The translations under genes and the position numbers were made by a program. The notes under the pieces were generated by a model. It was not told the origin of the DNA. It made no database searches and worked only from the letters and a program-made list of their open reading frames with translations. A DNA stretch of 64,000 bases from Gelria sp. Kuro-4 (lineage in GTDB: Bacteria; Bacillota; DTU030; DUMP01), in assembly GCF_019668485.1 (NCBI RefSeq), contig NZ_AP024619.1, positions 929,001-993,000 of the forward strand, written 5' to 3'. Position 1 is the stretch's first letter. Each line of letters starts with the position of its first letter. This document shows positions 1 through 64,000 of this stretch, one piece after another.

Positions 1-193
1 TATTGGATAATATCTCTTGTATTCGCCGTAAAATGCCTAATTCCTCCTTCCCGGGTAGGTGGAGTAATCCCGCGCAAAAGTTCTCCTTTCCTTTTGGGGT
101 GGCAGGGTGCACAAAAATTGGAACCCCGGGAGGAAAAATGAAGAAAAGGGAGAAACTATGCCTGTTCGATATTTTATCTGGGAGGTATGGGCA

Positions 194-1261
194 GTGGCGC
201 ATGTCACGGGCGAACAGCTTAAGAGCTTTGCGGTGAAGGTGTTTGAGAGCCTTGGGATTCCGGCCACAGATGCTGAGACGACGGCAGAAATCCTGGTGCA
301 GGCCGATCTGAGGGGCATCGATTCCCACGGCGTGGCCCGGCTGCCGATTTACGTTAAGCGGCTCAAACTCGGCCTCATCAACAAGCGGCCTGACATCAAG
401 GTGGTGCGGGACCGTCCCGGCGCGGCCGTCGTGGACGGTGACAACGGCCTGGGCCAGGTGGTGGGCCATAGGGCCATGACGCTCTGCCTGGAAAAGGCCC
501 GGCAGCACGGCGTGGCTGTGGTCGGGGTGAAAAACTCCAACCACTTCGGCATCGGCGCGTACTATGCCATGATGGCCCTCAAAGAGGACATGATCGGCAT
601 GGTAGGCACCAACACTTCACCGCTCATGGCACCTTTCGGCGGTAAGCAGCCGCTCCTCGGCACCAACCCCCTGGCCATTGCCATCCCGGCCGGCAGCCAG
701 CGTCCGGTGGTTCTGGACATGGCCACCAGCTTGGTACCGCGCGGTAAAATTGAGATCGCCGCCCGCAAAGGCGAAAAGATTCCCGTGGGCTGGGCCATCG
801 ACAAGGACGGCCGGCCCACCCAGGAACCGGAAGAGGCTCTCAAGGGCACCCTGCTTCCCATGGGCGGGCCCAAGGGCTACGGCCTGGCGCTGGTGCTGGA
901 CATCCTCTGCGGGGTGCTCAGCGGGGCGGCCTTCGGGGCTCATACCGGATCCCTGTTCGGCGATCTGGATCGGCCTCAGAACATCGGGCACTTCATGCTC
1001 GCCCTGGACGTCAACAGCTTCCGGCCCCTCAGCGAGTTCAAGAATACCATGGACAGCCTTATCCTGAGCATCAAGAACTCGGAGCCGGCGGAAGGCTTTA
1101 AAGAGCTCTTCCTCCCGGGCGAGATCGAGTACACCAAGACAGAGGAGCGGGCCCAAAAGGGTATCGACCTGAACCCTGTGGTGGCCCAGAACCTCCTCAA
1201 CCTGGCGCGCGACCTGGGCCTCGTCGGCGGTGAAGCCACCGTGGACACCCTTTTCGCCTAA
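194..1261 (+). CDS. Ldh_2-family (malate/L-lactate/sulfolactate-type) NAD(P)-dependent 2-hydroxyacid dehydrogenase
   Basis: A 355-residue cytosolic oxidoreductase of the Ldh_2 family (YiaK/ComC/MDH type), which interconverts L-2-hydroxy acids and 2-oxo acids with NAD(P). Visible family features are the N-terminal ADLRGIDSHGVARLP region, NSNHFGIGAYY, GTNPLAIAIP, MATSLVPRGKIE and the C-terminal GGPKGYGLAL. Length is normal for the family. I choose the GTG at 194 because GGAGG at 181-185 lies at good spacing and the upstream in-frame ATGs (107, 158) add residues not seen in the family. A GntR fragment follows directly, suggesting a former regulator. The substrate cannot be read from sequence; the abundance of 2-hydroxyacid enzymes nearby supports a hydroxyacid role. 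Confidence 0.88.
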   Translation: MAHVTGEQLKSFAVKVFESLGIPATDAETTAEILVQADLRGIDSHGVARLPIYVKRLKLGLINKRPDIKVVRDRPGAAVVDGDNGLGQVVGHRAMTLCLEKARQHGVAVVGVKNSNHFGIGAYYAMMALKEDMIGMVGTNTSPLMAPFGGKQPLLGTNPLAIAIPAGSQRPVVLDMATSLVPRGKIEIAARKGEKIPVGWAIDKDGRPTQEPEEALKGTLLPMGGPKGYGLALVLDILCGVLSGAAFGAHTGSLFGDLDRPQNIGHFMLALDVNSFRPLSEFKNTMDSLILSIKNSEPAEGFKELFLPGEIEYTKTEERAQKGIDLNPVVAQNLLNLARDLGLVGGEATVDTLFA

Positions 1262-1301
1262 GCCTCCCGGACTTCGATCTGCCGGACCTTCTTCCGGGCG
1301 C

Positions 1302-1530
1302 GCCTACGAAGAAGACCTGGCCGAGCTGGCGGAGACACTGGAAGGCCAGGGACAGGCCATTAAAGACAGGGATTATGCCGGCTATTTGCAGCTCGATTGC
1401 GACTTCCACCGCCGGGTGGCCGTGGCTACGGGAAATGAGCTCCTGGCCGACATCATAACCAACCTGAACACACAGGTGCAGCGGTTTCTGATCCTTGCCC
1501 GCAACCTACCCGAAAAGGCGCCAAAAGGAT
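1302..1530 (+). pseudogene. Remnant of a GntR-family regulator (FCD ligand-binding domain only)
   Basis: The translation contains an FCD-domain stretch (AYEEDLAELAETLEGQ, then YLQLDCDFHRRVAVATGNELL, read as adjacent blocks). This is the metal-binding effector domain of FadR-type GntR regulators, with the D-x-x-FH motif. The N-terminal winged helix is absent and the frame runs in from the end of the dehydrogenase without a start or ribosome site. The far end is cut where a transposase scrap on the other strand begins. I read it as a regulator of the dehydrogenase destroyed by insertion or deletion. Confidence 0.7.
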
Positions 1531-1534
1531 TCCA

Positions 1535-1630
1535 TTACCTGGCTGACTGCGTTCGGCTAATGAGGTTGTCACCGGTGCTGCTCTTAAAGGCCTCTTCAAT
1601 GTCTCGCGTGGAAAGGCCGCGCGCGTACAG
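1535..1630 (-). pseudogene. IS256-family transposase scrap
   Basis: Read on the minus strand, this 32-codon open piece gives LYARGLSTRDIEEAFKSSTG. It matches the conserved Y-x-RG-(M/L)-STRDIEEA core of IS256/Mutator transposases, which precedes the G-x-x-x-S-x-S-x-x-S region. It ends at a TAA and has no start. It is too short to be functional and marks an old insertion next to the truncated GntR gene. No terminal inverted repeats were identified. A second IS256-type scrap lies near 13.9 kb. Confidence 0.72.
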
Positions 1631-1802
1631 AACTTATTGAGTTGGTCACTTCTAAGTTAGCTCAGGTCTCTCAATTTTGGCCAGCATCGTCAGGACATTA
1701 CCCAGGCTGTTTCGCTTGGATCAAACTCGGAGTGCCTGTCTTGGTTAGTACATGTACAGTGTTTGAGCAGCTCTCTTCCAGAAGCAACATTCTTATGTCT
1801 GC

Positions 1803-1849
1803 CTCCTTTCGCTCTCACTCCTGGAGGTGCGGCGAAAGGAGCTTTTTTT
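1803..1849 (+). terminator. Rho-independent terminator
   Basis: A perfect 10-bp stem (CTCCTTTCGC at 1803-1812, GCGAAAGGAG at 1832-1841) is followed by CTTTTTTT. The 1640-1802 stretch before it holds no gene I can support, only a 10-bp palindrome GTACATGTAC at 1748-1757. The hairpin may therefore end a lost gene or act as an attenuator in a leader for the small ORF at 1887. Confidence 0.75.
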
Positions 1850-1886
1850 GCCCGCAAGAGGGACAGCGAAAGGAAGAGGTGATCGT

Positions 1887-2132
1887 ATGTCAAGGCTCAT
1901 TGTCCCGCGGTCGGAGGATTCGGGCTACGGAGATTGGAACTGGTTGGTTCCGCTGGGGAAGTCTGGTATTCGTTCAGTTGCGGGGAACCTGTCGAGCTTT
2001 TGCTTGGTAGTCGCTGGATGCGATCTCTGGGAGATCGGCTCTTGTGGCTGGTATGTCACTAACGGACAGAGCAGTCTCGTTCCGTTGCGGGTAGAGGCAC
2101 GCAAGGTTCGCAGTTCTTGGCCGGCGGGGTAG
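1887..2132 (+). CDS. Hypothetical 81-residue protein
   Basis: An ATG with a plausible ribosome site (AGAGGTGAT at 1875-1883) opens an 81-codon frame. Its stop is embedded in a terminator hairpin at 2120-2154, and another terminator lies just upstream, so it looks like a self-contained transcription unit. The product has several tryptophans, cysteines in the middle and no clear signal or membrane segment. I recognise no family. It could be a spurious frame in a decayed intergenic region; coding status is uncertain. Confidence 0.35.
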   Translation: MSRLIVPRSEDSGYGDWNWLVPLGKSGIRSVAGNLSSFCLVVAGCDLWEIGSCGWYVTNGQSSLVPLRVEARKVRSSWPAG

Positions 2133-2154
2133 TGTGCCCTTGCCGGCTATTTTT
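2120..2154 (+). terminator. Rho-independent terminator
   Basis: Inverted repeat GCCGGC (2120-2125) with GCCGGC (2142-2147), extended by GGG/CCC pairing, followed by TATTTTT. It overlaps the stop of the small ORF at 1887-2132. The stretch from 2155 to about 2340 has no convincing gene. Confidence 0.65.
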
Positions 2155-2348
2155 ACAGAATGAGCCTTATGCAAAACATATAACCAGAAAGAGATCCACT
2201 TTGATTATGGAAATGGAACCACGCAGGCCCTTCAAGCGTGAAGAGACCTTAAAAAGGAACTGGTTCTGCTTACTGGAGGCCGCGAAACAATCTACGTCGT
2301 AAGAAAAAAATTTTAGGTTACGAGAGCAGGAATTTGGGCGAGGATATA

Positions 2349-2363
2349 GAATACGTATACAAG
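2349..2363. promoter_or_regulatory. GntR-type operator, copy 1
   Basis: GAATACGTATACAAG lies 31 bp before the TTG start of the GntR gene. Its exact 15-bp reverse complement occurs at 3155-3169, before the carrier gene, and a related TATACGTATA palindrome occurs at 8843-8854. Position and symmetry suggest autoregulation by the adjacent GntR protein. The binding assignment is inference. Confidence 0.62.
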
Positions 2364-2393
2364 CACAGCAACAGGTTTTAGGAGGAAATAGCT

Positions 2394-3068
2394 TTGGCTG
2401 TTTTACCTAGGTTGAAAAACAACGCAGATACTCTGGCGGAGCAAGCTTACGCTATCTTAAAAAAAGCTATTGTAAACAATAAGTTTAAACCACGTGAAAT
2501 CCTCTCTGAGGAAAAGCTTGCTGCTGATCTTGGTATTAGCCGCACTCCAATTAGAGCAGCCTTGTCGCGCCTGGCAATGGAAAAACTCGTTTCTAATATA
2601 CCTGGGCGGGGGTCTATGGTGGCAGATATTTCGTTACAGGATGTGGAAGACCTCTTTGTAGTACGTGAGGCTCTAGAAGGTGTCTCTGCAAAGTTGGCTA
2701 CCAAAAACATTACAGCACAAGAAATGGTACAAATGAAGCATTTTCTACAGCAACAACGAGATTCTTTGGCTAACGCAGACTATCTTCCATTTCTTGAAGC
2801 AGATATGCTGTTTCATGCTGAACTGGCCCGTATATCAAAGAACCGAGAGTTATATGAGATCATCCTGAGCCTTCAAGATCGCATCTTACGTTTTGAGATA
2901 CTATCTAATACTATCCAAAGTAGAGCGGCAAAGGCACTGCGAGAACACAAGGATATCTTGGATGCTTTAGAGCAAGGAGATCCAGCGCTTGTTGAGCAGA
3001 AGATTATTGCCCACATACGGAGTGTTTTGCAAAGTATTAGAGAAGCTGAGGCTAAAAAACTTTCGTAG
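2394..3068 (+). CDS. GntR-family transcriptional regulator (FCD subfamily)
   Basis: A 224-residue regulator. Residues about 10-75 form a GntR winged helix with the hallmark LSEEKLAADLGISRTPIRAAL. Residues about 85-215 form an all-helical FCD ligand domain with FLEADMLFHAELARIS supplying the usual D/H metal ligands. It starts at TTG 2394 with GGAGG at 2381-2385. It is the first gene of the AT-rich block and most likely controls the following carrier/carbamoyltransferase operon, since identical TATACGTATA-type sites precede both units and the gene at 8933. The effector is probably the imported substrate or a 2-hydroxyacid intermediate. Confidence 0.9.
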   Translation: MAVLPRLKNNADTLAEQAYAILKKAIVNNKFKPREILSEEKLAADLGISRTPIRAALSRLAMEKLVSNIPGRGSMVADISLQDVEDLFVVREALEGVSAKLATKNITAQEMVQMKHFLQQQRDSLANADYLPFLEADMLFHAELARISKNRELYEIILSLQDRILRFEILSNTIQSRAAKALREHKDILDALEQGDPALVEQKIIAHIRSVLQSIREAEAKKLS

Positions 3069-3123
3069 AACGAGAAGCCCATTACAAACAATGTGTCTCT
3101 TCACATGTGTATGTGTTTGCTTA

Positions 3124-3169
3124 CTGTATACAAGCTTTTAAAGTTAGCGCGGTTCTTGTATACGTATTC
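3124..3169. promoter_or_regulatory. GntR-type operators, copies 2 and 3
   Basis: Two sites 20 bp apart precede the carrier gene: CTGTATACAAG at 3124-3134 and CTTGTATACGTATTC at 3155-3169. The latter is the exact inverse of the copy before the GntR gene. Paired sites in the region between regulator and carrier fit control of the long operon 3264-8729. Confidence 0.62.
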
Positions 3170-3263
3170 AAGTACAGATGAGAAGAAACAGGGAGGAGGG
3201 GTAAGAGGAAAACATATAGACTGTGGGCAGGAGAATCAGTGGAAAGTAGAAGGGGGCGAGCTT

Positions 3264-4640
3264 GTGAATGATGTCGAGGTGACAAGACCGTCTGTAGCGC
3301 ATGGTAATCAAAATACGGTGTTGTGGAAGTTTTTGTTGACGTCTGGACTTGGCCTGTTTTTCTTCCTATGCCCAGTATACTGGCATGGCAATTGGAACAT
3401 CCCAATTGGTGTTATGTCTGAAAGCTTGGCAAAGCTGCTTAAACCATCATTACCTACCGTAGCTACTATTGCCATGTGGATTACCGCTATTTGCACTACT
3501 CTAGGAACTACGTTTAAGGTAAAACAAATTACAGAAAATGCGTTTCTTAAAGACCTGTTTCAGGTATCTTCGTTTTGGTTCATTATTCGGTGGTTAGGAG
3601 CCATTTTCGCTACCATGACACTATTGCAGGTAGGGCCGGAGGCAATCATCTCCGATGATACCGGTGGTCTAATGCTTTTCAGCTTGCTTGGTATGTTAAT
3701 TGTCTGGTTCTTTGTAGCTTCTTATCTGATGCCACTTCTTACGGAATTTGGAATCATGGATTTCGTCGGCGTGCTGATTCGTGGCTTCATTAAACCTTTG
3801 TTTACTTTGCCAGGGCGTTCCGCACTTGATCTCTTAACTTCTTGGGTCGGTAATTGTAATGTAGGCGTCCAAATCACCCGTTGGCAATATGTAACCGGCT
3901 ATTACACCGCGCGTGAAGCAGCCGTTATTGCAACATGTTTTTCAGCTGTTTCGCTTCCTTTCTGTCTAGTGATAGCTAATACTGCTGGTATTGCAAATGT
4001 TTTTCCTCAGTTTTATTTAGCGACTGCAGTGGCTGGGGTTGTGGCGGCGATTGTCGTGCCACGCATGCCCCCTCTTTCTCGAATCCCTGATGACTACTAT
4101 GGTCCGGTAGGGAAGAGAATCAACGAACAAATTCCTATCGGAATAAGTCGGACGCGATGGGGTTTAGAACAAGCCCTTAAACGTGCAGAACAAAAAAGCA
4201 TTTATCAAGCAATCGTGATCGAGGGTAGCAAAGTGTTTATTGGTATTGTGTTTGGTCTTGTGGCTCAGTCTATGGCGCTCGGTACCCTCGGTACAATGGT
4301 AGTAACCTATACTCCTGTTGTTGGATATTTGTCTACCCCGATGGTTTGGCTCTTGCAGCTTTTCCAGGTACCGGAAGCCGCTGCGGCTGCTCCTGGAACT
4401 ATCATTGGTTTTGCTGATCAGTTCATCCCGGCGGTAGTTGCCAGTACACTCGTAAGCCCAATTGCTAAATTCGTGATAGCTGGTCTGTCTGTGGTTCAGA
4501 TTATCTACATGACCGAGGTAGGTAGTTTTATATTAATGTGTGAGATTCCAGTAAACTTTTCCCATCTTGTTCTTGTCTTTCTAGAAAGAACGTTAGTTTG
4601 CATTCCAGTCCTTGCACTGGCGGCACATCTGGTCTTCTAA
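3264..4640 (+). CDS. YjiH-family membrane transporter (nucleoside-recognition/Gate domain)
   Basis: A 458-residue polytopic membrane protein related to YjiH. Hydrophobic segments are separated by the family-like LLTSWVGNCNVGVQITRWQ and MCEIPVNFSHLVLVF stretches; the Gate motif region is around residues 190-240. The start is taken as GTG 3264 with AGGGGG at 3251-3256, because in-frame sequence further upstream overlaps the operator zone. It heads the operon with carbamoyltransferase, carbamate kinase and amidinohydrolase, so it is the likely importer (or product exporter/antiporter) of that pathway. YjiH proteins have no firmly established substrate, so the role is contextual. Confidence 0.8.
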   Translation: MNDVEVTRPSVAHGNQNTVLWKFLLTSGLGLFFFLCPVYWHGNWNIPIGVMSESLAKLLKPSLPTVATIAMWITAICTTLGTTFKVKQITENAFLKDLFQVSSFWFIIRWLGAIFATMTLLQVGPEAIISDDTGGLMLFSLLGMLIVWFFVASYLMPLLTEFGIMDFVGVLIRGFIKPLFTLPGRSALDLLTSWVGNCNVGVQITRWQYVTGYYTAREAAVIATCFSAVSLPFCLVIANTAGIANVFPQFYLATAVAGVVAAIVVPRMPPLSRIPDDYYGPVGKRINEQIPIGISRTRWGLEQALKRAEQKSIYQAIVIEGSKVFIGIVFGLVAQSMALGTLGTMVVTYTPVVGYLSTPMVWLLQLFQVPEAAAAAPGTIIGFADQFIPAVVASTLVSPIAKFVIAGLSVVQIIYMTEVGSFILMCEIPVNFSHLVLVFLERTLVCIPVLALAAHLVF

Positions 4641-4689
4641 ATCGAAAGGTGGGTTTAGGCATGATTCTGTTAGTAAGGAGGCTTTACCT

Positions 4690-5628
4690 ATGAAGAACAA
4701 TTTTAAAGGCCGTGATTTCCTGAGCTTGATGGATTTTACACGGGAAGAAGTCTATGAGCTTTTGGATTTGGCAGTTGAGTTAAAACGACGACATGCAATT
4801 GGAGACGACCCCAAACCTTTACAAGGCCGGACCATAGCCATGATTTTTGAAAAAAACTCCACACGTACTCGCCTTTCTTTTCAGGCGGGAATTGCTCAAC
4901 TGGGTGGTCAAAGCTTCTACATGCGGCCCGATGAAATGCAACTTAACCGCGGGGAGCCTATTAAAGATACCGCAAGGGTCATCGACCGCTATTGTGACGC
5001 TTTGGTCATCCGTACCTTCGGCAAAGAGCGGGTGGAAGAATTCGCACACTATATGAAAAACCCTGTAATAAATGCCCTTACTGACCAAGAGCATCCTTGC
5101 CAGATATTGGCTGACCTAATGACCATCAGGGAGAAAAAGGGACGTCTCGAAGGGCTTAAATTGACCTTTGCTGCTGATCTTTTTAACATGGCCCACTCCC
5201 TGCTTATCGCTTGCCCGCTGATGGGCATAGACATTGCTATTGCCCATCCTGAAGGGCTTAAAGCGGATCCGAAAATAGTTGAGTTTGCCGAAGAAACAGC
5301 GCGGAAGAACGGTACAAAAGTAGTTCTTACAACCGACATGAGTGAGGCTTTGCGCGATGCAGATGTCATTTACGCCAATACCTACCATAGCATGGGCACA
5401 ACCGAAGAAGAACGAAAGCAACGGGAAGCCATCTTCTTTCCATATCGCATTGACGAGGAGAAGGTAAAGGTAGCCAAAGACGATTTTATATTCCTGCATT
5501 GCTTACCCGCCTATCGAGAAGAAGAAATGACCGAATCGATTCTTGAAGGACCGCATTCTGTGGTCTGGGATGAAGCCGAAAACCGTATGCATACCGAAAA
5601 AGCCGTCTTAGCAGCAGTGGTCTATTAG
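4690..5628 (+). CDS. Ornithine-carbamoyltransferase-like carbamoyltransferase
   Basis: A 312-residue aspartate/ornithine carbamoyltransferase superfamily enzyme. The carbamoyl-phosphate site is complete (NSTRTRLSF, EHPCQ, and HCLPA near the C terminus). In a catabolic setting it would cleave a carbamoylated amine with phosphate to give carbamoyl phosphate. The amino-acid side of the pocket is unusual. The typical GDGNN loop reads AADLFN, and the D-x-x-x-SMG motif, whose Asp contacts the alpha-amino group of ornithine in true OTC, reads NTYHSMG. That Asp-to-Asn change suggests the second substrate is not ornithine. The ATG at 4690 has AAGGAGG at 4675-4681. Carbamate kinase follows at once. Confidence 0.9.
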   Translation: MKNNFKGRDFLSLMDFTREEVYELLDLAVELKRRHAIGDDPKPLQGRTIAMIFEKNSTRTRLSFQAGIAQLGGQSFYMRPDEMQLNRGEPIKDTARVIDRYCDALVIRTFGKERVEEFAHYMKNPVINALTDQEHPCQILADLMTIREKKGRLEGLKLTFAADLFNMAHSLLIACPLMGIDIAIAHPEGLKADPKIVEFAEETARKNGTKVVLTTDMSEALRDADVIYANTYHSMGTTEEERKQREAIFFPYRIDEEKVKVAKDDFIFLHCLPAYREEEMTESILEGPHSVVWDEAENRMHTEKAVLAAVVY

Positions 5629-5642
5629 AGGAGAGTTTAACA

Positions 5643-6584
5643 TTGAAACATCGAATCGTAGTTGCTCTGGGTGGTAACGCGATCTTGCGTAAAGGAGAAC
5701 GGGGTACTCTTGAAGAGCAATTAGCAAATATCCAATCTAGCTGTCGGGGATTAGCAGATCTCATAGCATTTGGTTACGAACTGGTAATTACCCATGGTAA
5801 TGGACCCCAAGTAGGCAATATCCTTCTACAAAATGAAATTGCGGCACATACAGTACCACCTATGTCACTAGCAGTATGCGGAGCGGAAAGTCAGGGCTTT
5901 TTAGGGTACCTGTTACAACAGTCATTAAAAAACGAATTGCGGTGGCGCGGTATCGACCGAGATGTTGTAACAGTGGTAACAGAAACAGTGGTGAATACCG
6001 AAGATCAAGCTTTTGCTGCACCAAGTAAACCGGTTGGGCCTTTTTACAGCACGTACGAGGCCGAACGTTTGCGAGAAGAACGAGGTTGGACTCTCAAGGA
6101 AGACTGTGGCAGGGGATGGCGACGGGTAGTCGCCTCCCCGAAACCGATTGACATAGTAGAAAAGAACGCTATTAAGGTGCTTCTTTCATCCGGAAGCGTG
6201 GTAATTTGCTGCGGTGGTGGCGGTGTGCCAGTGGTACAAAAAAAAGATGGTTCGCTAGAGGGTATGGATGCGGTAGTCGACAAGGACTTGGCTGCTTCGA
6301 GGTTAGCTGAAGCTGTTGGCGCTGAACGCTTAATGATTTTAACTGACGTGTCCGCCGTGATGTTGAATTATGGTACACCAAAAGCCAAGGAACTCCATTA
6401 TGTCAGGTCGAGGGACCTGCGGCAATACATTAAAGAAAAGCAATTTGCCGAGGGAAGCATGCTCCCTAAAGTAAAAGCTGCAGTCCAATTTGTTGAGAGG
6501 TGCGGTGGCGAAGCAATAATAGCGGCGCTATCAGAAGCCAGTATTGCCTTGGAAGGAAAGTGTGGTACGCATGTGGTCGCATAA
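5643..6584 (+). CDS. arcC: Carbamate kinase
   Basis: A 313-residue carbamate kinase of the amino-acid-kinase fold, making ATP and carbamate from carbamoyl phosphate and ADP. Signatures are VVALGGNAI at the N terminus, ITHGNGPQVG, GAESQGFLGY, the lid region with VASPKPIDIVE, CCGGGGVPV, DKDLAASRLAE and EGSMLPKVKAA. Length matches the family. It starts at TTG 5643, preceded by GAGGAGAG, 14 bp after the carbamoyltransferase stop. This placement makes the operon a substrate-level phosphorylation route like the arginine deiminase pathway. Confidence 0.96.
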   Translation: MKHRIVVALGGNAILRKGERGTLEEQLANIQSSCRGLADLIAFGYELVITHGNGPQVGNILLQNEIAAHTVPPMSLAVCGAESQGFLGYLLQQSLKNELRWRGIDRDVVTVVTETVVNTEDQAFAAPSKPVGPFYSTYEAERLREERGWTLKEDCGRGWRRVVASPKPIDIVEKNAIKVLLSSGSVVICCGGGGVPVVQKKDGSLEGMDAVVDKDLAASRLAEAVGAERLMILTDVSAVMLNYGTPKAKELHYVRSRDLRQYIKEKQFAEGSMLPKVKAAVQFVERCGGEAIIAALSEASIALEGKCGTHVVA

Positions 6585-6602
6585 GAAGGGGGAGTTTGCT
6601 CA

Positions 6603-7451
6603 ATGCCGTTTGTTAATAGTGAATATGGTCCACTTAAGAGGGTTTTGCTTTGCCGACCAGAGTATCTAGATATTACTGTTCCCATCAACGTTATCGCAGC
6701 GAATAACAAAGAGAAAGGGGTAAACGTAGGACAAGCATGCCGCGAGCATGACGAATTCGTTCGAGCTTTTCAAGAATACGGGGTAGAAGTACTATTGGCC
6801 CCCACTAGTAAACGCTATCCGTATGAAGTCAACACCCGGGACCTAGGGGTCACTACGCCCAAGGGTATCATTTTTGGCCGATATCTGCGTGAATTGCATT
6901 GGGGTGAGCACCGATTAGCAGAGCAAGCCTTACATGAAAAGAGAATTCCCATCTTGACACAATTGCCCTTTGGCACTTTTGAAGGTGGTGACTTCATGTA
7001 TGTCGACAAAGACTTTGCCGGCATTGGTATTGGCTGCCGGACCAACATGATCGGTGTGCACTGGCTACAGGCGTTGCTGGCAGATACCGGAATTACATTA
7101 ATGCCAGTGGACTTCGACAAAGATTACCTCCATCTAGATATGATTTGTAATATCATTGCTCCTCAAGTTTGTGTTATCTGCACCGAAGCTGTATCTCCTG
7201 AGTTTTATAAAGAGCTTAAGAAACGCAACTTTACGTTTATCAATGTTTCGCCTTCAGAAGTATTTGACCATGCGTGTAACCTGTTAAGCATTGGCAACAA
7301 CACTATCTTTTCTCATCCAAAAGCGCGAAAGGTCAATGAGCGATTGCGGGCTTTGGGGTTAAACGTTCTAGAACTGCCGCTTATGGAATGCCTAAAAAGC
7401 GGTGGTGGACCACGGTGCATGAGCTTCCCCATCGAGCGAGATGAAACTTAA
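6603..7451 (+). CDS. Amidinohydrolase of the arginine deiminase/DDAH superfamily
   Basis: A 282-residue guanidino-group-modifying enzyme fold. Visible motifs are NTRD (about residue 78), FEGGD (about 126), LHLDMICN holding the catalytic His, and GGGPRCMSFP near the C terminus carrying the nucleophilic Cys. It is shorter than classical arginine deiminase (about 400 residues, with an extra helical insert) and closer to DDAH in size. It should hydrolyse a guanidino compound to the ureido compound plus ammonia (or amine), feeding the carbamoyltransferase. The start ATG 6603 follows AAGGGGGAG. The next gene begins immediately after its stop. Confidence 0.88.
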   Translation: MPFVNSEYGPLKRVLLCRPEYLDITVPINVIAANNKEKGVNVGQACREHDEFVRAFQEYGVEVLLAPTSKRYPYEVNTRDLGVTTPKGIIFGRYLRELHWGEHRLAEQALHEKRIPILTQLPFGTFEGGDFMYVDKDFAGIGIGCRTNMIGVHWLQALLADTGITLMPVDFDKDYLHLDMICNIIAPQVCVICTEAVSPEFYKELKKRNFTFINVSPSEVFDHACNLLSIGNNTIFSHPKARKVNERLRALGLNVLELPLMECLKSGGGPRCMSFPIERDET

Positions 7452-8729
7452 ATGACTGCTGACCTGGAGATGTATTTTCCGGCGCTGCAACAATCTGTTA
7501 TTATTCCCCAACATCAGATTCAATGGATAATAAGGCCCCAAAAGTACTGTCACGTTCGTGACTCCCAGGCTTTAGTAAGGGCAGCCTTGGCTGCGCCGAA
7601 CCCATACGGTCTGGAGCTAACGAACGTGGTACGACGAAAAGAGGTCGAGCGGCGTCGTACAGTGATCGTCATTGACGATGTTACCAGACCTACGCCGGTC
7701 AGGTTGATCCTGCCGGAATTGCTTTCCCAACTGTCTAGTGCCGGAGTTTCATTGGACGACATAATCCTGTTAGTGGCCACCGGGTCGCATGCCCCTGTGG
7801 CCGAACCTCAGCTTGTTGGGAGGATAGGTGCTGATGTATTTGCAGCCGTAAATGTAGTTCAACACAAATCGCGGGAAACTAAGGATTTGGTCAAAGTAGG
7901 GTCGATTGGAGATGGGATGCCCCTTGTATTGAATCAGTACTACATGGAGGCAGATATTAAAATAGCGCTAGGAAATGTAGTCCCTCACGTTAACGTTGGT
8001 TGGGGCGGCGGCTGCAAAGCAATAGTTCCTGGTATCAGTGGTCAGGAGACTATTGACCACCTGCATTTCACTGCGGCTAAACATGTTCCACGGTTTTTGG
8101 GCCAGCTGGATAACCCGATCCGACGGGAAGTGGAAGAAGCCGCCTTGACTACAAGCCTCGATTATATCGTCAACACGGTGGTAGATTTCTCGGGTAATTT
8201 GGTTTCGGTGCACGCAGGTCATCCCTTGGCGGCTCATAAACAAGCCGTGGAAGTGGCACGAACATTAATGTGCCCTCAAGTCAAGGGAACGTGTGATATT
8301 GTAGTAGTCGATGCGTATCCGATGGATCAGGACTTTTGGCAAGCGTCGAAAGCGCTCACCACAGCCACGCGCTTAGTAAAGCCAGGAGGGAAAATTGTAT
8401 TGCTAGCCCGGTGCCCTGAAGGAATCGGGACTGGACACGACGATTTAATGCAAATTGCACGATACACTCCGGCCGAAATGGACATGTTGGTTGAAAAAGG
8501 AGATATCATGCCAACGGCTGAAGTGGCTGTAGCGCGCGAAGTCGCTCAAGACCGGGAGAAGGCGGAGATCCTTATTTGTTCTCGGGGTCTAACGCGGGAA
8601 ATGGTGAAAAGCCTAGGGTTAAGCAAAATAAGTAGTTTGTCTGCCGCGTTATCGTCATCGGCTTTCAGCCGATCGACTATAGGAATAATGTTCCGTGGCG
8701 GTGAGATTGCCCCTGTTGTGGTAGAGTAG
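7452..8729 (+). CDS. LarA-type nickel-pincer 2-hydroxyacid racemase/epimerase
   Basis: A 425-residue LarA-family (DUF2088) protein. Residues known to bind substrate and the nickel-pincer nucleotide in LarA are recognisable: DDVTRPTP, ATGSH, and HVNVGWGGGCKAIVPG followed by ETIDHLH (His, Lys, His). It would racemise a 2-hydroxy acid. The ATG directly abuts the stop of the amidinohydrolase gene, so translation is probably coupled. The cofactor-synthesis genes larB, larC and larE are not in this window. Characterised homologues act on lactate, malate, phenyllactate and sugar acids, so the substrate here is open. Confidence 0.88.
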   Translation: MTADLEMYFPALQQSVIIPQHQIQWIIRPQKYCHVRDSQALVRAALAAPNPYGLELTNVVRRKEVERRRTVIVIDDVTRPTPVRLILPELLSQLSSAGVSLDDIILLVATGSHAPVAEPQLVGRIGADVFAAVNVVQHKSRETKDLVKVGSIGDGMPLVLNQYYMEADIKIALGNVVPHVNVGWGGGCKAIVPGISGQETIDHLHFTAAKHVPRFLGQLDNPIRREVEEAALTTSLDYIVNTVVDFSGNLVSVHAGHPLAAHKQAVEVARTLMCPQVKGTCDIVVVDAYPMDQDFWQASKALTTATRLVKPGGKIVLLARCPEGIGTGHDDLMQIARYTPAEMDMLVEKGDIMPTAEVAVAREVAQDREKAEILICSRGLTREMVKSLGLSKISSLSAALSSSAFSRSTIGIMFRGGEIAPVVVE

Positions 8730-8841
8730 GAACGTGCCAGCAAAATGGTTTTCATAGCAAATGACATCAGAAAGAGTGCCGGGCTGGGCGATGAAGATTC
8801 TCGCCTTGGTCGGCAAGCAAGTGCCTGCGCGGTACCCTGAT

Positions 8842-8860
8842 GGTATACGTATACTTGTAC
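8842..8860. promoter_or_regulatory. GntR-type operator, copy 4
   Basis: GTATACGTATAC (8843-8854) is a perfect 12-bp palindrome followed by TTGTAC. It shares its TATACGTATA-type core with the sites at 2349 and 3155 and lies about 80 bp before the dehydrogenase start at 8933. It indicates that the dehydrogenase/aminotransferase unit belongs to the same regulon as the upstream operon. Confidence 0.62.
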
Positions 8861-8932
8861 ATTCGGATTCCGGCCCAATTCCTACATGGTAGTGGTGCGG
8901 TGCCTGTTACGATACGCTGAGGAGTGTGGAGT

Positions 8933-9913
8933 ATGGAACAGATCGTCTTTCTAGACGATGTGGAGTGTGCCAAGTATCAAGAGCTGCTGGAGCCCCTACA
9001 ACGGTTTGGTGGATTAACGGTCTACACGACGGTGCCAAAGAATAACCGCGAGCTGCTAGAACGTGTCCACGATGCCACCGTTGTCTGCTTTGGACTGTCC
9101 CATTTTACCAAGGAGGTCCTGAGTGCCTGCCCGGATCTTAAACTTCTTTGTTTTCTGGGAACGGGGGTGTGGGACTATGTAGACTTGGAAGCTGCAAACA
9201 AGCTGCGTATTGCTGTCATGAATGTGGCTGACTATGGTACCAACGCTGTGGCCGAGCATGTATTGGCCCTGATGCTAGCTGTTAACCGCCATATCTGCGA
9301 GGCACACCAAAGGGTACTGTGGGGTATTTGGGACCAAAGTGGCTTGGCAGGAGTGGAACTGGCGGGCAGCACGCTGGGGATCGTTGGACTTGGGAGAATT
9401 GGCCGCAGGGTTGCAGAAATTGGGTTACAGTTAGGTATGCGGGTATGCGGTTATGACAATGTGCCACCGCAACAATGGCCCGGCTTCCAGCAAATTGAGT
9501 TCATGTCTCTACGCAATGTTGTAAGAACCGCCGATTACCTTACCATTCATTTGCCTGGACTTCCAGAGACACAGAACGTGGTGAATGCGGACGTACTTAA
9601 ATTGCTAAAAAAGGACGCAGTCGTTATTAACACATCTCGAGGTGAGGTTTTGGATAATGAATTCTTGGCCCATCTCTTGAGAACGGGAAGAATCAGGGGA
9701 GCGGGATTAGACGTCTTCCCTACAGAACCGCCAGGTAACGATAACCCATACCTAGGGTTAACCAACGTGGTGCTTACTCCCCACATCGGCTTTGCCACAA
9801 GAAATGCGATCCAGCGCCTACTGCAAACCGCTGTACAGCAAATAGCAGATTTCCTCGTAGATGAGCAGCGAGTAGTTGTGAATGCCCAGGAAAAAGAATC
9901 TATTAATAATTAA
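8933..9913 (+). CDS. D-isomer-specific 2-hydroxyacid dehydrogenase
   Basis: A 326-residue NAD(P)-dependent dehydrogenase. A catalytic lid domain (about 1-95 and 290-326) surrounds a Rossmann domain with GLGRIGRRVAE. The catalytic Arg is in NTSRGEVLD, the Glu in FPTEPPG and the His in TPHIG. The ATG at 8933 has GAGGAG about 8 bp upstream. It follows the racemase gene after a 200-bp promoter/operator gap, and the aminotransferase starts just after it. The natural reading is that LarA converts an L-hydroxy acid to the D isomer, which this enzyme oxidises to the 2-oxo acid. It is still AT-rich like the upstream block. Confidence 0.92.
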   Translation: MEQIVFLDDVECAKYQELLEPLQRFGGLTVYTTVPKNNRELLERVHDATVVCFGLSHFTKEVLSACPDLKLLCFLGTGVWDYVDLEAANKLRIAVMNVADYGTNAVAEHVLALMLAVNRHICEAHQRVLWGIWDQSGLAGVELAGSTLGIVGLGRIGRRVAEIGLQLGMRVCGYDNVPPQQWPGFQQIEFMSLRNVVRTADYLTIHLPGLPETQNVVNADVLKLLKKDAVVINTSRGEVLDNEFLAHLLRTGRIRGAGLDVFPTEPPGNDNPYLGLTNVVLTPHIGFATRNAIQRLLQTAVQQIADFLVDEQRVVVNAQEKESINN

Positions 9914-9931
9914 TAAATGGAGGAAGAGATA

Positions 9932-11212
9932 ATGTTAACCATGTATGAACGTGCACAAAAGGTTTTCCCACCGGCCGCGGGTCGCAGTACCCAGCTCGGG
10001 GTAGTGCGTGCCGAGGGCGCCTATGTCTATACCGAGGACGGACGCCGGTACCTGGACTTTGCAAGCGGCGTGGCAGTGGCGAACACCGGGCATAGGCACC
10101 CGGCGGTAGTGCACGCGGCGGAGGAGCAGCTCAAGAAGGCCATTCACGTCGGCCATAACGTGGCCTGGTACGAACCGTACGTGACGCTCGGCGAGCGGCT
10201 GGTCGCGGCCACCGGCGGCGACACCATGGTCTACTTCAGCAACAGCGGCGCCGAGGCCAACGAGGGCGCGGTGAAACTGGCCAAGTACGTCACGCGGCGG
10301 CCGGCCGTGATCGCCTTCAAGGGCGCCTTCCACGGGCGTACTCTGGGGACAATTTCCCTTACCACCTCGAACTCCGCCTACCGCAAACACTACGAGGGCC
10401 TGCTTCCCAGCGTCTACTTCGCCGACTACCCCTACTGCTACCGCTGCCCCTTCGGGCAAGAAGCAGGCCAGTGCGACTTTGCCTGCACCCAGCAGTTCAC
10501 GAAGATCTTCAAGCACTTGGTGGATCCGGAAGAGGTGGCGGCCATCATCATGGAACCGGTGGCCGGCGAGGGCGGCTACATCGTTCCGCCGGTCGAGTTC
10601 GTGCGCGCGGTACGGCAGGTGTGCAATGAACATGGGATTAAGCTGATCTTTGACGAAATCCAGACCGGTTTCGGCCGCACGGGGCGCCTCTTTGCCCACG
10701 AACACTTCGGCGTCCGGCCGGACATCATGTCGGTGGCCAAAGGCATCGCTTCCGGCTTCCCCCTGAGTGCCGTCATCGGCAAGCGGGAACTCATGGAAAA
10801 GTGGCCGGCCGGGGCGCACGGCGGCACCTTCGGCGGCAACCCGGTGGCCTGCGCGGCGGCCGTAGCCACCCTGGACCTCCTGCAGGGTGGGCTGGTGGAG
10901 AACGCGCGCGTGCAGGGCGCCTACTTCATGGCGCGCCTTCAAGAGCTCAAGGAGCGTTTCAGTTGCTTGGGCGACCTGCGCGGCCTTGGCCTCATGATCG
11001 GTGCCGAGTTTGTGGGCCCCCACAAGGAGCCGGCTACCGACCTGGTGAGGCACCTGCAGGCGGCCTGCCTGGAACGCGGCCTGATCCTCCTCAACTGCGG
11101 CGCTGACAAGAACGTCATCCGGTTCATCGCACCCCTCATCGTCACAAAAGAACAGATCGATCAAGCTACAGAAATTCTTGGAGAGGCCCTAGCTACTGTG
11201 GCGAGCAGATAA
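9932..11212 (+). CDS. Class III aminotransferase (4-aminobutyrate/ornithine aminotransferase type)
   Basis: A 426-residue PLP enzyme. Family marks are SNSGAEANEGAVKLA, FKGAFHGRT, MEPVAGEGGY, IFDEIQTGFGRTG, the PLP-lysine in SVAKGIASGFPLS, and GGTFGGNPVACAA. It removes a terminal (omega) amino group to give an aldehyde, typically with 2-oxoglutarate or pyruvate as acceptor. The start is taken as ATG 9932 because GGAGG at 9919-9923 follows the alternative ATG 9917. Codon use and GC rise sharply within its first codons compared with the previous gene, marking a composition boundary. With the aldehyde oxidoreductase downstream it could finish breakdown of the amine released by the carbamoyltransferase. 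Confidence 0.9.
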   Translation: MLTMYERAQKVFPPAAGRSTQLGVVRAEGAYVYTEDGRRYLDFASGVAVANTGHRHPAVVHAAEEQLKKAIHVGHNVAWYEPYVTLGERLVAATGGDTMVYFSNSGAEANEGAVKLAKYVTRRPAVIAFKGAFHGRTLGTISLTTSNSAYRKHYEGLLPSVYFADYPYCYRCPFGQEAGQCDFACTQQFTKIFKHLVDPEEVAAIIMEPVAGEGGYIVPPVEFVRAVRQVCNEHGIKLIFDEIQTGFGRTGRLFAHEHFGVRPDIMSVAKGIASGFPLSAVIGKRELMEKWPAGAHGGTFGGNPVACAAAVATLDLLQGGLVENARVQGAYFMARLQELKERFSCLGDLRGLGLMIGAEFVGPHKEPATDLVRHLQAACLERGLILLNCGADKNVIRFIAPLIVTKEQIDQATEILGEALATVASR

Positions 11213-11365
11213 AGCCAAGATCCCTCAAAGGCGGGTTTACGCTTCACCACACACTGCTTACTTATAGATGTTGCCGTGCGGCCAGATGCTCAGTGCCACT
11301 AAGAGGTGTGCTGTGTCTTTCAGAGCGGTCTCGGCCCGAGCAATTCTTGCTTCTGGGGCAGCGGA

Positions 11366-11592
11366 GGACGGGGCGGCATTGTGGACGAAGAGGCGCTGTA
11401 TGCCGTCCTTACCTCCGGGCACCTGGGCGGCTTTAGCGGTGAGGTGATGGAGACGGAGCCGTCGGTGAAGAGTAAGCCCTTCAACCTGCCCAACGTGGTG
11501 GTCACCCCGCACATTGGCGGTAACACCCACGAGGCTCAGCAGCACATTGGCTTAAGGTTGGTACAAGAAGTCAAGAAGATTATCGCACCGAG
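11366..11592 (+). pseudogene. C-terminal remnant of a phosphoglycerate-dehydrogenase-like D-2-hydroxyacid dehydrogenase
   Basis: About 75 codons encode RGGIVDEEALYAVLTSGHLG and later VVVTPHIGGNTHEA, the C-terminal third of a D-2-hydroxyacid dehydrogenase. It is nearly the same as the C terminus of the intact gene at 24575-25510, including at the nucleotide level. The N-terminal two thirds are missing and no start exists. The frame happens to stay open into the next gene, so automatic calls may fuse the two. Likely a duplicated and truncated copy. Confidence 0.82.
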
Positions 11593-11614
11593 AGCGACCC
11601 AGTCGGTTACGCCA

Positions 11615-11642
11615 AGCCCTGCCTCAGCGGCGGGGCTTTTTC
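11615..11642 (+). terminator. Rho-independent terminator
   Basis: AGCCCTGCC (11615-11623) pairs with GGCGGGGCT (11629-11637) around a 5-base loop and is followed by a short T run. It sits just after the dehydrogenase remnant and before the aldehyde oxidoreductase gene. It therefore separates that gene from the upstream unit and argues that the open frame across it is not translated as a fusion. Confidence 0.7.
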
Positions 11643-11800
11643 CCGAGGATCACACGCTGACTAGGTACCAATGCACTGCCGGAAGATGGATCGACAGGCG
11701 TCCGGCGGCTAGAGCCAGAGTGTACCTAGAGGATAAGTGTAAATGGCTGGGTGGTTTAGGCAGGCAACGAGGCTACTTGATTAATAAGGAGGAATTAATC

Positions 11801-13666
11801 ATGGTCGGCGGTTACACCGGCAAGATTCTAAGGGTAAACTTGACAGAGGGTAAAACGTGGACCGAGGATTTGGACCTGGGTGCGGCGCGGAGGTTTGTTG
11901 GGGGGAGCGGCCTCGCTGCCAAGTATCTGTTCGAGGAAACCGGTGCTGGTACTGATCCCCTTGGGCCGGACAACTTGTTGATCTTTATGACGGGTCCCTT
12001 TACGGGTACAATCGTTCCGAATTCGGGCCGGCATGCCGTGGTGGCGCGCTCGCCCCTTACCGGGATCTGGGGCGAGGGGGACGTGGGTGGCACCTGGGGC
12101 GTCATGCTGAAACGAGCCGGGTATGATGGTATCCTCATCAAGGGCAGGGCCGACGATCCGGTGTACCTATGGGTTAACGAAAACGGGGTCGAAATCCGTT
12201 CGGCGCGGCATCTCTGGGGTAAAGACACGTTTGAGACGGCCGAACTGCTCAAGGCGGAAACCCACTCGAAGGCTGTCATAAGCTCCATCGGTCCTGCGGG
12301 CGAAAACCTGGTGAAGCTAGCCGTTGTAATGAGCGATGGGCGCGACGCCCGGGCGGCCGGGCGTGGTGGTCTGGGTGCCGTCATGGGGTCCAAGAACCTT
12401 AAAGCCCTTGCCGTCTATGGAACCAAACGGCTCCCGGTGGCTGACGCCGAAAGCCTTAAGGGGCTCACCAAAGAAATGGCCAGGACCATTGCGGAGCGAA
12501 CCCAGGGTATGGCCCGCTTCGGCACGGCCGGCGGCCTCCAGGCCATGGAGGAGCTGGGCGACCTGCCCATCCGCAACTGGTATCAGGGCAGTTGGCCGGA
12601 AGGAGCAGCTAAGATTGGCGGCCAGCGTATGGCCGAGAGCATTCTGACACGGAATTACCACTGTGGAGCCTGTGTTATCGGTTGCGGCCGGGTAGTCAAG
12701 CTAGGCCGCGGGGAGTACGCCGGAGTCGAACAGGGTGGACCGGAGTACGAAACCCTGGCTTCACTTGGCGCCCTCTGCCTGGTGGATGACCTGGAAGCCG
12801 TAGCCCTGGCCAACGAATACTGCAACCGTTACGGGCTGGACACCATCTCCACCGGCTCTGCCGTCGCTTTTGCCATGGAGTGCTGGGAGCATGGCCTGAT
12901 AACTGCGAAAGATACCGACGGGCTCAAGCTCGAGTGGGGAAGCGCTGAAGCAATGCTGACGCTGGTGCAGGCCATTGCCCGGCGCGAGAGGCTCGGCCGG
13001 CTGTTGGCGGACGGAGTCCGAGCGGCGGCCCAGGCTTTGGGTCCCCGGGCGGAGGAATACGCCATTCATGTCAAGGGCCTGGAATTTCCCGCGCATGACC
13101 CGCGTGCCTATAACAGCGTGGCGGTCGGGTATGCTACCTCGAACAGGGGAGCATGCCACCTGCAGGGCTTCACCCATATGTTCGAGAAGAGCGTCACCAT
13201 GCCCGAGCTCGGCTACGACGAGATCCAGGATCGGTTCGGCGTTGAGGGCAAGGGTGAGCTGACGGCCAAGTGCCAAGACCTTATGTGCCTGATGGACGCA
13301 CTAAAAATGTGCAAGTTCTCTTTGTCGGGCGGGGTGAAGGTCACCCACATGATCAAATGGCTCAATTACGTAACTGGTTGGGATGTTTCGCTACAGGAAT
13401 TCCTCAAGACAGGGGAGCGCATCTTTAACCTAAAGCGCCTGTATAACGTGCGCTGCGGCAGCAGCTGCAAGGACGACACGCTGCCACCTCGCATCCTGAC
13501 TCACAAGCGAGGGAGCGGCGGTGCAGCAGACAACCTGCCGCCCCTAGGCAAAATGCTCAGTGAATACTATGCCTACCGGGGTTGGAGCGAAGAAGGGATC
13601 CCAACGCGTGAAAAACTACGTGAACTCGGCCTTAAAGAGTATGCAATTGAATCTATCCCTTATTAA
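11801..13666 (+). CDS. Aldehyde:ferredoxin oxidoreductase (tungsten bis-pterin)
   Basis: A 621-residue AOR-family protein. The N-terminal domain begins MVGGYTGKILRVNLTEG and carries FMTGPFTGT and ARSPLTGIWGEGDVGG. The [4Fe-4S] cluster ligands are CGACVIGC (about residue 288) with a later Cys in LKMCKFS. It oxidises aldehydes to carboxylates with ferredoxin. ATG 11801 follows AAGGAGG at 11786-11792; upstream in-frame sequence belongs to a pseudogene. Context offers two partners: the aminotransferase that makes an aldehyde, and the ThiF/cysteine-desulfurase pair downstream that may supply sulfur for the pterin cofactor. The aldehyde substrate is not identifiable. Confidence 0.92.
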   Translation: MVGGYTGKILRVNLTEGKTWTEDLDLGAARRFVGGSGLAAKYLFEETGAGTDPLGPDNLLIFMTGPFTGTIVPNSGRHAVVARSPLTGIWGEGDVGGTWGVMLKRAGYDGILIKGRADDPVYLWVNENGVEIRSARHLWGKDTFETAELLKAETHSKAVISSIGPAGENLVKLAVVMSDGRDARAAGRGGLGAVMGSKNLKALAVYGTKRLPVADAESLKGLTKEMARTIAERTQGMARFGTAGGLQAMEELGDLPIRNWYQGSWPEGAAKIGGQRMAESILTRNYHCGACVIGCGRVVKLGRGEYAGVEQGGPEYETLASLGALCLVDDLEAVALANEYCNRYGLDTISTGSAVAFAMECWEHGLITAKDTDGLKLEWGSAEAMLTLVQAIARRERLGRLLADGVRAAAQALGPRAEEYAIHVKGLEFPAHDPRAYNSVAVGYATSNRGACHLQGFTHMFEKSVTMPELGYDEIQDRFGVEGKGELTAKCQDLMCLMDALKMCKFSLSGGVKVTHMIKWLNYVTGWDVSLQEFLKTGERIFNLKRLYNVRCGSSCKDDTLPPRILTHKRGSGGAADNLPPLGKMLSEYYAYRGWSEEGIPTREKLRELGLKEYAIESIPY

Positions 13667-13862
13667 CTTCCGCTTTTCAGCTTTCCTATCGACCAAAGGC
13701 TTTCTAAGCAGCCGGGCCAAGTGCGCCAGTTCTCTAGGTGCTTCTAGTGCTAGTGCACGGCGAACTACTGCTCGTTGCGGCTGCATGATTGATCGGCTCC
13801 CAGGCGCACGTTTCAAAGCGTACCTCGCATACCGGCGGCGTCCCACTAGGTTAGGTGTTTTC

Positions 13863-13985
13863 ATGGTTAACTTCACCGACCGTGCTCTGGAAAGTCTCAA
13901 AGCCCTGGCCACGCGGCTAGACAAAGATCACCCCGAGGCCGCAGGGAGTCTGCGGGAAGGGGGATACCCCCGCTCGAGATCTTGA
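13863..13985 (+). pseudogene. IS256-family transposase scrap (C-terminal region)
   Basis: The 40-codon frame contains RALESLKALATRL then DKDHPEAAGSLREG. This matches the part of IS256-type transposases that reads A-x-x-L-x-x-L-x-x-x-HP-x-AA-SLREG just before the ETLTV region. The rest of the transposase is absent. The 13667-13862 stretch before it has no gene I can support. It is on the opposite strand from the scrap at 1535-1630, and the two bracket the catabolic island. Confidence 0.65.
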
Positions 13986-14016
13986 GCCCGCGCCAACGCG
14001 CCGCGGGCTGTTTTTT
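13985..14016 (+). terminator. Rho-independent terminator
   Basis: AGCCCGCG (13985-13992) and CGCGGGCT (14002-14009) form a strong stem followed by GTTTTTT. It would end the transcript of the aldehyde oxidoreductase about 320 bp after its stop, since no other terminator is seen in between. Confidence 0.8.
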
Positions 14017-14190
14017 GCGCTTATACAGTCCGCATCCTCAGGCATAATGGTGTTCCCATTTTTTCTCCTGAACCTTCCGCATCTCAGACTATTGATGTTA
14101 TAATTAACATGATTACACTACCCGGGTAGCGTACTTCGGAACATGATCCGGCGCACTTCCGCTTGATGTTAGGTTCAAGGAGGTGGGGCT

Positions 14191-15216
14191 TTGCTCCCTG
14201 CAGAATCCCGTTATTCCCGGCAGATTTTGGTTCCAGGAATCGGAGTGGAAGGGCAAAAGGCTATTCAGGAAGCGACGGCAGTAGTGATCGGTCTGGGAGC
14301 TTTGGGCAGCACCGTCGCCAACCTGCTCGCCCGGGCAGGGGTCGGGACCTTGAGACTGGTGGACCGGGATTTCGTCGACTGGACCAACCTGCAAAGACAG
14401 GGTCTGTACGAGGAAGAAGACGCCAGGAAGTGTCTGCCTAAAGCGGTGGCGGCGCACCGGCATCTTGCGCGTGTGAACTCGGAAATCCGTTACGAAAGCA
14501 TTGTCGCCGATGTGAACCCGGGCAATATCGAACAGATACTGTCCGGAGCCACGGTTGTGGTGGACGGCCTGGACAACTTTTACACCCGGGCTCTGGTCAA
14601 CGAGGCCAGCGTAAAAATGACCATCCCTTGGATTCACGGAGCCTGCGTCTCTACTTACGGGACCGCAGCCACAATTGTGCCCGGAGAGACCGCCTGCTAC
14701 AACTGCCTTTTCCCAGATGCGGCTGCCATGACGTCGGCAAACACTTGTGATACTGTCGGCATCCTCGGTCCGGTGGCCTTTGCTGTGGCCTCCTGGGAGG
14801 CAGCTGAGGCGCTTAAGATACTGGCCGGCCGGAAAGAGGAGGTTTCCCGCCGGCTGATGTTTCTTGATCTGTGGCTCAATGACGTGCATTTTGTCCCAGC
14901 CGAACGCAATCTTGAGTGCCGGGTTTGCGGGCGCAGGGAGTTCAGCCTCCTTGACAGGAATGCTCCGCTTACAACGACCTCCCTCTGCGGCCGCAACGCC
15001 ATCCAGGTGGTGCCTGCCGTCGCCCGCAGCTTTGACTTTGAGTCCACTGTGGATAGGTTGAAAAAGGCCGTCCCGATAGAAAGCAACCAGTATCTCCTTA
15101 AGTTCAAGGTCGGGCAATGTGAGCTGGTGGTTTTTCGAGACGGCAGGGCCATAGTGTTCGGTACGGATGACCCCAAAATCGCGAAAAGCCTCTACGGGAG
15201 GTATATCGGTGGCTGA
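14191..15216 (+). CDS. ThiF/MoeB/HesA-family adenylyltransferase (E1-like)
   Basis: A 341-residue E1-like enzyme that would adenylate the C terminus of a small sulfur-carrier protein (ThiS/MoaD type). Visible are RYSRQILVPGIG, the nucleotide loop GLGALGST, LVDRDFVDWTNLQRQ, DGLDNFYTR, and structural zinc cysteines CYNC and CRVC. About 90 residues past the E1 core resemble an added C-terminal domain I cannot name. It starts at TTG 14191 with GGAGG near 14180. It overlaps the cysteine-desulfurase gene by 8 bp, so the pair probably activates sulfur together. The nearby tungsten enzyme makes molybdopterin or tungstopterin sulfur supply plausible; no MoaD/ThiS gene is adjacent. Confidence 0.85.
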   Translation: MLPAESRYSRQILVPGIGVEGQKAIQEATAVVIGLGALGSTVANLLARAGVGTLRLVDRDFVDWTNLQRQGLYEEEDARKCLPKAVAAHRHLARVNSEIRYESIVADVNPGNIEQILSGATVVVDGLDNFYTRALVNEASVKMTIPWIHGACVSTYGTAATIVPGETACYNCLFPDAAAMTSANTCDTVGILGPVAFAVASWEAAEALKILAGRKEEVSRRLMFLDLWLNDVHFVPAERNLECRVCGRREFSLLDRNAPLTTTSLCGRNAIQVVPAVARSFDFESTVDRLKKAVPIESNQYLLKFKVGQCELVVFRDGRAIVFGTDDPKIAKSLYGRYIGG

Positions 15217-16369
15217 GCTGATGAAAGATGACTTTGTGTATTTGGATAATGCCGCAACTACCTGGCCGAAGCCGGAAAATGTCTATAAGGCTGTGAATGA
15301 CTGCCTGCGGGAGCTGAGTGCGAATCCGGGAAGATCGTCGCACCGGCTCTCCATCGCGGCGGAACGAACCGTTGATGAAGCCCGGTTAACCCTGGCTCAG
15401 TTCTTCCACGCACCTGCGCCGGAACACGTCGTCTTCACCCTGAACTGCACGGACTCTCTGAACATCGCCCTCAAAGGCCTCTTAAAACCCGGCAGCCGGG
15501 TCCTAACCAGTCCGTATGAGCACAACTCTGTGATGCGGCCCCTAAATAATCTGCGCCGGGCAGGTGTGAGGGTGGAGGTGGCGCGGGGAACGGCGGACCA
15601 TCAAGTAGATCTCGACCACTGGCGGGAACTGTGCGGACGGGGGGTTGACGTCGCGGTGGTCACCCATGCTTCCAACGTAACCGGCCGCATTCAGCCGGTG
15701 GCAGCGATGGCCGAAGCCGTGCACCGGTCCGGCGGCATACTGGTCTTGGATGCGGCGCAAACCGCTGGAAAGACGGATATAAACATGGCGGAGCTGGGTG
15801 TGGACGTCCTGGCGGCTCCAGGGCACAAGGGGTTGTTCGGACCGATGGGCGTAGGCGTTTTGATCGTCGGCCAGGACCTGCGGGTAAAGCCCTTCCGCGA
15901 AGGCGGTTCCGGCGTGCATTCCGAAGACGAGCTCCAGCCCGAAGCTCTACCGTGGGCTTTAGAGGCCGGAACACCCAACCTACCCGGCATTGCGGGCCTT
16001 ACGGCGGGGGTTCGCTTCATTCAATCCGTGGGCGTCGAGTCGGTGGCCGCCAAGGAAACGGAACTGGCGCGGGCTTTAGCCGCTGGGCTCCAAACCATCC
16101 CGGGAGTAAGGCTGTACTGTGACCCTGAAGACCCGCAAACGGGGATTGTCTCCTTTACCGTAGATGGGCAGGATGTAGCCCTCCTCGGAACAATACTCGA
16201 CCAGGCCTTCAGCATCGGGGTAAGAGCGGGCCTGCATTGTTCACCGGCTGCTCATAAAGCCGTCGGCACGTTTCCCGAGGGGACGCTGCGGGCCAGCGTG
16301 GGCTACTTCAATTCCCTACCGGACGTCGAACGGCTGCTCACGGCCGTTCGCCAGATCCGCTTGGTGTAA
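15209..16369 (+). CDS. Cysteine desulfurase family protein (class V aminotransferase fold)
   Basis: A 386-residue PLP enzyme of the NifS/SufS-related family that begins YLDNAATTWPKP. The PLP lysine is in APGHKGLFGPMG and the persulfide cysteine in RAGLHCSPAAHKAVGT; RASVGYFN closes the active site. It would release sulfur from cysteine to form an enzyme persulfide. GTG 15209 is chosen because GGGAGG lies at 15196-15201 and it overlaps the stop of the ThiF-like gene, giving translational coupling. The partner acceptor is probably the carrier protein activated by that enzyme. Confidence 0.9.
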   Translation: MAELMKDDFVYLDNAATTWPKPENVYKAVNDCLRELSANPGRSSHRLSIAAERTVDEARLTLAQFFHAPAPEHVVFTLNCTDSLNIALKGLLKPGSRVLTSPYEHNSVMRPLNNLRRAGVRVEVARGTADHQVDLDHWRELCGRGVDVAVVTHASNVTGRIQPVAAMAEAVHRSGGILVLDAAQTAGKTDINMAELGVDVLAAPGHKGLFGPMGVGVLIVGQDLRVKPFREGGSGVHSEDELQPEALPWALEAGTPNLPGIAGLTAGVRFIQSVGVESVAAKETELARALAAGLQTIPGVRLYCDPEDPQTGIVSFTVDGQDVALLGTILDQAFSIGVRAGLHCSPAAHKAVGTFPEGTLRASVGYFNSLPDVERLLTAVRQIRLV

Positions 16370-16430
16370 GCCCCAAGAGTGCGGCGCTGCTGCTGAAAAA
16401 ACAACATATAGCATTCGGTGCGCAGTATAA

Positions 16431-16468
16431 GCGGCCCTTGTTTTGCCTGATGGCAGGACAAGGGCCGC
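16431..16468. terminator. Bidirectional terminator-like hairpin between convergent genes
   Basis: GCGGCCCTTG (16431-16440) and CAAGGGCCGC (16459-16468) form a perfect 10-bp stem, with an inner TGCC/GGCA pairing. It lies between the plus-strand cysteine desulfurase and the minus-strand CcdA gene. T runs are weak on both strands, so the terminator reading rests on position and stem strength. Confidence 0.55.
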
Positions 16469-16478
16469 AGTGTGCATA

Positions 16479-17207
16479 TTACATTCCCAAGGACAAGGAG
16501 AAGGGTAGTATTCTTGCCGCCCAACTGGTAAGAAGGGTGAAGCGGCCGCTAAGGAGCAAAGCGGCGAAGAAAAGCAGCATTGCACCGGAGACGCGCGAAG
16601 TGATGACGGTGAAAACCTGGTTCCGTTTAAGGATTGGCAGCGCCCGGTCGAGAAAGAGGCCGACCAGAAGGTAAGGCACGGCCAGGCCGAGGGAGAAGAG
16701 GAACATGACCAGCATTCCTGAGGACGGCGAGCCGGTGGCGCCGGCGGCGAGCAGAATGGAGTAGAGGGTTGCCCCCAGGCAGTGCGAGCAGGCGATGGCA
16801 AAGAAGAGCCCGCCCACGAAGCACGCCGAGGGCCTGCCGGCCTGTGCCGTGAGCCGGGCGGGCATAACATGGCTGAAATGAGGGAGCTTCCTCACACCCA
16901 AGAGGTTGAGGGCCAGGAGCAGCAAGAAGATGCCGCCCACCCAGTTGAAAACTGTCATGTATTGCAGCAAGAAGAGACCAACTGTACCCGCGGCTCCTCC
17001 CGCCAGGGTGAAGACCAGCGTGAAGGCCAGGCTGAAGAAGAGGGTATTGGCCGCAGCGCGCTGTTTAGACGCTGCTTCAACCTCGTTCAACCGGTCAGGT
17101 GACAGGCCTAAAATCAAGGAGAAGTACGCGGTGAGCATAGGGACGATGCACGGGGAAAGAAACGAGACGACACCGGCCAGGAAGGCGATGCTATAAAGAG
17201 CGCTCAC
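16479..17207 (-). CDS. CcdA-family cytochrome c biogenesis/thiol-disulfide transporter
   Basis: A 242-residue membrane protein with six or more hydrophobic segments. It has the paired redox cysteines of CcdA in FLSPCIVPM (first segment) and in AIACSHCLGA (fourth segment). CcdA moves reducing equivalents from cytosolic thioredoxin across the membrane to extracytoplasmic acceptors. The start is GTG 17207, overlapping the TGA of the upstream gene (GTGA), with a GGAGAG site. Its partner is probably the anchored protein encoded just upstream. Confidence 0.88.
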   Translation of the reverse strand: MSALYSIAFLAGVVSFLSPCIVPMLTAYFSLILGLSPDRLNEVEAASKQRAAANTLFFSLAFTLVFTLAGGAAGTVGLFLLQYMTVFNWVGGIFLLLLALNLLGVRKLPHFSHVMPARLTAQAGRPSACFVGGLFFAIACSHCLGATLYSILLAAGATGSPSSGMLVMFLFSLGLAVPYLLVGLFLDRALPILKRNQVFTVITSRVSGAMLLFFAALLLSGRFTLLTSWAARILPFSLSLGM

Positions 17208-17725
17208 GGTGTCTCTCTCCAGGCGGCGAGTTCGAGCTTCCCCCACGCAAAGGAATGCGCCGGCCCTCCCTTGAGCCCTGCCAAAATCAGCTTCAGCGAA
17301 CTGCTGTCCGCCCCCACGTAAGGATGCCCCTCTGAGTCCATTTCAGGCAGGGATAGAACGCCTAAACGGTGGTGGCTGTTTTCACTCTCGGGGATCCACG
17401 AGAATCCTTCAGTGATTGTCCGGCCGTCGGCCGTAACCAGCTTTGCTCCTGCTGCCGGATTGTAGGCTGTGATGTCGCCGGAATGTGTTTCCAGGGTCAG
17501 ACGAAAGGCCAGCCGGCCAGGTTCAGACTCGCCTTTTCCCAGCAAGGTGGCTGTAACAAAGACCCCGTTCCGGCTGTCGGTTTGCGTATACTGGGGCTCC
17601 GGCGCCGCGCCCGGGCCGCCGCCTTGGCCGGCTGCAGCGCTCGGACCTCGGGAGAGCGACCTCCAGCCTGCCACGGCTACGGCCAGGGCGGCGAGAACAA
17701 GTACCGCGACTACTATACGCCGCAC
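17204..17725 (-). CDS. Membrane-anchored or secreted protein of unknown function
   Basis: A 173-residue protein with a hydrophobic N-terminal segment (about residues 4-20), then a Gly/Ala/Pro-rich linker and a roughly 120-residue extracytoplasmic domain. The domain contains paired strands such as LAFRLTLETHSGDI and SSLKLILAGLKG, suggesting a beta-sandwich. It has no cysteine, so it is not itself a thioredoxin. It is translationally coupled to the CcdA gene. I do not recognise a named family. Confidence 0.7.
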   Translation of the reverse strand: MRRIVVAVLVLAALAVAVAGWRSLSRGPSAAAGQGGGPGAAPEPQYTQTDSRNGVFVTATLLGKGESEPGRLAFRLTLETHSGDITAYNPAAGAKLVTADGRTITEGFSWIPESENSHHRLGVLSLPEMDSEGHPYVGADSSSLKLILAGLKGGPAHSFAWGKLELAAWRETP

Positions 17726-17746
17726 ACTGATTCCCCCCTTAAAAAG

Positions 17747-18580
17747 CTAGCGCACGAGATAGAAAAAAAGGAGCGAAGTGATGGCGAGTACCAAGGTGGT
17801 AAGTGCCACCCGCCAAGCGGGCCCGGTTGCCACATCGGACCCGGACACCGGCACTGGTGCCGGGGTTGCAGCCAGGCGGCGCCAAGCGGCAAGAGCGGCA
17901 AGGATAAACGCCAGGCTTGCTGCGTGGGCCACGGTAAACGGTCCGAAAAGCACTGGGTTGGAACGGAAGAACTCGACGACCCCGCGGATAGTGGCAAAGC
18001 CTATCACGTACATAAGGAAGAGCTGGCCTGGAAAACGCACCCGGGTGCGCCGGCGCCACAGGAAATATAAGAGCAGATAATCAAGTAAGAACTCGTACAC
18101 TTGGGCCGGGTGAAGCAGCGTACCACCGCTGCTGACTCCCCAAGGCCAAGGCCGTGCCATGGGAATACCGAACACGTCGCAACCTGTGCGACCGATGGCC
18201 TGAGCCAAAATCAGCCCCGGGGCCGCTGCGTCGGCCAGTGTCCAGAAAGGTAACGAGTGGCGCCGGGTGTACCCGAGGGCTGCCAGGAGGCCTCCGGCGA
18301 TCCCACCGTGAATAGAAAGGCCACCCAGGTCAAAGCGCAACGCCTCCAGAGGGTTGGCCAGGTAATAACCGGGGGCGTATACCACGATGTAGCCTAGACG
18401 CGCACCGAGGAGTCCGCCGAGGAGGACAAAGACTAGAAGATCCATGACTCTCTCGCTGCTTAGCCCTTTGCGCTCAGCTTCGCGTGTGGTGAGAAGTATT
18501 GCCGCCACAGCTCCGAGGGCGATAAAGAACCCCAGGGTGTGAATGGCGAAGGGACCTACAGTAAAGAGGACGGGACGCAT
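17747..18580 (-). CDS. Lgt-family membrane protein (prolipoprotein diacylglyceryl transferase-like)
   Basis: A 277-residue membrane protein aligning with Lgt. It has the N-terminal GPFAIHTLG, the LGARLGYI region, and LSIHGGIAGG carrying the conserved His, followed by the core-loop arginine. The Lgt signature, which in the canonical enzyme reads GRIGNFxNxE, is here GRTGCDVFG, with Cys in place of the Asn. A C-terminal extension of about 50 residues ends in another membrane segment. It may be a divergent Lgt or a paralogue with a different lipid substrate. Gene order (ICMT-like, Lgt-like, anchored protein, CcdA) suggests an envelope-modification set. Confidence 0.8.
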   Translation of the reverse strand: MRPVLFTVGPFAIHTLGFFIALGAVAAILLTTREAERKGLSSERVMDLLVFVLLGGLLGARLGYIVVYAPGYYLANPLEALRFDLGGLSIHGGIAGGLLAALGYTRRHSLPFWTLADAAAPGLILAQAIGRTGCDVFGIPMARPWPWGVSSGGTLLHPAQVYEFLLDYLLLYFLWRRRTRVRFPGQLFLMYVIGFATIRGVVEFFRSNPVLFGPFTVAHAASLAFILAALAAWRRLAATPAPVPVSGSDVATGPAWRVALTTLVLAITSLLFFYLVR

Positions 18581-18619
18581 GCTACCATCCTTTCACTGTG
18601 AGAGCTGGAGCACGGCCGC

Positions 18620-19261
18620 TTACGATTCCTGAACCCTCTGGGTGGGGCTCGGCCAAAGGCGGGGGAAAAAGGCCGGTGTGCGGCTGCGGTAGGCTTCATA
18701 CTCTGCGCCAAACGCCGCCCGCAGGTTTTTTTCCTCCTCGAGTGCCAGCCGGGAATACATAACGAGTAGGACCGGCCACATCAGGAGGGTGGGCAGAGTC
18801 GGCCACTGAATCAGCATGCCGGTGGTGATTAGGAACAGCGCCAGGTATTGCGGGTGGCGAATAAAGCGGTACAGCCCCCAGGTGACCAAGCGCCCGCGGC
18901 TGCGGTGAATCTGGAACCACCCGATACCTAGAATAACGAGACCGCCGAACAGGAGGTAGCTGCCCAACGTGCAAATCGCGTTGGTGAAGCGACTGCCCAA
19001 CACCAGGGTGGCCCAAAGATGACCGCTGGTGTGGGAAAAGGGGCTAAGCACGGGCAACCTCATGCCGAATACCGAGGTCAAAAGATAAATCGTGAGCGGG
19101 AAACCGTACATTTCTGCGTAGAGCGCGACAAAGAAGGCCTCTACTAAGCCGAGGTTCCGCCATTCAGCTCTGCCTTTAGGCCGCAAAAACCCGAGAAGAA
19201 AGAACGAGATGAAGAGAACATTAGCCAGGACGATGTTCCAGTAGCCGTAGTCCCAACGCAA
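18620..19261 (-). CDS. ICMT-like membrane methyltransferase
   Basis: A 213-residue polytopic membrane protein whose C-terminal half has the isoprenylcysteine-carboxyl-methyltransferase/PEMT signature: TWGLYRFIRHPQYLALFL, then LEEEKNLRAAFGAEYEAY. This region binds S-adenosylmethionine. Bacterial members methylate unknown lipids or thiols, so the function is not fixed. It leads the minus-strand set with the Lgt-like and CcdA genes. ATG 19261 is preceded by GAGGCGG. Confidence 0.82.
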   Translation of the reverse strand: MRWDYGYWNIVLANVLFISFFLLGFLRPKGRAEWRNLGLVEAFFVALYAEMYGFPLTIYLLTSVFGMRLPVLSPFSHTSGHLWATLVLGSRFTNAICTLGSYLLFGGLVILGIGWFQIHRSRGRLVTWGLYRFIRHPQYLALFLITTGMLIQWPTLPTLLMWPVLLVMYSRLALEEEKNLRAAFGAEYEAYRSRTPAFFPRLWPSPTQRVQES

Positions 19262-19483
19262 GGTACCGCCTCCTCAAGCTACCAGCTACGGGTACAGGGT
19301 AGCGCTAAGGTTAGTATACCTTGGTTGGTAGTCAGAGTCAATAACAGTTTGCTGGATAATACTGCCATTGACAATGGAGAGCTTGCAAGCGTGTAACCTC
19401 GAGGTGGCAACAGGAGAGTTTGTTACCATGCTCGGGCACGGCGAGCGACAAAAACCAAAGCCTTCTCCAAATCTCCATCTATT

Positions 19484-19690
19484 TTGTTCGGCTCTCGTAG
19501 TCAAGGTTCGTCCACCGAAGAGAGCGATTTCGGCTTTCTTGTTTTGAAGGCTGACGTTGCGAATGAATTGCACTTGGCGCAGAAAATCTATCTGCATCTT
19601 TTGACTCTTCCGGCCGATGCCAGCGTAGATATACTAGTTGAAGGCCTGAGACTGCCCTCCCTTCCGGCCGCGGCGGCGAATACCAGATGA
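19484..19690 (+). pseudogene. Fragment of a minimal nucleotidyltransferase (MNT) gene
   Basis: The frame encodes ILFGSRSQGSSTEESDFGFLV followed by about 40 residues. This is the GSx10DxD-type nucleotidyltransferase core, normally GSRARG-x-x-x-x-x-SDIDLLV; the second acidic residue of the motif is replaced (SDFGF). No good start or ribosome site precedes it and the C terminus trails off. Such proteins are usually partners of HEPN toxins, but no HEPN gene is next to it. I read it as a decayed toxin-antitoxin remnant. The rest of 19262-19888 shows no other gene. Confidence 0.6.
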
Positions 19691-19711
19691 TCGATGGCTC
19701 CGATGAACAGA

Positions 19712-19733
19712 GCCCTGGGGGAAAGCCCAGGGC
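19712..19733. terminator. Hairpin, possible terminator
   Basis: GCCCTGGG (19712-19719) pairs perfectly with CCCAGGGC (19726-19733) around GGAAAG. There is no strong T run on either strand, so the role is uncertain; it lies after the nucleotidyltransferase remnant and before the convergent DUF6282 gene. Confidence 0.4.
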
Positions 19734-19888
19734 CTTATGAGTTTAACCGCACGTTACCAAGGCATTCGTCAAGCTTGGTTCACCGCCATATAGTGAACGG
19801 CACGTACGATGATGTGAGAGGACGGTGGCTTGTCGCTCCCTCCTATCGACGCTTGCCTGTGAACCGGTCGGTTGTCTCAGATGAACAG

Positions 19889-20752
19889 CTACGAGTACAA
19901 GAGAGCAGCGGGGTTGGTCTTAGTCATTAGCTTAATTTCATCCCACGTCAACCCGTAATGGAGTAAGGTTCTGATGAAGGAGCGCAGGCCTTCAATAGGT
20001 TTCACGTTTTCATACTGTCCCAGGTCGGATGCCAGAATGCAATGCCCGGCACCGACCTGTTTGATGCTCTTCACAATTTCCTCGGGGCGTACGTGTTGGG
20101 CAACAGGAGTTAATGGGTAGTAACAGTGCTCGAGAAAAGCCCCTTTTTCCGCAGCTGCCTCCTGGTCTTCTAGTGTCATGCGAGTTACGCTGAATTCCGG
20201 GTGATTGACGACGATTTTGTTTACTCCAAGGGACTTCGCCAGGTCAATAACCCATAGTGTTTCCTTGCTGGAGAGGTGACCTGTCGCCAGGATAAGGTTA
20301 TACTCCCCCACAAGCTTTAGGATCTCAATTAAGCCGGGAGCAGGATCTCCTTTCACACGTACCGGTACCGGGGTACTGGAGTGACTGCCGTGGGCAATAT
20401 GGTTTTCAGCATCGAGCGTAGGTAACCAGACAACCATTCCGACTCGTTGTCCTGACGGAGTGTTCGCTTTAAGCTGAATCATCCTTTTAATCAGTTCTGG
20501 ATTCAATCCGCCAACAGAAGCATTGAGGCAGACTCCACCAAAAACATCGAAGGCTCTTACCGCTCTGGAGGCCAGGTAAGCCCTTTCTACGGTGCTGGCA
20601 CCATGGGCTTTGAGGACGATTCCATGCATGCCTGCTTCTTTAGCCTCTAGTGCCAATTCAAGGTCGTCAGCAATTCTCTCTACAGTGTCAGGGCGAGAGT
20701 GCACATGGAAATCGATGACGCCTTCAAGAATCGCGTTTTCGTCTTCAGGCAT
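19889..20752 (-). CDS. DUF6282-like metal-dependent hydrolase (amidohydrolase superfamily)
   Basis: A 287-residue TIM-barrel hydrolase. Metal-binding motifs are visible in order: FHVHSRPD near the N terminus (HxH), a buried LKAHGAST strand, ATGHLSS, VNHPEF and the late Asp in ASDLGQ. The substrate is not known. It sits 3 bp after the Nramp-like transporter gene and shares its sigma-54 promoter, so it probably acts on a compound linked to that transporter, or needs the metal it imports. Confidence 0.8.
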   Translation of the reverse strand: MPEDENAILEGVIDFHVHSRPDTVERIADDLELALEAKEAGMHGIVLKAHGASTVERAYLASRAVRAFDVFGGVCLNASVGGLNPELIKRMIQLKANTPSGQRVGMVVWLPTLDAENHIAHGSHSSTPVPVRVKGDPAPGLIEILKLVGEYNLILATGHLSSKETLWVIDLAKSLGVNKIVVNHPEFSVTRMTLEDQEAAAEKGAFLEHCYYPLTPVAQHVRPEEIVKSIKQVGAGHCILASDLGQYENVKPIEGLRSFIRTLLHYGLTWDEIKLMTKTNPAALLYS

Positions 20753-20755
20753 TGT

Positions 20756-22030
20756 CTACATTGCTCCCAACGCAGTCAGAATCATCCGCAAGCCTAACCA
20801 CAAAGCTACACCCACGGCTATCAAGCCCAGAAGGTTTTGCAAGGTGTTGTTCTTTAGTTCTCCGGCGACCTCTTTTTTGTTGATCAGATAGAGAACAAAC
20901 GCAGCAGCAACCGGAAGGATAATGCCGTTAACAGACTGGGCAAAAATAATTGTCCAGATTGGGTTTTTGGTAACTGCGGCAAAGAATACAGGTACCCAGG
21001 CGACAACGGTAAAAACGGCTCGGAACCTCCAGTCCTTCAGGTTGTTTGGCCAACCGAAACTCTGGGTGACAACATAAGCGGCAGAAAGGGAGGCCATGGG
21101 CATGGAAGAGACTGCAGCGCCGAACAAGCCAAGGCAGAAAAACGCAAAGGCTGCTTGTCCCAGGAGAGGCTTAAGTGTCAGAGCGATGTCTGCCGCGCTC
21201 TTGATTTCCAGTCCTTGCGAAATGTGGAGGGGGTGAAGAACGGCGGCACCCACGATGGCCACTGAGGCGGTTACAATACCACCTACAATAATGGAGAAGA
21301 TAGTGTCCACCCGCATCAAGGAGAGGTTACCTAGAGGATCCTTATGCCAGCCGCGTTCGATCACTCCTGCGGATTGCAGGAAAAGGTTATAAGGCACCAC
21401 CGTTGTTCCAATTAGCGCTAGTACGACCATCATAGATCCTTCCGGAATTATTGGAATGGTTAACCCTCTAACAATTGCTCCAACTTCCGGCTTAACCACC
21501 AAGAGGTCAATGACGAAAGCGACGCCCATCAAGGCAACTATCCCGGTGATGAATTTTTCGTACAGGTTATAACGGCCGGTCATCAACAAGAGCCAGTAAA
21601 GGAAGGTGACCAATACCATCCAAAAGACTTTGGGAACAGCAGGGAACAGGGCTCCTAAGGCAAGACCAACACCGTTTTCATTGCCCACAGAGTAGATGGC
21701 ATTGCCAAACGCGATAGCTAAGATGGCAATAATTGCAGGTAATAAACCAAGACGGTGCCGAATGGTCGTGGCCAGGGGTTGGCCAGTTGCGAGGGCAAGA
21801 CGGGCCGACATTTCTTGTAGGATTATCGTAAGCAAAATGGCAACGGTGACTCCGGCCCAGAGCAGGTCATAACCGTAATTTGTTCCAGCAACAGCTACAG
21901 AGGTTATTGTCCCTGTTCCGATGAATGCCCCTACGACCAACATTCCTGGACCGACTTGCTTCAGGTAGGACCAGATCGACTGTTTCTTGGTGACCTGGGA
22001 TGCGGCTGCAACCGGTTCCTGATTCATCAC
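20756..22030 (-). CDS. Nramp-superfamily transporter with non-canonical metal site
   Basis: A 424-residue protein with about 11 hydrophobic segments and clear Nramp similarity, starting SYLKQVGPGMLVVGAFIGTGTI. In canonical Nramp/MntH proteins the first segment carries DPGN and the sixth MPHN, which coordinate Mn2+/Fe2+. Here the first reads IGTGTITS and the sixth VVPYNLFLQ, so the metal-binding Asp and Met are missing. This resembles Nramp-related proteins with altered substrates (Mg2+ or non-metal). Its promoter is sigma-54 type (22066-22081) and the gene is followed at once by the DUF6282 hydrolase. Confidence 0.85.
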   Translation of the reverse strand: MMNQEPVAAASQVTKKQSIWSYLKQVGPGMLVVGAFIGTGTITSVAVAGTNYGYDLLWAGVTVAILLTIILQEMSARLALATGQPLATTIRHRLGLLPAIIAILAIAFGNAIYSVGNENGVGLALGALFPAVPKVFWMVLVTFLYWLLLMTGRYNLYEKFITGIVALMGVAFVIDLLVVKPEVGAIVRGLTIPIIPEGSMMVVLALIGTTVVPYNLFLQSAGVIERGWHKDPLGNLSLMRVDTIFSIIVGGIVTASVAIVGAAVLHPLHISQGLEIKSAADIALTLKPLLGQAAFAFFCLGLFGAAVSSMPMASLSAAYVVTQSFGWPNNLKDWRFRAVFTVVAWVPVFFAAVTKNPIWTIIFAQSVNGIILPVAAAFVLYLINKKEVAGELKNNTLQNLLGLIAVGVALWLGLRMILTALGAM

Positions 22031-22065
22031 AGACCCCCCTTAAATGATTACATGTTTAAGAGTAC

Positions 22066-22081
22066 TGCAATTTTCATGCCA
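22066..22081 (-). promoter_or_regulatory. Sigma-54 (-24/-12) promoter of the Nramp-like/DUF6282 operon
   Basis: On the minus strand the sequence reads TGGCATGAAAATTGCA. GG and GC are separated by exactly 10 bases and flanked by the expected T and A, matching TGGCAC-N5-TTGCA closely. It lies about 35 bp before the transporter start and downstream of a TGCACC/GGTGCA inverted repeat. Confidence 0.82.
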
Positions 22082-22129
22082 TCTATCGCTTCAGGGCCAA
22101 CGCCTTTTGAAGCGCGTGGAAACCTAAAA

Positions 22130-22168
22130 GTGGTTGAGCAATGCACCATTGGTGCAATGCTCAACCAC
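22130..22168. promoter_or_regulatory. Long inverted repeat: likely activator site and terminator
   Basis: Two 18-base arms (GTGGTTGAGC.. at 22130, ..GCTCAACCAC ending 22168) pair with a single mismatch around ATT. The centre reads TGCACCATTGGTGCA, which recurs in part at 23612-23629. On the minus strand the repeat contains the TGA stop of the sigma-54 activator gene and is followed by TTTT, so it can terminate that transcript. It also lies about 50 bp before a sigma-54 promoter, where an enhancer-binding site would be expected. Confidence 0.7.
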
Positions 22169-23570
22169 TGCGTTTCTGCATCTTACGGATGAGGGTAGAG
22201 TGATTGATTCCTAATGCTGCTGCGGCCTGGCGAATACTGTTCGTTTTGCTTACCGCATATCTTATTAACTGATCTTCTAACAGCTTAACGGCTTTGCGGA
22301 GAGGGAGGATGCTGGAAATTTCTATTGATATACCGGTGCCATTGTCTAAAGAACGCGGTTCAACTTGCTGCATATCTGCTGGAAGGTCCTGTAAGCGTAT
22401 TTCTGGTGTAGGATTGAGGACTACCAGGCGCTCAATTGTATTCTTAAGCTCGCGTACGTTTCCCGGCCAGGTATATGCTAGAAGGGCCTTATATGACTCA
22501 GGGGAAAGGGTTTTCCTCTTCTGGTGCTTGTTGTTGAATTCTGCCAGGTAATACGCTATTAATGCAGACACATCTTGTGGCCTATCTCGTAAGGGCGGAA
22601 TTTCTATTGATACAACGTTCAACCTGTAATACAAGTCCTGTCGAAATCGTTTCGCGTCCACTTCTTTTTTGAGATCGCGGTTGGTGGCTGCAATGATCCT
22701 CACATCGTGCACTTTAATTGGTTTGGTTCCACCCAAACGTACCAGTTCATTACTTTCTAGTACTCGAAGCAGCTTGCATTGTGCCTCAAGTGGCAGCTCA
22801 CCCACCTCGTCAAGAAAAATGGTGCCTCCCTTGGCCAGCTCGAAGAAACCAGGTTTCCCTTTACTTCTAGCACCGGTGAAAGCCCCTGCTTCATAGCCAA
22901 AGAATTCCGATTCAAAAAGGTCACGTGGGATGGCTCCACAGTTTACCTTTATTAACGGCCCGCTATGCACGTGACTCAAGGAATGGATTAAGTCACAAAT
23001 GACCTCCTTGCCTACCCCTGATTCGCCTAGAAGCAAAACAGTTGCATTCATGCCAGCAATTTGCCTGACAATTTCAATGACTCGTTTCATGGCCGGGCTC
23101 TCAGCAACGATGTTTTGGGCTTTCAACTCACGATGCAACTGCAATTCTGTATGATAGCGGTTTGTCAGTTCTCTGGATACTTCCAGTTGTCTCTTTAGAG
23201 CGTTCAGTTCTGTTATGTCCCTTGCATTGGTCAAGACACGGAACAACTTACCCTGATCATTGTAAATGGGTGTGCAGGTCACCAAGATCTCTTTTTTGCC
23301 TTGAATTGTCTGCAGGATTGTTACGGGTTTTTGTTCTTCGATAGCCTTGTGGGTTCCAGACTGTGAAAGCACCCCCATTTTGACAAGGTCGCGGACATTT
23401 TTCCCCAAGAGCTCTTCTTTTTTCAGGCCAGTTATCCGTTCAAAAGCGGGATTGAGCCGAAGAGTAGTTCCTTTTTCATCCGTCACATAGAGACCGTCAT
23501 AAGAGCTGTTCATTACTCCCTCCAATTCAAGAAGAAGTTCACGTTCATTAGATCCACTCGTATACCGCAC
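22161..23570 (-). CDS. PAS-containing sigma-54-dependent transcriptional activator (NtrC family)
   Basis: A 469-residue enhancer-binding protein. Residues about 15-125 form a PAS sensor (NSSYDGLYVTDEKGTTLRLN). A coiled linker follows, then an AAA+ domain (about 155-390) with Walker A GESGVGKE, the sigma-54 contact loop GAFTGA and Walker B GGTIFLDEVGELP. A Fis-type HTH closes the protein (SIRQAAAALGINHSTLIRKM). The start is GTG 23570, since GGAGGG lies 8 bases upstream and the earlier in-frame sequence is not PAS-like. It is flanked on both sides by sigma-54 promoters, so the Nramp-like/DUF6282 and MBL-fold genes are its likely targets. Confidence 0.92.
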   Translation of the reverse strand: MRYTSGSNERELLLELEGVMNSSYDGLYVTDEKGTTLRLNPAFERITGLKKEELLGKNVRDLVKMGVLSQSGTHKAIEEQKPVTILQTIQGKKEILVTCTPIYNDQGKLFRVLTNARDITELNALKRQLEVSRELTNRYHTELQLHRELKAQNIVAESPAMKRVIEIVRQIAGMNATVLLLGESGVGKEVICDLIHSLSHVHSGPLIKVNCGAIPRDLFESEFFGYEAGAFTGARSKGKPGFFELAKGGTIFLDEVGELPLEAQCKLLRVLESNELVRLGGTKPIKVHDVRIIAATNRDLKKEVDAKRFRQDLYYRLNVVSIEIPPLRDRPQDVSALIAYYLAEFNNKHQKRKTLSPESYKALLAYTWPGNVRELKNTIERLVVLNPTPEIRLQDLPADMQQVEPRSLDNGTGISIEISSILPLRKAVKLLEDQLIRYAVSKTNSIRQAAAALGINHSTLIRKMQKRSG

Positions 23571-23611
23571 GCATCCATCCCTCCGAGAGCATGATATCAA
23601 AGTTGTACCTC

Positions 23612-23629
23612 TGGTGCAATGGTGCACCA
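23612..23629. promoter_or_regulatory. Putative enhancer-binding site for the sigma-54 activator
   Basis: TGGTGCAATGGTGCACCA contains two GGTGCA units and the palindrome GGTGCACC. Its reverse strand shares TGCACCATTG with the centre of the repeat at 22130-22168. It lies about 50 bp upstream of the sigma-54 promoter at 23678. Its location next to the activator gene also allows autoregulation. Confidence 0.62.
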
Positions 23630-23677
23630 ACACTGTAAGATACTTAAGACGGAACGAAGACCAGCAGTGCCTAGAGT

Positions 23678-23693
23678 TGGCATGATTTATGCA
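23678..23693 (+). promoter_or_regulatory. Sigma-54 (-24/-12) promoter of the MBL-fold gene
   Basis: TGGCATGATTTATGCA has GG and GC spaced by exactly 10 bases, as at 22066-22081, and shares the TGGCATGA left part with it. It ends 27 bp before the TTG start of the metallo-hydrolase gene. Confidence 0.78.
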
Positions 23694-23720
23694 CCTGATT
23701 AATAGAAGGGAGGGTAACCA

Positions 23721-24467
23721 TTGAAACATCGTGTAAAGATTCTCTTACCAGGCTTCCCAGGGAAGGCCGATCTCAGCTATCTGGGATGGAGTACAGTTTC
23801 TCTGGTTGAAGTGGGGGACAAAAGGATTCTTTTTGACACGGGGGGCCAGGGCGCGAGAACACAGTTGACAGCCGCGCTGGGAGCACACGGTCTTGTTCCG
23901 GCAGATATTGACATGGTTTTTCTAAGTCACCTCCACTATGATCACTGCGGCAACTGTGCACTTTTCCCTAAGGCTGTTTTCTGCCTCACTGAAAGAGAGT
24001 TTATCTGGGCACAACAATGCACCAGTGATCCCTTTCTCTCCAAGCTCGAGGCTGAACACCTTAAGCACTGCAAAGTGCAACTTGTCGAGGACGGCCAGGA
24101 GGTGGTCCCTGGGGTTACGGCGCTGTTGTCACCCGGGCACACTCCAGGCAGCGCCTCCCTAGTGGTGAATGATGGGGGAGAGCGCTGGTATCTTGTCGGA
24201 GATGCAGTGAAAAACCGGGCTGAACTAACGACAGGAACAGTAGACCTGTCACTCGACAGAGAGGCCAGCGCCAATACCATCGCGCGTTTTCAAAAACTGA
24301 AGGGCGTGCTGGTACCCGGACATGATGCGCTGATAAGAAGCGATGGACGATCCTTCGTTCCTGTGGGGCATCCAAGCGTAGAAATAGCATTTCCGCCCGG
24401 CTTAAAAGTGAACCCAACCTACCTGGCCGGGGGGCATACCGGTATCCTGAGGATAACGTTAGACTAA
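23721..24467 (+). CDS. Metallo-beta-lactamase-fold hydrolase (AHL-lactonase-like)
   Basis: A 248-residue MBL-fold enzyme. The zinc motif is LSHLHYDHCGNC (HxHxDH), with further metal ligands in SPGHTPGSAS, LVGDAVKN and the late VPGHDA. The family includes N-acyl-homoserine lactonases and other ester or lactone hydrolases; nothing fixes the substrate. It starts at TTG 23721 after GGGAGGG. A sigma-54 promoter lies directly upstream, so it belongs to the regulon of the activator transcribed away from it. A lactone or amide substrate shared with the DUF6282 hydrolase is a reasonable guess. Confidence 0.85.
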   Translation: MKHRVKILLPGFPGKADLSYLGWSTVSLVEVGDKRILFDTGGQGARTQLTAALGAHGLVPADIDMVFLSHLHYDHCGNCALFPKAVFCLTEREFIWAQQCTSDPFLSKLEAEHLKHCKVQLVEDGQEVVPGVTALLSPGHTPGSASLVVNDGGERWYLVGDAVKNRAELTTGTVDLSLDREASANTIARFQKLKGVLVPGHDALIRSDGRSFVPVGHPSVEIAFPPGLKVNPTYLAGGHTGILRITLD

Positions 24468-24574
24468 AACACCTTGTTCAACGCTTTACTTCTGTACGTG
24501 ATTTGGCAAAAGGGTGGCAGGAAATCGCAGCTCTCTGGCGAATTCATAGGGGATCAATTGTTGGAGGGGGTAGC

Positions 24575-25510
24575 TTGACGGAAATGGAACGGCCACGGGT
24601 GCTCGTCACCGAGCCCATCGATCCGGCGGGCGTTGCCGGCTTTCAGGAATACGCAGAGGTGAAACTGGCGTTTGACGCGGACCGGGCGGAGCTGCTCAAC
24701 ATCGTCGGGGATTACGATGCCCTGGTGGTGCGGGTGAAGCACAAGATCGACCGCGAGGTTATCGACCGCGGCGCGCGCCTTAAGGTCATTGCCATGAACG
24801 GCATCGGGCTGAACCACATCGATGTGAACTACGCCAAAGAAAAAGGGATCGCCGTTCTCAACGTACCGGATGCCTCCAACGACTCGGTGGCGGAGCTCAC
24901 CATCGGTCTGATGCTCAACCTGGCCCGGCGCATCAACCCAGCCTTTGCCTCGGTGCGGGAAGGCCAGTGGAATAAGCACGCCTTTATTGGCCATGAGCTC
25001 AAAGGAAAGACCCTGGGCATCATTGCCCTGGGGAAGATCGGTTCGCGTGTAGCGCACATCGCCCAGGCCATAGGCATGGATGTCATCGCCTTCGATCCTT
25101 TCCTTACGCCGCAGGCGGTGGCCGCCCTCAAGGTGGAGCTGGTCTCCCTACCGGATCTTCTCGGCCGCGCGGATGTGGTGAGCATCCACGCGCCCCTCAC
25201 CAAGGACACGTACCACCTCCTCGGTGCCGAGGAGCTGGCGCAGATGAAGGAAGGCGCCTTCCTGGTGAACGCCGGGCGCGGCGGCATTGTGGACGAAGAA
25301 GCCTTGTATGCGGCCGTCGCCTCCGGGCACCTGGGCGGCTTTGCCGGTGACGTGATGGAGACGGAGCCGCCGGGGAAGAACAAGCTCTTTGGGCTCCCCA
25401 ACGTGGTGGTGACCCCGCACATCGGTGGCAACACCCACGAGGCCCAGCGGCGCATCGGCCTTAGGCTGGCCGAAGAGATCAAGAAGATCATCGTCCCGGG
25501 CGCACGTTGA
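24575..25510 (+). CDS. D-3-phosphoglycerate-dehydrogenase-like 2-hydroxyacid dehydrogenase
   Basis: A 311-residue NAD-dependent dehydrogenase without the regulatory ACT domain of full-length SerA. Visible are MNGIGLNHIDVNYAKEKGI, the Rossmann loop ALGKIGSRVA (first Gly replaced by Ala), the catalytic Arg in NAGRGGIVDEE, the Glu in METEPPG and the His in TPHIGGNTHE. It starts at TTG 24575 with GGAGGG at 24563. The C-terminal third is copied, truncated, at 11366-11592. It may be a serine-pathway enzyme or a catabolic hydroxyacid dehydrogenase; the latter fits the neighbourhood. Confidence 0.9.
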   Translation: MTEMERPRVLVTEPIDPAGVAGFQEYAEVKLAFDADRAELLNIVGDYDALVVRVKHKIDREVIDRGARLKVIAMNGIGLNHIDVNYAKEKGIAVLNVPDASNDSVAELTIGLMLNLARRINPAFASVREGQWNKHAFIGHELKGKTLGIIALGKIGSRVAHIAQAIGMDVIAFDPFLTPQAVAALKVELVSLPDLLGRADVVSIHAPLTKDTYHLLGAEELAQMKEGAFLVNAGRGGIVDEEALYAAVASGHLGGFAGDVMETEPPGKNKLFGLPNVVVTPHIGGNTHEAQRRIGLRLAEEIKKIIVPGAR

Positions 25511-25620
25511 CTCCCCGCTGCAGCTGCGCCCAGGGAGCGAACAATAAGTGCCGGCAGCCCTGCCCAAAAAGACAGGGCAAAACTAAGCTGCGTGGTTGCC
25601 CCACCGAACCGGGTTCGGAC

Positions 25621-25660
25621 GCTCTCTAATCTGTTGCTGGCAGATTAGGGAGCATCTTAT
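25621..25660. terminator. Terminator hairpin shared by convergent genes
   Basis: GCTCTCTAATCTG (25621-25633) pairs with CAGATTAGGGAGC (25641-25653) with one G-T pair, followed on the plus strand by ATCTTATTT. On the minus strand it lies directly after the stop of the small hydrophobic peptide gene. Confidence 0.65.
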
Positions 25661-25746
25661 TTCCTCAGGTTAACGATGGAGATCACTGTGGATACCAGAG
25701 GCAGAACAGCTATTACAATCTGAGTAGTGTCTGACACCCGGACCAT
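25657..25746 (-). CDS. 29-residue hydrophobic peptide, type I toxin/holin-like
   Basis: The minus strand encodes a 29-residue peptide beginning MVRVSDTTQIVIAVLPL, with one predicted membrane helix and a basic Arg-Lys C terminus. The ATG is preceded by a very strong ribosome site (GGGGAGGTGAGG) and the stop is followed by a stable hairpin. This layout resembles the small membrane toxins of Firmicutes (holin-like family, TxpA/BsrG/YonT type), usually silenced by an antisense RNA. No antisense promoter could be proven by eye. It is below usual gene-calling length. Confidence 0.55.
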   Translation of the reverse strand: MVRVSDTTQIVIAVLPLVSTVISIVNLRK

Positions 25747-26003
25747 AGTGCCTCACCTCCCCTCGGGGCTAGTGGGATTTTCTTAAAGAAAAACGGCCCT
25801 CTACTGGTCCGTATATTTATTCGGCAATAACTGGCGGCCGAGGCTCTTTCCTTCCCTGGAGGTGTGGCACCCGGGTCTGCCGTTCTTGTGTGGAAACTAC
25901 TGCGATCGCGGCAGGTTTTCCGGCGCCGGTGTCGAAAAAAGTATTGTTGATGTTGCGTTATAGCCGTTGCCCCCGAAAAACTGCCGACAGGGGAGGTACC
26001 TAT

Positions 26004-26987
26004 ATGCCGAAAGTGTTTGTCACCCGCCGCATCCCCGAGCCGGGCCTGGCCATCTTGCGCCGGGCGGCGGAGGTTAAGGTCTGGGAGGAGGAGCTGCCGC
26101 CCCCGCGGGATGTACTCCTTAACGAAGTAGAAGACTGCGATGCTTTGGTGCCGCTCCTTACCGATCGCGTGGACGACGAACTCCTGGACCGCGCCCCGCA
26201 CCTTAAGGTGGTGGCCAACTACGCCGTCGGCTACGACAACATCGATGTTCCGGCCTGCACGGCCCGGGGCGTGCTCGTCACCAACACCCCGAGTGTGCTC
26301 ACCGAGACCACGGCCGACCTGGCCTTCGCCCTCATCCTGGCTGCCGGGCGGCGCCTCGTGGAGGCGGACAAGTTCCTGCGCGCCGGTAGGTGGCAGACCT
26401 GGGGGCCGACACTCCTTTTGGGGCAGGACGTCTACGGTGCTACCCTCGGCCTGGTGGGGCTGGGGCGGATCGGGGCGGCGGTGGCCCGGCGCGCCCGCGG
26501 CTTTAACATGCAAGTCATCTACCACAGCCGCCACCGCCAGGAGGGGCTGGAAAAAGAACTCGGGGCAGCGTATGCGTCCTTTGACGAGCTGCTGCACCGC
26601 TCGGATTTCATCAGCATCCACGTGCCGCTCACAGCTGCGACGCGCCACCTCTTCAACGCCGATGCCTTCGCCCGCATGAAGCCCACCGCTGTCCTCGTGA
26701 ATACGGCGCGCGGGCCGATCGTGGACGAGGCCGCCCTCTACGCCGCCCTAAAGACGGGGCGCATTGCTGCCGCCGGCCTGGACGTCATGGACCCGGAGCC
26801 GCCGCGGCGGGACAACCCGCTTTTAACCCTGGACAACGTCATCCTGCTGCCTCACATCGGCAGTGCCAGCGTGGCCACCCGTACCCGCATGGCCACTATG
26901 GCGGCGGAGAACGCGGCTGCCGCCCTGCGCGGCGAGCTTCCGCCCAACCTGGTGAACCGCGAGGTCTGGGACCGGCGCCGGGCATGA
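26004..26987 (+). CDS. Glyoxylate/hydroxypyruvate reductase-type D-2-hydroxyacid dehydrogenase
   Basis: A 327-residue enzyme starting [18 protein letters not shown], typical of GyaR/GhrB-like reductases. It has [18 protein letters not shown], the nucleotide loop [27 protein letters not shown] (Arg), MDPEPP (Glu) and LPHIGSAS (His). The region after GxGxxG reads YHSRHRQ, with basic residues that favour NADPH. ATG 26004 has GGGAGG at 25991-25996; the longer in-frame extension upstream is not family-like. It has its own terminator and seems monocistronic. Confidence 0.92.
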
Positions 26988-27006
26988 ATTCCCCGACACG
27001 AATAAG

Positions 27007-27033
27007 CCCCTGCAGTTCGCTGCAGGGGTTTTT
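27007..27033 (+). terminator. Rho-independent terminator with TTCG tetraloop
   Basis: CCCCTGCAG (27007-27015), TTCG loop, CTGCAGGGG (27020-27028), then TTTTTATT. It ends the hydroxyacid dehydrogenase gene and faces the toxin-antitoxin pair on the other strand. Confidence 0.92.
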
Positions 27034-27039
27034 ATTCTC

Positions 27040-27300
27040 TTACGGCTTGTGCAACACTGTATCGTGTAGTCCACACGTACGCAAGATGATCCGATCCTCT
27101 CGCCGGTGGAAGGTGAAGCGGAGGGCGGCGGAAGCACGCGCTTCCCAAATGTCCTTGGTTCCTTGTACGCGCTTGGTGTGCAACGACGGGTGGTATGGGT
27201 CAGTCGCGAAAAGCTTGAGCGCCCGATAAAGAAGCGCCCTGTGTGGTTCGGTCAGCTTCTTGTATTGCCGCTTAAAACGCTCGGTACGCTCGAACTTCAT
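27040..27300 (-). CDS. RelE/ParE-superfamily toxin
   Basis: An 86-residue basic protein: RFKRQYKKLTEPHRALLYRAL, then VQGTKDIWEARASAALRFTFHR and RIILRTCGLHDTVLHKP. The pattern (basic N-terminal helix pair, then a four-strand sheet ending with a Cys-Gly-x-His-Asp stretch) matches RelE/YafQ-like ribosome-dependent mRNA interferases or ParE-like relatives. It overlaps the antitoxin stop by 4 bp, with the antitoxin first, the normal order for type II modules. Confidence 0.82.
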   Translation of the reverse strand: MKFERTERFKRQYKKLTEPHRALLYRALKLFATDPYHPSLHTKRVQGTKDIWEARASAALRFTFHRREDRIILRTCGLHDTVLHKP

Positions 27301-27578
27301 TTCTCCAGATCCTCAAGCAGTTCCTTCATGCTATCGAAGGACTTGGTTTTTCCCTGTTCGATTTCCTGCTGTGCTTCTTGCTCTCCTTTCTGCCACTCCT
27401 CCGTCCAAAACCAGGCTTGATCGGCTGGTACTAGTTTCATAGGCACCAGGACGAGACGATTATCCTCTACTGCCACCTGCAGGATATCTCCTTCTTTAAT
27501 GCCCAGGTATTTCTTGGCTTGACTCAGGCTGACGAGGCCGCGCTTTTGCACCACTACATTACCAATAACCTTTTCCAC
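27297..27578 (-). CDS. AbrB/SpoVT-type antitoxin
   Basis: A 93-residue protein. Residues about 1-48 form a swapped-hairpin AbrB domain (VVVQKRGLVSLSQAKKYLGIKEGDILQVAVE). An acidic, helical tail of about 40 residues (EEWQKGEQEAQQEIEQ) would wrap and neutralise the toxin. GTG 27578 is chosen because GAAAGGAGG lies 7 bases upstream. It probably represses its own promoter in the 27579-27803 gap. Confidence 0.82.
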   Translation of the reverse strand: MEKVIGNVVVQKRGLVSLSQAKKYLGIKEGDILQVAVEDNRLVLVPMKLVPADQAWFWTEEWQKGEQEAQQEIEQGKTKSFDSMKELLEDLEK

Positions 27579-27803
27579 TGCAAAGCCTCCTTTCAGCATT
27601 ACTGTTCTACGGTAATTATAGATGTAACCGAGAAGTTGTGTCAATTTCAGGCCGGCGCATAAGTTTAATGGAAGCCTAATACACATGAGAAGGAAAACAG
27701 AAAAGAAGGTAGAAGAAGGAAAATAATGATAAGTGCGACAGAAAGGAGGTGAAGGGGTACAGAGGGAGTCGCAACGGCGCAAAACAGCTGAGGAGGGGAG
27801 AGC

Positions 27804-29108
27804 ATGGTCAAACCGAAGGTAGCGGTGGTCAAGGCGGAAGGCGTTAAGGGTAACGCCGAGTTCATGGGCGGGAAATTCGTGCGCTACGCCGAGGACGTGG
27901 CGGCCATCCGCGCGGCGGTGAAGAAAGCTGTAGAGCTGTCCATCGGCAGCCTGGACGCTATCATCAAGCCGGGCGACCGGGTGCTGATCAAGCCGAACCT
28001 GGCCTTCCAGGCGCCGCCGGAGAGCTTCGCCGTGGTGGACCCGCGCACGGTGGAGGCGGTAACGGCTTACGTTAAGGAGGATTCCAAGGCCGGCGAGGTG
28101 TGGGTGGGCGACAATCCCTCGCTGGGCAAGCACGTGGGCAAAGCCAAACCGGCCTTCCAGGTTTCCGGCATGGAAGAGGCGGCCTGGCGCGGCGGCGCCG
28201 ACAAGGTGATCTACTTCGACGAGACGGCCACCGTGGTGGTGGACATCCCCGAGGCCAAGGTATTTAAGCGGGCCGAGGTGTTCCGGCCCTTCCTAGAGGC
28301 CGACGTGGTCATCAACCTCCCCAAGATGAAGGTGCACCTGGCGGGTACGGTGACGCTGGGCCTTAAGAACTGGAACGGCATCATCCCCAACCGCCATCCC
28401 AGCGGCCAGCAGCAGGGGGCGCACCGCATCGACCTGGGTCAGAAGTTCGCCGACCTCTACCGGGTGCGTAAGGCGGACCTAACCATCATCGACGGCATCA
28501 TCGGCATGGAGGGCCAGGGGCCGCACGCCGGCACGCCGGTGGAGATGAACCTTATCATCGCGGGGCAGGATACGGTGGCGGTGGACGCTGTGACCAGCTA
28601 CATCATGGGCTTTGAGCCGGTGGAGATTCCCGCCGTGCGCATCGCGGCCGGCGAGGGGCTGGGCGTGGCGGACCTTAGCGCCATCGAAGTGGTGGGCGAG
28701 TGCAGGGACGAGGTGCGCCGCAGCTTCAAGCGGCCCAACGACAACCCGGTGGGCATGTACCCCGGCCTGACGGTGATCGTGCAGCAGACCTGCAGCGGCT
28801 GCTACGCCAACATCCGCGGGGCGCTGGACAGCTTTAAGAACAGCGGCATCGACGTGCCGGCCTTCGTGGCGAAGAAGGGTGAGTGCGTTTTCATCGCCGG
28901 CGGCGTGCCGGACTTCGACCCGGCCTACGCCGAGGGCAAGAACCTCTTCGTTTGCGGCGACTGCTGGCAGTACTTTCCCTCCCGGGACAAGGTGGAAGAA
29001 GCCATGTCCCTGGCCAAACGCTGCTACACCTACCCCGGCTGCGCGCCGGTCTACATCTTTTCCCAGCTCAACACCGATCTCCAGGCCCTGGCGCGTGACG
29101 AAAAGTAG
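27804..29108 (+). CDS. DUF362-domain protein
   Basis: A 434-residue cytosolic protein of the DUF362 family, with IKPGDRVLIKPNLAF, VVINLPKMKVH, LGLKNWNGIIPNRHP and DTVAVDAVTSYIMGF. A C-terminal segment is rich in cysteine (CSGCYANIRGAL, VCGDCW, CYTYPGCAP) and may bind metal or an Fe-S cluster, though it is not a classical 2[4Fe-4S] ferredoxin repeat. The family has no established reaction; members often neighbour hydroxyacid or LarA-type genes. ATG 27804 follows GAGGAGGGG. A terminator at 29127 closes the unit. Confidence 0.85.
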   Translation: MVKPKVAVVKAEGVKGNAEFMGGKFVRYAEDVAAIRAAVKKAVELSIGSLDAIIKPGDRVLIKPNLAFQAPPESFAVVDPRTVEAVTAYVKEDSKAGEVWVGDNPSLGKHVGKAKPAFQVSGMEEAAWRGGADKVIYFDETATVVVDIPEAKVFKRAEVFRPFLEADVVINLPKMKVHLAGTVTLGLKNWNGIIPNRHPSGQQQGAHRIDLGQKFADLYRVRKADLTIIDGIIGMEGQGPHAGTPVEMNLIIAGQDTVAVDAVTSYIMGFEPVEIPAVRIAAGEGLGVADLSAIEVVGECRDEVRRSFKRPNDNPVGMYPGLTVIVQQTCSGCYANIRGALDSFKNSGIDVPAFVAKKGECVFIAGGVPDFDPAYAEGKNLFVCGDCWQYFPSRDKVEEAMSLAKRCYTYPGCAPVYIFSQLNTDLQALARDEK

Positions 29109-29126
29109 CTGTCTTCGCGTGCCCTC

Positions 29127-29152
29127 AGCCCGGCGTCGCCCGGGCTTTCTTT
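29127..29152 (+). terminator. Rho-independent terminator
   Basis: AGCCCGG (29127-29133) pairs with CCGGGCT (29140-29146), followed by TTCTTTTT. It closes the DUF362 gene. Confidence 0.82.
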
Positions 29153-29282
29153 TTGCCCCAGGTGGCGGGTTAAACCGGGCGGTCGTGCGCCCCAGAACCG
29201 CCGGTGGCAAGGGTACCGCCGGGCATGATAAAACTGCGCAGGAAAAACGGCGATCCGAGGAGAATATGAAAGAGAACTTCAG

Positions 29283-30755
29283 ATGCTGAAAGAGGGGATC
29301 GGTGTGGAAGGAGCAGAGCGGGTGAAATTTTTCGCCGCCTTGCCCCCGGAAGGCGACTCGAGCGGCCTGCGCGCTGCGATCCGCTCCCTGGTGGTGCGTT
29401 CCGGCGCTAAGGTGGTGGCCCTGGACGACGACCCCACCGGGGTACAGACGGTACACGGCGTGCGCGTGTACACCGTTTGGGACGACGCTACGGCGGAGGA
29501 GTTGGTGCGGGAGGAGGAGCCCCTGGCCTTCATCCTTACCAACTCCCGCAGCCTGGCTGCTTCCGCTGCCAGGGCGGTGAACGAGGCGGTGGGGACCGCC
29601 GTGCTGCAGGCAGCGCGGCGCCGGGGGCGGCCGGTGGTGTTCTTGAGCCGTAGCGATTCCACCCTGCGCGGCCACTACCCGCTCGAGGTTCTCACGCTGG
29701 CCGGCCTCTGGGAAGCGGCCTACGACCGCCGCCTGGCCGGTCACCTCCTGGTGCCGGCCTTTCCCGAGGGGGAGCGCTACACGGTGGGCGACATCCACTA
29801 CGTGGGCGAGGGCGAGCGGGTGTTCCCCGCCGGCGAGACGGAGTTTGCCCGCGACCCAGCTTTCGGGTACAAGAGCTCAGACCTTAAGGCGTGGGTGGAG
29901 GAAAAAAGCGGCGGCTTCTGGCGCCGGGAAGACGTGTTTTCCGTGCCGCTCACGGCGGTGCGGGGCGGAGGCCCGGACAAGGTAGCCGAATACCTGGACG
30001 GCGTGCGCCGCGGCCAGCCGGTGGTGGTGAACGCCGTAAGCTATGCAGACCTGGACATCATCGTGCGCGGCCTGCTGGCAGTGGAGGAGGGCGGGAAGCA
30101 CTTCCTTTACCGCACGGCGGCGGCCTTTGCCAAGGTGCGCGGCGGGATCACCGACCGGCCCCTTCTGGGGGCGGCTGATCTCTTCCTCCCCGGCGCGGAA
30201 GGGAGCGGCGGCCTGGTGGTCGTGGGCTCCCACGTGGAGCGGACGAACCGCCAGCTTGCGGTGCTACGCGCAGCGGGTTATCCCGTCCACGAGCTCCGTG
30301 CCGCCCGGCTGCTTCTTCCCGAAGAGCGCGCGGCGGAGCTTGCCCGCGTCGCCGCGCTCCTTGAGCAAGAACTGGGGTACGGGCGCGTGGCGGTAGTGGC
30401 GACGAGCCGCACGGTGCTCGGCGGGGCCGGCGTAGAGGAAGGACTGGCCCTCAGCCGTAGCATCTCCCGTGCCTTGGCTGCTCTGGTGGGATGCATCAAG
30501 GTGACCCCGCGCTTCATTGTGGCCAAGGGCGGTATCACGTCCAGCGACATTGCCACCCAGGGCCTTGGCGTGCGGAGGGCCCTTGTACTGGGGCAAATCC
30601 GGCCCGGCGTGCCGGTGTGGCGCCTGGGCGAGGAGGCGCGCTTCCCCGGCCTGCCTTATGTCGTGTTTCCCGGTAATGTGGGCACGGACCGGACGCTCCT
30701 TGAGGTGGTGGAAACCCTGGCGGCGCCCGGGCCGCAGCCGGGGGCCGGAGCGTGA
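29283..30755 (+). CDS. Four-carbon acid sugar kinase family (DUF1537/OtnK-like)
   Basis: A 490-residue kinase. The N-terminal domain carries ALDDDPTGVQTVHG and LSRSDSTLRGHYP, which bind the acid sugar; the C-terminal nucleotide domain has FIVAKGGITSSDIATQGLG and VVFPGNVG. The family phosphorylates threonate, erythronate or related acids. GTG 29304, preceded by AGAGGGG, is an alternative start 7 codons in. The usual partner genes (PdxA2-type dehydrogenase, class II aldolase) are absent; instead a DUF362 gene precedes and an IclR regulator is coupled to its end. Confidence 0.9.
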   Translation: MLKEGIGVEGAERVKFFAALPPEGDSSGLRAAIRSLVVRSGAKVVALDDDPTGVQTVHGVRVYTVWDDATAEELVREEEPLAFILTNSRSLAASAARAVNEAVGTAVLQAARRRGRPVVFLSRSDSTLRGHYPLEVLTLAGLWEAAYDRRLAGHLLVPAFPEGERYTVGDIHYVGEGERVFPAGETEFARDPAFGYKSSDLKAWVEEKSGGFWRREDVFSVPLTAVRGGGPDKVAEYLDGVRRGQPVVVNAVSYADLDIIVRGLLAVEEGGKHFLYRTAAAFAKVRGGITDRPLLGAADLFLPGAEGSGGLVVVGSHVERTNRQLAVLRAAGYPVHELRAARLLLPEERAAELARVAALLEQELGYGRVAVVATSRTVLGGAGVEEGLALSRSISRALAALVGCIKVTPRFIVAKGGITSSDIATQGLGVRRALVLGQIRPGVPVWRLGEEARFPGLPYVVFPGNVGTDRTLLEVVETLAAPGPQPGAGA

Positions 30756-30775
30756 GCCGGGAAGGAGCGGGGTTC

Positions 30776-31531
30776 GTGATGCAGTCCGTGGACCGGGCGC
30801 TGGCCATTCTGCTCGTTCTGGCCCGAGGCCCGGAGGCGGGCCTGCCCCTGGCGGAGATCAGCCGCGCACTGGGGCTTAACCAGAGCACCTGCCACCATCT
30901 CCTGGCCACCTTGAAGGCCCGCCGCTTTGTGGAGCAGGACCCGGTGAGCCGCCGCTACCGGCTGGGCATCAAGGCGGTGGAGGTGGGGCAGGCGGCCGTA
31001 CAGCAGGTGGACTTGGCCCGGGTGGCGCTGCCGCACATGGAGCAGCTCATGCGCGCAGCGCAGGAGAACGTGAACCTGGTGATCCTGGAAGACGACAGCG
31101 CCGTTTACGTGGCCCAGGTGCCGTGCGACCGCACGGTGCGTATGTTCACCCGTATCGGCGAGCGGGCGCCGCTCCACTGCACCGGCGTGGGCAAGGTGCT
31201 CCTGGCGTACCTGCCGGCGGCGGAGCGGGCCGACATCCTGGCGCGCACCGGCCTCAAGCGCTTTACGCCGGCTACCATCTGCGACCCCGCCGCCCTGGCG
31301 GCGGAGCTGGAAAAGGTGAAGGCCCAGGGCTATGCCCTGGACCGGGAGGAAAGGGAGCGGGATGTGGCCTGCCTGGCGGCGCCGGTGCGGGACTACCGCG
31401 GCCGGGTGGTGGCGGCGCTCAGCGTCTCGGCGCCGGCCTCCCGCCTGGGCCCGGCACGCCAGGCAGAGATTCTCCCTCGGCTGCTGGAGAAGGCGGCCGC
31501 CATCGCGCGCGATTTAGGCTGGAATGGGTGA
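30776..31531 (+). CDS. IclR-family transcriptional regulator
   Basis: A roughly 251-residue regulator. The N-terminal winged helix spans MQSVDRALAILLVLARG to SRALGLNQSTCHHLLATLKA. The C-terminal effector domain has TRIGERAPLHCTGVGKVLLAYL and ALDREERERDVACLAAPV, both family hallmarks. I prefer GTG 30776 because AAGGAG at 30762-30767 fits it; an upstream GTG at 30752 overlaps the kinase stop and is also possible. It likely controls the kinase gene it is coupled to. A T run after its stop suggests termination against the convergent hydF gene. Confidence 0.9.
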   Translation: MMQSVDRALAILLVLARGPEAGLPLAEISRALGLNQSTCHHLLATLKARRFVEQDPVSRRYRLGIKAVEVGQAAVQQVDLARVALPHMEQLMRAAQENVNLVILEDDSAVYVAQVPCDRTVRMFTRIGERAPLHCTGVGKVLLAYLPAAERADILARTGLKRFTPATICDPAALAAELEKVKAQGYALDREERERDVACLAAPVRDYRGRVVAALSVSAPASRLGPARQAEILPRLLEKAAAIARDLGWNG

Positions 31532-31555
31532 CCGGGCCTGTCCCCGTTCCTTTTT

Positions 31556-32824
31556 TTAAGCGCCGGCGGCGGCTGCCGCTGGGAGGGGCGGGACCAGGTG
31601 GGCCAGCCCCAAGGGGGCCAGGGTGCGGGGCAGGATGCCCTGGGCATAGGCCAGGAAAACGCCGTAGTTCACCGTGGGCACGCCGGCGGCCAGAGCGCGG
31701 GCCTGGCGGGTGATCATCTCGCGCCGGTTGATCATGCACCCGCCGCAGTGGATGAGCAGGCGGTAGCTGGCCAGGTCCTCGGGGAAGTCGCTGCCGGCGT
31801 ACCAGGTGAAACTGAGCTTGGCGCCGACGATCCGCTCCAGCGCCCGCGGGATCTTGACGCGCCCGATGTCGTCGCCGATGGGGTGGTGGGTGCAGGCCTC
31901 GGCGATGAGTACCCGGTCGCCCGGCCTAAGATTGGGGATGGCGGCCACACCGGCCACCAGGCCGGCGATGTCGCCCTTGTAGCGGGCGAAGAGGATGGAG
32001 AAAGAAGTGAGCGGCACGCTGGGCGGCACCGCAGCGGCCACCAGGGGAAAGGCCTGGGAGTCCGTCACCACCAGCGCGGGTGGAGCCTTAAGGCCGGCCA
32101 GGGCGGCGGCCAGCCCATCTTCCTTTACCACTACGGCGTGGGCATCATGGTCGAGGATGTCCCGCAGCGTCTGTACCTGGGGGAGAATGAGCCGCCCGGC
32201 TGGGGCCTCAATGTCGCAGGGGGTGACGAGCACCACCGTTTGACCCGGTGCGATCAAGTCGCCCAGGATGGTCTCCCTGCGCGCTTCCCGGGGGGCGACC
32301 TCCTTAATGCGGCCCCGCAGCTCCTCGATGCCGGCGCCGGTGCAGGCGCTCACCAGCCAGGTTTCTCCGGGAAGGGCCGGCGGGGCGGCAGCCTTACCGG
32401 CTGGAGTAGAAGGGACGAGATCCTGCTTGTTAAGGACGATAAGGTAAGGGATCTTTTCCTGCTGGAAGTGCCGGACGAGGTCCCTTTCTTCCCGGCCGGG
32501 TTCGCGCCCGGCCTCCAACACCAGGAGGGCCAGGTCGACTTTGGTGAGCACCTTCTTGGCGGCCGCCACGCGCTGGCCTCCCAGGCGGCCCACGTCGTCC
32601 AGGCCCGGAGTATCGATAAAGACCACCGGGCCCAGGGGCTGCAGCTCCATGGGCTTGTACACCGGGTCGGTGGTGGTGCCGGGGGTTTCCGAGACAATGG
32701 CCACCTGCTGCCCGGTGAGGGCGTTGATGAGGCTGGATTTGCCGGCGTTGCGCCGGCCGAAGAGGCCGATGTGCAGGCGTATCCCGCGCGGCGCCGTGCT
32801 AAAAGCAGGTTCTTCGAAAGCCAC
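31556..32824 (-). CDS. hydF: [FeFe]-hydrogenase maturation GTPase HydF
   Basis: A 422-residue scaffold protein on which the 2Fe subcluster is assembled before transfer to hydrogenase. The GTPase domain has G1 GRRNAGKSS, G3 DTPGLDD and G4 NKQD; a dimerisation domain follows. The C-terminal cluster domain has the CTHH and HCGGCM ligands expected for HydF (C-x-H...C-x-x-C). GTG 32824 is chosen, with AAAGGAGG upstream. hydE and a TM1266-type gene lie before it in the same direction. Confidence 0.95.
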   Translation of the reverse strand: MAFEEPAFSTAPRGIRLHIGLFGRRNAGKSSLINALTGQQVAIVSETPGTTTDPVYKPMELQPLGPVVFIDTPGLDDVGRLGGQRVAAAKKVLTKVDLALLVLEAGREPGREERDLVRHFQQEKIPYLIVLNKQDLVPSTPAGKAAAPPALPGETWLVSACTGAGIEELRGRIKEVAPREARRETILGDLIAPGQTVVLVTPCDIEAPAGRLILPQVQTLRDILDHDAHAVVVKEDGLAAALAGLKAPPALVVTDSQAFPLVAAAVPPSVPLTSFSILFARYKGDIAGLVAGVAAIPNLRPGDRVLIAEACTHHPIGDDIGRVKIPRALERIVGAKLSFTWYAGSDFPEDLASYRLLIHCGGCMINRREMITRQARALAAGVPTVNYGVFLAYAQGILPRTLAPLGLAHLVPPLPAAAAAGA

Positions 32825-32893
32825 AACTATACCTCCTTTCGATCGGGGACGGGTTCTCCCTGAGGACAGGTCGGGCCCTCGTTTATCGCACAT

Positions 32894-33970
32894 CTATCCC
32901 TGGACTGCCGACCTGTCCCCATGCCTCTTAATCTGCCCCGGTTTAACGCTATGCCCTACGGTGGCAGCCACCCGCCTCCCTACCCGCGCCACCAGCTTTC
33001 TTACCGCCGCATGATAATCCGTCGGTAGCGGCGCCCCTTTCCCCGGGTAAATCTCGTAGGCATCGTGGTAGGGTGGCGGCGTAAGGTCGGGCATTATCAC
33101 GTTGGCCCCGGACCGGAGGCCCTTCTCGCGCCCCTCGCTGTCCAGGGTGGCCAGCGCAGTGGTAGCAGGCAGGTGCGCCCAGGGGATGAGCAGCCGGGCT
33201 ACAGCGAGCACCCGCAGGGTGAGGCCGACGTCTCCCGGCCGGCAGCCGCCGAGCGGTGTGTCCGGGTGCGGGATAAAGGGGCCGATGCCGGCCATGTCCA
33301 CCGCCTTTGCCTGCAGAAAGAGCAGGTCTTCCGCCAGGGTGGCCAGGCTTTGGCCGGGCAGCCCCACCATGTTTCCCGAGCCCACCTGGTAGCCCAGCTC
33401 GGCCAGCCACTCCAGGCACTCCACGCGGTGGTGGTAGCTCTGGCCGGGGTGAAGACGGGCGTAAAGCTCCGGGTCGGCCGTCTCCTGCTTGAGAAGAAAA
33501 CGGTCGGCGCCGGCGAGCTTAAGGTCACGGTACTCGCTCTTTTTCCGCTCGCCGATGGAAAGCGTGACCGCCACGCCCAGCTTTTTTATCTCTTCCACCA
33601 CCTGTGCCAGCACGGCACTGGTGTACCAGGGGTCGTCCCCGGATTGCAGCACGATGGTGCGGTACCCCAGGTTCACCCCGGCCTTAGCTACAGCCACGAT
33701 GTCCGCCGGTTCCATGCGGTAGCGCCGCGTTCTGCCGTTACTGCGCCGCAGGCCGCAGTACAGGCAGTCGTTATGGCAGTAGTTGGAGAACTCGATCAGG
33801 CCCCGCAGGTGCACATCGTCCCCCACCCATTTAGCCCGCACCGCGTCGGCGGCGGCAAAGAGGGCCTGTTCCGCTTCGCCCCGGGCCGCGAGCAGGGGGA
33901 TGATCTCCGCTGCCGTGAGGCGGTGCGTTTGAGCCGCCCGGGAAAGAATGGCTCGAAAAGAATCTTCCAT
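32894..33970 (-). CDS. hydE: [FeFe]-hydrogenase H-cluster radical SAM maturase HydE
   Basis: A 358-residue radical SAM enzyme of the biotin-synthase-like family. The cluster motif is FSNYCHNDCLYCGLR (Cx3Cx2C). Other marks are VLQSGDDPWYT, GNMVGLPGQS and GIGPFIPHPDTPLG, typical of HydE. It works with HydG and HydF to build the dithiolate-bridged diiron unit. It is separated from hydF by about 70 bp. hydG is not in the window. Confidence 0.95.
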   Translation of the reverse strand: MEDSFRAILSRAAQTHRLTAAEIIPLLAARGEAEQALFAAADAVRAKWVGDDVHLRGLIEFSNYCHNDCLYCGLRRSNGRTRRYRMEPADIVAVAKAGVNLGYRTIVLQSGDDPWYTSAVLAQVVEEIKKLGVAVTLSIGERKKSEYRDLKLAGADRFLLKQETADPELYARLHPGQSYHHRVECLEWLAELGYQVGSGNMVGLPGQSLATLAEDLLFLQAKAVDMAGIGPFIPHPDTPLGGCRPGDVGLTLRVLAVARLLIPWAHLPATTALATLDSEGREKGLRSGANVIMPDLTPPPYHDAYEIYPGKGAPLPTDYHAAVRKLVARVGRRVAATVGHSVKPGQIKRHGDRSAVQG

Positions 33971-33980
33971 GATATGGGCC

Positions 33981-34229
33981 TCACTTGGGGGTGAGGGCGC
34001 TCTTTACGGTAACCCCCGGCAGGCTACCCAGCTTACCGGTGAGCGCACCGATCTGGTCCGTGGTGCCGTCCACAATGAGGGCGATCACCGAAACCTGCCG
34101 CTCGTGGTAGGGAACGCCCATGCGCCCCACGATGATCTCGCCGTGTTCCGTGAGGATGGCGTTGAGCCGGGGGGCCACATTCTCCCGGCCAGTAACCACG
34201 ATTCCAACTACACCCAGCCGTCTCTCCAA
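33981..34229 (-). CDS. TM1266-family hydrogenase-associated regulator (ACT-like)
   Basis: An 82-residue protein of the iron-only hydrogenase system putative regulator family. It has RRLGVVGIVVTGRENVAPRL and later ERQVSVIALIVDGTTDQIG, an ACT-like fold. It starts at TTG 34229 after AAGGAGG and lies 10 bp before hydE, a conserved neighbourhood for this family. The molecular role is not established. Confidence 0.88.
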   Translation of the reverse strand: MERRLGVVGIVVTGRENVAPRLNAILTEHGEIIVGRMGVPYHERQVSVIALIVDGTTDQIGALTGKLGSLPGVTVKSALTPK

Positions 34230-34262
34230 TCTGCATCCTCCTTGATCAGCTCGGGATAAAGC

Positions 34263-35261
34263 TCATTGCGCCGGTTCCTGCGGCAAGAAACTGGGATCGA
34301 CCAGCTCGCCCACCAGCTTATCCACATCCACGTCCGGCTTGAGGAGCTCCACCTCTTTCAAGAACCCGGCGGTGTGCTTGAGCTCCTGCACCGCTTTGTC
34401 GTCCAGTGCCAGCGAGAAGTCGTACTTGGGGAAGATTGCCTCCACCGCCTTCAGGTCCATGTTGTTCTCCCGGGCCGCCGCGGCCAGGGCCTCTGCCCGG
34501 TGCGCACGCACAAAGTCCACCGCCTGCTGCTGCACCTTCAGGTAGCGCCGCACCAGGTCCGGGTAGTTCTTGGCAAACTCCCCGCGCACCGCCACCACAA
34601 TCTGCGCGTTGATCAGCCCCTCCCCGTCGGTGAGGAGGCGCGCCTTCCCGGAAGCCACGGCTTTTGTAAGCAGCGGCTCGCCCACCACCGCCGCATCCAG
34701 CTGCCCGGCCTGCACCGCGGTGGCGGCGTCGGCGAGCTCCATGTGGAGAAACTGCACGTCACGGGTGGAAAGCCCGGCCTTGGCCAGGGCGGCGGCCAGG
34801 AGCTGGTGGGCGATGGTTCCCTTGGCGGTGCCCACCTTCTTGCCCTTGAGATCGGCTACAGACTTTATGGGCGCGGCGGCCGGTACAATGATGCCGAAGC
34901 CGCGTGGAGACATGCTGTAGTTGGCGATCACCTTAAGGTCGACGCCCTGGGCGCGGGCGAGCAGGGCCGAGGTGCCGCCGAGCACGGAGGCGAAGTCCAG
35001 CGAGCCGGCAGCCAGCCCTTCCGTCTGCGCCGGCCCGGCGACGATGTTGTGATACCGGAAGGTGATACCGTCCGGCTGGAAAGCCTTTTCAAAGAGCTGT
35101 TGGTCTTTCGCCACAATAGAGGGCACGTTCAGCGGCAGCGCCACGTAGGTGGCGTTGATTTCGCGGGGGAGGGCCCCTTTCTGTGGCGTTCCCCCGGCGC
35201 AGCCGCTCAGGCTTAAGGTCAAGAGAACGAAGAGCAGGCCGGCGATGATTTTTCTTGCCAT
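34263..35261 (-). CDS. NMT1/TauA-type ABC transporter substrate-binding lipoprotein
   Basis: A 332-residue lipoprotein with signal peptide and lipobox LSLSGC at about residue 21, placing it on the outer face of the membrane. The body resembles SsuA/TauA/NMT1-like binding proteins (GSLDFASVLGGTSALLARAQG, LKGKKVGTAKGTIAHQLL). Members bind sulfonates, nitrate or thiamine-pyrimidine precursors. It is last in a permease-ATPase-binding protein operon that backs onto the thiamine operon, so a pyrimidine (HMP-like) ligand is a reasonable guess; a sulfonate is the main alternative. Confidence 0.88.
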   Translation of the reverse strand: MARKIIAGLLFVLLTLSLSGCAGGTPQKGALPREINATYVALPLNVPSIVAKDQQLFEKAFQPDGITFRYHNIVAGPAQTEGLAAGSLDFASVLGGTSALLARAQGVDLKVIANYSMSPRGFGIIVPAAAPIKSVADLKGKKVGTAKGTIAHQLLAAALAKAGLSTRDVQFLHMELADAATAVQAGQLDAAVVGEPLLTKAVASGKARLLTDGEGLINAQIVVAVRGEFAKNYPDLVRRYLKVQQQAVDFVRAHRAEALAAAARENNMDLKAVEAIFPKYDFSLALDDKAVQELKHTAGFLKEVELLKPDVDVDKLVGELVDPSFLPQEPAQ

Positions 35262-35264
35262 CTA

Positions 35265-36002
35265 TTATACCTCCAAAAGAGCCAAAATCCGGCGCCGCAG
35301 TGCGGCGAAGGCCGGTGCGGTGCGGTCCCGCGGGTAAGGCAGGTCGATAGCCACCACCTCCTTCACGCGCCCCGGGCGGGCGGTTAGAACCACTACCTGG
35401 CCTGCCAGGAACACCGCCTCTTCGATGTCGTGGGTGACGAGAAGGAGGGTGGCGCCGGTGGTCTGCCAGAGCCGGACCAGCTCGCCCTGCAGGCGGCTGC
35501 GGGTGATGGCGTCCAGGGCGGCAAACGGTTCATCCAGGAGCAGCAGCTCGGGCGCCGGGGCCAGGGCGCGGGCCAGCGCCGCCCGCTGCGCCATGCCGCC
35601 TGAGAGCTGGTCCGGGTAGGCGGCGGCGAAGGCGGTAAGGCCCACCAGGTCCAGCGCCGCCGCAGCGCGCTCGGTGCGCACGCGCCCCGGCACGCCGCGC
35701 AGGCCAAAGGCCGCATTCTCCGCCACCGTAAGCCAAGGGAAAAGGCGCGGCTCCTGAAAGACCAGCCCGCAGGCCCGGCTGGGGCCCGCCACCGGCTGCC
35801 CCTTGAGGAACACGCTGCCGGCGCTCGGGACGTCCAGCCCGGCGATGAGGCGCAGCAGGGTGGTTTTGCCGCAGCCGCTCGGGCCTACTACCGCCGCCGC
35901 TGCACCTGCTTCCACGGACAGAGAAACGCCCGCCAGGGCGGTGAGCGCCTTCCCATCCAGGCAAAAGGCCTTTTCGATCCCCTTTACCTCCAGGTACGGC
36001 AT
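35265..36002 (-). CDS. ABC transporter ATP-binding protein (NitT/TauT family)
   Basis: A 245-residue ATPase with Walker A GPSGCGKTT, Q-loop FQEPRLFPW, signature LSGGMAQRAALARAL, Walker B LLLLDEPFAALD and switch His in LVTHDIEEAVFL. This matches SsuB/TauB/ThiZ-like subunits. It overlaps the permease gene by 19 bp and ends 3 bp before the binding-protein gene. Confidence 0.92.
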   Translation of the reverse strand: MPYLEVKGIEKAFCLDGKALTALAGVSLSVEAGAAAAVVGPSGCGKTTLLRLIAGLDVPSAGSVFLKGQPVAGPSRACGLVFQEPRLFPWLTVAENAAFGLRGVPGRVRTERAAAALDLVGLTAFAAAYPDQLSGGMAQRAALARALAPAPELLLLDEPFAALDAITRSRLQGELVRLWQTTGATLLLVTHDIEEAVFLAGQVVVLTARPGRVKEVVAIDLPYPRDRTAPAFAALRRRILALLEV

Positions 36003-36865
36003 GGCGCCCCTCCTTTTGCCGCCGCCTGCGCCCGGGCGGGTTCCCCGCGGCCGGCCGGGAGCGCCGGCCGGCGCCGCAGGCGGCGCTCGGCGCAGTCAAG
36101 GAACGCTTCCAGGGAGAGGCCCACCAGCCCGATCACGGCCACGCCGCCCAGGATGACCGCCGGTTGCGAGAGCTCGCGGGCCTCTACAATGAGGTACCCA
36201 AGACCGCTCGGGGCAGCGATGAGTTCCGCCGCCACCAGCGCCCGCCAGCTGTAGCCCAGGCCGAGCCTAAGGCCGGTGAAGATGGCCGGGGCCGCGGCCG
36301 GCAGGTACACCTCGCGGATGAGCGCGAGCGGCGGCAGGCGGTACAAGAGCCCCACTTCAATGAGGCGCGGGTCGGCCGCGGCAATGCCGTGCAGGGTGTT
36401 GAGAAAAAGAGGAAAGAAGGCGGCGTAGGCGATCACCGCGTTCTTCGAGGCTTCCCCGATCCCCAGCCAGAGGATGAAGAGCGGTATCCAGGCTATGGGC
36501 GGCACATGCTGCAAAAAGCCCAGGGTAGGGGCGAGGAGCTCCCGCGCGCGGCGTGAGAGCCCCACCACAAGCCCCAGCGGGAGGGCCAGGACCACCGCCA
36601 GGCCAAACCCGGCCAGCACCCGCCCCAGGCTGGCCGTAAGGTGCACCCAGAGCTCACCGCTCTCGATCAGCTCGCCCAGCGCCCGCGCTACGGCGGGCGG
36701 TGCAGGCAGGAGGTAGGGGGTGAAGGGGCCGAAGCGGGCGGCGGCCCACCAGCCGGCCACCAGCGCCGCCGGGAGCAGCATTCTCCGGCCTAAACGCCAA
36801 AAAGGCCGCACTCCGGCCGCCGGCGACGCCGGCACGGCAACCAGAGGGGCCTTCCTGAGTCCCAT
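35984..36865 (-). CDS. ABC transporter permease (NitT/TauT family)
   Basis: A 293-residue inner-membrane subunit with about six hydrophobic segments and the EAA-like loop following LPPLALIREVYLPAAAPAIFTGLRLG. ATG 36865 is chosen because GGAGG lies just upstream; the longer in-frame stretch reads as leader. First gene of the importer operon. Confidence 0.9.
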   Translation of the reverse strand: MGLRKAPLVAVPASPAAGVRPFWRLGRRMLLPAALVAGWWAAARFGPFTPYLLPAPPAVARALGELIESGELWVHLTASLGRVLAGFGLAVVLALPLGLVVGLSRRARELLAPTLGFLQHVPPIAWIPLFILWLGIGEASKNAVIAYAAFFPLFLNTLHGIAAADPRLIEVGLLYRLPPLALIREVYLPAAAPAIFTGLRLGLGYSWRALVAAELIAAPSGLGYLIVEARELSQPAVILGGVAVIGLVGLSLEAFLDCAERRLRRRPALPAGRGEPARAQAAAKGGAPCRTWR

Positions 36866-37310
36866 GCTTTTTTCCTCCTTCCCTTGGCGGCAGGGTGCAA
36901 CCCCTGGTCGCAGGAACGGGATGGGTGGCTTCCCTTCTCGGGGCGGCTGCACCGTACCCGGGTCAGGATTGTCAGCCATGTAACTATCTTTACCATAAGT
37001 TTAGCAGCATGGGTTTGTCTTTGGCAAGGGGTTTTTCTCATGTCTCCTGCGAAAAAAAGTCACGATCCGGCGGTAGGTCGGGGGGAGGCCGCGCCGGTTA
37101 CAGTTTGTGCTCGCTGATTTCCACGTCGCGGGCCGGAAATCCCAACGTCATGGTTGTCTCGATCACCTTGCCATTTTCCCGGACGGTGGAGAGGGAGGGC
37201 CGGAGCTCGGGACGGGGGCAGACTTTGGCGGGGCAGGGTTCAAGACGTCTTGGCCGGCCTTGCAGTTCTACGGAATTCCTTTCTGTCAGCCTGTACGGTG
37301 TAAAAACTCA
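36866..37310 (-). other. Intergenic leader with unassigned structure
   Basis: On the minus strand the leader of the importer contains complementary pieces GGTGCAGCC and GGTTGCACC and further G-rich/C-rich pairing. It could be a structured control RNA, but it does not match the TPP, cobalamin or guanidine consensus I know. From 37098 to about 37305 the minus strand also keeps an open frame ending VEISEHKL-stop, with no start codon; it may be the tail of a lost gene. No confident gene lies here. Confidence 0.4.
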
Positions 37311-37339
37311 TTTACTTTTCTACCAGCAAGGACTATAAT
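37311..37339 (+). promoter_or_regulatory. Sigma-A-type promoter of the thiamine operon
   Basis: TTTACT (37311-37316), 17-bp spacer, TATAAT (37334-37339). The perfect -10 box lies about 20 bp before the TPP riboswitch, where the leader transcript should start. Confidence 0.75.
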
Positions 37340-37359
37340 GGGGCTGACAACAGCATAGG

Positions 37360-37458
37360 GCAACTGCTAGGGGAGCCCGCACGGGCTGAGATAAGGGAGC
37401 CGTCCCTTGACCCTGTGACCTGATCTGGGTAATACCAGCGTAGGGAAGCGGTGCAGCA
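37360..37458 (+). promoter_or_regulatory. TPP riboswitch (THI element)
   Basis: Contains the conserved pyrimidine-sensing helix part GGGCTGAGAT, then ACCTGATCTGGGTAATACCA and GCGTAGGGAA in the canonical order of the THI box. It precedes thiD and the rest of the thiamine operon. A terminator hairpin follows at 37467, so TPP binding should stop transcription. Confidence 0.97.
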
Positions 37459-37466
37459 GCAAAGTT

Positions 37467-37500
37467 ACCGCCTTTCCTTACGGGAAGGCGGTTTCCATTT
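37467..37500 (+). terminator. Riboswitch-controlled terminator
   Basis: ACCGCCTTTCC (37467-37477) pairs with GGGAAGGCGGT (37482-37492) around TTAC, followed by TTCCATTTT. It is the expression platform of the TPP riboswitch. Confidence 0.88.
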
Positions 37501-37536
37501 TCCCCCGGCCCTTGCCCTGACGTAAGGAGGACCAGC

Positions 37537-38331
37537 ATGACTTTACCCCGTGTACTCACCATCGCCGGCTCCGACTCGGGCGGCGGGGCCGGCATCCAGG
37601 CGGACCTCAAGACCTTCACCGTGCTCGGCGCCTACGGCATGAGCGCCCTCACCGCGGTGACGGCGCAGAACACCCTGGGCGTGCAGGGGATCTACCCCTT
37701 GAGCCCGGCGGCGGTGGCGGCCCAGATCACCTCGGTGCTCACGGACATCGGGGCCGATGCCGCCAAGACCGGCATGCTCTTTTCGGCGGAGATCATTCGG
37801 GCGGTGGCCGAGAGGATCCGGCCCTTCCGCCTCAGCCGGTTGGTGGTGGACCCGGTGATGGTCGCGAAGGGCGGTGCGCGCCTCCTGGAAAGCACGGCCG
37901 AGGCCGCGCTGAAGGCGGAACTTTTGCCCCTGGCGGCGGTGGTGACGCCCAATCTGCCCGAGGCCGAGGTCCTGGCCGGGATGAGCATCCGGAAAGCGGC
38001 AGAGATGAAAGAAGCGGCCCGGCGCATTGTAGCCCTGGGGGCACGCGCTGTGGTGATCAAGGGCGGCCACCTGGCAGGCCCGCCGCTCGACCTCCTGTAT
38101 GACGGCGCTGCTTTCCACGAGTTCCAGGGCGAACGCTGCGCGACCAAGAACACCCACGGCACCGGCTGCACCTTCTCCGCCGCTTTGGCAGTGGGGTTGG
38201 CGCAGGGACTGGAACTTCCGGCCGCTGTGCGCCGGGCCAAGGACTTCACCGCCTGCGCCATCCGTGCCGCCGTTCCCCTGGGGCACGGCCACGGCCCCAC
38301 CAACCACCTGGCCTGGCTCGAGGCACATTGA
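37537..38331 (+). CDS. thiD: Hydroxymethylpyrimidine/phosphomethylpyrimidine kinase
   Basis: A 264-residue ribokinase-fold kinase that phosphorylates HMP and HMP-P for thiamine synthesis. Marks are [45 protein letters not shown] and [17 protein letters not shown] 37537 has TAAGGAGG upstream. First gene of the TPP-riboswitch operon. Confidence 0.97.
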
Positions 38332-38365
38332 GAACGAAGAAGAAACGGGGAAGAGGGGGATGCTT

Positions 38366-39190
38366 ATGACCCTTGAGGAAAACGTAGGAGCCATCCTGGA
38401 AAGGATCCGGCAGGAGCGTCCGCTGGTACACCACATCACCAACACCGTGGTGGCCAACATCACGGCGAACATCACCCTGGCCTTCGGCGCTGCCCCGGTT
38501 ATGGCGGATGCACCAGAAGAGGTAGAGGAGATGGTGGCCCAGGCCCAGGCGCTGGTTCTTAACACCGGAACGCCGTCGCGCGCCGGCTGGGAAGCCATGC
38601 TGCGCGCCGGGCGGGCGGCGAACCGCAGGGGTATCCCGGTGGTGCTGGACCCGGTGGGTGTGGGCGCCACCCGGTTTCGCCAGGAGCTCGCTCACGAGCT
38701 CGTCACCGAGCTCAAGCTTGCCGTCATTCGCGGCAACGCAGCGGAAATGGGGGCCCTGGCCGGGGAGGCGGTGCGGCCGCGCGGCGTGGACAGCCGGCTG
38801 GAGGAAGGGGCGCGGGCGGAGGATGCGGCTTGGCGGGCAGAAATCGCCAGGACGGTGGCGGACCGCTTTCAGACCGTAGCCGCCGTGACGGGAAGGTGGG
38901 ACTTCATTGCCTCCGGCCGCCGCCTGGCCCGGGTGGAGAACGGCCACCCGCTGCTTACGGCCATCACCGGTAGCGGCTGCATGGCCACGGCGGTGATCGG
39001 AGCGTGGGTTGCCGCCGCCGAGGACGCCTTCGTCGCTGCTGCCGGCGCGCTCATGGCCTACGGCGTGGCGGCCGAGCTGGCCGCAGAGCGGGCGAGCGGC
39101 CCCGGCACCTTCCAGGCGCACCTTTTTGATGCCGCCTACCGCCTCACGCCGGCGCAGCTGGTGCAGCAGGCGCGCCTTACCCTGGTGTGA
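38366..39190 (+). CDS. thiM: Hydroxyethylthiazole kinase
   Basis: A 274-residue kinase that salvages the thiazole moiety. Family features are VHHITNTVVANITAN, GAAPVMADAPEEV, NTGTPSRAGWEAM, VLDPVGVGAT, IRGNAAEM and ITGSGCMATAVIGAW. ATG 38366 fits the GAGGGGG site at 38353-38359 better than the ATG at 38360. It follows thiD by about 35 bp. Confidence 0.97.
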   Translation: MTLEENVGAILERIRQERPLVHHITNTVVANITANITLAFGAAPVMADAPEEVEEMVAQAQALVLNTGTPSRAGWEAMLRAGRAANRRGIPVVLDPVGVGATRFRQELAHELVTELKLAVIRGNAAEMGALAGEAVRPRGVDSRLEEGARAEDAAWRAEIARTVADRFQTVAAVTGRWDFIASGRRLARVENGHPLLTAITGSGCMATAVIGAWVAAAEDAFVAAAGALMAYGVAAELAAERASGPGTFQAHLFDAAYRLTPAQLVQQARLTLV

Positions 39191-39257
39191 GGGCGGTTCG
39201 CCCGCGCGCGGGACGGTGGAGGACAATGGACAATTTGCGAAAGGACGGTGTGCTTCC

Positions 39258-39773
39258 GTGAAAACCCGTGAGCTTACCTTAATGGCCCTCCTGGTGGCGC
39301 TGGGGACGGCCACGGCGCGCGTCGCCTGGTTTTCCGTGGGCGTGGCCAAGGCCACGCCGGTGCAGCACGCCATCAACGTGATGGCGGCGGTGCTCCTCGG
39401 CCCGGAACGGGCCGTGGTGGTGGCGTTTCTCATCGGGCTGCTGCGCAACCTCTTAGGCGTGGGGTCGCTCCTGGCCTTCCCGGGCGGCATGGTGGGGGCG
39501 CTGCTGGCCGGCACGCTCTACCGCCTCACCGGGCGCACCTGGGCTGCGCCCGTGGGTGAGCTCGTCGGTACCGGGCTGCTCGGCGCGCTCCTGGCCTACC
39601 CGGTGGCCAAGTACCTCTTGGGGGCCTCCGGCGCCGCCTTCATGTTCGTCTTCCCCTTTGCGCTCTCAAGCGGTGTCGGCGCCATCGTCGGTTTTGCCAT
39701 CGTTTCCGCCCTGCCGGCCTCCCTGCGCCGGCACAGCGCGGTTCAGCCGCACGCCGCCTCCCAGGAACAGTAA
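39258..39773 (+). CDS. thiW: ThiW-type ECF transporter S component (thiazole uptake)
   Basis: A 171-residue membrane protein with about five hydrophobic segments. It starts [21 protein letters not shown] and contains [17 protein letters not shown] and [20 protein letters not shown], matching ThiW substrate-binding subunits of energy-coupling-factor importers. Its place between thiM and thiC supports hydroxyethylthiazole as ligand. GTG 39258 has only a weak AAGGAC site. Confidence 0.9.
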
Positions 39774-39804
39774 ACTACTTCGCGAACACGAAAGGAGTAA
39801 GATC

Positions 39805-41112
39805 ATGACGCAGCGCGAAGCGGCCCTCGCGGGCCGGATCACCCCGGAGATGGAGCGGGCGGCAGCCCGGGAGGGGGTCACCCCGGAGGCCCTGCGGGCC
39901 GGGCTGGCGAGCGGCACCATCTGCCTGCCGGCCAACCCGGCCCATACCAGCCTGGATCCCTTGGCCGTGGGCAAAGGTCTGCGGACCAAGGTGAACGCCA
40001 ACATCGGCACCTCCGCGGATTTTCCGGAAACCGGCAAGGAAATCGCCAAGCTCAAGCTCGCTGTGGCGGCCGGGGCGGACGCCGTGATGGACCTTTCCAC
40101 CGGCTGCGCCGCCGACATCGACCGCAGCCGCAAGGCGGTGCTTCAGGCCGCGCCGGTGCCGGTGGGGACCGTGCCCATCTACCAGGCGGCGGTGGAGGCC
40201 CAGGAGAAGTACGGGGCCATTGTGGCCATGACGGCGGAAGACATCTTCCAGGTAATCGAACGGCAGGCCGAAGACGGCGTAGACTTCATGACTGTCCACT
40301 GCGGCGTCACCCGGGAGAGCATCGGGCGGCTGCAGCGGGAAGGTCGTGCGGCGGACATCGTCAGCCGCGGCGGGGCCTTCCTCACCGGGTGGATGCTGCA
40401 CCACGGGAAAGAGAACCCGCTCTATGAACAGTACGACCGGCTGCTCGCAATCGCCCGCGCGCACGACGTGACCCTCAGCCTGGGCGACGGCCTGCGGCCC
40501 GGCTGCCTGGCGGATGCCACCGACCGCGCGCAGATCCAGGAACTGATTATCCTGGGCGAACTGGTGGAGCGCGCCTGGGAGGCCGGAGTCCAGGTGATGG
40601 TGGAGGGGCCGGGGCACGTTCCCTTCAACCGGATCCGGGCGAACATGGAGCTTGAGAAGCGCCTCTGCCACGGCGCGCCCTTTTACGTGCTCGGGCCGCT
40701 GGTCACCGACGTGGCCCCCGGCTACGATCACATCACCGCCGCCATCGGCGGCACCATGGCCGCCGTCGCCGGCGCCGACTTCCTTTGCTACGTGACACCG
40801 GCCGAGCACCTGGGCCTGCCCACCGACCAGGACGTGCGCGAAGGCGTGGTCGCCGCGCGCATCGCCGCCCATGCGGCCGACCTCGCGAAGGGCGTCCCGG
40901 GCGCCTGGGAATGGGACCTCAAGATGGCCCGCGCCCGTAAAGCCCTCGACTGGGAGGCCCAGATCGCCCTGGCCATCGACCCGGAGAAAGCCCGCCGCTA
41001 CCGGCAGGACCGCAACCCCGCCGGCAAAACCGAGTGCACCATGTGCGGCAAGTACTGCGCCATGCGCCTTGTGGGCGAGTACCTGGGCAAAGACCTGGAA
41101 AGCTGCCAGTAA
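39805..41112 (+). CDS. thiC: Phosphomethylpyrimidine synthase ThiC
   Basis: A 435-residue radical SAM enzyme converting aminoimidazole ribotide to HMP-P. Marks are [61 protein letters not shown] and the C-terminal cluster motif CTMCGKYC (Cx2Cx4C), all present. This is the short form without the N-terminal extension of enteric ThiC. ATG 39805 follows AAAGGAG. Pyrimidine synthesis plus thiazole salvage in one operon, with no thiazole synthesis genes in this window. Confidence 0.98.
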
Positions 41113-41148
41113 AAAAGCCGTCCCCCCCGCGCAGGGGGAACGGCTTTT
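41113..41148. terminator. Bidirectional terminator
   Basis: AAAAGCCG with a run of C pairs with GGGGG..CGGCTTTT, giving T runs on both strands. It separates thiC from the convergent TRAP operon. Confidence 0.85.
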
Positions 41149-41174
41149 GACCCGGGCGACGTCGGTTCCTACCC

Positions 41175-42455
41175 TTATTTGACTCCAAGCACGTTTGGCA
41201 GCCACAGCACCGTGCCCGGAACATAGGTGATAAGCAGCAGGACCACAATCAACGCCCCCAGCATCGGCACTAGGTCGCGCCACATCTCGCGGATGGAGAC
41301 CTTCGCGATGGCGCTGGCTACGAAGAGGTCAACTCCCAGCGGCGGGGTGCACATGCCTATGGTAAGGTTCACGGCCAGGATCAGCCCGTAGTGGGTTACA
41401 TCGACGCCGAACGCCTGGGTGAGCGGGAGAAAGAGCGGGCCGAAAATGACCACAGCGCTGATGGTGTCGATGAAGGTGCCCACGATGAGCAGAATGACGT
41501 TGATGACCAGAAGGAGCATAAAGCGGCTATGGATAAAGGTCAGCATCATCTGTGCCACCGCTTGCGGGATCTGGTTGACAGTTAAATACCAGATGAAGAG
41601 TGAGGCACAGGCCACCACAATTAAGACGGTTCCCGTTGAGATGGCGGACTTCTTCAGCAGCTCCCAGACCTTGCGCCAGGTGAGCTCCTTGTAGATAAAG
41701 AGTCCAATGATGAGCGAGTACACCACAGCAATGGCGCCCGATTCGGTAGCCGTAAAGATGCCGCTGACGATGCCGCCGATGATTATCAAGGGGGTTATAA
41801 GCGCTAGAATTGCTTCCTTGCCGGTGCGGAAAATCTCGCCCCAGCCGGAGAAGTGCTCACGCCCCCGGTAATCGCGTTTTTTGCCGATGAAGTAGCTCAG
41901 GACCATTAACCCAAGGCCCATCAAGATACCGGGTACAAAGCCGCCTACGAAGAGGCGGGCTACGGAAGCGTTGGCCAGCTGGCCGAAAACGAGAAGCGGA
42001 ATGCTGGGCGGGATGATCGGCCCGATGGAACCGGCGCAGGCCAGGAGTGGAGCAGCAAAACGGGCCTCGTACTTTTCCTCCACCATAAGCGGGATCATCA
42101 GGCCGCCGATAGCCGCGGTCGCTGCAATGGCCGAACCAGTGATGGCAGCAAAGAACATACAGGCCAGAATACTCACCATGGCAAGCCCAGCCGGAAAGTG
42201 CCCGATAATGGCATTGGCAAAACTAACGAGTCTGCGTGAGATGCCCCCTTCCGCCATCAGGTCGCCGGCGAAGATGAAGAGGGCGATGGCAATGAGGGCA
42301 TAGTTATCAATTCCCGTAAAGATACGTTGCACCACTACAGTCAGCGGGTAATCGGCTGTGACAAGGCCAATTAAGGACGTAAGCCCCAGGGCGAAACTGA
42401 TAGGAATACCGAGAAAGAAAGCGCCGAAAAGCAGCACAATAATTCCCGGCCCCAC
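41175..42455 (-). CDS. dctM: TRAP transporter large permease (DctM)
   Basis: A 426-residue membrane protein with about 12 hydrophobic segments, including IVLLFGAFFLGIPISFALG, FFAAITGSAIAATAAIGG and TIGMCTPPLGVDLFVASAIA, all DctM marks. It drives sodium-coupled uptake together with the small permease and the binding protein encoded upstream. Last gene of a six-gene minus-strand operon. Confidence 0.95.
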   Translation of the reverse strand: MGPGIIVLLFGAFFLGIPISFALGLTSLIGLVTADYPLTVVVQRIFTGIDNYALIAIALFIFAGDLMAEGGISRRLVSFANAIIGHFPAGLAMVSILACMFFAAITGSAIAATAAIGGLMIPLMVEEKYEARFAAPLLACAGSIGPIIPPSIPLLVFGQLANASVARLFVGGFVPGILMGLGLMVLSYFIGKKRDYRGREHFSGWGEIFRTGKEAILALITPLIIIGGIVSGIFTATESGAIAVVYSLIIGLFIYKELTWRKVWELLKKSAISTGTVLIVVACASLFIWYLTVNQIPQAVAQMMLTFIHSRFMLLLVINVILLIVGTFIDTISAVVIFGPLFLPLTQAFGVDVTHYGLILAVNLTIGMCTPPLGVDLFVASAIAKVSIREMWRDLVPMLGALIVVLLLITYVPGTVLWLPNVLGVK

Positions 42456-42458
42456 GCG

Positions 42459-42935
42459 CTACACCACCTTTTCCTTGTTGCCCGGCCGCAGATCACACGA
42501 TAGCTGTTGTACCAAGTAATAGAGCATCAGAATGCCGGATAGAGGCACCGCGGCGTAGAGGTACCGCATGGGCAATAGAGTGTACGGCATGGTCTGGGTT
42601 CCCGCTTGGCCGACAAACTGCACGCCGAGGACGGTAAGAGCTACGAAGAAAAAGCCGATGCAAAGGTTGATGAAAAGGTCGGCATACCGACGGAGCGAAG
42701 GCGAGAGGTTTACCAGAAGCACGTCGATATTAAGGTGTGCCTTATTGCGCACCCCTGCGACCGCGCCGAAAAGCACGCAGTAAACGAAGGCGATGCGGAC
42801 TACGTCCATGGACCAGGGGATGGAAAAATGCAGAAAGTAACGCGAAACGACTTCGGCAAAGGTTACAACAGAAATTACGGCCAGGGAGATGGCGAGAACT
42901 GTATCAACCACCGTGTCGATGAGCCGGTTCAACAT
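42459..42935 (-). CDS. dctQ: TRAP transporter small permease (DctQ)
   Basis: A 158-residue protein with four hydrophobic segments and the DctQ pattern RYFLHFSIPWSMDVVRIAFVYCVLFGAVAGVR. It ends 3 bp before dctM. Small size and order are normal for the family. Confidence 0.93.
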   Translation of the reverse strand: MLNRLIDTVVDTVLAISLAVISVVTFAEVVSRYFLHFSIPWSMDVVRIAFVYCVLFGAVAGVRNKAHLNIDVLLVNLSPSLRRYADLFINLCIGFFFVALTVLGVQFVGQAGTQTMPYTLLPMRYLYAAVPLSGILMLYYLVQQLSCDLRPGNKEKVV

Positions 42936-43004
42936 AACAGTCCCTCCGGATGAGGGGGCGAGCCGTAAGAGCCCGCCCCCTGGTATTTTAGGGAGGCCCA
43001 GCCC

Positions 43005-44063
43005 CTACTTGGTGTTGCGCACGCGGTCGACTAGCTCAAGCGGTACCATGTCGGCAACTTCTTCGGGGACGTTTTTCGTGACTTCTACAAAGGCATTGCG
43101 GTCCGGTTCCGCAACCTCCATTCCTTTGTCCTTGAGGAACTGGAGGTCTTCTGTTTCTTTCTGCGCAATAACCTGACGTTGATAAAGAATGGCTTCGGTG
43201 GCTGAATCCTGAATGGCTTTCTGGATGTCAGGGCTGAGTCCATCATAGAACTTAGAGTTAATAAGCACGCTGCCGGGCGAGTAGGTATGGCCATCCAGGG
43301 TGAGGTACTTCTGCACTTCATAAAACTTCATCGAACGGATTGTTGCCACGGGGTTTTCCTCTCCATCGACGGTCCGCTGCTGGAGCGCAGTGTAGAGCTC
43401 ACCGAAGGGAATGGGAGTCGGGGTCGCCCCCAGAGCCTTCACCAGACCGAACCAAACCTTGGCCTCCTGTACACGAATCTTAAGACCTTGGGCATCTTCC
43501 GGTTTCAAAATGGGCCGTACGTTGTTTGTGAAATGCCGCCAGCCAAGTTCACAGAACCCGAGTGAACGCAGCCCTTGGGCCAGGAGTTTATCGCCCAATT
43601 CCTTGCCGATGTCGCCGTCCATTACCTTGTAGGCGTGATCACGGTCGCGGAAGAGATAAGGGAGGCTGAAGATCTGTAGCTCTGGAACCCAAGCGGGGAG
43701 CGTGCCGTCGGTGGTGACGGTGGTCATCTGGATGGTGCCCATGCGCACACCTTCAGCCATTTCCCGCTCGCTGCCGAGCTGGGCGTTGGGGAAGATGGTC
43801 ACTTGTACCTGGCCATTAGTTTTTGCCTCTACCAACTCTTTGAACTTAGTTGCCATGATGGTGTACGGATGTTCGTCGGGGCCGACAACGGCATACTTGA
43901 TTACCACGCTTCCCGTGGCTTGCCCTTGACCTGCCGGAGCGTTTCCGCCCTGCCCGGTCGGGCCTTGTCCACCACAACCTGCTAAGGCCACGGCGGCGAT
44001 CAAGAGACCCACTGCTATAAGTACAACCTGGCGCTTCACTTTCGTATCCCCTCTCATGTCCAA
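43005..44063 (-). CDS. dctP: TRAP transporter substrate-binding protein (DctP)
   Basis: A 352-residue lipoprotein with signal peptide and lipobox ALAGC near residue 29, then a Gly/Gln-rich linker. The DctP body shows MATKFKELVEAKTNGQVQVTIFPN, LKIRVQEAKVWFGLVKALGATPTPIPFGELYTALQQ (read in parts) and TVDGEENPV. The Arg in KIRVQ would hold a carboxylate, so the ligand is an organic acid. Encoded with an amidase-like and a DUF2848 gene. Confidence 0.93.
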   Translation of the reverse strand: MDMRGDTKVKRQVVLIAVGLLIAAVALAGCGGQGPTGQGGNAPAGQGQATGSVVIKYAVVGPDEHPYTIMATKFKELVEAKTNGQVQVTIFPNAQLGSEREMAEGVRMGTIQMTTVTTDGTLPAWVPELQIFSLPYLFRDRDHAYKVMDGDIGKELGDKLLAQGLRSLGFCELGWRHFTNNVRPILKPEDAQGLKIRVQEAKVWFGLVKALGATPTPIPFGELYTALQQRTVDGEENPVATIRSMKFYEVQKYLTLDGHTYSPGSVLINSKFYDGLSPDIQKAIQDSATEAILYQRQVIAQKETEDLQFLKDKGMEVAEPDRNAFVEVTKNVPEEVADMVPLELVDRVRNTK

Positions 44064-44114
44064 TGTGTTATGAACTCTTAGTGGCTATAACCTCTTGGAA
44101 CCACCTCACCTCCT

Positions 44115-44801
44115 TTACCTGGCCAGGAGGTCCTGCACCCCGTAGGTGAGCCGAATTTCCCGCCCCAATACCGGGTCGTGCAAGAGCGCGGTAAACCGTG
44201 CAGGTGTCGCCAGCCCACCGAGGGTTGGTACTGTTCCAGAAAGGATGACGGCGCCTTCAAGATTGGGATACTCTTGGCGTACATGTTCCAGAAGGGTTGG
44301 CACCGGCAGGAGGGCACTGGCCGGGCTGTCTTGGTATAACGTCTCTTGCCCTTCCGGCCCTACCCAGCCGCGAAGAACCAACTTATCCCAATGATCGGTT
44401 AGATCCTCATAGTCCCAGAGGATGTTACTAAGCGGTTTGGGGCAAATCTGCTTGGATTTGTAGATGCTCGTTTTTTCCAAACTGCGGTCGGTCTGGTCGC
44501 TGGCCAGGCCGACCAGCAGGCGCCTTTGGTAGGGGAGAAAGACGAACTCCACCTCCGGGCCGGTCTCGCCGCCGACTACTTGAATGACGCTGTCCGTGGT
44601 GGCAAGCAGACCGCCTGCCGGATAAATCACCGGTGTTTTGGCCGGACATTCAACGCCGATTGCTTCCAGTTCACGGATATGTTCGCGTACCTTGTCTTGA
44701 TCCCGGCCGGCGAAACCGAGACACAGGATCAGGCTTACCGGGTAGACGATGGTTTCCGGTGGGCGCTGCGGCCGTGCGATGGTAAAGGATAATTGCTGCA
44801 T
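44115..44801 (-). CDS. DUF2848-family protein
   Basis: A 228-residue protein of the DUF2848 family, a distant relative of fumarylacetoacetate hydrolases. Visible are VSLILCLGFAGRDQDKVREH, VFLPYQRRLLVGLASDQTDR and SKQICPKPLSNILWDYEDL. The reaction is not established. It lies between the nitrilase-like gene and the TRAP genes, so it probably acts on the imported acid. Confidence 0.82.
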   Translation of the reverse strand: MQQLSFTIARPQRPPETIVYPVSLILCLGFAGRDQDKVREHIRELEAIGVECPAKTPVIYPAGGLLATTDSVIQVVGGETGPEVEFVFLPYQRRLLVGLASDQTDRSLEKTSIYKSKQICPKPLSNILWDYEDLTDHWDKLVLRGWVGPEGQETLYQDSPASALLPVPTLLEHVRQEYPNLEGAVILSGTVPTLGGLATPARFTALLHDPVLGREIRLTYGVQDLLAR

Positions 44802-44819
44802 GTTGTTCCTCCTGCTCGT

Positions 44820-45632
44820 TTACTTGCATTGCGGTGCGGGAGCATACACTTCCGGCCGGCGGTCGGCAAAGACAGCGATGCGGCGGCGCACCTCTGCGAC
44901 GCTGTCCAGGTTCAGGTTGACGCTCAGGATCACCTCCTCTTCTCCTGCTTCCACCAGGACCTCGCCCCAGGGGTCGATGACCGCGGAGTGACCGGAGTTG
45001 ACCAGGTTGCCTACCGGCCCGCAGGCGTTGCAGGCGACCACAAAGAACTGGTTCTCGATGGCCCGGGCTCGTAAGAGCGTGCGCCAGTGCTCCACCCGCG
45101 GGTGCGGCCACTCCGCCGGGACAAAGAGCACCTGGGCACCGGCCAGGGCCAGGCCACGCACAAGTTCAGGAAAGCGCAGGTCGTAGCAGATGATGCTGGC
45201 CAGAGAAATGCCCTCCAGGGTGAAGAGCGAAGGGGTGGTCCCGGCGGCGAACCGGTCCTTTTCCCCCGAGGGGGAGAAGAGATGAATCTTGTCGTAGCGA
45301 GCCACCTCCTGCCCCACGCGGTTAAAAACGTAGGTGGTGTTGCGCACCTCGCCGTCCAGGCCGAAGCGTACCACCGAACCGCCGACAATGTTCACCCGGT
45401 GCTCGCGCGCCAGCCCGGACAGCAGCTGGCGGCTCTCTCCTTCTTCGGCGGCGTCGGCATGGGCCGCCAAGTCAGTGGGGAAGAAGCCCACGTTGAATGT
45501 CTCCGGGAGCAGAAGCACATCCGGTTCGTCCTTGGCCGCGCGCGCGATCAGCTCAGCGGCGTGCGCCAGGTTGCGCTCTTTCTCACCCAACTCGACCTGC
45601 ATCTGGATCACGCTGACTCTCAGTTGTGACAT
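44820..45632 (-). CDS. Carbon-nitrogen hydrolase (nitrilase superfamily, omega-amidase-like)
   Basis: A 270-residue amidase with the Glu-Lys-Cys triad in place: LLLPETFN (Glu), RYDKIHLFSP (Lys) and SIICYDLRFPE (Cys). The pattern is that of omega-amidase/Nit2-like enzymes, which hydrolyse monoamides of dicarboxylic acids. ATG 45632 with GAGGAG upstream is preferred over the longer frame. With a TRAP importer it suggests use of an amide or omega-carbamoyl acid. Confidence 0.9.
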   Translation of the reverse strand: MSQLRVSVIQMQVELGEKERNLAHAAELIARAAKDEPDVLLLPETFNVGFFPTDLAAHADAAEEGESRQLLSGLAREHRVNIVGGSVVRFGLDGEVRNTTYVFNRVGQEVARYDKIHLFSPSGEKDRFAAGTTPSLFTLEGISLASIICYDLRFPELVRGLALAGAQVLFVPAEWPHPRVEHWRTLLRARAIENQFFVVACNACGPVGNLVNSGHSAVIDPWGEVLVEAGEEEVILSVNLNLDSVAEVRRRIAVFADRRPEVYAPAPQCK

Positions 45633-45712
45633 ACCCTCACTCCTCCTTACAAGCGCAGTAAACAGCGTCTTTTCAGCGTAGTTTGGCAAGCAGCGGGCAA
45701 GCGGGCACGGCG

Positions 45713-46378
45713 CTAGGGGCGCCACAGGTTCGGCAGGTTCTTGCCCACCGCCAGCTTGGTGATACTCAGGTGAGCCGTTATGGCATCGTTGAACTTGGCG
45801 TACGACCCCTCCTTCAACCCGGCAAGAATGGCCTGGTGCTCAACCAGTACTTGGGCCATGCGACCAGGTGTCTGGATGGCTTCCAGCCCGAGGCGCAACA
45901 GGTGATCGCGCAAACTGTCGTAAAAGCGGTAGAGGCGTTCATTGCCGGCTGCGCGCACCAGGGCCAGGTGAAACTCCCGGTCGGCCGCGATGAATTCCAC
46001 CGACTGGTGCCGTTGCGCCAGCTCTGTCTGCACACCCAGGACGTCGGTCATTTGCTGCAGGCAGATTTCGTTGCTGCGCTCGATCAGCTTCTGCCCGGCC
46101 AAGCGCTCCAGCACCAACCTTAGTTCGTACACTTCATCCAAGTCTTTCAGGGAAATCTCGGCCACTTGCGCTCCTTTGTGCGGGATGAGCGTTACGAAAC
46201 CTTCAACCTCCAAGGCCTGCAGGGCTTCACGAATGGGCGTCCGGCTGACGCCGAATGAATTAGAGAGTTCATTTTCACTTAAAAACTGACCAGGGGCGAA
46301 AGCCCGGGTGATTATGGCCTGCTTGATGAGCTTATAGGCCTTTTCTTTAGACGAACGGTAAGCAGGGTCTTGGCCCAT
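45713..46378 (-). CDS. GntR-family transcriptional regulator (FCD subfamily)
   Basis: A 221-residue regulator. The winged helix carries FLSENELSNSFGVSRTPIREALQALE; the FCD domain has AADREFHLALVRAAGN and VEHQAILAGL with the metal-binding Asp and His residues. It is first in the minus-strand operon with the nitrilase, DUF2848 and TRAP genes. A TGTATAC inverted-repeat-like site lies about 30 bp upstream of its ATG, pointing to autoregulation. Confidence 0.9.
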   Translation of the reverse strand: MGQDPAYRSSKEKAYKLIKQAIITRAFAPGQFLSENELSNSFGVSRTPIREALQALEVEGFVTLIPHKGAQVAEISLKDLDEVYELRLVLERLAGQKLIERSNEICLQQMTDVLGVQTELAQRHQSVEFIAADREFHLALVRAAGNERLYRFYDSLRDHLLRLGLEAIQTPGRMAQVLVEHQAILAGLKEGSYAKFNDAITAHLSITKLAVGKNLPNLWRP

Positions 46379-46407
46379 AACCTATCCCTCCACCTCCCCA
46401 TACAACC

Positions 46408-46425
46408 TGTATACAATGTGTATAT
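46408..46425. promoter_or_regulatory. GntR-type operator of the TRAP operon
   Basis: TGTATAC-AATG-TGTATAT. The two similar half sites with a 4-bp spacer lie just before the GntR gene. It shares the GTATAC core with the sites at 2349, 3124, 3155, 8843 and 56561. Confidence 0.58.
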
Positions 46426-46516
46426 GTAAATTGGTATTCGCCACAGTTACGGGAAAACCCTGCTTTTTAAGGTACAAAACTTAACCCGGTATCCACCAGA
46501 AAATCCCTATTTTCTC

Positions 46517-46545
46517 TTGACGGTTGTTCTTTAAGGGGTTATCAT
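46517..46545 (+). promoter_or_regulatory. Sigma-A-type promoter of the lysine-riboswitch operon
   Basis: TTGACG (46517-46522), 17-bp spacer, TATCAT (46540-46545). Transcription from about 46552 would produce the riboswitch leader. Confidence 0.78.
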
Positions 46546-46604
46546 AATGAACAAATATAATATCAATGCCTCATCTCAGTCCTTCGGGTGCTGGGCACCG
46601 CTGA

Positions 46605-46788
46605 GGTGAGGTAGAGGCGCGGCAGGTCAAGAGTAGCCACCCGGAGCAGGGCAGCGACGAGGGGTGGGGAAAGGGGCCGCCGCCGAAGCCGGGGTGCCGC
46701 ACCGGAACCCCGAGCTGGGTCGGCAGTTAAGAACTGCCGGACTGTCACCGCCGGCTTCCCCGGGCCGGCGGTGGTGAGCTATCTCACC
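46605..46788 (+). promoter_or_regulatory. Lysine riboswitch (L box)
   Basis: The leader carries the L-box landmarks in order: GGTAGAGGCGC, AAGAGTAGCC, GGGGAAAGG, CGCCGAAGCC, GCTGGGTC, GTTAAGAACTG, GGACTGTCA and GAGCTATCTC. P1 forms between 46605-46614 and 46779-46788. A terminator hairpin follows at 46827. It controls the permease and amidohydrolase genes downstream. Confidence 0.95.
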
Positions 46789-46826
46789 GCAGGGGAAAGG
46801 AGGGATGGGCTGTACGCGCCTTCAGG

Positions 46827-46855
46827 GCCGGGCCTGTCTGCCTGGCTTTTGTTTT
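46827..46855 (+). terminator. Riboswitch-controlled terminator
   Basis: GCCGGGC (46827-46833) pairs with GCCTGGC (46840-46846), followed by TTTTGTTTT. Lysine binding to the L box should favour this hairpin and switch off the permease operon. Confidence 0.8.
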
Positions 46856-46977
46856 ACCCATTTTGCCGGCGGCGCCTGCCGCGCGGCCCAGGCAAGGGCA
46901 ACCCCGAAGGAACGCCACCTCGGAAGCGGGGCCGACACCAAAACACTGGTTTAAGAGGATTTGAGGGAGGGAAAACC

Positions 46978-48363
46978 ATGAGCAATGCCAAGATTGCCGA
47001 GCTTGCCAGCTTGGACACGGAGCTCAAGCGGGAGTTGGGCCTCTGGGAAGGCGTTTCCATCATCGGCGGCATCATGATCGGCTCCGGCATTTTCTTCCTG
47101 GGTTCCTTTGTGCTGCAGCGCTCGCAATTGGCACCGGGGCTGGCGCTCCTCGCTTGGCTGGCGGGCGGCATTATTACGCTGCTGGCCGGTCTCTGTTACG
47201 CCGAGCTGGGCGCCTCCATCCCGCGGGCGGGCGGCGCCTATGTTTACCTGCGCGAGGCGTACGGGCCGCTCTTTGGCTTCCTCCAGGGCTGGACGGCCTT
47301 CTTTGTCTCGGCGTCCGGTTCCATCAGCGCCCTGGCGGTGGCCTTCGCCACCTATTTCAGCGCCGTTGTGCCCCTCAGCCCCTTTGGCATCAAGATGCTC
47401 GCCATCGGCACCATCATTTTCCTTACTATCATCAACGCCCTGGGCGTTAAGCTGGGCGGGCAGGTGCAAAACGTCCTCATGGTGGCGAAGCTGCTGCCCA
47501 TCGTCATCATCATCGCTGCGGGCCTTATCTTCGGCTCTGCCGGCAACACCATGACGGTCTTCCCCGGCGGCGCGGGCCTCATAAGCTCCTTCGGCATGGC
47601 CCTCATCGCCTCGCTCTGGGCTTACGAGGGCTGGAGCAACGTCAACACCATCGCTGAGGAAATCAAGAACCCGCAGCGCAACCTGCCGCTGGCCCTGCTC
47701 ATCGCCATCGGCGGCGTTACGGCGATTTACGTTCTTTTCAACTTCGCGCTCCTCAAAGTGCTTCCTGCGGCTGCCATTGCCGAGGACGCCAAGCCGGCGG
47801 CCGCGGCGGCCAAACTCATCTTCGGCCCCTGGGGGGCTTCCCTGGTAACCCTGGGCGCACTCATCTCCATCTTCGGCTCCACCAACGGCTGCGTGCTGGT
47901 ATTCCCGCGCATGTACTACGCCATGGCAAAAGACGGGCTCTTCTTCCCGCTCTTTACCGAAGTGCACCCGCGCTACCGCACGCCCATCCCATCGCTTATC
48001 GCCTCGGCGGTTGTAGCGATCATCCTTCTTTACACCGGAACCTTCCAGCAGCTCACCACCATGGTGGTATTCGCCGGCTGGGTGTTCTACACCCTCACCA
48101 TCGTTTCGATCTTCATCCTGCGCAAGAAGTATCCCGACCTGCCGCGGCCCTATAAAGTTTGGGGGTACCCGGTGGTGCCGGTCCTCTCCGTGCTCACCTC
48201 GCTTTTCCTTTTGATCAATTGTCTCAAAGAGGATCCGCGTTCCTCGCTTTTCGGCCTGGTGATCCCGGCCCTGGGCGTGCCGGCCTACTACTGGTTTAAG
48301 ACGGCCCAGGCGCGGCGCGAGGCACGCCTGGCGGCGGAGGGCGTTGCCTCAGGGCACGAATGA
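46978..48363 (+). CDS. APC-superfamily amino acid permease, lysine-riboswitch controlled
   Basis: A 461-residue transporter with about 12 hydrophobic segments. The first has IIGGIMIGSGIFF (APC substrate motif GSGIF), followed by LCYAELGASIPRAGGAYVYLREAYG. ATG 46978 follows GAGGGA. The lysine riboswitch makes lysine (or a lysine-containing or derived compound) the likely cargo, though the sequence looks like the LAT/SteT-type branch rather than LysP. It overlaps the next gene by 4 bp. Confidence 0.9.
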   Translation: MSNAKIAELASLDTELKRELGLWEGVSIIGGIMIGSGIFFLGSFVLQRSQLAPGLALLAWLAGGIITLLAGLCYAELGASIPRAGGAYVYLREAYGPLFGFLQGWTAFFVSASGSISALAVAFATYFSAVVPLSPFGIKMLAIGTIIFLTIINALGVKLGGQVQNVLMVAKLLPIVIIIAAGLIFGSAGNTMTVFPGGAGLISSFGMALIASLWAYEGWSNVNTIAEEIKNPQRNLPLALLIAIGGVTAIYVLFNFALLKVLPAAAIAEDAKPAAAAAKLIFGPWGASLVTLGALISIFGSTNGCVLVFPRMYYAMAKDGLFFPLFTEVHPRYRTPIPSLIASAVVAIILLYTGTFQQLTTMVVFAGWVFYTLTIVSIFILRKKYPDLPRPYKVWGYPVVPVLSVLTSLFLLINCLKEDPRSSLFGLVIPALGVPAYYWFKTAQARREARLAAEGVASGHE

Positions 48364-50054
48364 GCAATGAAGAGAATTTGTGCAAGGAGGTGTTGGGGGC
48401 GTTGGCCGGGTCGGCGCCCCTCCTTATGGAAGCAGACTTAGTCTTGCGCGGCGGGCGCGTGCTCACCCTGGTGCCGGAGCAGCCGGAAGTTGAGGCGGTG
48501 GCCGTCCGGGGGAACCGCGTGCTGGCCGTGGGCACGGAAAGCGAACTTAAGGCCTACCTGGGACCCCAGACGGAGGTTATCGATGCGCAGGGCCTGACGG
48601 TGGTCCCCGGGCTTACCGATACCCATCTGCACCTGCTGCACTACGGCTTCGCGTTGAACCAGGTGGACCTGGGCGGGGTGCGCTCGGTGGGAGAGCTGCG
48701 CCGGCGCGTGGCCGACTTTGTAGCGCAGCGCAAGATCAAGCCCGGCCGCTGGGTGCTGGGACGCGGCTGGGACCAGAACCTCCTGGCTGAGGGGCGCCTG
48801 CCGCGGAAGGAAGATCTCGACGGCATCGCGCCGGAAAACCCCATGCTGCTTTCGCGCATCTGCGGCCATGCCGCCCTCCTCAACCGCCGGGGCCTCGAGG
48901 CGGCCGGGCTCACGGCGGCCACCCCCGATCCCGAGGGCGGCCGGCTGCAGCGGGGCGAGGGCGGCGAGCTCACCGGCATTGTCTTTGAGCTGGGAGCCAT
49001 CGGGCTGGTGCAGCGGGCCATTCCGGCCGCCGGGCCGGCCGACCTGGAGGAGGCCCTGGCGCTGGCCACGGCGCGTGCCGCTCAAGCCGGGCTCACCGAG
49101 GCCCACTCAGACGACTTAGGCTCGGCCGGCGGCTTTGCGCGCGCTGCGGCGGCCTACACCGCCCTGGCCGAGGGCGGCAGACTCCCCCTGCGCATCCGGA
49201 TGGCGCTCCTCGTGGGCTCCCTGGGGGAACTGAAGGACGTGCTGGCGGCGGCGCAGGACTGGCAGTCCCCTTCGGAGCTGATCAGCCTGGGACCCATCAA
49301 GATCGTCTCTGACGGCTCTCTAGGAGCCCGCACGGCAGCGCTGGAGGAGCCGTACAGCGATGCGCCGGGCGAGCGGGGGTTGATGAATTTCGCCGCGGAA
49401 GAGCTTAGAGAAATGGTGACCCTGGCGCATCGGGCCGGCTTTCAGGTGGCTGTCCACGTGATCGGCGACCGGGCGGCGCGCCTGGCGCTCGAGGCCGTTG
49501 AAGCGGCCCAGGCCAGGTACCCGCGACCGGACGCGCGCCATCGCCTGGTGCACTGCCAGATCATGAACCCCGCCCTTTGGGAGAAGATGCGGGCGCTGGG
49601 CGTAGCCGGGGACGTGCAGCCGCGCTTCGTCGCCTCCGACTGGCCCATGGTGGAAAGCCGGGTGGGGAAGGAGCGGGCGCGCACCAGCTACGCCTGGAAG
49701 TCCATGCTGGCGAGGGGTCTACACCTGGCCGGCGGCTCCGACTGCCCGGTGGAACCGCTCGACCCGCTTCTTGGCCTGCACGCCGCCATCGCCCGCACCG
49801 ACCCGGCCGGGAACCCGGCGGGCGGCTGGCAGCCTGCGGAGAAGCTGGCGCCCCTTACGGCCCTCGGCCTCTTCACTGAGGGTGCGGCCTACGTGGCCCG
49901 CGCCGAGGGCGAGCGCGGCCGCCTCGCCCCCGGCTACCTGGCCGACCTCACCGCCTTCGCCGGCGACTACCTGGCCGCCCCGGAAGAAACCGCCCTGGCC
50001 AACGACGTGCGCCTCACCATCTCTGCCGGGCGGGTGGTGTACCGGCGGTCTTAG
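48360..50054 (+). CDS. YtcJ-like amidohydrolase
   Basis: A 564-residue metal-dependent hydrolase of the amidohydrolase_3 family. It has the N-terminal beta-sandwich part (ADLVLRGGRVLTL), the metal motif PGLTDTHLHLLHYG, HSDDLG, KIVSDGSLGARTA, VAVHVIGDRA and the late GGSDCPVEPLDPL. The ATG overlaps the permease stop (ATGA), so both are made under lysine-riboswitch control. It may release lysine from an N-acyl or other amide form brought in by the permease; that is inference. Confidence 0.88.
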   Translation: MSNEENLCKEVLGALAGSAPLLMEADLVLRGGRVLTLVPEQPEVEAVAVRGNRVLAVGTESELKAYLGPQTEVIDAQGLTVVPGLTDTHLHLLHYGFALNQVDLGGVRSVGELRRRVADFVAQRKIKPGRWVLGRGWDQNLLAEGRLPRKEDLDGIAPENPMLLSRICGHAALLNRRGLEAAGLTAATPDPEGGRLQRGEGGELTGIVFELGAIGLVQRAIPAAGPADLEEALALATARAAQAGLTEAHSDDLGSAGGFARAAAAYTALAEGGRLPLRIRMALLVGSLGELKDVLAAAQDWQSPSELISLGPIKIVSDGSLGARTAALEEPYSDAPGERGLMNFAAEELREMVTLAHRAGFQVAVHVIGDRAARLALEAVEAAQARYPRPDARHRLVHCQIMNPALWEKMRALGVAGDVQPRFVASDWPMVESRVGKERARTSYAWKSMLARGLHLAGGSDCPVEPLDPLLGLHAAIARTDPAGNPAGGWQPAEKLAPLTALGLFTEGAAYVARAEGERGRLAPGYLADLTAFAGDYLAAPEETALANDVRLTISAGRVVYRRS

Positions 50055-50146
50055 GAGCGCGTTCCGGCAGATTCCTAAGAAACCCCTTGGCCGGGAAACG
50101 GTTCTCCCGTTTTCGGTGTTGGACTTCCCGGTTTCCTCCAAGCGTA

Positions 50147-50184
50147 AGGACCTGCCCCCACTGCGGGACAGGTCCTCGGCTTTT
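50147..50184 (+). terminator. Rho-independent terminator
   Basis: AGGACCTG (50147-50154) pairs with CAGGTCCT (50169-50176), with CCC/GGG extension, followed by CGGCTTTT. It ends the permease/amidohydrolase operon. Confidence 0.75.
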
Positions 50185-50289
50185 CTTCTTGGACTGCAGG
50201 CACAGGCGCCGGTGAAGTACGGCTGCTTGACCCGCGCCTGTGCCTGGCGTAAACGATACGGGGTGAAGGTTGGAACTGCAAAGGAAGGC

Positions 50290-50634
50290 CTATTTCTTGG
50301 CTTGGCTCAAAGCGTTCTGGACAGCTTCTTTGATCCCGTTGCTGGTGTACGTGGCCCCGCTCACCGCTTCCACATCGGTGGATTGTTTCTCAACAATGAG
50401 CTGAGGAATCTTGGCGATGGCGGAATCGCTGATGCCCGGTGTTTCTTGGTGCTGGGTGACGTCCACGGCCGTGATTCTACCCTTCTCGACCTTTACTGTA
50501 ACGGCGATCGGGCCGCCCATTCCTTTACCGCTGCCGCTGTAGGTGCCGTCTTTCCACTTCGCTGCCGGAGCGCAACCGGAAGTGATCAACATTAGGACCA
50601 ATGCCGAACTTACTGCCGCTGCTAATCTTTTCAT
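50290..50634 (-). CDS. FMN-binding-domain lipoprotein
   Basis: A 114-residue lipoprotein: signal peptide with lipobox ITSGC at about residue 20, then an FMN-binding domain (DGTYSGSGKGMGGPIAVTVKVE). The flavin-attachment motif is SGATYTS, where ApbE-type enzymes couple FMN to the Thr. It starts 20 bp after the FAD lipoprotein gene, and would pass electrons to that subunit outside the cell membrane. The pair equals a urocanate-reductase-type enzyme split in two. The ApbE gene is not in view. Confidence 0.88.
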   Translation of the reverse strand: MKRLAAAVSSALVLMLITSGCAPAAKWKDGTYSGSGKGMGGPIAVTVKVEKGRITAVDVTQHQETPGISDSAIAKIPQLIVEKQSTDVEAVSGATYTSNGIKEAVQNALSQAKK

Positions 50635-50653
50635 TGCTTTGATTCCCACCCTT

Positions 50654-52096
50654 TTACTCTTTTGCCGCATTGGTTCCCGCGACCTTGCCGGTGACGGCCG
50701 CATGTGTCAGTGAATCACCGCCGATGTAGCCGTAGGCCCGGTAACCGCCGGTCGTTTCACCCACAGCATAGAGGCCCGGAATAACAGAGCCGTCCTTATT
50801 CAGTACCTGGCAGGCGGCATTGATCTTAAGGCCGCCCGGGGTCATGATCGTACCTGTCTTGACCTTGATGAAGTAGAAAGGAGCCGTTTTTAGTTCCTCA
50901 ACGAAGATTTCCCGCCCGAACCGATCCGGCTGTTCCTTTCTGACCGCCTTATTATACTCTGCAACGGTGGCCTTCAGGTTGTCAGCGGGAACGCCCATTT
51001 TCTCGGCCAGTTCGTCCAAGGTTGCGGCCTCGGTGACCATGCCCTTCTTGATGTATTCCGGTACCTTATAGACAAGCTCCTTGACCCGGCTGTCGAAGAC
51101 CTCGTAGACGAAAGGCTCACCCAGTTCCAGTACCTTCTGGGCGGTTTCGGCGTAAGATGCCGTTTCGTCGGAAAAGCGTCGGCCCTGAGAATTCACCAAG
51201 ATGGCACCCTTGGAAAGAACCAACGACGTGATAAGTTGCTTCTTGTCCACTTCAACCGTGGGAGTGAGCCAAGGCACGTCCAGGTCTACCGTGTCGGCTC
51301 CCAGCTTAAGCGCTTCATCAAGCATCTCCCCGGTTGTGCCGGGGCTGCCCGCATAAATAACACCTTTGGCCGCGGGTGTGTACTTCGCCAAACGTTCCGG
51401 ATCGGCTGCAAAGCCGCCTACTGCCAGGACTACGTTCTTAGCGTTGAACTTAAGAACTTGCCCTTCTTTGTTCTTCGCTTCCACACCGGTGACCTTACCG
51501 TTGCCGTCTGTAATAAGGGCGACGGCCGGGGTTTCGTAAAAGATTTCAACTCCCTTGCTCTCTGCCGCCTTCACCAGGGCCGAGATCGGCCCCGATGCGT
51601 CTGGAAGCGCTTGGTGCGCTCGGGGCGCCGAGCTCCCCATAACGGGGGTCACCTTATCGGAGAACTTGACGCCCAAAGACATGAGCCAGTCAATTGTCTC
51701 ACCGCCACGTTCGGCGATCATGCGCACCTGTTCAGGGTCGCGCCTGCCTCCGCTTTTGTCCATAGCGTCCTTGTAGAAGGCTTCAGCTGAGTCCTTAATC
51801 CCCGCATTGCGCTGAATCGAAGTATTCCCCACATAGAAGATTCCTGTTGAGAGAATGGAGTTACCGCCCGCGAAGGCCAGCTTCTCGAGCAGCGCAACTT
51901 TGGCGCCGTTCTCGGCTGCCGCGACGGCACTTGTGAGGCCGCCCAGGCCGGCCCCGACAACTACCACATCGTAGTCTTTACCGGAGCCTCCTGCAGAAGA
52001 CTGCCCGGAGTCCTTGCTTGTTTCACAACCGGTGAGCCCAAGTGTAAGAAAGACAGCCAGGGCGAATGAGAGGGCTCTAAACAGCTTATTCCTCAA
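50654..52096 (-). CDS. Extracytoplasmic FAD-dependent reductase (fumarate/urocanate reductase family), lipoprotein
   Basis: A 480-residue flavoprotein. It has a signal peptide with lipobox GLTGC (Cys about 24) and a Ser/Gly-rich tether. The FAD-binding VVVVGAGLGGLTSAVAAAENG leads into a fumarate-reductase-like body with GGNSILSTG, VVLAVGGFA, SPGTTGEML, TIMTPGGLKIN and GLYAVGETTGG. It would reduce an unsaturated acid as terminal electron acceptor at the outer membrane face. Heme domains are absent; electrons would come through the FMN lipoprotein encoded next. The acceptor (fumarate, urocanate, an acrylate) is not identified. Confidence 0.9.
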   Translation of the reverse strand: MRNKLFRALSFALAVFLTLGLTGCETSKDSGQSSAGGSGKDYDVVVVGAGLGGLTSAVAAAENGAKVALLEKLAFAGGNSILSTGIFYVGNTSIQRNAGIKDSAEAFYKDAMDKSGGRRDPEQVRMIAERGGETIDWLMSLGVKFSDKVTPVMGSSAPRAHQALPDASGPISALVKAAESKGVEIFYETPAVALITDGNGKVTGVEAKNKEGQVLKFNAKNVVLAVGGFAADPERLAKYTPAAKGVIYAGSPGTTGEMLDEALKLGADTVDLDVPWLTPTVEVDKKQLITSLVLSKGAILVNSQGRRFSDETASYAETAQKVLELGEPFVYEVFDSRVKELVYKVPEYIKKGMVTEAATLDELAEKMGVPADNLKATVAEYNKAVRKEQPDRFGREIFVEELKTAPFYFIKVKTGTIMTPGGLKINAACQVLNKDGSVIPGLYAVGETTGGYRAYGYIGGDSLTHAAVTGKVAGTNAAKE

Positions 52097-52499
52097 CTGG
52101 GTCTCCTCCTTGAAATGCTGTGTACTGGTTTACGAGATCATTGTGAAAAACTTAACTACATCTTATACCTCATTGTTAGACCTACGGCGATAAAGACCCT
52201 CCCTCAGCCTGCCGCTTCGAAACACTGCCATCCCTTGTTGCGCCTAGATAGGTCTGGTATCTGCACCTCCTTTTCTTCTTGTGTATTCGTTATCAAGGCG
52301 GAGATTCCTGCTGGAAAAACAGCCTTATATCAAATGTTTGACAAATCAATATCATACCCTGCCAGGCAATAGAGAGCTGCGCATTCCTCACGATCGCTCG
52401 CCCCGCGCCGGAGTAACAGGTGACGTGCTGTGCTTTGTGAGTGCCCAACGACCTTTCCTCACAATCTCCACCATAGTCAGTTCACATCCAGGCACTTCA
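52097..52499. other. Intergenic region without supported gene
   Basis: About 400 bp upstream of the flavin-reductase operon. It is AT-richer than the flanks and should hold the minus-strand promoter. I see short open frames only, none with a convincing ribosome site and family. Confidence 0.6.
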
Positions 52500-52532
52500 A
52501 AAAAAGGGGCCTGCCTCAGAGGAGGCAGACCC
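52500..52532 (-). terminator. Rho-independent terminator of the creatininase/ECF operon
   Basis: GGGCCTGCCTC (52507-52517) pairs with GAGGCAGACCC (52522-52532) around AGAG, with a seven-T run on the minus strand. It lies about 20 bp after the creatininase-family stop. Confidence 0.88.
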
Positions 52533-52552
52533 AGTTTTCGTCTTCAGGCTTG

Positions 52553-53320
52553 CTAGTTAATGCCCGCGGCCAACTCAGCCATGAGTTGAGTCGTCAGCTT
52601 GAGCACTGCTGCCAGCAGAGCGTCCCCTTTGGCATGAGTAGCCTTCGTGGGATCGCCCACCACGCCTGTTGGAGTTATGTCCTTCATGCTGCTGATCGTC
52701 CAGCCGAGTCCGGGCTTACTGGTGAACAGATTGTAATCCACAAACGCGGAGCTGCTTTCTGGCAGCACGGCCTCAGCCTTATCCATGAGGACCCGTTGCC
52801 CCAAGGCCAGCGAAAGGGAGGTTTCACCCTCACAGCCGTGGAACAGGCCGGTCTCAACCACCTTTTGCAGCGTGCTGCCGATGAGGTGCCACCACTCGAG
52901 CAGCATGAACTTCGCGTCGCGGTACGTATGGGCCAGGTCGCTGGCCGTGAGGGCGAGGGCGCTGCTGTTGCCGCCGTGGGCGTTGACGAGCACAATGTTC
53001 CGGAAACCGTGGTGGTAAAGGGAGGTGCAAACCTCCTTAACCACGCGTTGGAAAGTTTCGGGCGACAGAGTCAGAGAACCAGGGAAATCCATGTGGTGTT
53101 CCGACAGACCGATGGCGATGCAGGTGCTGACGGCCACAGGAATGCCGGCTGCCTCGCTGGCGGCGGCTATCTTGCGGCACAGCGCCTCGGCGGTAAAGGC
53201 ATCGTTGTTGACGGGCAGGTGCGGCCCGTGTTGCTCGGTGGAACCCACCGGCACCAGCACTGTTTTGGTTTTCTGCAGTACCTCTGCGACCTCCGGCCAG
53301 GTCAGCTCGGGAAGAAACAC
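52553..53320 (-). CDS. Creatininase-family amidohydrolase
   Basis: A 255-residue metal-dependent hydrolase of the creatininase family. Metal ligands and core are visible in LVPVGSTEQHGPHLPVNNDAF, GLSEHHMDFPGSLTL, LVNAHGGNSSAL and HGCEGETSLSLALG. Members open cyclic amides (creatinine) or cleave other amide or N-formyl bonds. It is the last gene in an operon with a complete ECF importer, so its substrate is probably the imported compound. Confidence 0.9.
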   Translation of the reverse strand: MFLPELTWPEVAEVLQKTKTVLVPVGSTEQHGPHLPVNNDAFTAEALCRKIAAASEAAGIPVAVSTCIAIGLSEHHMDFPGSLTLSPETFQRVVKEVCTSLYHHGFRNIVLVNAHGGNSSALALTASDLAHTYRDAKFMLLEWWHLIGSTLQKVVETGLFHGCEGETSLSLALGQRVLMDKAEAVLPESSSAFVDYNLFTSKPGLGWTISSMKDITPTGVVGDPTKATHAKGDALLAAVLKLTTQLMAELAAGIN

Positions 53321-53343
53321 GTTAAGACCTCCTCAGGGTAGAA

Positions 53344-53907
53344 CTACTCAAGGAGCTTGCGCATGGTGGGATTGTACTTGCGCAAAAGTTCAATGAGGAA
53401 GATGGCGATGGGGAAGTACACCAGGTTAATGAGTTCCACCACCACCAGGGCCGCCTTAAAAGGCATAACGCCCAAGACCGGGCCGAGAAGGATGGCGTAC
53501 GATAACGGCCAAAGAACGAACTGGTTGAAGGCCAGGCCGAGGTAATAGAACGGGTGACGCAGGTAACGGAAAACCAGGCCCTGGGCGAAGCCGAGCAACA
53601 CGTCCGCGGTTACGTCCACCACCGGCAGGGCGGAAGCGGCGCCGCAGAGCACACCGATGATGATGCCGGCAATGGGGCCGCCGAGTGCAGGACCGATTAA
53701 GGCTGCTAGATCGCGCGGGTCGATGTTGATGGTGGCGAAGACAGGAATGATGACGCCGGCCGCTCGAAGGGCGAAACCAAGGCCACCGAAGGCGGCGGCA
53801 AAACCGATTTCACGTGAGCCGAAACGCCAAACGGGATAACGGGTGTCCGGATCCTTGAAGAGGCCGCGGCGGGCGGGTTCAGCGTCTGTGTTAGGCACTG
53901 AGTGCAT
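53344..53907 (-). CDS. ECF transporter S component, substrate unknown
   Basis: A 187-residue membrane protein with about five hydrophobic segments (FAAAFGGLGFALRAAGVIIPVF, LIGPALGGPIAGIIIGVLCG and others). Size, topology and position between the T subunit and the creatininase gene identify it as the substrate-binding S component. It matches none of the named S families I recognise. Its ligand may be a small cyclic amide. Confidence 0.8.
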   Translation of the reverse strand: MHSVPNTDAEPARRGLFKDPDTRYPVWRFGSREIGFAAAFGGLGFALRAAGVIIPVFATINIDPRDLAALIGPALGGPIAGIIIGVLCGAASALPVVDVTADVLLGFAQGLVFRYLRHPFYYLGLAFNQFVLWPLSYAILLGPVLGVMPFKAALVVVELINLVYFPIAIFLIELLRKYNPTMRKLLE

Positions 53908-53935
53908 CTCCCTTCGTAATTATTATAATAATGTA

Positions 53936-54787
53936 TCAGCTGAAAAGACCGAGGGTAAAGCGCCAACTGGCCAGGTCGTACCAGCGGAGCAGGATAATCG
54001 CCAGGGCGATAAGCGCCAGCAGGAGAAAGGCGGTGCGGTCGGCAGGGCCGAACCGGGGTTCCACCCGCCAGGTCCGCCGCCGGGTGTTGTAACCGTAGCC
54101 GCGGGATTCAATAGCCACGGCGATATTCTGGGCGCTCTTCAGCGCGAAGAACATGATGGGTAAGAGGAGAGCGGGCAACGCCTTGGTACGCTGGATGAAG
54201 CTGCCGGAGGTTACACCCGCCCAGCCGCGGGCTCTTTGGGCGTCGGTGATGGTGCGCGTTGTACGGACCAGAACGGGTATAAACCCAAAACCAATACCTA
54301 CGGCGATGCCGGCGGCCGGCGGCAGGTGCCACTTGGTGAGGCCGCGGACAATGTCTGTGATTTGAGTGGTAAGGGTGAGCAGACGCACCGCCAGGACGAT
54401 GAGGAGTAGGCGGAGCAACATGGCGATGGATACCAGAATACCGATGGCGGTGATCGGGAGCAGCCGCAGCGGTGGGACCACGTAAAAGAGAATGTTGCGC
54501 GGATCGGCCAGGGCTGCGCTGGCCGCCGGATTAAGCCAGAGGTTGGAGAGGAAGTAGATGACACAGATGGGGGTAAGGCCGCGCAGAAAACTGTGCACTG
54601 GTTCGCGGTCAATGCCGCAAAGGTAGAGCGAACTGTACACCAAGAGCGTAAGGAGCGCCAACCACAGAGGATCGGAAAGGAAAAGCATGAGGATGGTGAG
54701 CGCAATAAACCAGATAATCTTGGTGCGCGCATCCAAACGGTGCAGCCAGGAGTTACCGGGCAGATAGTCGATCCCTGTCAGGCCCAT
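53936..54787 (-). CDS. ecfT: ECF transporter T component (EcfT)
   Basis: A 283-residue membrane protein starting near GIDYLPGNSWLHRLDARTKI, typical of EcfT. The coupling-helix Ala-Arg-Gly-type motifs are present as AQRARGWAG and ESRGYG. ATG 54787 has GGAGGTGAG upstream. It overlaps the ATPase gene by 35 bp. Confidence 0.92.
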   Translation of the reverse strand: MGLTGIDYLPGNSWLHRLDARTKIIWFIALTILMLFLSDPLWLALLTLLVYSSLYLCGIDREPVHSFLRGLTPICVIYFLSNLWLNPAASAALADPRNILFYVVPPLRLLPITAIGILVSIAMLLRLLLIVLAVRLLTLTTQITDIVRGLTKWHLPPAAGIAVGIGFGFIPVLVRTTRTITDAQRARGWAGVTSGSFIQRTKALPALLLPIMFFALKSAQNIAVAIESRGYGYNTRRRTWRVEPRFGPADRTAFLLLALIALAIILLRWYDLASWRFTLGLFS

Positions 54788-56525
54788 CGATCTCACCTCC
54801 TTTGTTCTGCAAGTAGGCTGCCAACTCCTGAACTGTAAGCACGACACCAGCCCCCAGCTTAATCCCTAACTGGGTAATCTGCGGTGAATCCAAACAGGTG
54901 TCAGTTAGGATGTCCTCTTGAGCAAAGGCCTCGCGCACATTGCCATCGAATAGGATGCGGCCCGCCTTCATGATGACCACCCGGTGCACGAATTCGGCAA
55001 TGAGCTTCATGTCGTGCGAGATGACGATAACCGTCTTGCCCAAGGCGTTGAACCGGCGGGCTTCTTCCATAACCTCCCGGGCCCGTTTCGGATCTTGGCC
55101 TGTGGTAGGCTCGTCCACCACCAAAATATCCGACCCCATGGCCAACACCGAGGCTACCGCCACACGCTGCCGCCGGCCTTTATCCAAAGAGTCGGGGTTG
55201 CGGTCCAGTACGTCAGTGATCCCCATGACTTGGGCGGCCTCAGCAATGCGTCGATTGATCTCGGCCTCGCCCAGACCGATGTTGCGCAGCCCGAAGGCCA
55301 GCTCTTCACGCACGACGCTCTTGAAAAGCTGTAAGTCGGGATTCTGAAAAACGTACCCCACCTTGCTGACCAATGTCTTAGGAGACATGGCGCGCGTTTC
55401 TTGACCGAAAATCTTAACCGACCCGGCACACGGCATGAGCAATCCATCGAAGTGCTTAACCAGAGTGGACTTGCCGGAACCGTTCTGGCCGATGATGCCG
55501 ACAAACTCTCCCTGCTCGATGGTTAGATTAATGCCGTTTAAGGCATCACTGCCGTTACCTGGGTATTGAAAGTGCAGATCCCTAACCTCGATGGCCGGCG
55601 GTGCGCCGTCCCGGGTTCCGGCGGCCCTCGGTTCATTCGCGGGCGCGGACTTGGGCGACGGGAGGGGGGAGCGGACGCTTGCGAGCGGCTGCAACCCGGC
55701 CAGGGCCTCTTCGACTGTGATCGGGTAAAAACCGTCTTTAACCAAGCCGGCCTTGCGTAATTCTAGGGCTAACTCGGCCACTTGAGGCGGCGCCAGGCCC
55801 AGTTCTTTCAACCGACGGGTGTCCTGGAGCACCTGACGCGGAGGTCCTTGGGCGATGATTTCACCTTGGTCCATGACCACCATGCGGTCCACCAGGTCCA
55901 CCAGATCCTCAATCTTGTGGGAGACCAAAAGGACAGTCTTACCCTGTCGCGCCAGTTCGCGCACCAGGCTGAACACCTGCCTACTGCCCAGGGGGTCGAT
56001 GTTGGCGGTGGGCTCATCCAGTACAAAGACCTCCGGCAGCATGGCCAATATGGCGGCCAGGGCCACCGCCTGCTGTTGTCCGCCCGACAGACCGGTCGGT
56101 TGCTTGTCCTCTAAACCTTTCAGCCGCACAGCCTCGATGGCTTGTCGAATGCGCTGCTCGATTTCCGCCGAGGGTACCCCTAGATTTTCCGGCCCAAAGG
56201 CCACCTCGTCGATGACTGTGTTGCAGACCAGTTGGCTCAACGGGTCCTGGAAGATGAGGCCGACCTTTTGCGACAACTGGCCGATGCTTACTTTTTTGGT
56301 GTCAAGGCCGCACACCTCTACCTTGCCGCTGAATCTGCCCATAAAAAAGTTGGGGATGAGTCCGTTAAGGCAGGAACACAGGGTGGTCTTGCCTGCCCCG
56401 CCGGGTCCGGTAAGGAGGACAAATTCACCTTTGTGAAGAGTAAAGTCGACATTCTTCAGGGCGGGGTCGGAGCTCCCTTCATAAGTAAAGGTAACTCCTT
56501 GCATGTTGACGAGAACTTCTCTCAT
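54753..56525 (-). CDS. ECF transporter ATPase, two ABC domains fused in one chain
   Basis: A 590-residue protein equal to EcfA plus EcfA' in tandem. Domain 1 (about 1-240) has GPGGAGKTT, LSGGQQQAVALA and VFVLDEPTANIDPLG. Domain 2 (about 310-540) has GQNGSGKST, a degenerate signature LDKGRRQRVAVA and ILVVDEPTTGQDP. A proline/alanine-rich linker joins them. It heads the operon with ecfT, the S component and the creatininase gene; a GTATAC operator lies just upstream. Confidence 0.93.
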   Translation of the reverse strand: MREVLVNMQGVTFTYEGSSDPALKNVDFTLHKGEFVLLTGPGGAGKTTLCSCLNGLIPNFFMGRFSGKVEVCGLDTKKVSIGQLSQKVGLIFQDPLSQLVCNTVIDEVAFGPENLGVPSAEIEQRIRQAIEAVRLKGLEDKQPTGLSGGQQQAVALAAILAMLPEVFVLDEPTANIDPLGSRQVFSLVRELARQGKTVLLVSHKIEDLVDLVDRMVVMDQGEIIAQGPPRQVLQDTRRLKELGLAPPQVAELALELRKAGLVKDGFYPITVEEALAGLQPLASVRSPLPSPKSAPANEPRAAGTRDGAPPAIEVRDLHFQYPGNGSDALNGINLTIEQGEFVGIIGQNGSGKSTLVKHFDGLLMPCAGSVKIFGQETRAMSPKTLVSKVGYVFQNPDLQLFKSVVREELAFGLRNIGLGEAEINRRIAEAAQVMGITDVLDRNPDSLDKGRRQRVAVASVLAMGSDILVVDEPTTGQDPKRAREVMEEARRFNALGKTVIVISHDMKLIAEFVHRVVIMKAGRILFDGNVREAFAQEDILTDTCLDSPQITQLGIKLGAGVVLTVQELAAYLQNKGGEIDGPDRDRLSAR

Positions 56526-56558
56526 CGGTCTTCCTCCCTAAGGCACTGTTAGGGTTTG

Positions 56559-56575
56559 ACGTATACTGTATACCT
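56559..56575. promoter_or_regulatory. GntR-type operator of the ECF/creatininase operon
   Basis: ACGTATACTGTATACCT, two GTATAC half sites one base apart, about 35 bp before the ATPase start. It shares its core with the sites near both GntR genes in this window. Confidence 0.55.
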
Positions 56576-56743
56576 TTGCGGGATAAAAAAGCAAAAAGCA
56601 AATAGGCGGCAGAAAAGCCGGCGACAGGAAAAGCCATCATTTTGCTTCTTGCCGAATGCACTAATCACCTTCCGAAAAGTATCGACATCCCGTGAGGGAA
56701 GACAAAATGGAAGCTTGTCTTCCGCCGGCGGACGGGGCTAAGA

Positions 56744-56784
56744 TAAAACAAGGGGGATGGATAACGCGTGGTTACCCATCCCCT
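56744..56784 (-). terminator. Rho-independent terminator of the persulfide operon
   Basis: On the minus strand GGGGATGGGTAAC and GTTATCCATCCCC form a long stem followed by CTTGTTTT. It lies about 30 bp after the stop of the DsrE-like gene. Confidence 0.85.
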
Positions 56785-56815
56785 TGCAAGAGAGAACTGA
56801 GAGTTTGCTTGAGCT

Positions 56816-57295
56816 CTAGGCGATAAAGAGATTCACGTTCGCTTCGTCGGCCTCGCCCAGATAGGAGGCGACGCCGGCGTACTCGATGCCGTCGATGAGT
56901 TCCTCCGGGTGGATGCCCATGATGTCCATGGACATGGAACAGGCGATGATCTTGACGCCCAGGGCCTGCGCCTGCTCGATGAGCTCAGGCAGGGTGTTCA
57001 CGTTCTTTTGGCGCATCATGAGTTTCATCATCCACGGCCCCAGGCCCGCGAAATTCATCTTGGACAGGCCCAGCTTCTCCGGCCCGCGCGGCATCATCCA
57101 GCCGAAGAGCTTCTCGAGGAAGTTCTTTTTCACCTGCACGCGCTTGGCCTTGCGCAGGATATTAAGGCCCCAGAAGGTAAAGAACATGGTCACCTCGTTG
57201 CCCATGGCCGCCGCTCCGGTGGCGATGATAAAGGCAGCCATGGCCTTGTCCAGGTCGCCTGAGAAGACGATGAGGGTCTTCTTGTCTTCCCGCAC
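56816..57295 (-). CDS. DsrE/DsrF/DrsH-like protein
   Basis: A 159-residue DsrE2-type protein: LIVFSGDLDKAMAAFIIATGAAAMGNEVTMFFTFWG, a basic and methionine-rich middle, and VKIIACSMSMDIMGIHPEEL with the conserved Cys that carries persulfide in the family. Encoded after TusA and the disulfide reductase/rhodanese, it belongs to an intracellular sulfur-relay set. Confidence 0.9.
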   Translation of the reverse strand: MREDKKTLIVFSGDLDKAMAAFIIATGAAAMGNEVTMFFTFWGLNILRKAKRVQVKKNFLEKLFGWMMPRGPEKLGLSKMNFAGLGPWMMKLMMRQKNVNTLPELIEQAQALGVKIIACSMSMDIMGIHPEELIDGIEYAGVASYLGEADEANVNLFIA

Positions 57296-57308
57296 GGCTT
57301 CTCACCCC

Positions 57309-57533
57309 CTAGACCTTCTTAATGTGGGCCCGCAGCACGCCGGCATCATCCTCCAGGGAGAGAAGCTCGTTGCCGGTCTTTTTGCACCAGGCAACCACGT
57401 CTTTCTTAAAGCCGCCGTCAGTGGCTTCCACCACCAGGATATCGCCGCTCGCGGCCTGTTTGGCCGCCTGAAAGAGCTGCACGATGGGGCCGGGGCACTG
57501 CAGGCCACGTGCATTGACATATTTGTCTGCCAC
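57309..57533 (-). CDS. TusA-family sulfur carrier
   Basis: A 74-residue protein with the CPxP motif (ARGLQCPGPIVQLFQA), whose Cys carries persulfide sulfur. The rest follows the SirA/TusA fold, with VVEATDGGFKKDVVAWCKKTGN. It sits between the rhodanese-bearing reductase and the DsrE-like gene, the expected relay order. Confidence 0.94.
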   Translation of the reverse strand: MADKYVNARGLQCPGPIVQLFQAAKQAASGDILVVEATDGGFKKDVVAWCKKTGNELLSLEDDAGVLRAHIKKV

Positions 57534-57552
57534 ACTTTTCCCTCCTCGCGCT

Positions 57553-59223
57553 TTATTCCGTAGCGTAGGGCCAGGCTGTCATGCCGCCCTCAAGGACTGT
57601 GACGCGCTCGAAGCCCCGGGCCTTCAGCTTGATGGCCGCCAGGTACCCGCGCAGGCCCACCTTGCAGACGAGCACCACTTCTTTGCTGCGGTCGATCTCT
57701 CCCGCCCGAGCATCCAGTTCGTCGAGCACAATGTGCTTGGCGCCGGGGATCTTGCCCAGGATAACTTCTTCTTCCTTGCGCACGTCCACGATCTCCAGGT
57801 CCTGGTCGCCGGAATCCAGGCGGGCCTTAAGCTCTTGGGGCTTGATGCCGTTCATGCGGCCGGTGAGTTTGTTGAGGAGCACGTTCGCGGCGGTCACCAC
57901 CGGCGGCATGGCGGTGGAGAAGGGCGGTGCGTAGGCCAGGTCGAGCTTGGCCAGGTCTTCCACCTTGGCGCCCAGGGTGATGGCCGTGGCCAGCACGTCG
58001 ATGGGCTTGTCGATGACCCCTTCGCCCACCACCTGGCCGCCCAGGACACGGTGGGTGGCCTTATCGGCAATCAGCTTCACCAGGATGAGGTGATTTCCCG
58101 GGTAATAATGGGCGCGGTCGTGGGCCGGCACCAGCACGGTCTCTACATCGTAGCCCTCTTTTTTCGCCAGGAACTCCGAGAGGCCGGTCTTTCCGGCGTT
58201 CATGTCGAAGAGCTTCACCACCGTGGTCCCGAGCACGCCGCGCAGTGAATCTTTGTCGGCGGCTCCGTCCAGGTTGAGCGCGGCCGCGCGGCCCATCTTG
58301 TTGGCGGTAGAGCCCATGGGCATCCAGGCCGGCCTGCCGGTGACCAGCTGCACGTTCTCGGCGCAGTCGCCCACCGCGTACACGTCCGGGATGTTCGTCT
58401 CCATGTACTCGTTCACCTTGATGGCCTTGGTGGGCCCGAGCTCCACGCCGGCTTCGGCGGCGAGCTTGGTGTTCGGCCGCACCCCGGTGGCCCATACCGC
58501 CAGGTCGCAGGGAATTTCCCGCGTGGGCGTCACGGCGGCCTTCAGGTTGCCGCTTTCATCCGCCGCAAAGGAGGTGATCTTATCGCCGGTGATCACGGTG
58601 AGGCCGTTCTCCTCCAGGTGCTTCTGCACCAGAATGGCGAGCTCCGCATCGAAGCCGGGAAGCACCTGGTCCAGAAGCTCCACCAGCGTGGTCTTGACAC
58701 CGCGTTGCACCAGGTTCTCGGCCACCTCCAGCCCGATGAAGCCGCCGCCCACCACCACCGCTTGATGTACCAGCCCCTTGTCCAGGCGCTCGCGGATGGC
58801 GTCGGCGTCCACCACCTCGCGCACGGTGTACACCTGCGGCAGGTCAATCCCCGGCACCGGCGGCACAAACGGCACCGCACCGGTGGCGAAGATAAGCTTG
58901 TCGTAAGGGAAGAGCTTCTTCTCGCCCGTTTTCTTGTCGAGCACGGTAACTTCCTTGGCCGCCGTATCCACTTTAAGGGCCTCGTGCCCGGTGAGGACTG
59001 TGATGCCCAGCCAGGCCTTGAGCTCCGGCGGGGTTTTCACCACCACTTCCTTGCGCTCTTTGATCACATCGCCGATGTAGTAGGGGAGACCGCAGCCGGC
59101 GTAGGAGATGTCGTCCCCCTTCTCGAGCACGGTGACATCCCAGTCCGGGTGCTCCCGCTTCGCCTTGGCCGCGGCCTTGGTTCCCGAAGCCACAGCACCG
59201 ATCACCACGAGCCTTTTCGCCAT
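57553..59223 (-). CDS. CoA-disulfide reductase-like flavoenzyme with C-terminal rhodanese domain
   Basis: A 556-residue FAD/NAD(P)H enzyme. It starts with the FAD loop VVIGAVASGTKAAAKAKRE, followed by the single active Cys in SYAGCGLPYYIGD. The NAD(P)H loop is VVVGGGFIGLEVAENL. A dimerisation domain is followed by a rhodanese domain (about 465-556) with active loop CKVGLRG. This CoADR-RHD architecture reduces CoA persulfide, polysulfide or CoA disulfide. It heads the operon with TusA and the DsrE-like gene. Confidence 0.93.
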   Translation of the reverse strand: MAKRLVVIGAVASGTKAAAKAKREHPDWDVTVLEKGDDISYAGCGLPYYIGDVIKERKEVVVKTPPELKAWLGITVLTGHEALKVDTAAKEVTVLDKKTGEKKLFPYDKLIFATGAVPFVPPVPGIDLPQVYTVREVVDADAIRERLDKGLVHQAVVVGGGFIGLEVAENLVQRGVKTTLVELLDQVLPGFDAELAILVQKHLEENGLTVITGDKITSFAADESGNLKAAVTPTREIPCDLAVWATGVRPNTKLAAEAGVELGPTKAIKVNEYMETNIPDVYAVGDCAENVQLVTGRPAWMPMGSTANKMGRAAALNLDGAADKDSLRGVLGTTVVKLFDMNAGKTGLSEFLAKKEGYDVETVLVPAHDRAHYYPGNHLILVKLIADKATHRVLGGQVVGEGVIDKPIDVLATAITLGAKVEDLAKLDLAYAPPFSTAMPPVVTAANVLLNKLTGRMNGIKPQELKARLDSGDQDLEIVDVRKEEEVILGKIPGAKHIVLDELDARAGEIDRSKEVVLVCKVGLRGYLAAIKLKARGFERVTVLEGGMTAWPYATE

Positions 59224-59500
59224 CTTTCTTCCTCTCCCTTCGTGTCGCTGCTGACTTTTCGCTTGGGATGCGTTGCCTCAGCGCACGCTTGCGGCCTCTT
59301 ACCACGAGAGACGCCGGTCGGTGGAAAGAAGTGTCTCGCTAAACGAGCGCCGAGCGGTAAAGACTTCCCGGGCCCTGCTGTGCCGAACCGCTACAGAGGT
59401 CACCTTATTGCCTTGTTGCTGCACCGAACTTGGGCTGCCATGCGCCCAGCGCTTCCGCCTGCAGCCCTCGCCGACTGCGGGCGGGTCCGGCCGGGTGCGG

Positions 59501-59834
59501 TTACTCCCGGGCCTGGTGCGTTTCCTCGTCCTGCAGCGTCAGGTTGTCGCCCTCCGGCAGCAGCAGGTGCACAACCTGCGCCGCCTCCCGGCTCACCACG
59601 CGGTACACCACCTCCAGCCCCTTGCGCTCGCCGCGGATGATACCGCGCCCGCGTAGGATGGCCAAGTGCTGCGACACCGTGGACTGCGGCAGGCCCAGGC
59701 AGTCCTGCATGTGCCCCACGCTGCACTCACGCCCCAAGAGGTTGGTCACAATAACAGAGGCGCACCGGGTGCCCTAGGGCCTTCAAGAGAGCGGCCTTTT
59801 CCTCATAGCGCCTGCGTCGCTCTTCGCCCAGCAA
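59501..59834 (-). pseudogene. ArsR-family regulator gene interrupted by a frameshift
   Basis: The minus strand encodes YEEKAALLKALGHPVRL, the usual ArsR N terminus, and then in another frame VTNLLGRECSVGHMQDCLGL and PQSTVSQHLAILRGRGII, the winged helix. The two join if one base is removed around 59750-59757. A TTG at 59834 after a G-rich site is a plausible original start. It faces the persulfide operon in the same direction, where a persulfide-sensing ArsR would fit; two cysteines (C in REC, C in QDCLG) are present. Either a real inactivating mutation or a sequence error. Confidence 0.78.
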
Positions 59835-59948
59835 GTACCAGCCCCCCTATCGTAATATCCCAATATCCAAATATCCCGATATCACAATACACCCGCCGGC
59901 TCGGTCCTGTCAAAAACCTATCAAAAGTTTTCCCCCAAAAGTTCTTCA

Positions 59949-59989
59949 CCCCGTCCGCAGATGACGGGGTGAGTTTGCTATATTGGAAG
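59949..59989. repeat. Upstream element, copy A (before the HIRAN gene)
   Basis: CCCCGTC-CGCAGAT-GACGGGG forms a 7-bp inverted repeat and is followed by GTGAGTTTGCTATATTGG. A close copy lies at 60825-60865 before the cas genes. Possible shared operator or promoter element. Confidence 0.6.
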
Positions 59990-60013
59990 AAAAAGCGAAG
60001 GGAGTCTAGCGCC

Positions 60014-60760
60014 ATGCATGATTTGCTGGCCCAACTCTTAAGTCAAGGGCTCTTGGACGGCTGGGGGGATACGGACTTTGACCTGCCCCACCTCATCAAG
60101 GCGGTGGCCCTCCTGCGACGCGGCGTTATCCCGGCGGCCCTTTGGGAGCTCCGCCAGGTGGAACGCTGGGGGGAGCGGCACTTGAAGCTTCTTAAGGCCT
60201 GCCTTGGCCAAGACATTCTCCTTAACGCTTTGGCCGAAGACCACTGGGGGGCCTTCTCCTGGGAAAACCAGCGCTCACTGGACCTGATGTGGGGCGCTCT
60301 TTTAGGCCCTAAGATCGCCCACCTGCACGACTACTACGCCCGCGCCACTCGCTTCGCCACGCGCGTGGTGGGAGTGGAGCACGGTGAACGCTGGGCACGG
60401 GCCAAAGGGCTTAAGGAAGGAACACCGCTCCTTCTTGTCCCCGAACCCGCCAACCCCTACGACCCGAACGCCATCCACGTTTTCACCCCTACCGGCGGGT
60501 CTATCGGCTTTCTCCGCCGCAGCCTGGCCGCCGCCCTCGCTCCCCGCCTCGCCGCCGGCACCGCCGCCTCCGCCCGCGTTGCGTATGTCCTGGGTGAGAC
60601 CTACCCACTTGACCAGCGGGTGAACATCCACGTGGAGCTGGGCCTCACCCCTGGCCAGGTGGCCGAGACCAAGCCCAGTTATCAGGTTTCGGTCTCCTGC
60701 AGCGTCTTCCTAAATTCCCTTGCCTCTACCAGTGCCCCCTTACTAGTTCCCGGGCGCTAG
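60014..60760 (+). CDS. HIRAN-domain protein
   Basis: A 248-residue protein. Residues about 1-110 are helical and unfamiliar. Residues about 115-200 form a HIRAN domain (TRFATRVVGVEHGERW, LVPEPANPYDPNAIHVF, GSIGFLRRSLAAAL), which in other proteins recognises DNA ends or damaged DNA. ATG 60014 follows GAAGGGAG. It precedes the CRISPR operon and shares its upstream element, suggesting joint control. It is not a known core Cas protein. Confidence 0.82.
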   Translation: MHDLLAQLLSQGLLDGWGDTDFDLPHLIKAVALLRRGVIPAALWELRQVERWGERHLKLLKACLGQDILLNALAEDHWGAFSWENQRSLDLMWGALLGPKIAHLHDYYARATRFATRVVGVEHGERWARAKGLKEGTPLLLVPEPANPYDPNAIHVFTPTGGSIGFLRRSLAAALAPRLAAGTAASARVAYVLGETYPLDQRVNIHVELGLTPGQVAETKPSYQVSVSCSVFLNSLASTSAPLLVPGR

Positions 60761-60824
60761 AGCCAATTCTACTACTGGGAAGACCTGGAACTTGCATGGA
60801 GGAGAAGACTTTTCCGAGCACATC

Positions 60825-60865
60825 TCCCGTCCGTAGATGACGGAGTGGTTTTGCTAAAGTGTAAT
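60825..60865. repeat. Upstream element, copy B (before the cas operon)
   Basis: TCCCGTCCGTAGATGACGGAG followed by TGGTTTTGCTAAAGTG, differing from copy A at only a few positions over about 40 bp. It lies about 200 bp before cas8b. The 60866-61066 leader has no supported gene. Confidence 0.6.
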
Positions 60866-61066
60866 CGGACTAGGCCGTGTGGAACCAGCCGACTCCAATC
60901 CCCCCCGTTTCTCTCTGCAATGGGAAAGAAGTACTCATGCTAGGGGAAAAGGCAGGAATGCGGTTGTTTTTGGCGAAGTCTGGTAATTGTAGAACTAACT
61001 GCAAGATGTGGTGTTCAGACGAAATGGCCAGGAATTGGGATGCGTTGAACTTGAGGAGGTGCCTAT

Positions 61067-63313
61067 TTGCTAATCGAAGGACTTATAAGGCTGGGAAGGC
61101 CTCTGGCACAAGCGGGCCTAACTCCGGGGGAGGTCCTCAGACTCATATCCGACGTTGCGTCTCCAAATGCCCGAAACTTCCTGGCCCACGTCATGGTAGT
61201 CGAAATGTCCGGACTTGACGGGGATTTTCGGGCTTGTGTTCTGCCTGTACAGCAATGGGGAGACTACGTTACCGTTGAATCAGCCTCCACCAGTGAGAAT
61301 ACAAATGGGTCTGAGGATGACGCGGGGCCAGAGAAGAAACCGACGTCACGAGCAGAGTCTAGGGCCAGAGCCAAAACCAAGACTAAAGAGGTTTTCATGC
61401 CTGATATCCAGAGAGCGGTTGGGGCTCCGTTTGTCTTACCTAAGGGGGGCAATCCTAGAGAAGCCCAAGGGTGTTATGGAATTCCGATCTATCCGGTATA
61501 TGACGGCGACTTGAAAGAGTTCCCTAACGATCCCAAACTAGTAAGGAAATTTATTGCGGGCAGACTTAAGAGAACTCCCGGGCTGGGGCTTTCAAACGAA
61601 CAGATAGAGGTTGTCGCAAGGGAAATTCACAGGGCTTCGCAAAGGTTCAGCTTCCGAGATAAGGCGAAAGCCATGGGGCTCGTCGTTCTGACCGCACCTG
61701 GGGCTGATACCATATATGAACTGAGGGATCGAATTCCCCAGGGAGACCCTTACCTTGCGAATATAGGACCAAGCCTTTTCTCACCTGGAAAGCAGATTGT
61801 GGCACGCCTGGATAAGGCACTGAAAGCATTTATTGCGGGCAGACTCGGTGAAGGAAAGGAGGGTGGGGAAATTCGGGGTTCCACAGCTACCTGCGCTTTC
61901 TGCGGGAATACGGGATACGCGGTTTCCGCCTACTGCAAAGCCTGGCCGTGGTTCCTGCCAGAATGGAGTTGCCCTCAACCGATAACATGGAACCGGAAAA
62001 AGGATATGGTCAAAGGGATAGCTGTATGTCCGGAATGCTATATGTCTTTTGTTTACGGAGCTAACGCGTTCATGAAACTTGCAGCGCCGCTTGATGATTG
62101 GTTGACCAGGGAGATCTTTTCACCGGTGGCAAGTGCACGCCGCAAGGAGACATCGCGCAAAGGAGGAAGGGCAGCGACAATTTTCGGGTGCGCGTACGCT
62201 CTTCCGCTGTTAGATGAGTCGCCGGGGCAAGTTGACTCCGAGGGATTTGCTACCGGGCTGCAGCGGATGCTGACGCGGGATGAGCACAGAAATAAGCTGG
62301 ACGTGCATCTTGGAGAGATTACGGGATTTGAGATGGTGCTGCCTGAGGAATTCTCCAAGGACGATTACCGCCTCACCCTCACATACTATTCAGGCGACCC
62401 CGGCAGGGGGGATATTCACCTGAGAGCGACGGTCGAGGACGTGATCCCGTCAACAGCACGAAGCCTGACTAACCTTGCGAGACACTCTGGAGATTACGCT
62501 CTGGAAGTCGCAAAGCACATTTACGGCAAGGTTTCAGATAGGCAGGCGGCGTTCCTCCGTATAAGGTATTCTTCGCTACCTTACTTACTAAATGCGGCAT
62601 TCGGCGCCCCATATCTGTGGAGTACACTTGCGAGCTTTATGCACAGAGCCCCTATCTCTCGGCAAAGGTTCTTGTCAAATAGCGCGGCCCGGATGGGACA
62701 ACTAAGCCATGGGCTCCCGGATACACGCAGCAGCCTAATAGAGGAAGTTATCTTCTACCTGACCTTTGATGAACTTCTAAGGAAATACACTGCTGAACTC
62801 ATGGGAGACTTTAATGACCCTAAGGCACGGCGACAGATGCTTGGGAATTACCAAGCCGATCTCTTACTAAACAACGGAGGTGATCGCAGAATGAGGGAAT
62901 GGAAGGAACTACAACACATGCTGGAGAAGGTGCCGGCAGAAGAGATGGCCTTTGTGGATTCGGAGGAACTAGGGTTCGGCTGTGGACACCTTATTTCCTT
63001 GTTTTCCCGCCAATACTGGAAGGCGACTAAAACTGGGGATGATGGAAAGGACTTCCTCAAGCACAGGGTCATGACCTTTGGAAGTGACCTTGGCCCGGAT
63101 AGCATATGGAAGCAGGGCCTCTCGAAGATGGAGGAATATGCGCGGCGGCTTGACATGCACCTCACTTCAGACTTCAGGAAACGCCTTGGGATTGTGCTTG
63201 TTGAATACAGTAAGCTCCGGACAGACATTGCGAAGAACAGAGATGCCTTTATGGCAGCATTCTGGGCGGGGTACGAGTTGGCCGGGGCTCCAAGCAAGGC
63301 TGAAGAATCTTGA
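61067..63313 (+). CDS. cas8b: Type I-B CRISPR Cascade large subunit Cas8b (Csh1/TM1802-like)
   Basis: A 748-residue protein, the first gene of the cas operon. It begins MLIEGLIRLGRPLAQAGLTP and has a central zinc-finger-like pair, CAFC at about residue 276 and CPEC at about 321, as expected for Cas8b. It is followed by a Cas7-type gene, which fixes the assignment. A Lys/Arg/Glu-rich insert around residues 78-105 looks disordered. It starts at TTG 61067 after GAGGAGGT (61053-61060). Cas8b recognises the PAM and holds the crRNA 5' end. No cas6 lies upstream. Confidence 0.85.
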   Translation: MLIEGLIRLGRPLAQAGLTPGEVLRLISDVASPNARNFLAHVMVVEMSGLDGDFRACVLPVQQWGDYVTVESASTSENTNGSEDDAGPEKKPTSRAESRARAKTKTKEVFMPDIQRAVGAPFVLPKGGNPREAQGCYGIPIYPVYDGDLKEFPNDPKLVRKFIAGRLKRTPGLGLSNEQIEVVAREIHRASQRFSFRDKAKAMGLVVLTAPGADTIYELRDRIPQGDPYLANIGPSLFSPGKQIVARLDKALKAFIAGRLGEGKEGGEIRGSTATCAFCGNTGYAVSAYCKAWPWFLPEWSCPQPITWNRKKDMVKGIAVCPECYMSFVYGANAFMKLAAPLDDWLTREIFSPVASARRKETSRKGGRAATIFGCAYALPLLDESPGQVDSEGFATGLQRMLTRDEHRNKLDVHLGEITGFEMVLPEEFSKDDYRLTLTYYSGDPGRGDIHLRATVEDVIPSTARSLTNLARHSGDYALEVAKHIYGKVSDRQAAFLRIRYSSLPYLLNAAFGAPYLWSTLASFMHRAPISRQRFLSNSAARMGQLSHGLPDTRSSLIEEVIFYLTFDELLRKYTAELMGDFNDPKARRQMLGNYQADLLLNNGGDRRMREWKELQHMLEKVPAEEMAFVDSEELGFGCGHLISLFSRQYWKATKTGDDGKDFLKHRVMTFGSDLGPDSIWKQGLSKMEEYARRLDMHLTSDFRKRLGIVLVEYSKLRTDIAKNRDAFMAAFWAGYELAGAPSKAEES

Positions 63314-63445
63314 TACTACGAACTCGAGTGCTGCCTTTGGGTCAGTATTCAACGGGAGTGGGAATCCAAGCAAGGGCTCTGAGTATACAAGAAGGACAAT
63401 GCAGGGAATCAAAGTTCCATTTTAAAGAAGGAGGAGGTAAACGAG

Positions 63446-64000
63446 ATGTCAATCAACAGTGCCGAGATTTTGTTCGTCAAGTGTGTAAAGGATGGGATTC
63501 CCAATCGCGATCCTCTAAATGACAGCGACGCTCGACGTATATTCGGGGAGGAGGACGGACGCATCTCCCTTTCAGATGTTAGCATCAAGAGGGACGTTAG
63601 GGACTACGTACTGGCCAAGTACCCCGATGGTGGCGGGGATAAAAAGGACTTCGTCTTTTGCCGTGAGGAACGGACGGAAGACGGTGAGCTGCTTGGCAGG
63701 GGAACACTGGCCCAAAGGATTCTCGAACGTGCAGGCCGCAGTTCCAAGACGGATGTGCGGAAAAATCTTATGGAGGTAGCGTTCGACGTGCGCGTATTCG
63801 GGGCCGTGTACAGCGTGAAGAACGGGACGTTCCACCAGACCGGGCCGGTTCAGTTCGGATGGGCTCATTCCCTGCATCCGGTCCAAACCAAGTATGTGCA
63901 GGGGACCGTAGTCATGCCGAGCAAAGATATCAAAGAAGGGGAAAGTGGCAAGGAAAAGGGGAGCCAGCAGGGAACGATTTGGACAACTTACACTCTCCCG
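63446..64000 (+). CDS. cas7: Type I-B Cas7 (Csh2-like), partial at window end
   Basis: The frame runs from ATG 63446 (GGAGGAGG upstream) through the last base, 185 codons so far. It has SAEILFVKCVKDGIPNRDPL, SDVSIKRDVRDYVL, AFDVRVFGAVYSVKNG and TGPVQFGWAHSLHPVQ, the hallmarks of the Cas7 backbone subunit that coats crRNA in type I-B. The C terminus lies outside the window. Confidence 0.93.
   Translation, partial: MSINSAEILFVKCVKDGIPNRDPLNDSDARRIFGEEDGRISLSDVSIKRDVRDYVLAKYPDGGGDKKDFVFCREERTEDGELLGRGTLAQRILERAGRSSKTDVRKNLMEVAFDVRVFGAVYSVKNGTFHQTGPVQFGWAHSLHPVQTKYVQGTVVMPSKDIKEGESGKEKGSQQGTIWTTYTLP

Follow-up and report, generated by a model that had tools for sequence, protein, structure and literature searches.

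The carbamoyltransferase gene and its cluster

The window, the whole stretch of 64,000 nucleotides of Gelria sp. Kuro-4 DNA that was analysed, carries a cluster that begins with a GntR regulator and a Gate transporter, continues with a carbamoyltransferase, a carbamate kinase, a hydrolase of the ADI/DDAH type and a LarA-like racemase, and then holds three more genes, for a D-2-hydroxyacid dehydrogenase, a class III aminotransferase and an aldehyde oxidoreductase. The features, with the motifs of the carbamoyltransferase, are as follows.

2394..3068, + strand: GntR/FCD regulator (profile/homology match)
3093..4640, + strand: Gate-domain membrane transporter, an open reading frame whose true start is uncertain (homology)
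4690..5628, + strand: carbamoyltransferase of 312 residues like ornithine carbamoyltransferase (OTC), with Asn replacing the ornithine-binding Asp (profile models, alignment, tree)
4852..4872, + strand: K55-N-S-T-R-T-R61, the carboxylate-side Lys and a carbamoyl-phosphate motif, intact (alignment; role of the Lys from PMC3282769, PMC10765591)
4924..4926, + strand: Arg79 of the 80s loop, in 6/6 of the clade described below and outside the residues common there in 105 OTCs (alignment)
5092..5103, + strand: HPCQ, carbamoyl-phosphate motif, intact (alignment)
5170..5187, + strand: AADLFN replacing GDGNN, residues 161-166, with an aromatic at the first Asn and the second Asn kept (alignment)
5377..5397, + strand: NTYHSMG replacing DxxxSMG, residues 230-236, with Asn230 and His233 (alignment)
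5497..5508, + strand: HCLP motif, intact (alignment)
5643..6584, + strand: carbamate kinase (TIGR00746, 414.8 bits, cutoff 358)
6603..7451, + strand: predicted guanidine hydrolase of the arginine-deiminase/DDAH superfamily (E127GGD, H177xD and C272 conserved)
7452..8729, + strand: LarA-like nickel-dependent 2-hydroxyacid racemase, present only in the window's cluster (profile match)
8924..9913, + strand: D-2-hydroxyacid dehydrogenase (profile/homology match)
9917..11212, + strand: class III aminotransferase, a relative of GABA transaminase (420 bits with TIGR00700, under its cutoff of 506.65)
11306..13666, + strand: aldehyde ferredoxin oxidoreductase-like protein whose own start is near 11762 (named by sequence resemblance)

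The carbamoyltransferase frame opens with an ATG at 4690, and a Shine-Dalgarno-like AAGGAGG lies close upstream. A sequencing error or a pseudogene is ruled out, since the frame is open, the catalytic motifs are all kept and the feature recurs in six genomes. With an AlphaFold2 model of the protein (mean pLDDT 78.7, pTM 0.77), the best Foldseek match is 1a1s (E 1e-30, TM 0.88), which supports the OTC fold only. The guanidine hydrolase falls below the cutoff of every named NCBIfam family. It does not qualify as an ArcA-type arginine deiminase, scoring 74.7 bits with TIGR01078, for which the cutoff is 489; Glu127-Gly-Gly-Asp130, His177, Asp179 and Cys272 are kept in all six of the aligned sequences.

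Several further observations concern the neighbouring genes. The LarA-like protein (7452-8729) contains an unusual stretch, PHVNVGWGGGCKAIVPG, and matches no named LarA subfamily above cutoff. Among solved structures, the aminotransferase is most like an archaeal protein whose deposition names it a hypothetical 4-aminobutyrate aminotransferase. We took Tyr85 of ornithine aminotransferase as a candidate marker for aminotransferase substrate, and dropped this test: the archaeal protein shares the aliphatic residue that the window enzyme has there, and ornithine may be a substrate of that protein too. The 5′ part of the aldehyde oxidoreductase frame (11306-11700) resembles the C-terminus of 2-hydroxyacid dehydrogenases and is close to that of an intact gene at 24503-25510, which suggests a truncated copy. 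Upstream of the cluster, positions 107-1640 encode a dehydrogenase of the malate/sulfolactate/ureidoglycolate type, and an overlapping frame at 1230-1640 looks like a truncated GntR/FCD regulator.

Family assignment and the altered ornithine site

Two NCBIfam OTC models match the window protein above cutoff, at 394.7 bits (cutoff 306) and 384.3 bits (cutoff 280.85). Among the traits of OTCs, it has the SxRT, HPxQ and HxLP motifs and the Lys of FxKxSxRT; in place of DxxxSMG, which belongs to the definition of the family (PMC4581275), it has NTYHSMG. Other carbamoyltransferases were ruled out: putrescine carbamoyltransferase by TIGR04384 (281.7 versus a cutoff of 500), Lys55, the SMG loop and the length of 312 residues; YgeW by TIGR03316 (81 versus 500); the knotted N-acetylornithine carbamoyltransferase by PRK04523 (174 versus 288); and the diaminopropionate and diaminobutyrate enzymes (DPTCase/DBTCase) by Asn230 and HCLP, where these have Thr/Ser and HDLP (PMC4581275).

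The motifs were read in an alignment to the OTCs of Pyrococcus furiosus and Gloeobacter, the best solved relatives. The DVWASMG/DVWTSMG of these enzymes corresponds to NTYHSMG, and VGDGNN becomes AADLFN, with three substitutions, Gly162Ala, Gly164Leu and, at the first Asn, Asn165Phe, while Asp163 and the second Asn (166, an ornithine ligand) are unchanged. The original prediction had read the two OTC loops, DxxxSMG and GDGNN, in just this way, and the alignment bears it out, adding that two residues of the second loop are kept. Its statement that the carbamoyl-phosphate motifs are intact holds as well: STRTR, HPCQ, HCLP, Arg108 and Arg299 are all present.

The roles of the changed residues are known from other OTCs. 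Asp231 of the Escherichia coli enzyme binds the α-amino group of ornithine, and D231A lowers kcat/KM for ornithine 580-fold (PMC7004355). In Arabidopsis OTC, N232, D293 and S297 bond the α-amine, and the carboxylate is held by the equivalents of Asn166, the Met235 backbone and, via water, Lys55 (PMC10765591). The three α-amine contacts correspond to Asn166, residue 230 and Ser234 of the window protein. D263N, a known human mutation of OTC, is among those modelled in PMC6098936. Since published OTC structures assign these roles, the window protein, judged by its sequence, keeps the carboxylate-binding set and has lost the ammonium-binding charge.

The protein thus resembles OTC (ArgF/ArcB, EC 2.1.3.3) in fold, in an identity of about 48-54% to the best OTCs, and in STRTR/HPCQ/HCLP, Lys55, Asn166 and SMG. 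It differs in the Asn for the α-ammonium Asp, the His before SMG, Arg79, the aromatic and aliphatic residues inside the GDGNN loop, and in forming a separate clade with its relatives. Putrescine carbamoyltransferase is similar in being catabolic, as predicted here, in partnering a deiminase and carbamate kinase, and in having dropped one ornithine contact. That enzyme has Gln for Lys two residues before STRT, a (Y/W)(G/W)(V/L/I) loop and a C-terminal extension of ~20 residues (PMC3282769). In that enzyme it is the carboxylate contacts that are given up, with the Gln for Lys, the YGLY loop and an extra C-terminal helix, and the Asp is retained; the window clade does the reverse. In DPTCase/DBTCase the Asp of the DxxxSMG loop is also replaced, but by Thr/Ser accompanied by HDLP, as against Asn with HCLP in an apparently catabolic cluster.

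A small clade with a fixed Asn

A peptide-pattern scan of genome contigs, in which the best 80 loci were examined, some patterns being common, found the motif in at least 2 of the 399 genomes of the window's phylum. A third pattern match, in G237, reads NTCHCMG and was set aside as chance. Profile searches of 345 and 348 genomes from other or overlapping groups gave two matches each, one of them G039 again. Altogether five more proteins have the feature. One, L024, comes from genome G039, which belongs to the window's phylum; the others are L027 (G399, a Deltaproteobacteria MAG), L028 (G400, a Symbiobacterium MAG), L123 (G402) and L127 (G423). This carbamoyltransferase family is small and rare, and its six genomes belong to two or more bacterial phyla.

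In a maximum-likelihood tree the six Asn proteins form one clade (support 100/99), whose joining point to the OTC lineages is left unsettled; the window protein is the first branch inside it and its most divergent member. Position 230 is Asn in 6/6 clade members, Asp in 105/105 OTCs of the DxxxSMG type and Lys in 7/7 members of a third group. His233, Arg79 and an aromatic residue at 165 are likewise fixed (6/6) and essentially absent from the 105 OTCs, Leu, Ile or Val at 164 is specific to the clade as well, and Lys55, Asn166, Ser234, Met235, Cys271 and Arg299 are invariant within it. These counts strengthen the claim that the window protein lacks the ornithine-binding Asp and is not an ordinary OTC. 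It is not nested deeply among verified OTCs that carry its Asn but belongs to a clade of its own, and none of the 105 OTCs has the Asn. Ordinary OTC function thus appears unlikely for it. A separate canonical OTC of the DxxxSMG type is present in the window genome (G000), G039, G400 and G402.

The window protein stands apart from its five relatives at three positions, having Ala274 (after HCLP) and Ile139 (after HPCQ), both in the pocket motifs, and Ala162, where they have Gly; therefore, its own substrate may differ from that of its relatives.

The third carbamoyltransferase group (L129, L130, L133-L136 and L140, from G060, G058, G015, G026, G025, G039 and G053) consists of proteins of ~330 residues. 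They have Lys at the Asp position (PKNWG/AKSWG), their STRTR is preceded by FFEQ/FFD, and they carry an insert that contains proline. Its five members placed in the tree form one clade (100/99).

Gene surroundings in the relatives

Carbamate kinase and the guanidine hydrolase are clustered with the carbamoyltransferase in the window, G039, G399 and G402. The order in G402 is aminotransferase, aldehyde oxidoreductase, PucR-like regulator, carbamoyltransferase, carbamate kinase, hydrolase and Gate transporter; in G399, aminotransferase, carbamoyltransferase, carbamate kinase, an aspartate-carbamoyltransferase-like paralogue and hydrolase; and in G039, PucR-like regulator, sodium/solute symporter, carbamoyltransferase, carbamate kinase, another transporter and hydrolase. 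The short contig of G400 has carbamoyltransferase, aminotransferase and aldehyde oxidoreductase. In G423 the gene lies apart from carbamate kinase, and a weak hydrolase relative (29%) is about 18 kb off. The hydrolase family occurs in 6/6 clade-bearing genomes and is absent from the close genomes G401, G001 and G002, themselves without the clade.

An aldehyde oxidoreductase homologue belongs to the clusters of the window, G400 and G402, and a Gate transporter, besides its place in the G402 locus, adjoins a paralogous hydrolase in G400. With TIGR00700, the GABA-transaminase equivalog (cutoff 506.65), the aminotransferase adjoining the gene in G399 reaches 554.5 bits and that in G400 reaches 561.3 bits, and each is the sole one above this cutoff found in its own genome. 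The aminotransferase beside the G402 gene is of another subgroup, and none adjoins the gene in G039 or G423.

Some further genes were noted at these loci. The second carbamoyltransferase of the G399 cluster (L027:6470-7474) is nearest to aspartate carbamoyltransferase (261 bits, cutoff 237) and has SIRTMFSF replacing STRTR; downstream of that cluster, L027:12877-13962 resembles 2,4-diaminopentanoate dehydrogenase (324.7 bits, cutoff 400). The paralogous guanidine hydrolase of G400 (L122:9379-10248) is in a different cluster with no carbamoyltransferase nearby, together with sarcosine-oxidase-like subunits, an aldehyde oxidoreductase, a D-2-hydroxyacid dehydrogenase, the Gate transporter and a PucR-like regulator.

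What is the substrate?

Because the Asn is fixed in the clade, the carboxylate ligands are kept, a separate OTC is present and the hydrolase co-occurs, the substrate would be an ω-amino carboxylate without an α-ammonium group. We propose, with a probability of about 0.5, a catabolic carbamoyltransferase in an ATP-yielding, arginine-deiminase-like route for a guanidino acid lacking the α-ammonium; both the substrates and the direction of flux are what we infer. A guanidino acid imported by the Gate transporter would be converted by the ADI/DDAH-type hydrolase to an ω-ureido acid and ammonia. The carbamoyltransferase would phosphorolyse the ureido acid to an ω-amino acid and carbamoyl phosphate, the carbamate kinase step would yield ATP, and the ω-amino acid would be oxidised by the class III aminotransferase and the aldehyde oxidoreductase. 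In the active site, the OTC carboxylate clamp (Lys55, Asn166, Met235 backbone) would be kept, the neutral Asn would replace the Asp that pairs with the α-ammonium, and the aromatic side chain would fill the pocket.

For the clade, our best single guess is 4-guanidinobutyrate, giving 4-ureidobutyrate and then GABA. The GABA-transaminase-like neighbours and the aldehyde oxidoreductase suggest a path from GABA through succinate semialdehyde to succinate, hence 4-guanidinobutyrate and 4-ureidobutyrate upstream. Against this, LarA and the D-hydroxyacid dehydrogenase of the window operon would have no role in such a route, and the window aminotransferase, at 420 bits, is under the GABA-transaminase cutoff. 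GABA also has one carbon less than ornithine, which would require a shifted binding position for its carboxylate. The arginine and agmatine deiminase pathways likewise combine a deiminase-type hydrolase, a carbamoyltransferase and carbamate kinase; here, by contrast, the hydrolase is DDAH-sized and below the ArcA cutoff, and genes for GABA-transaminase-like and aldehyde oxidoreductase proteins are attached. A search of the open-licence literature turned up no description of guanidinobutyrate or argininic acid being used by way of a deiminase and a carbamoyltransferase, and a 2015 review of the family regarded catabolic carbamoyltransferases for other ureido acids as still to be proven (PMC4581275).

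The alternative that survives best, though it is rather unlikely, starts from 2-hydroxy-5-guanidinovalerate (argininic acid), which would give 2-hydroxy-5-ureidovalerate and then 5-amino-2-hydroxyvalerate and carbamoyl phosphate; LarA and the D-2-hydroxyacid dehydrogenase would act on the hydroxyacid. The chain length is identical to that of ornithine, and Asn is able to hydrogen-bond a hydroxyl. The start codon of LarA directly follows the stop codon of the hydrolase, with no gap, so the idea has operon support in the window, where the dehydrogenase and aminotransferase come next on the same strand; the divergence of the window protein within its clade and the D-2-hydroxyacid dehydrogenase near the L122 hydrolase are also in its favour. 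However, neither LarA nor a D-2-hydroxyacid dehydrogenase is beside the gene in any of the five relatives, no LarA homologue was detected in the G039 and G400 genomes, and the best match of the window LarA in other genomes is < 40% identical. Such genes are common in the window genome, which encodes seven LarA homologues. The adjacent aminotransferases of G399 and G400 point instead to GABA, and a search of the open-licence literature found no known pathway.

Since LarA and the dehydrogenase adjoin no relative's gene and LarA is undetected in two of the genomes, the Asn is not tied to hydroxyacid metabolism clade-wide. The original prediction had held that Asn would suit a hydroxyl replacing the ammonium, in agreement with the neighbouring hydroxyacid enzymes. 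A neutral Asn does fit a substrate without an α-ammonium, but a GABA-type acid fits equally, and the appeal to the neighbours is not supported, as the Asn is equally fixed in five relatives without such an adjoining enzyme. The hydroxy reading is thus weakened, yet for the window protein itself it keeps some probability, since LarA directly follows the hydrolase there.

It is doubtful that the substrate is another ω-amino acid without α-ammonium, such as 5-aminovalerate or β-alanine, or a D- or N-substituted (opine-like) ornithine. 5-Aminovalerate is ornithine minus its α-amino group, with the same geometry, and subunits resembling sarcosine/opine oxidases are encoded near the G423 gene and near the paralogous G400 hydrolase; but oxidase genes are missing from the remaining clusters, and nothing points specifically to any of these compounds.

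Least probable is a second, catabolic OTC still acting on ornithine and citrulline, with the Asn tolerated, in an arginine deiminase pathway with an unusual deiminase: the OTC model scores, an arc-like order of carbamoyltransferase, carbamate kinase and deiminase, the retention of Ser234, Met235 and Asn166, and the lack of any other detected deiminase of the hydrolase's family in the window genome would agree with it, but the effect of D231A, the listing of D263N among human OTC mutations, the linked fixed changes at 79, 164, 165 and 233, which look like a new specificity, and the hydrolase score far below the ArcA cutoff all argue against it.

Implications

We return to a guanidino-acid fermentation, from 4-guanidinobutyrate or, in the window lineage, from a 2-hydroxy guanidino acid such as argininic acid, together with an Asp-to-Asn specificity switch, and put the chance that this is correct at about one half. 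If so, ATP would be gained by carbamate kinase working with a deiminase-type hydrolase and a carbamoyltransferase dedicated to a substrate other than ornithine, a so far undescribed route that would parallel the arginine and agmatine deiminase pathways. The conserved gene set narrows the substrates to a few compounds, purchasable or easily made, and the clade is a compact, testable candidate for a catabolic carbamoyltransferase of another ureido acid, with a charge-removing swap on the side of the substrate opposite to that changed in putrescine carbamoyltransferase. Because OTC models score well above cutoff, the curated NCBI models would name the protein ornithine carbamoyltransferase, and a distinct activity may be hidden behind the standard name.
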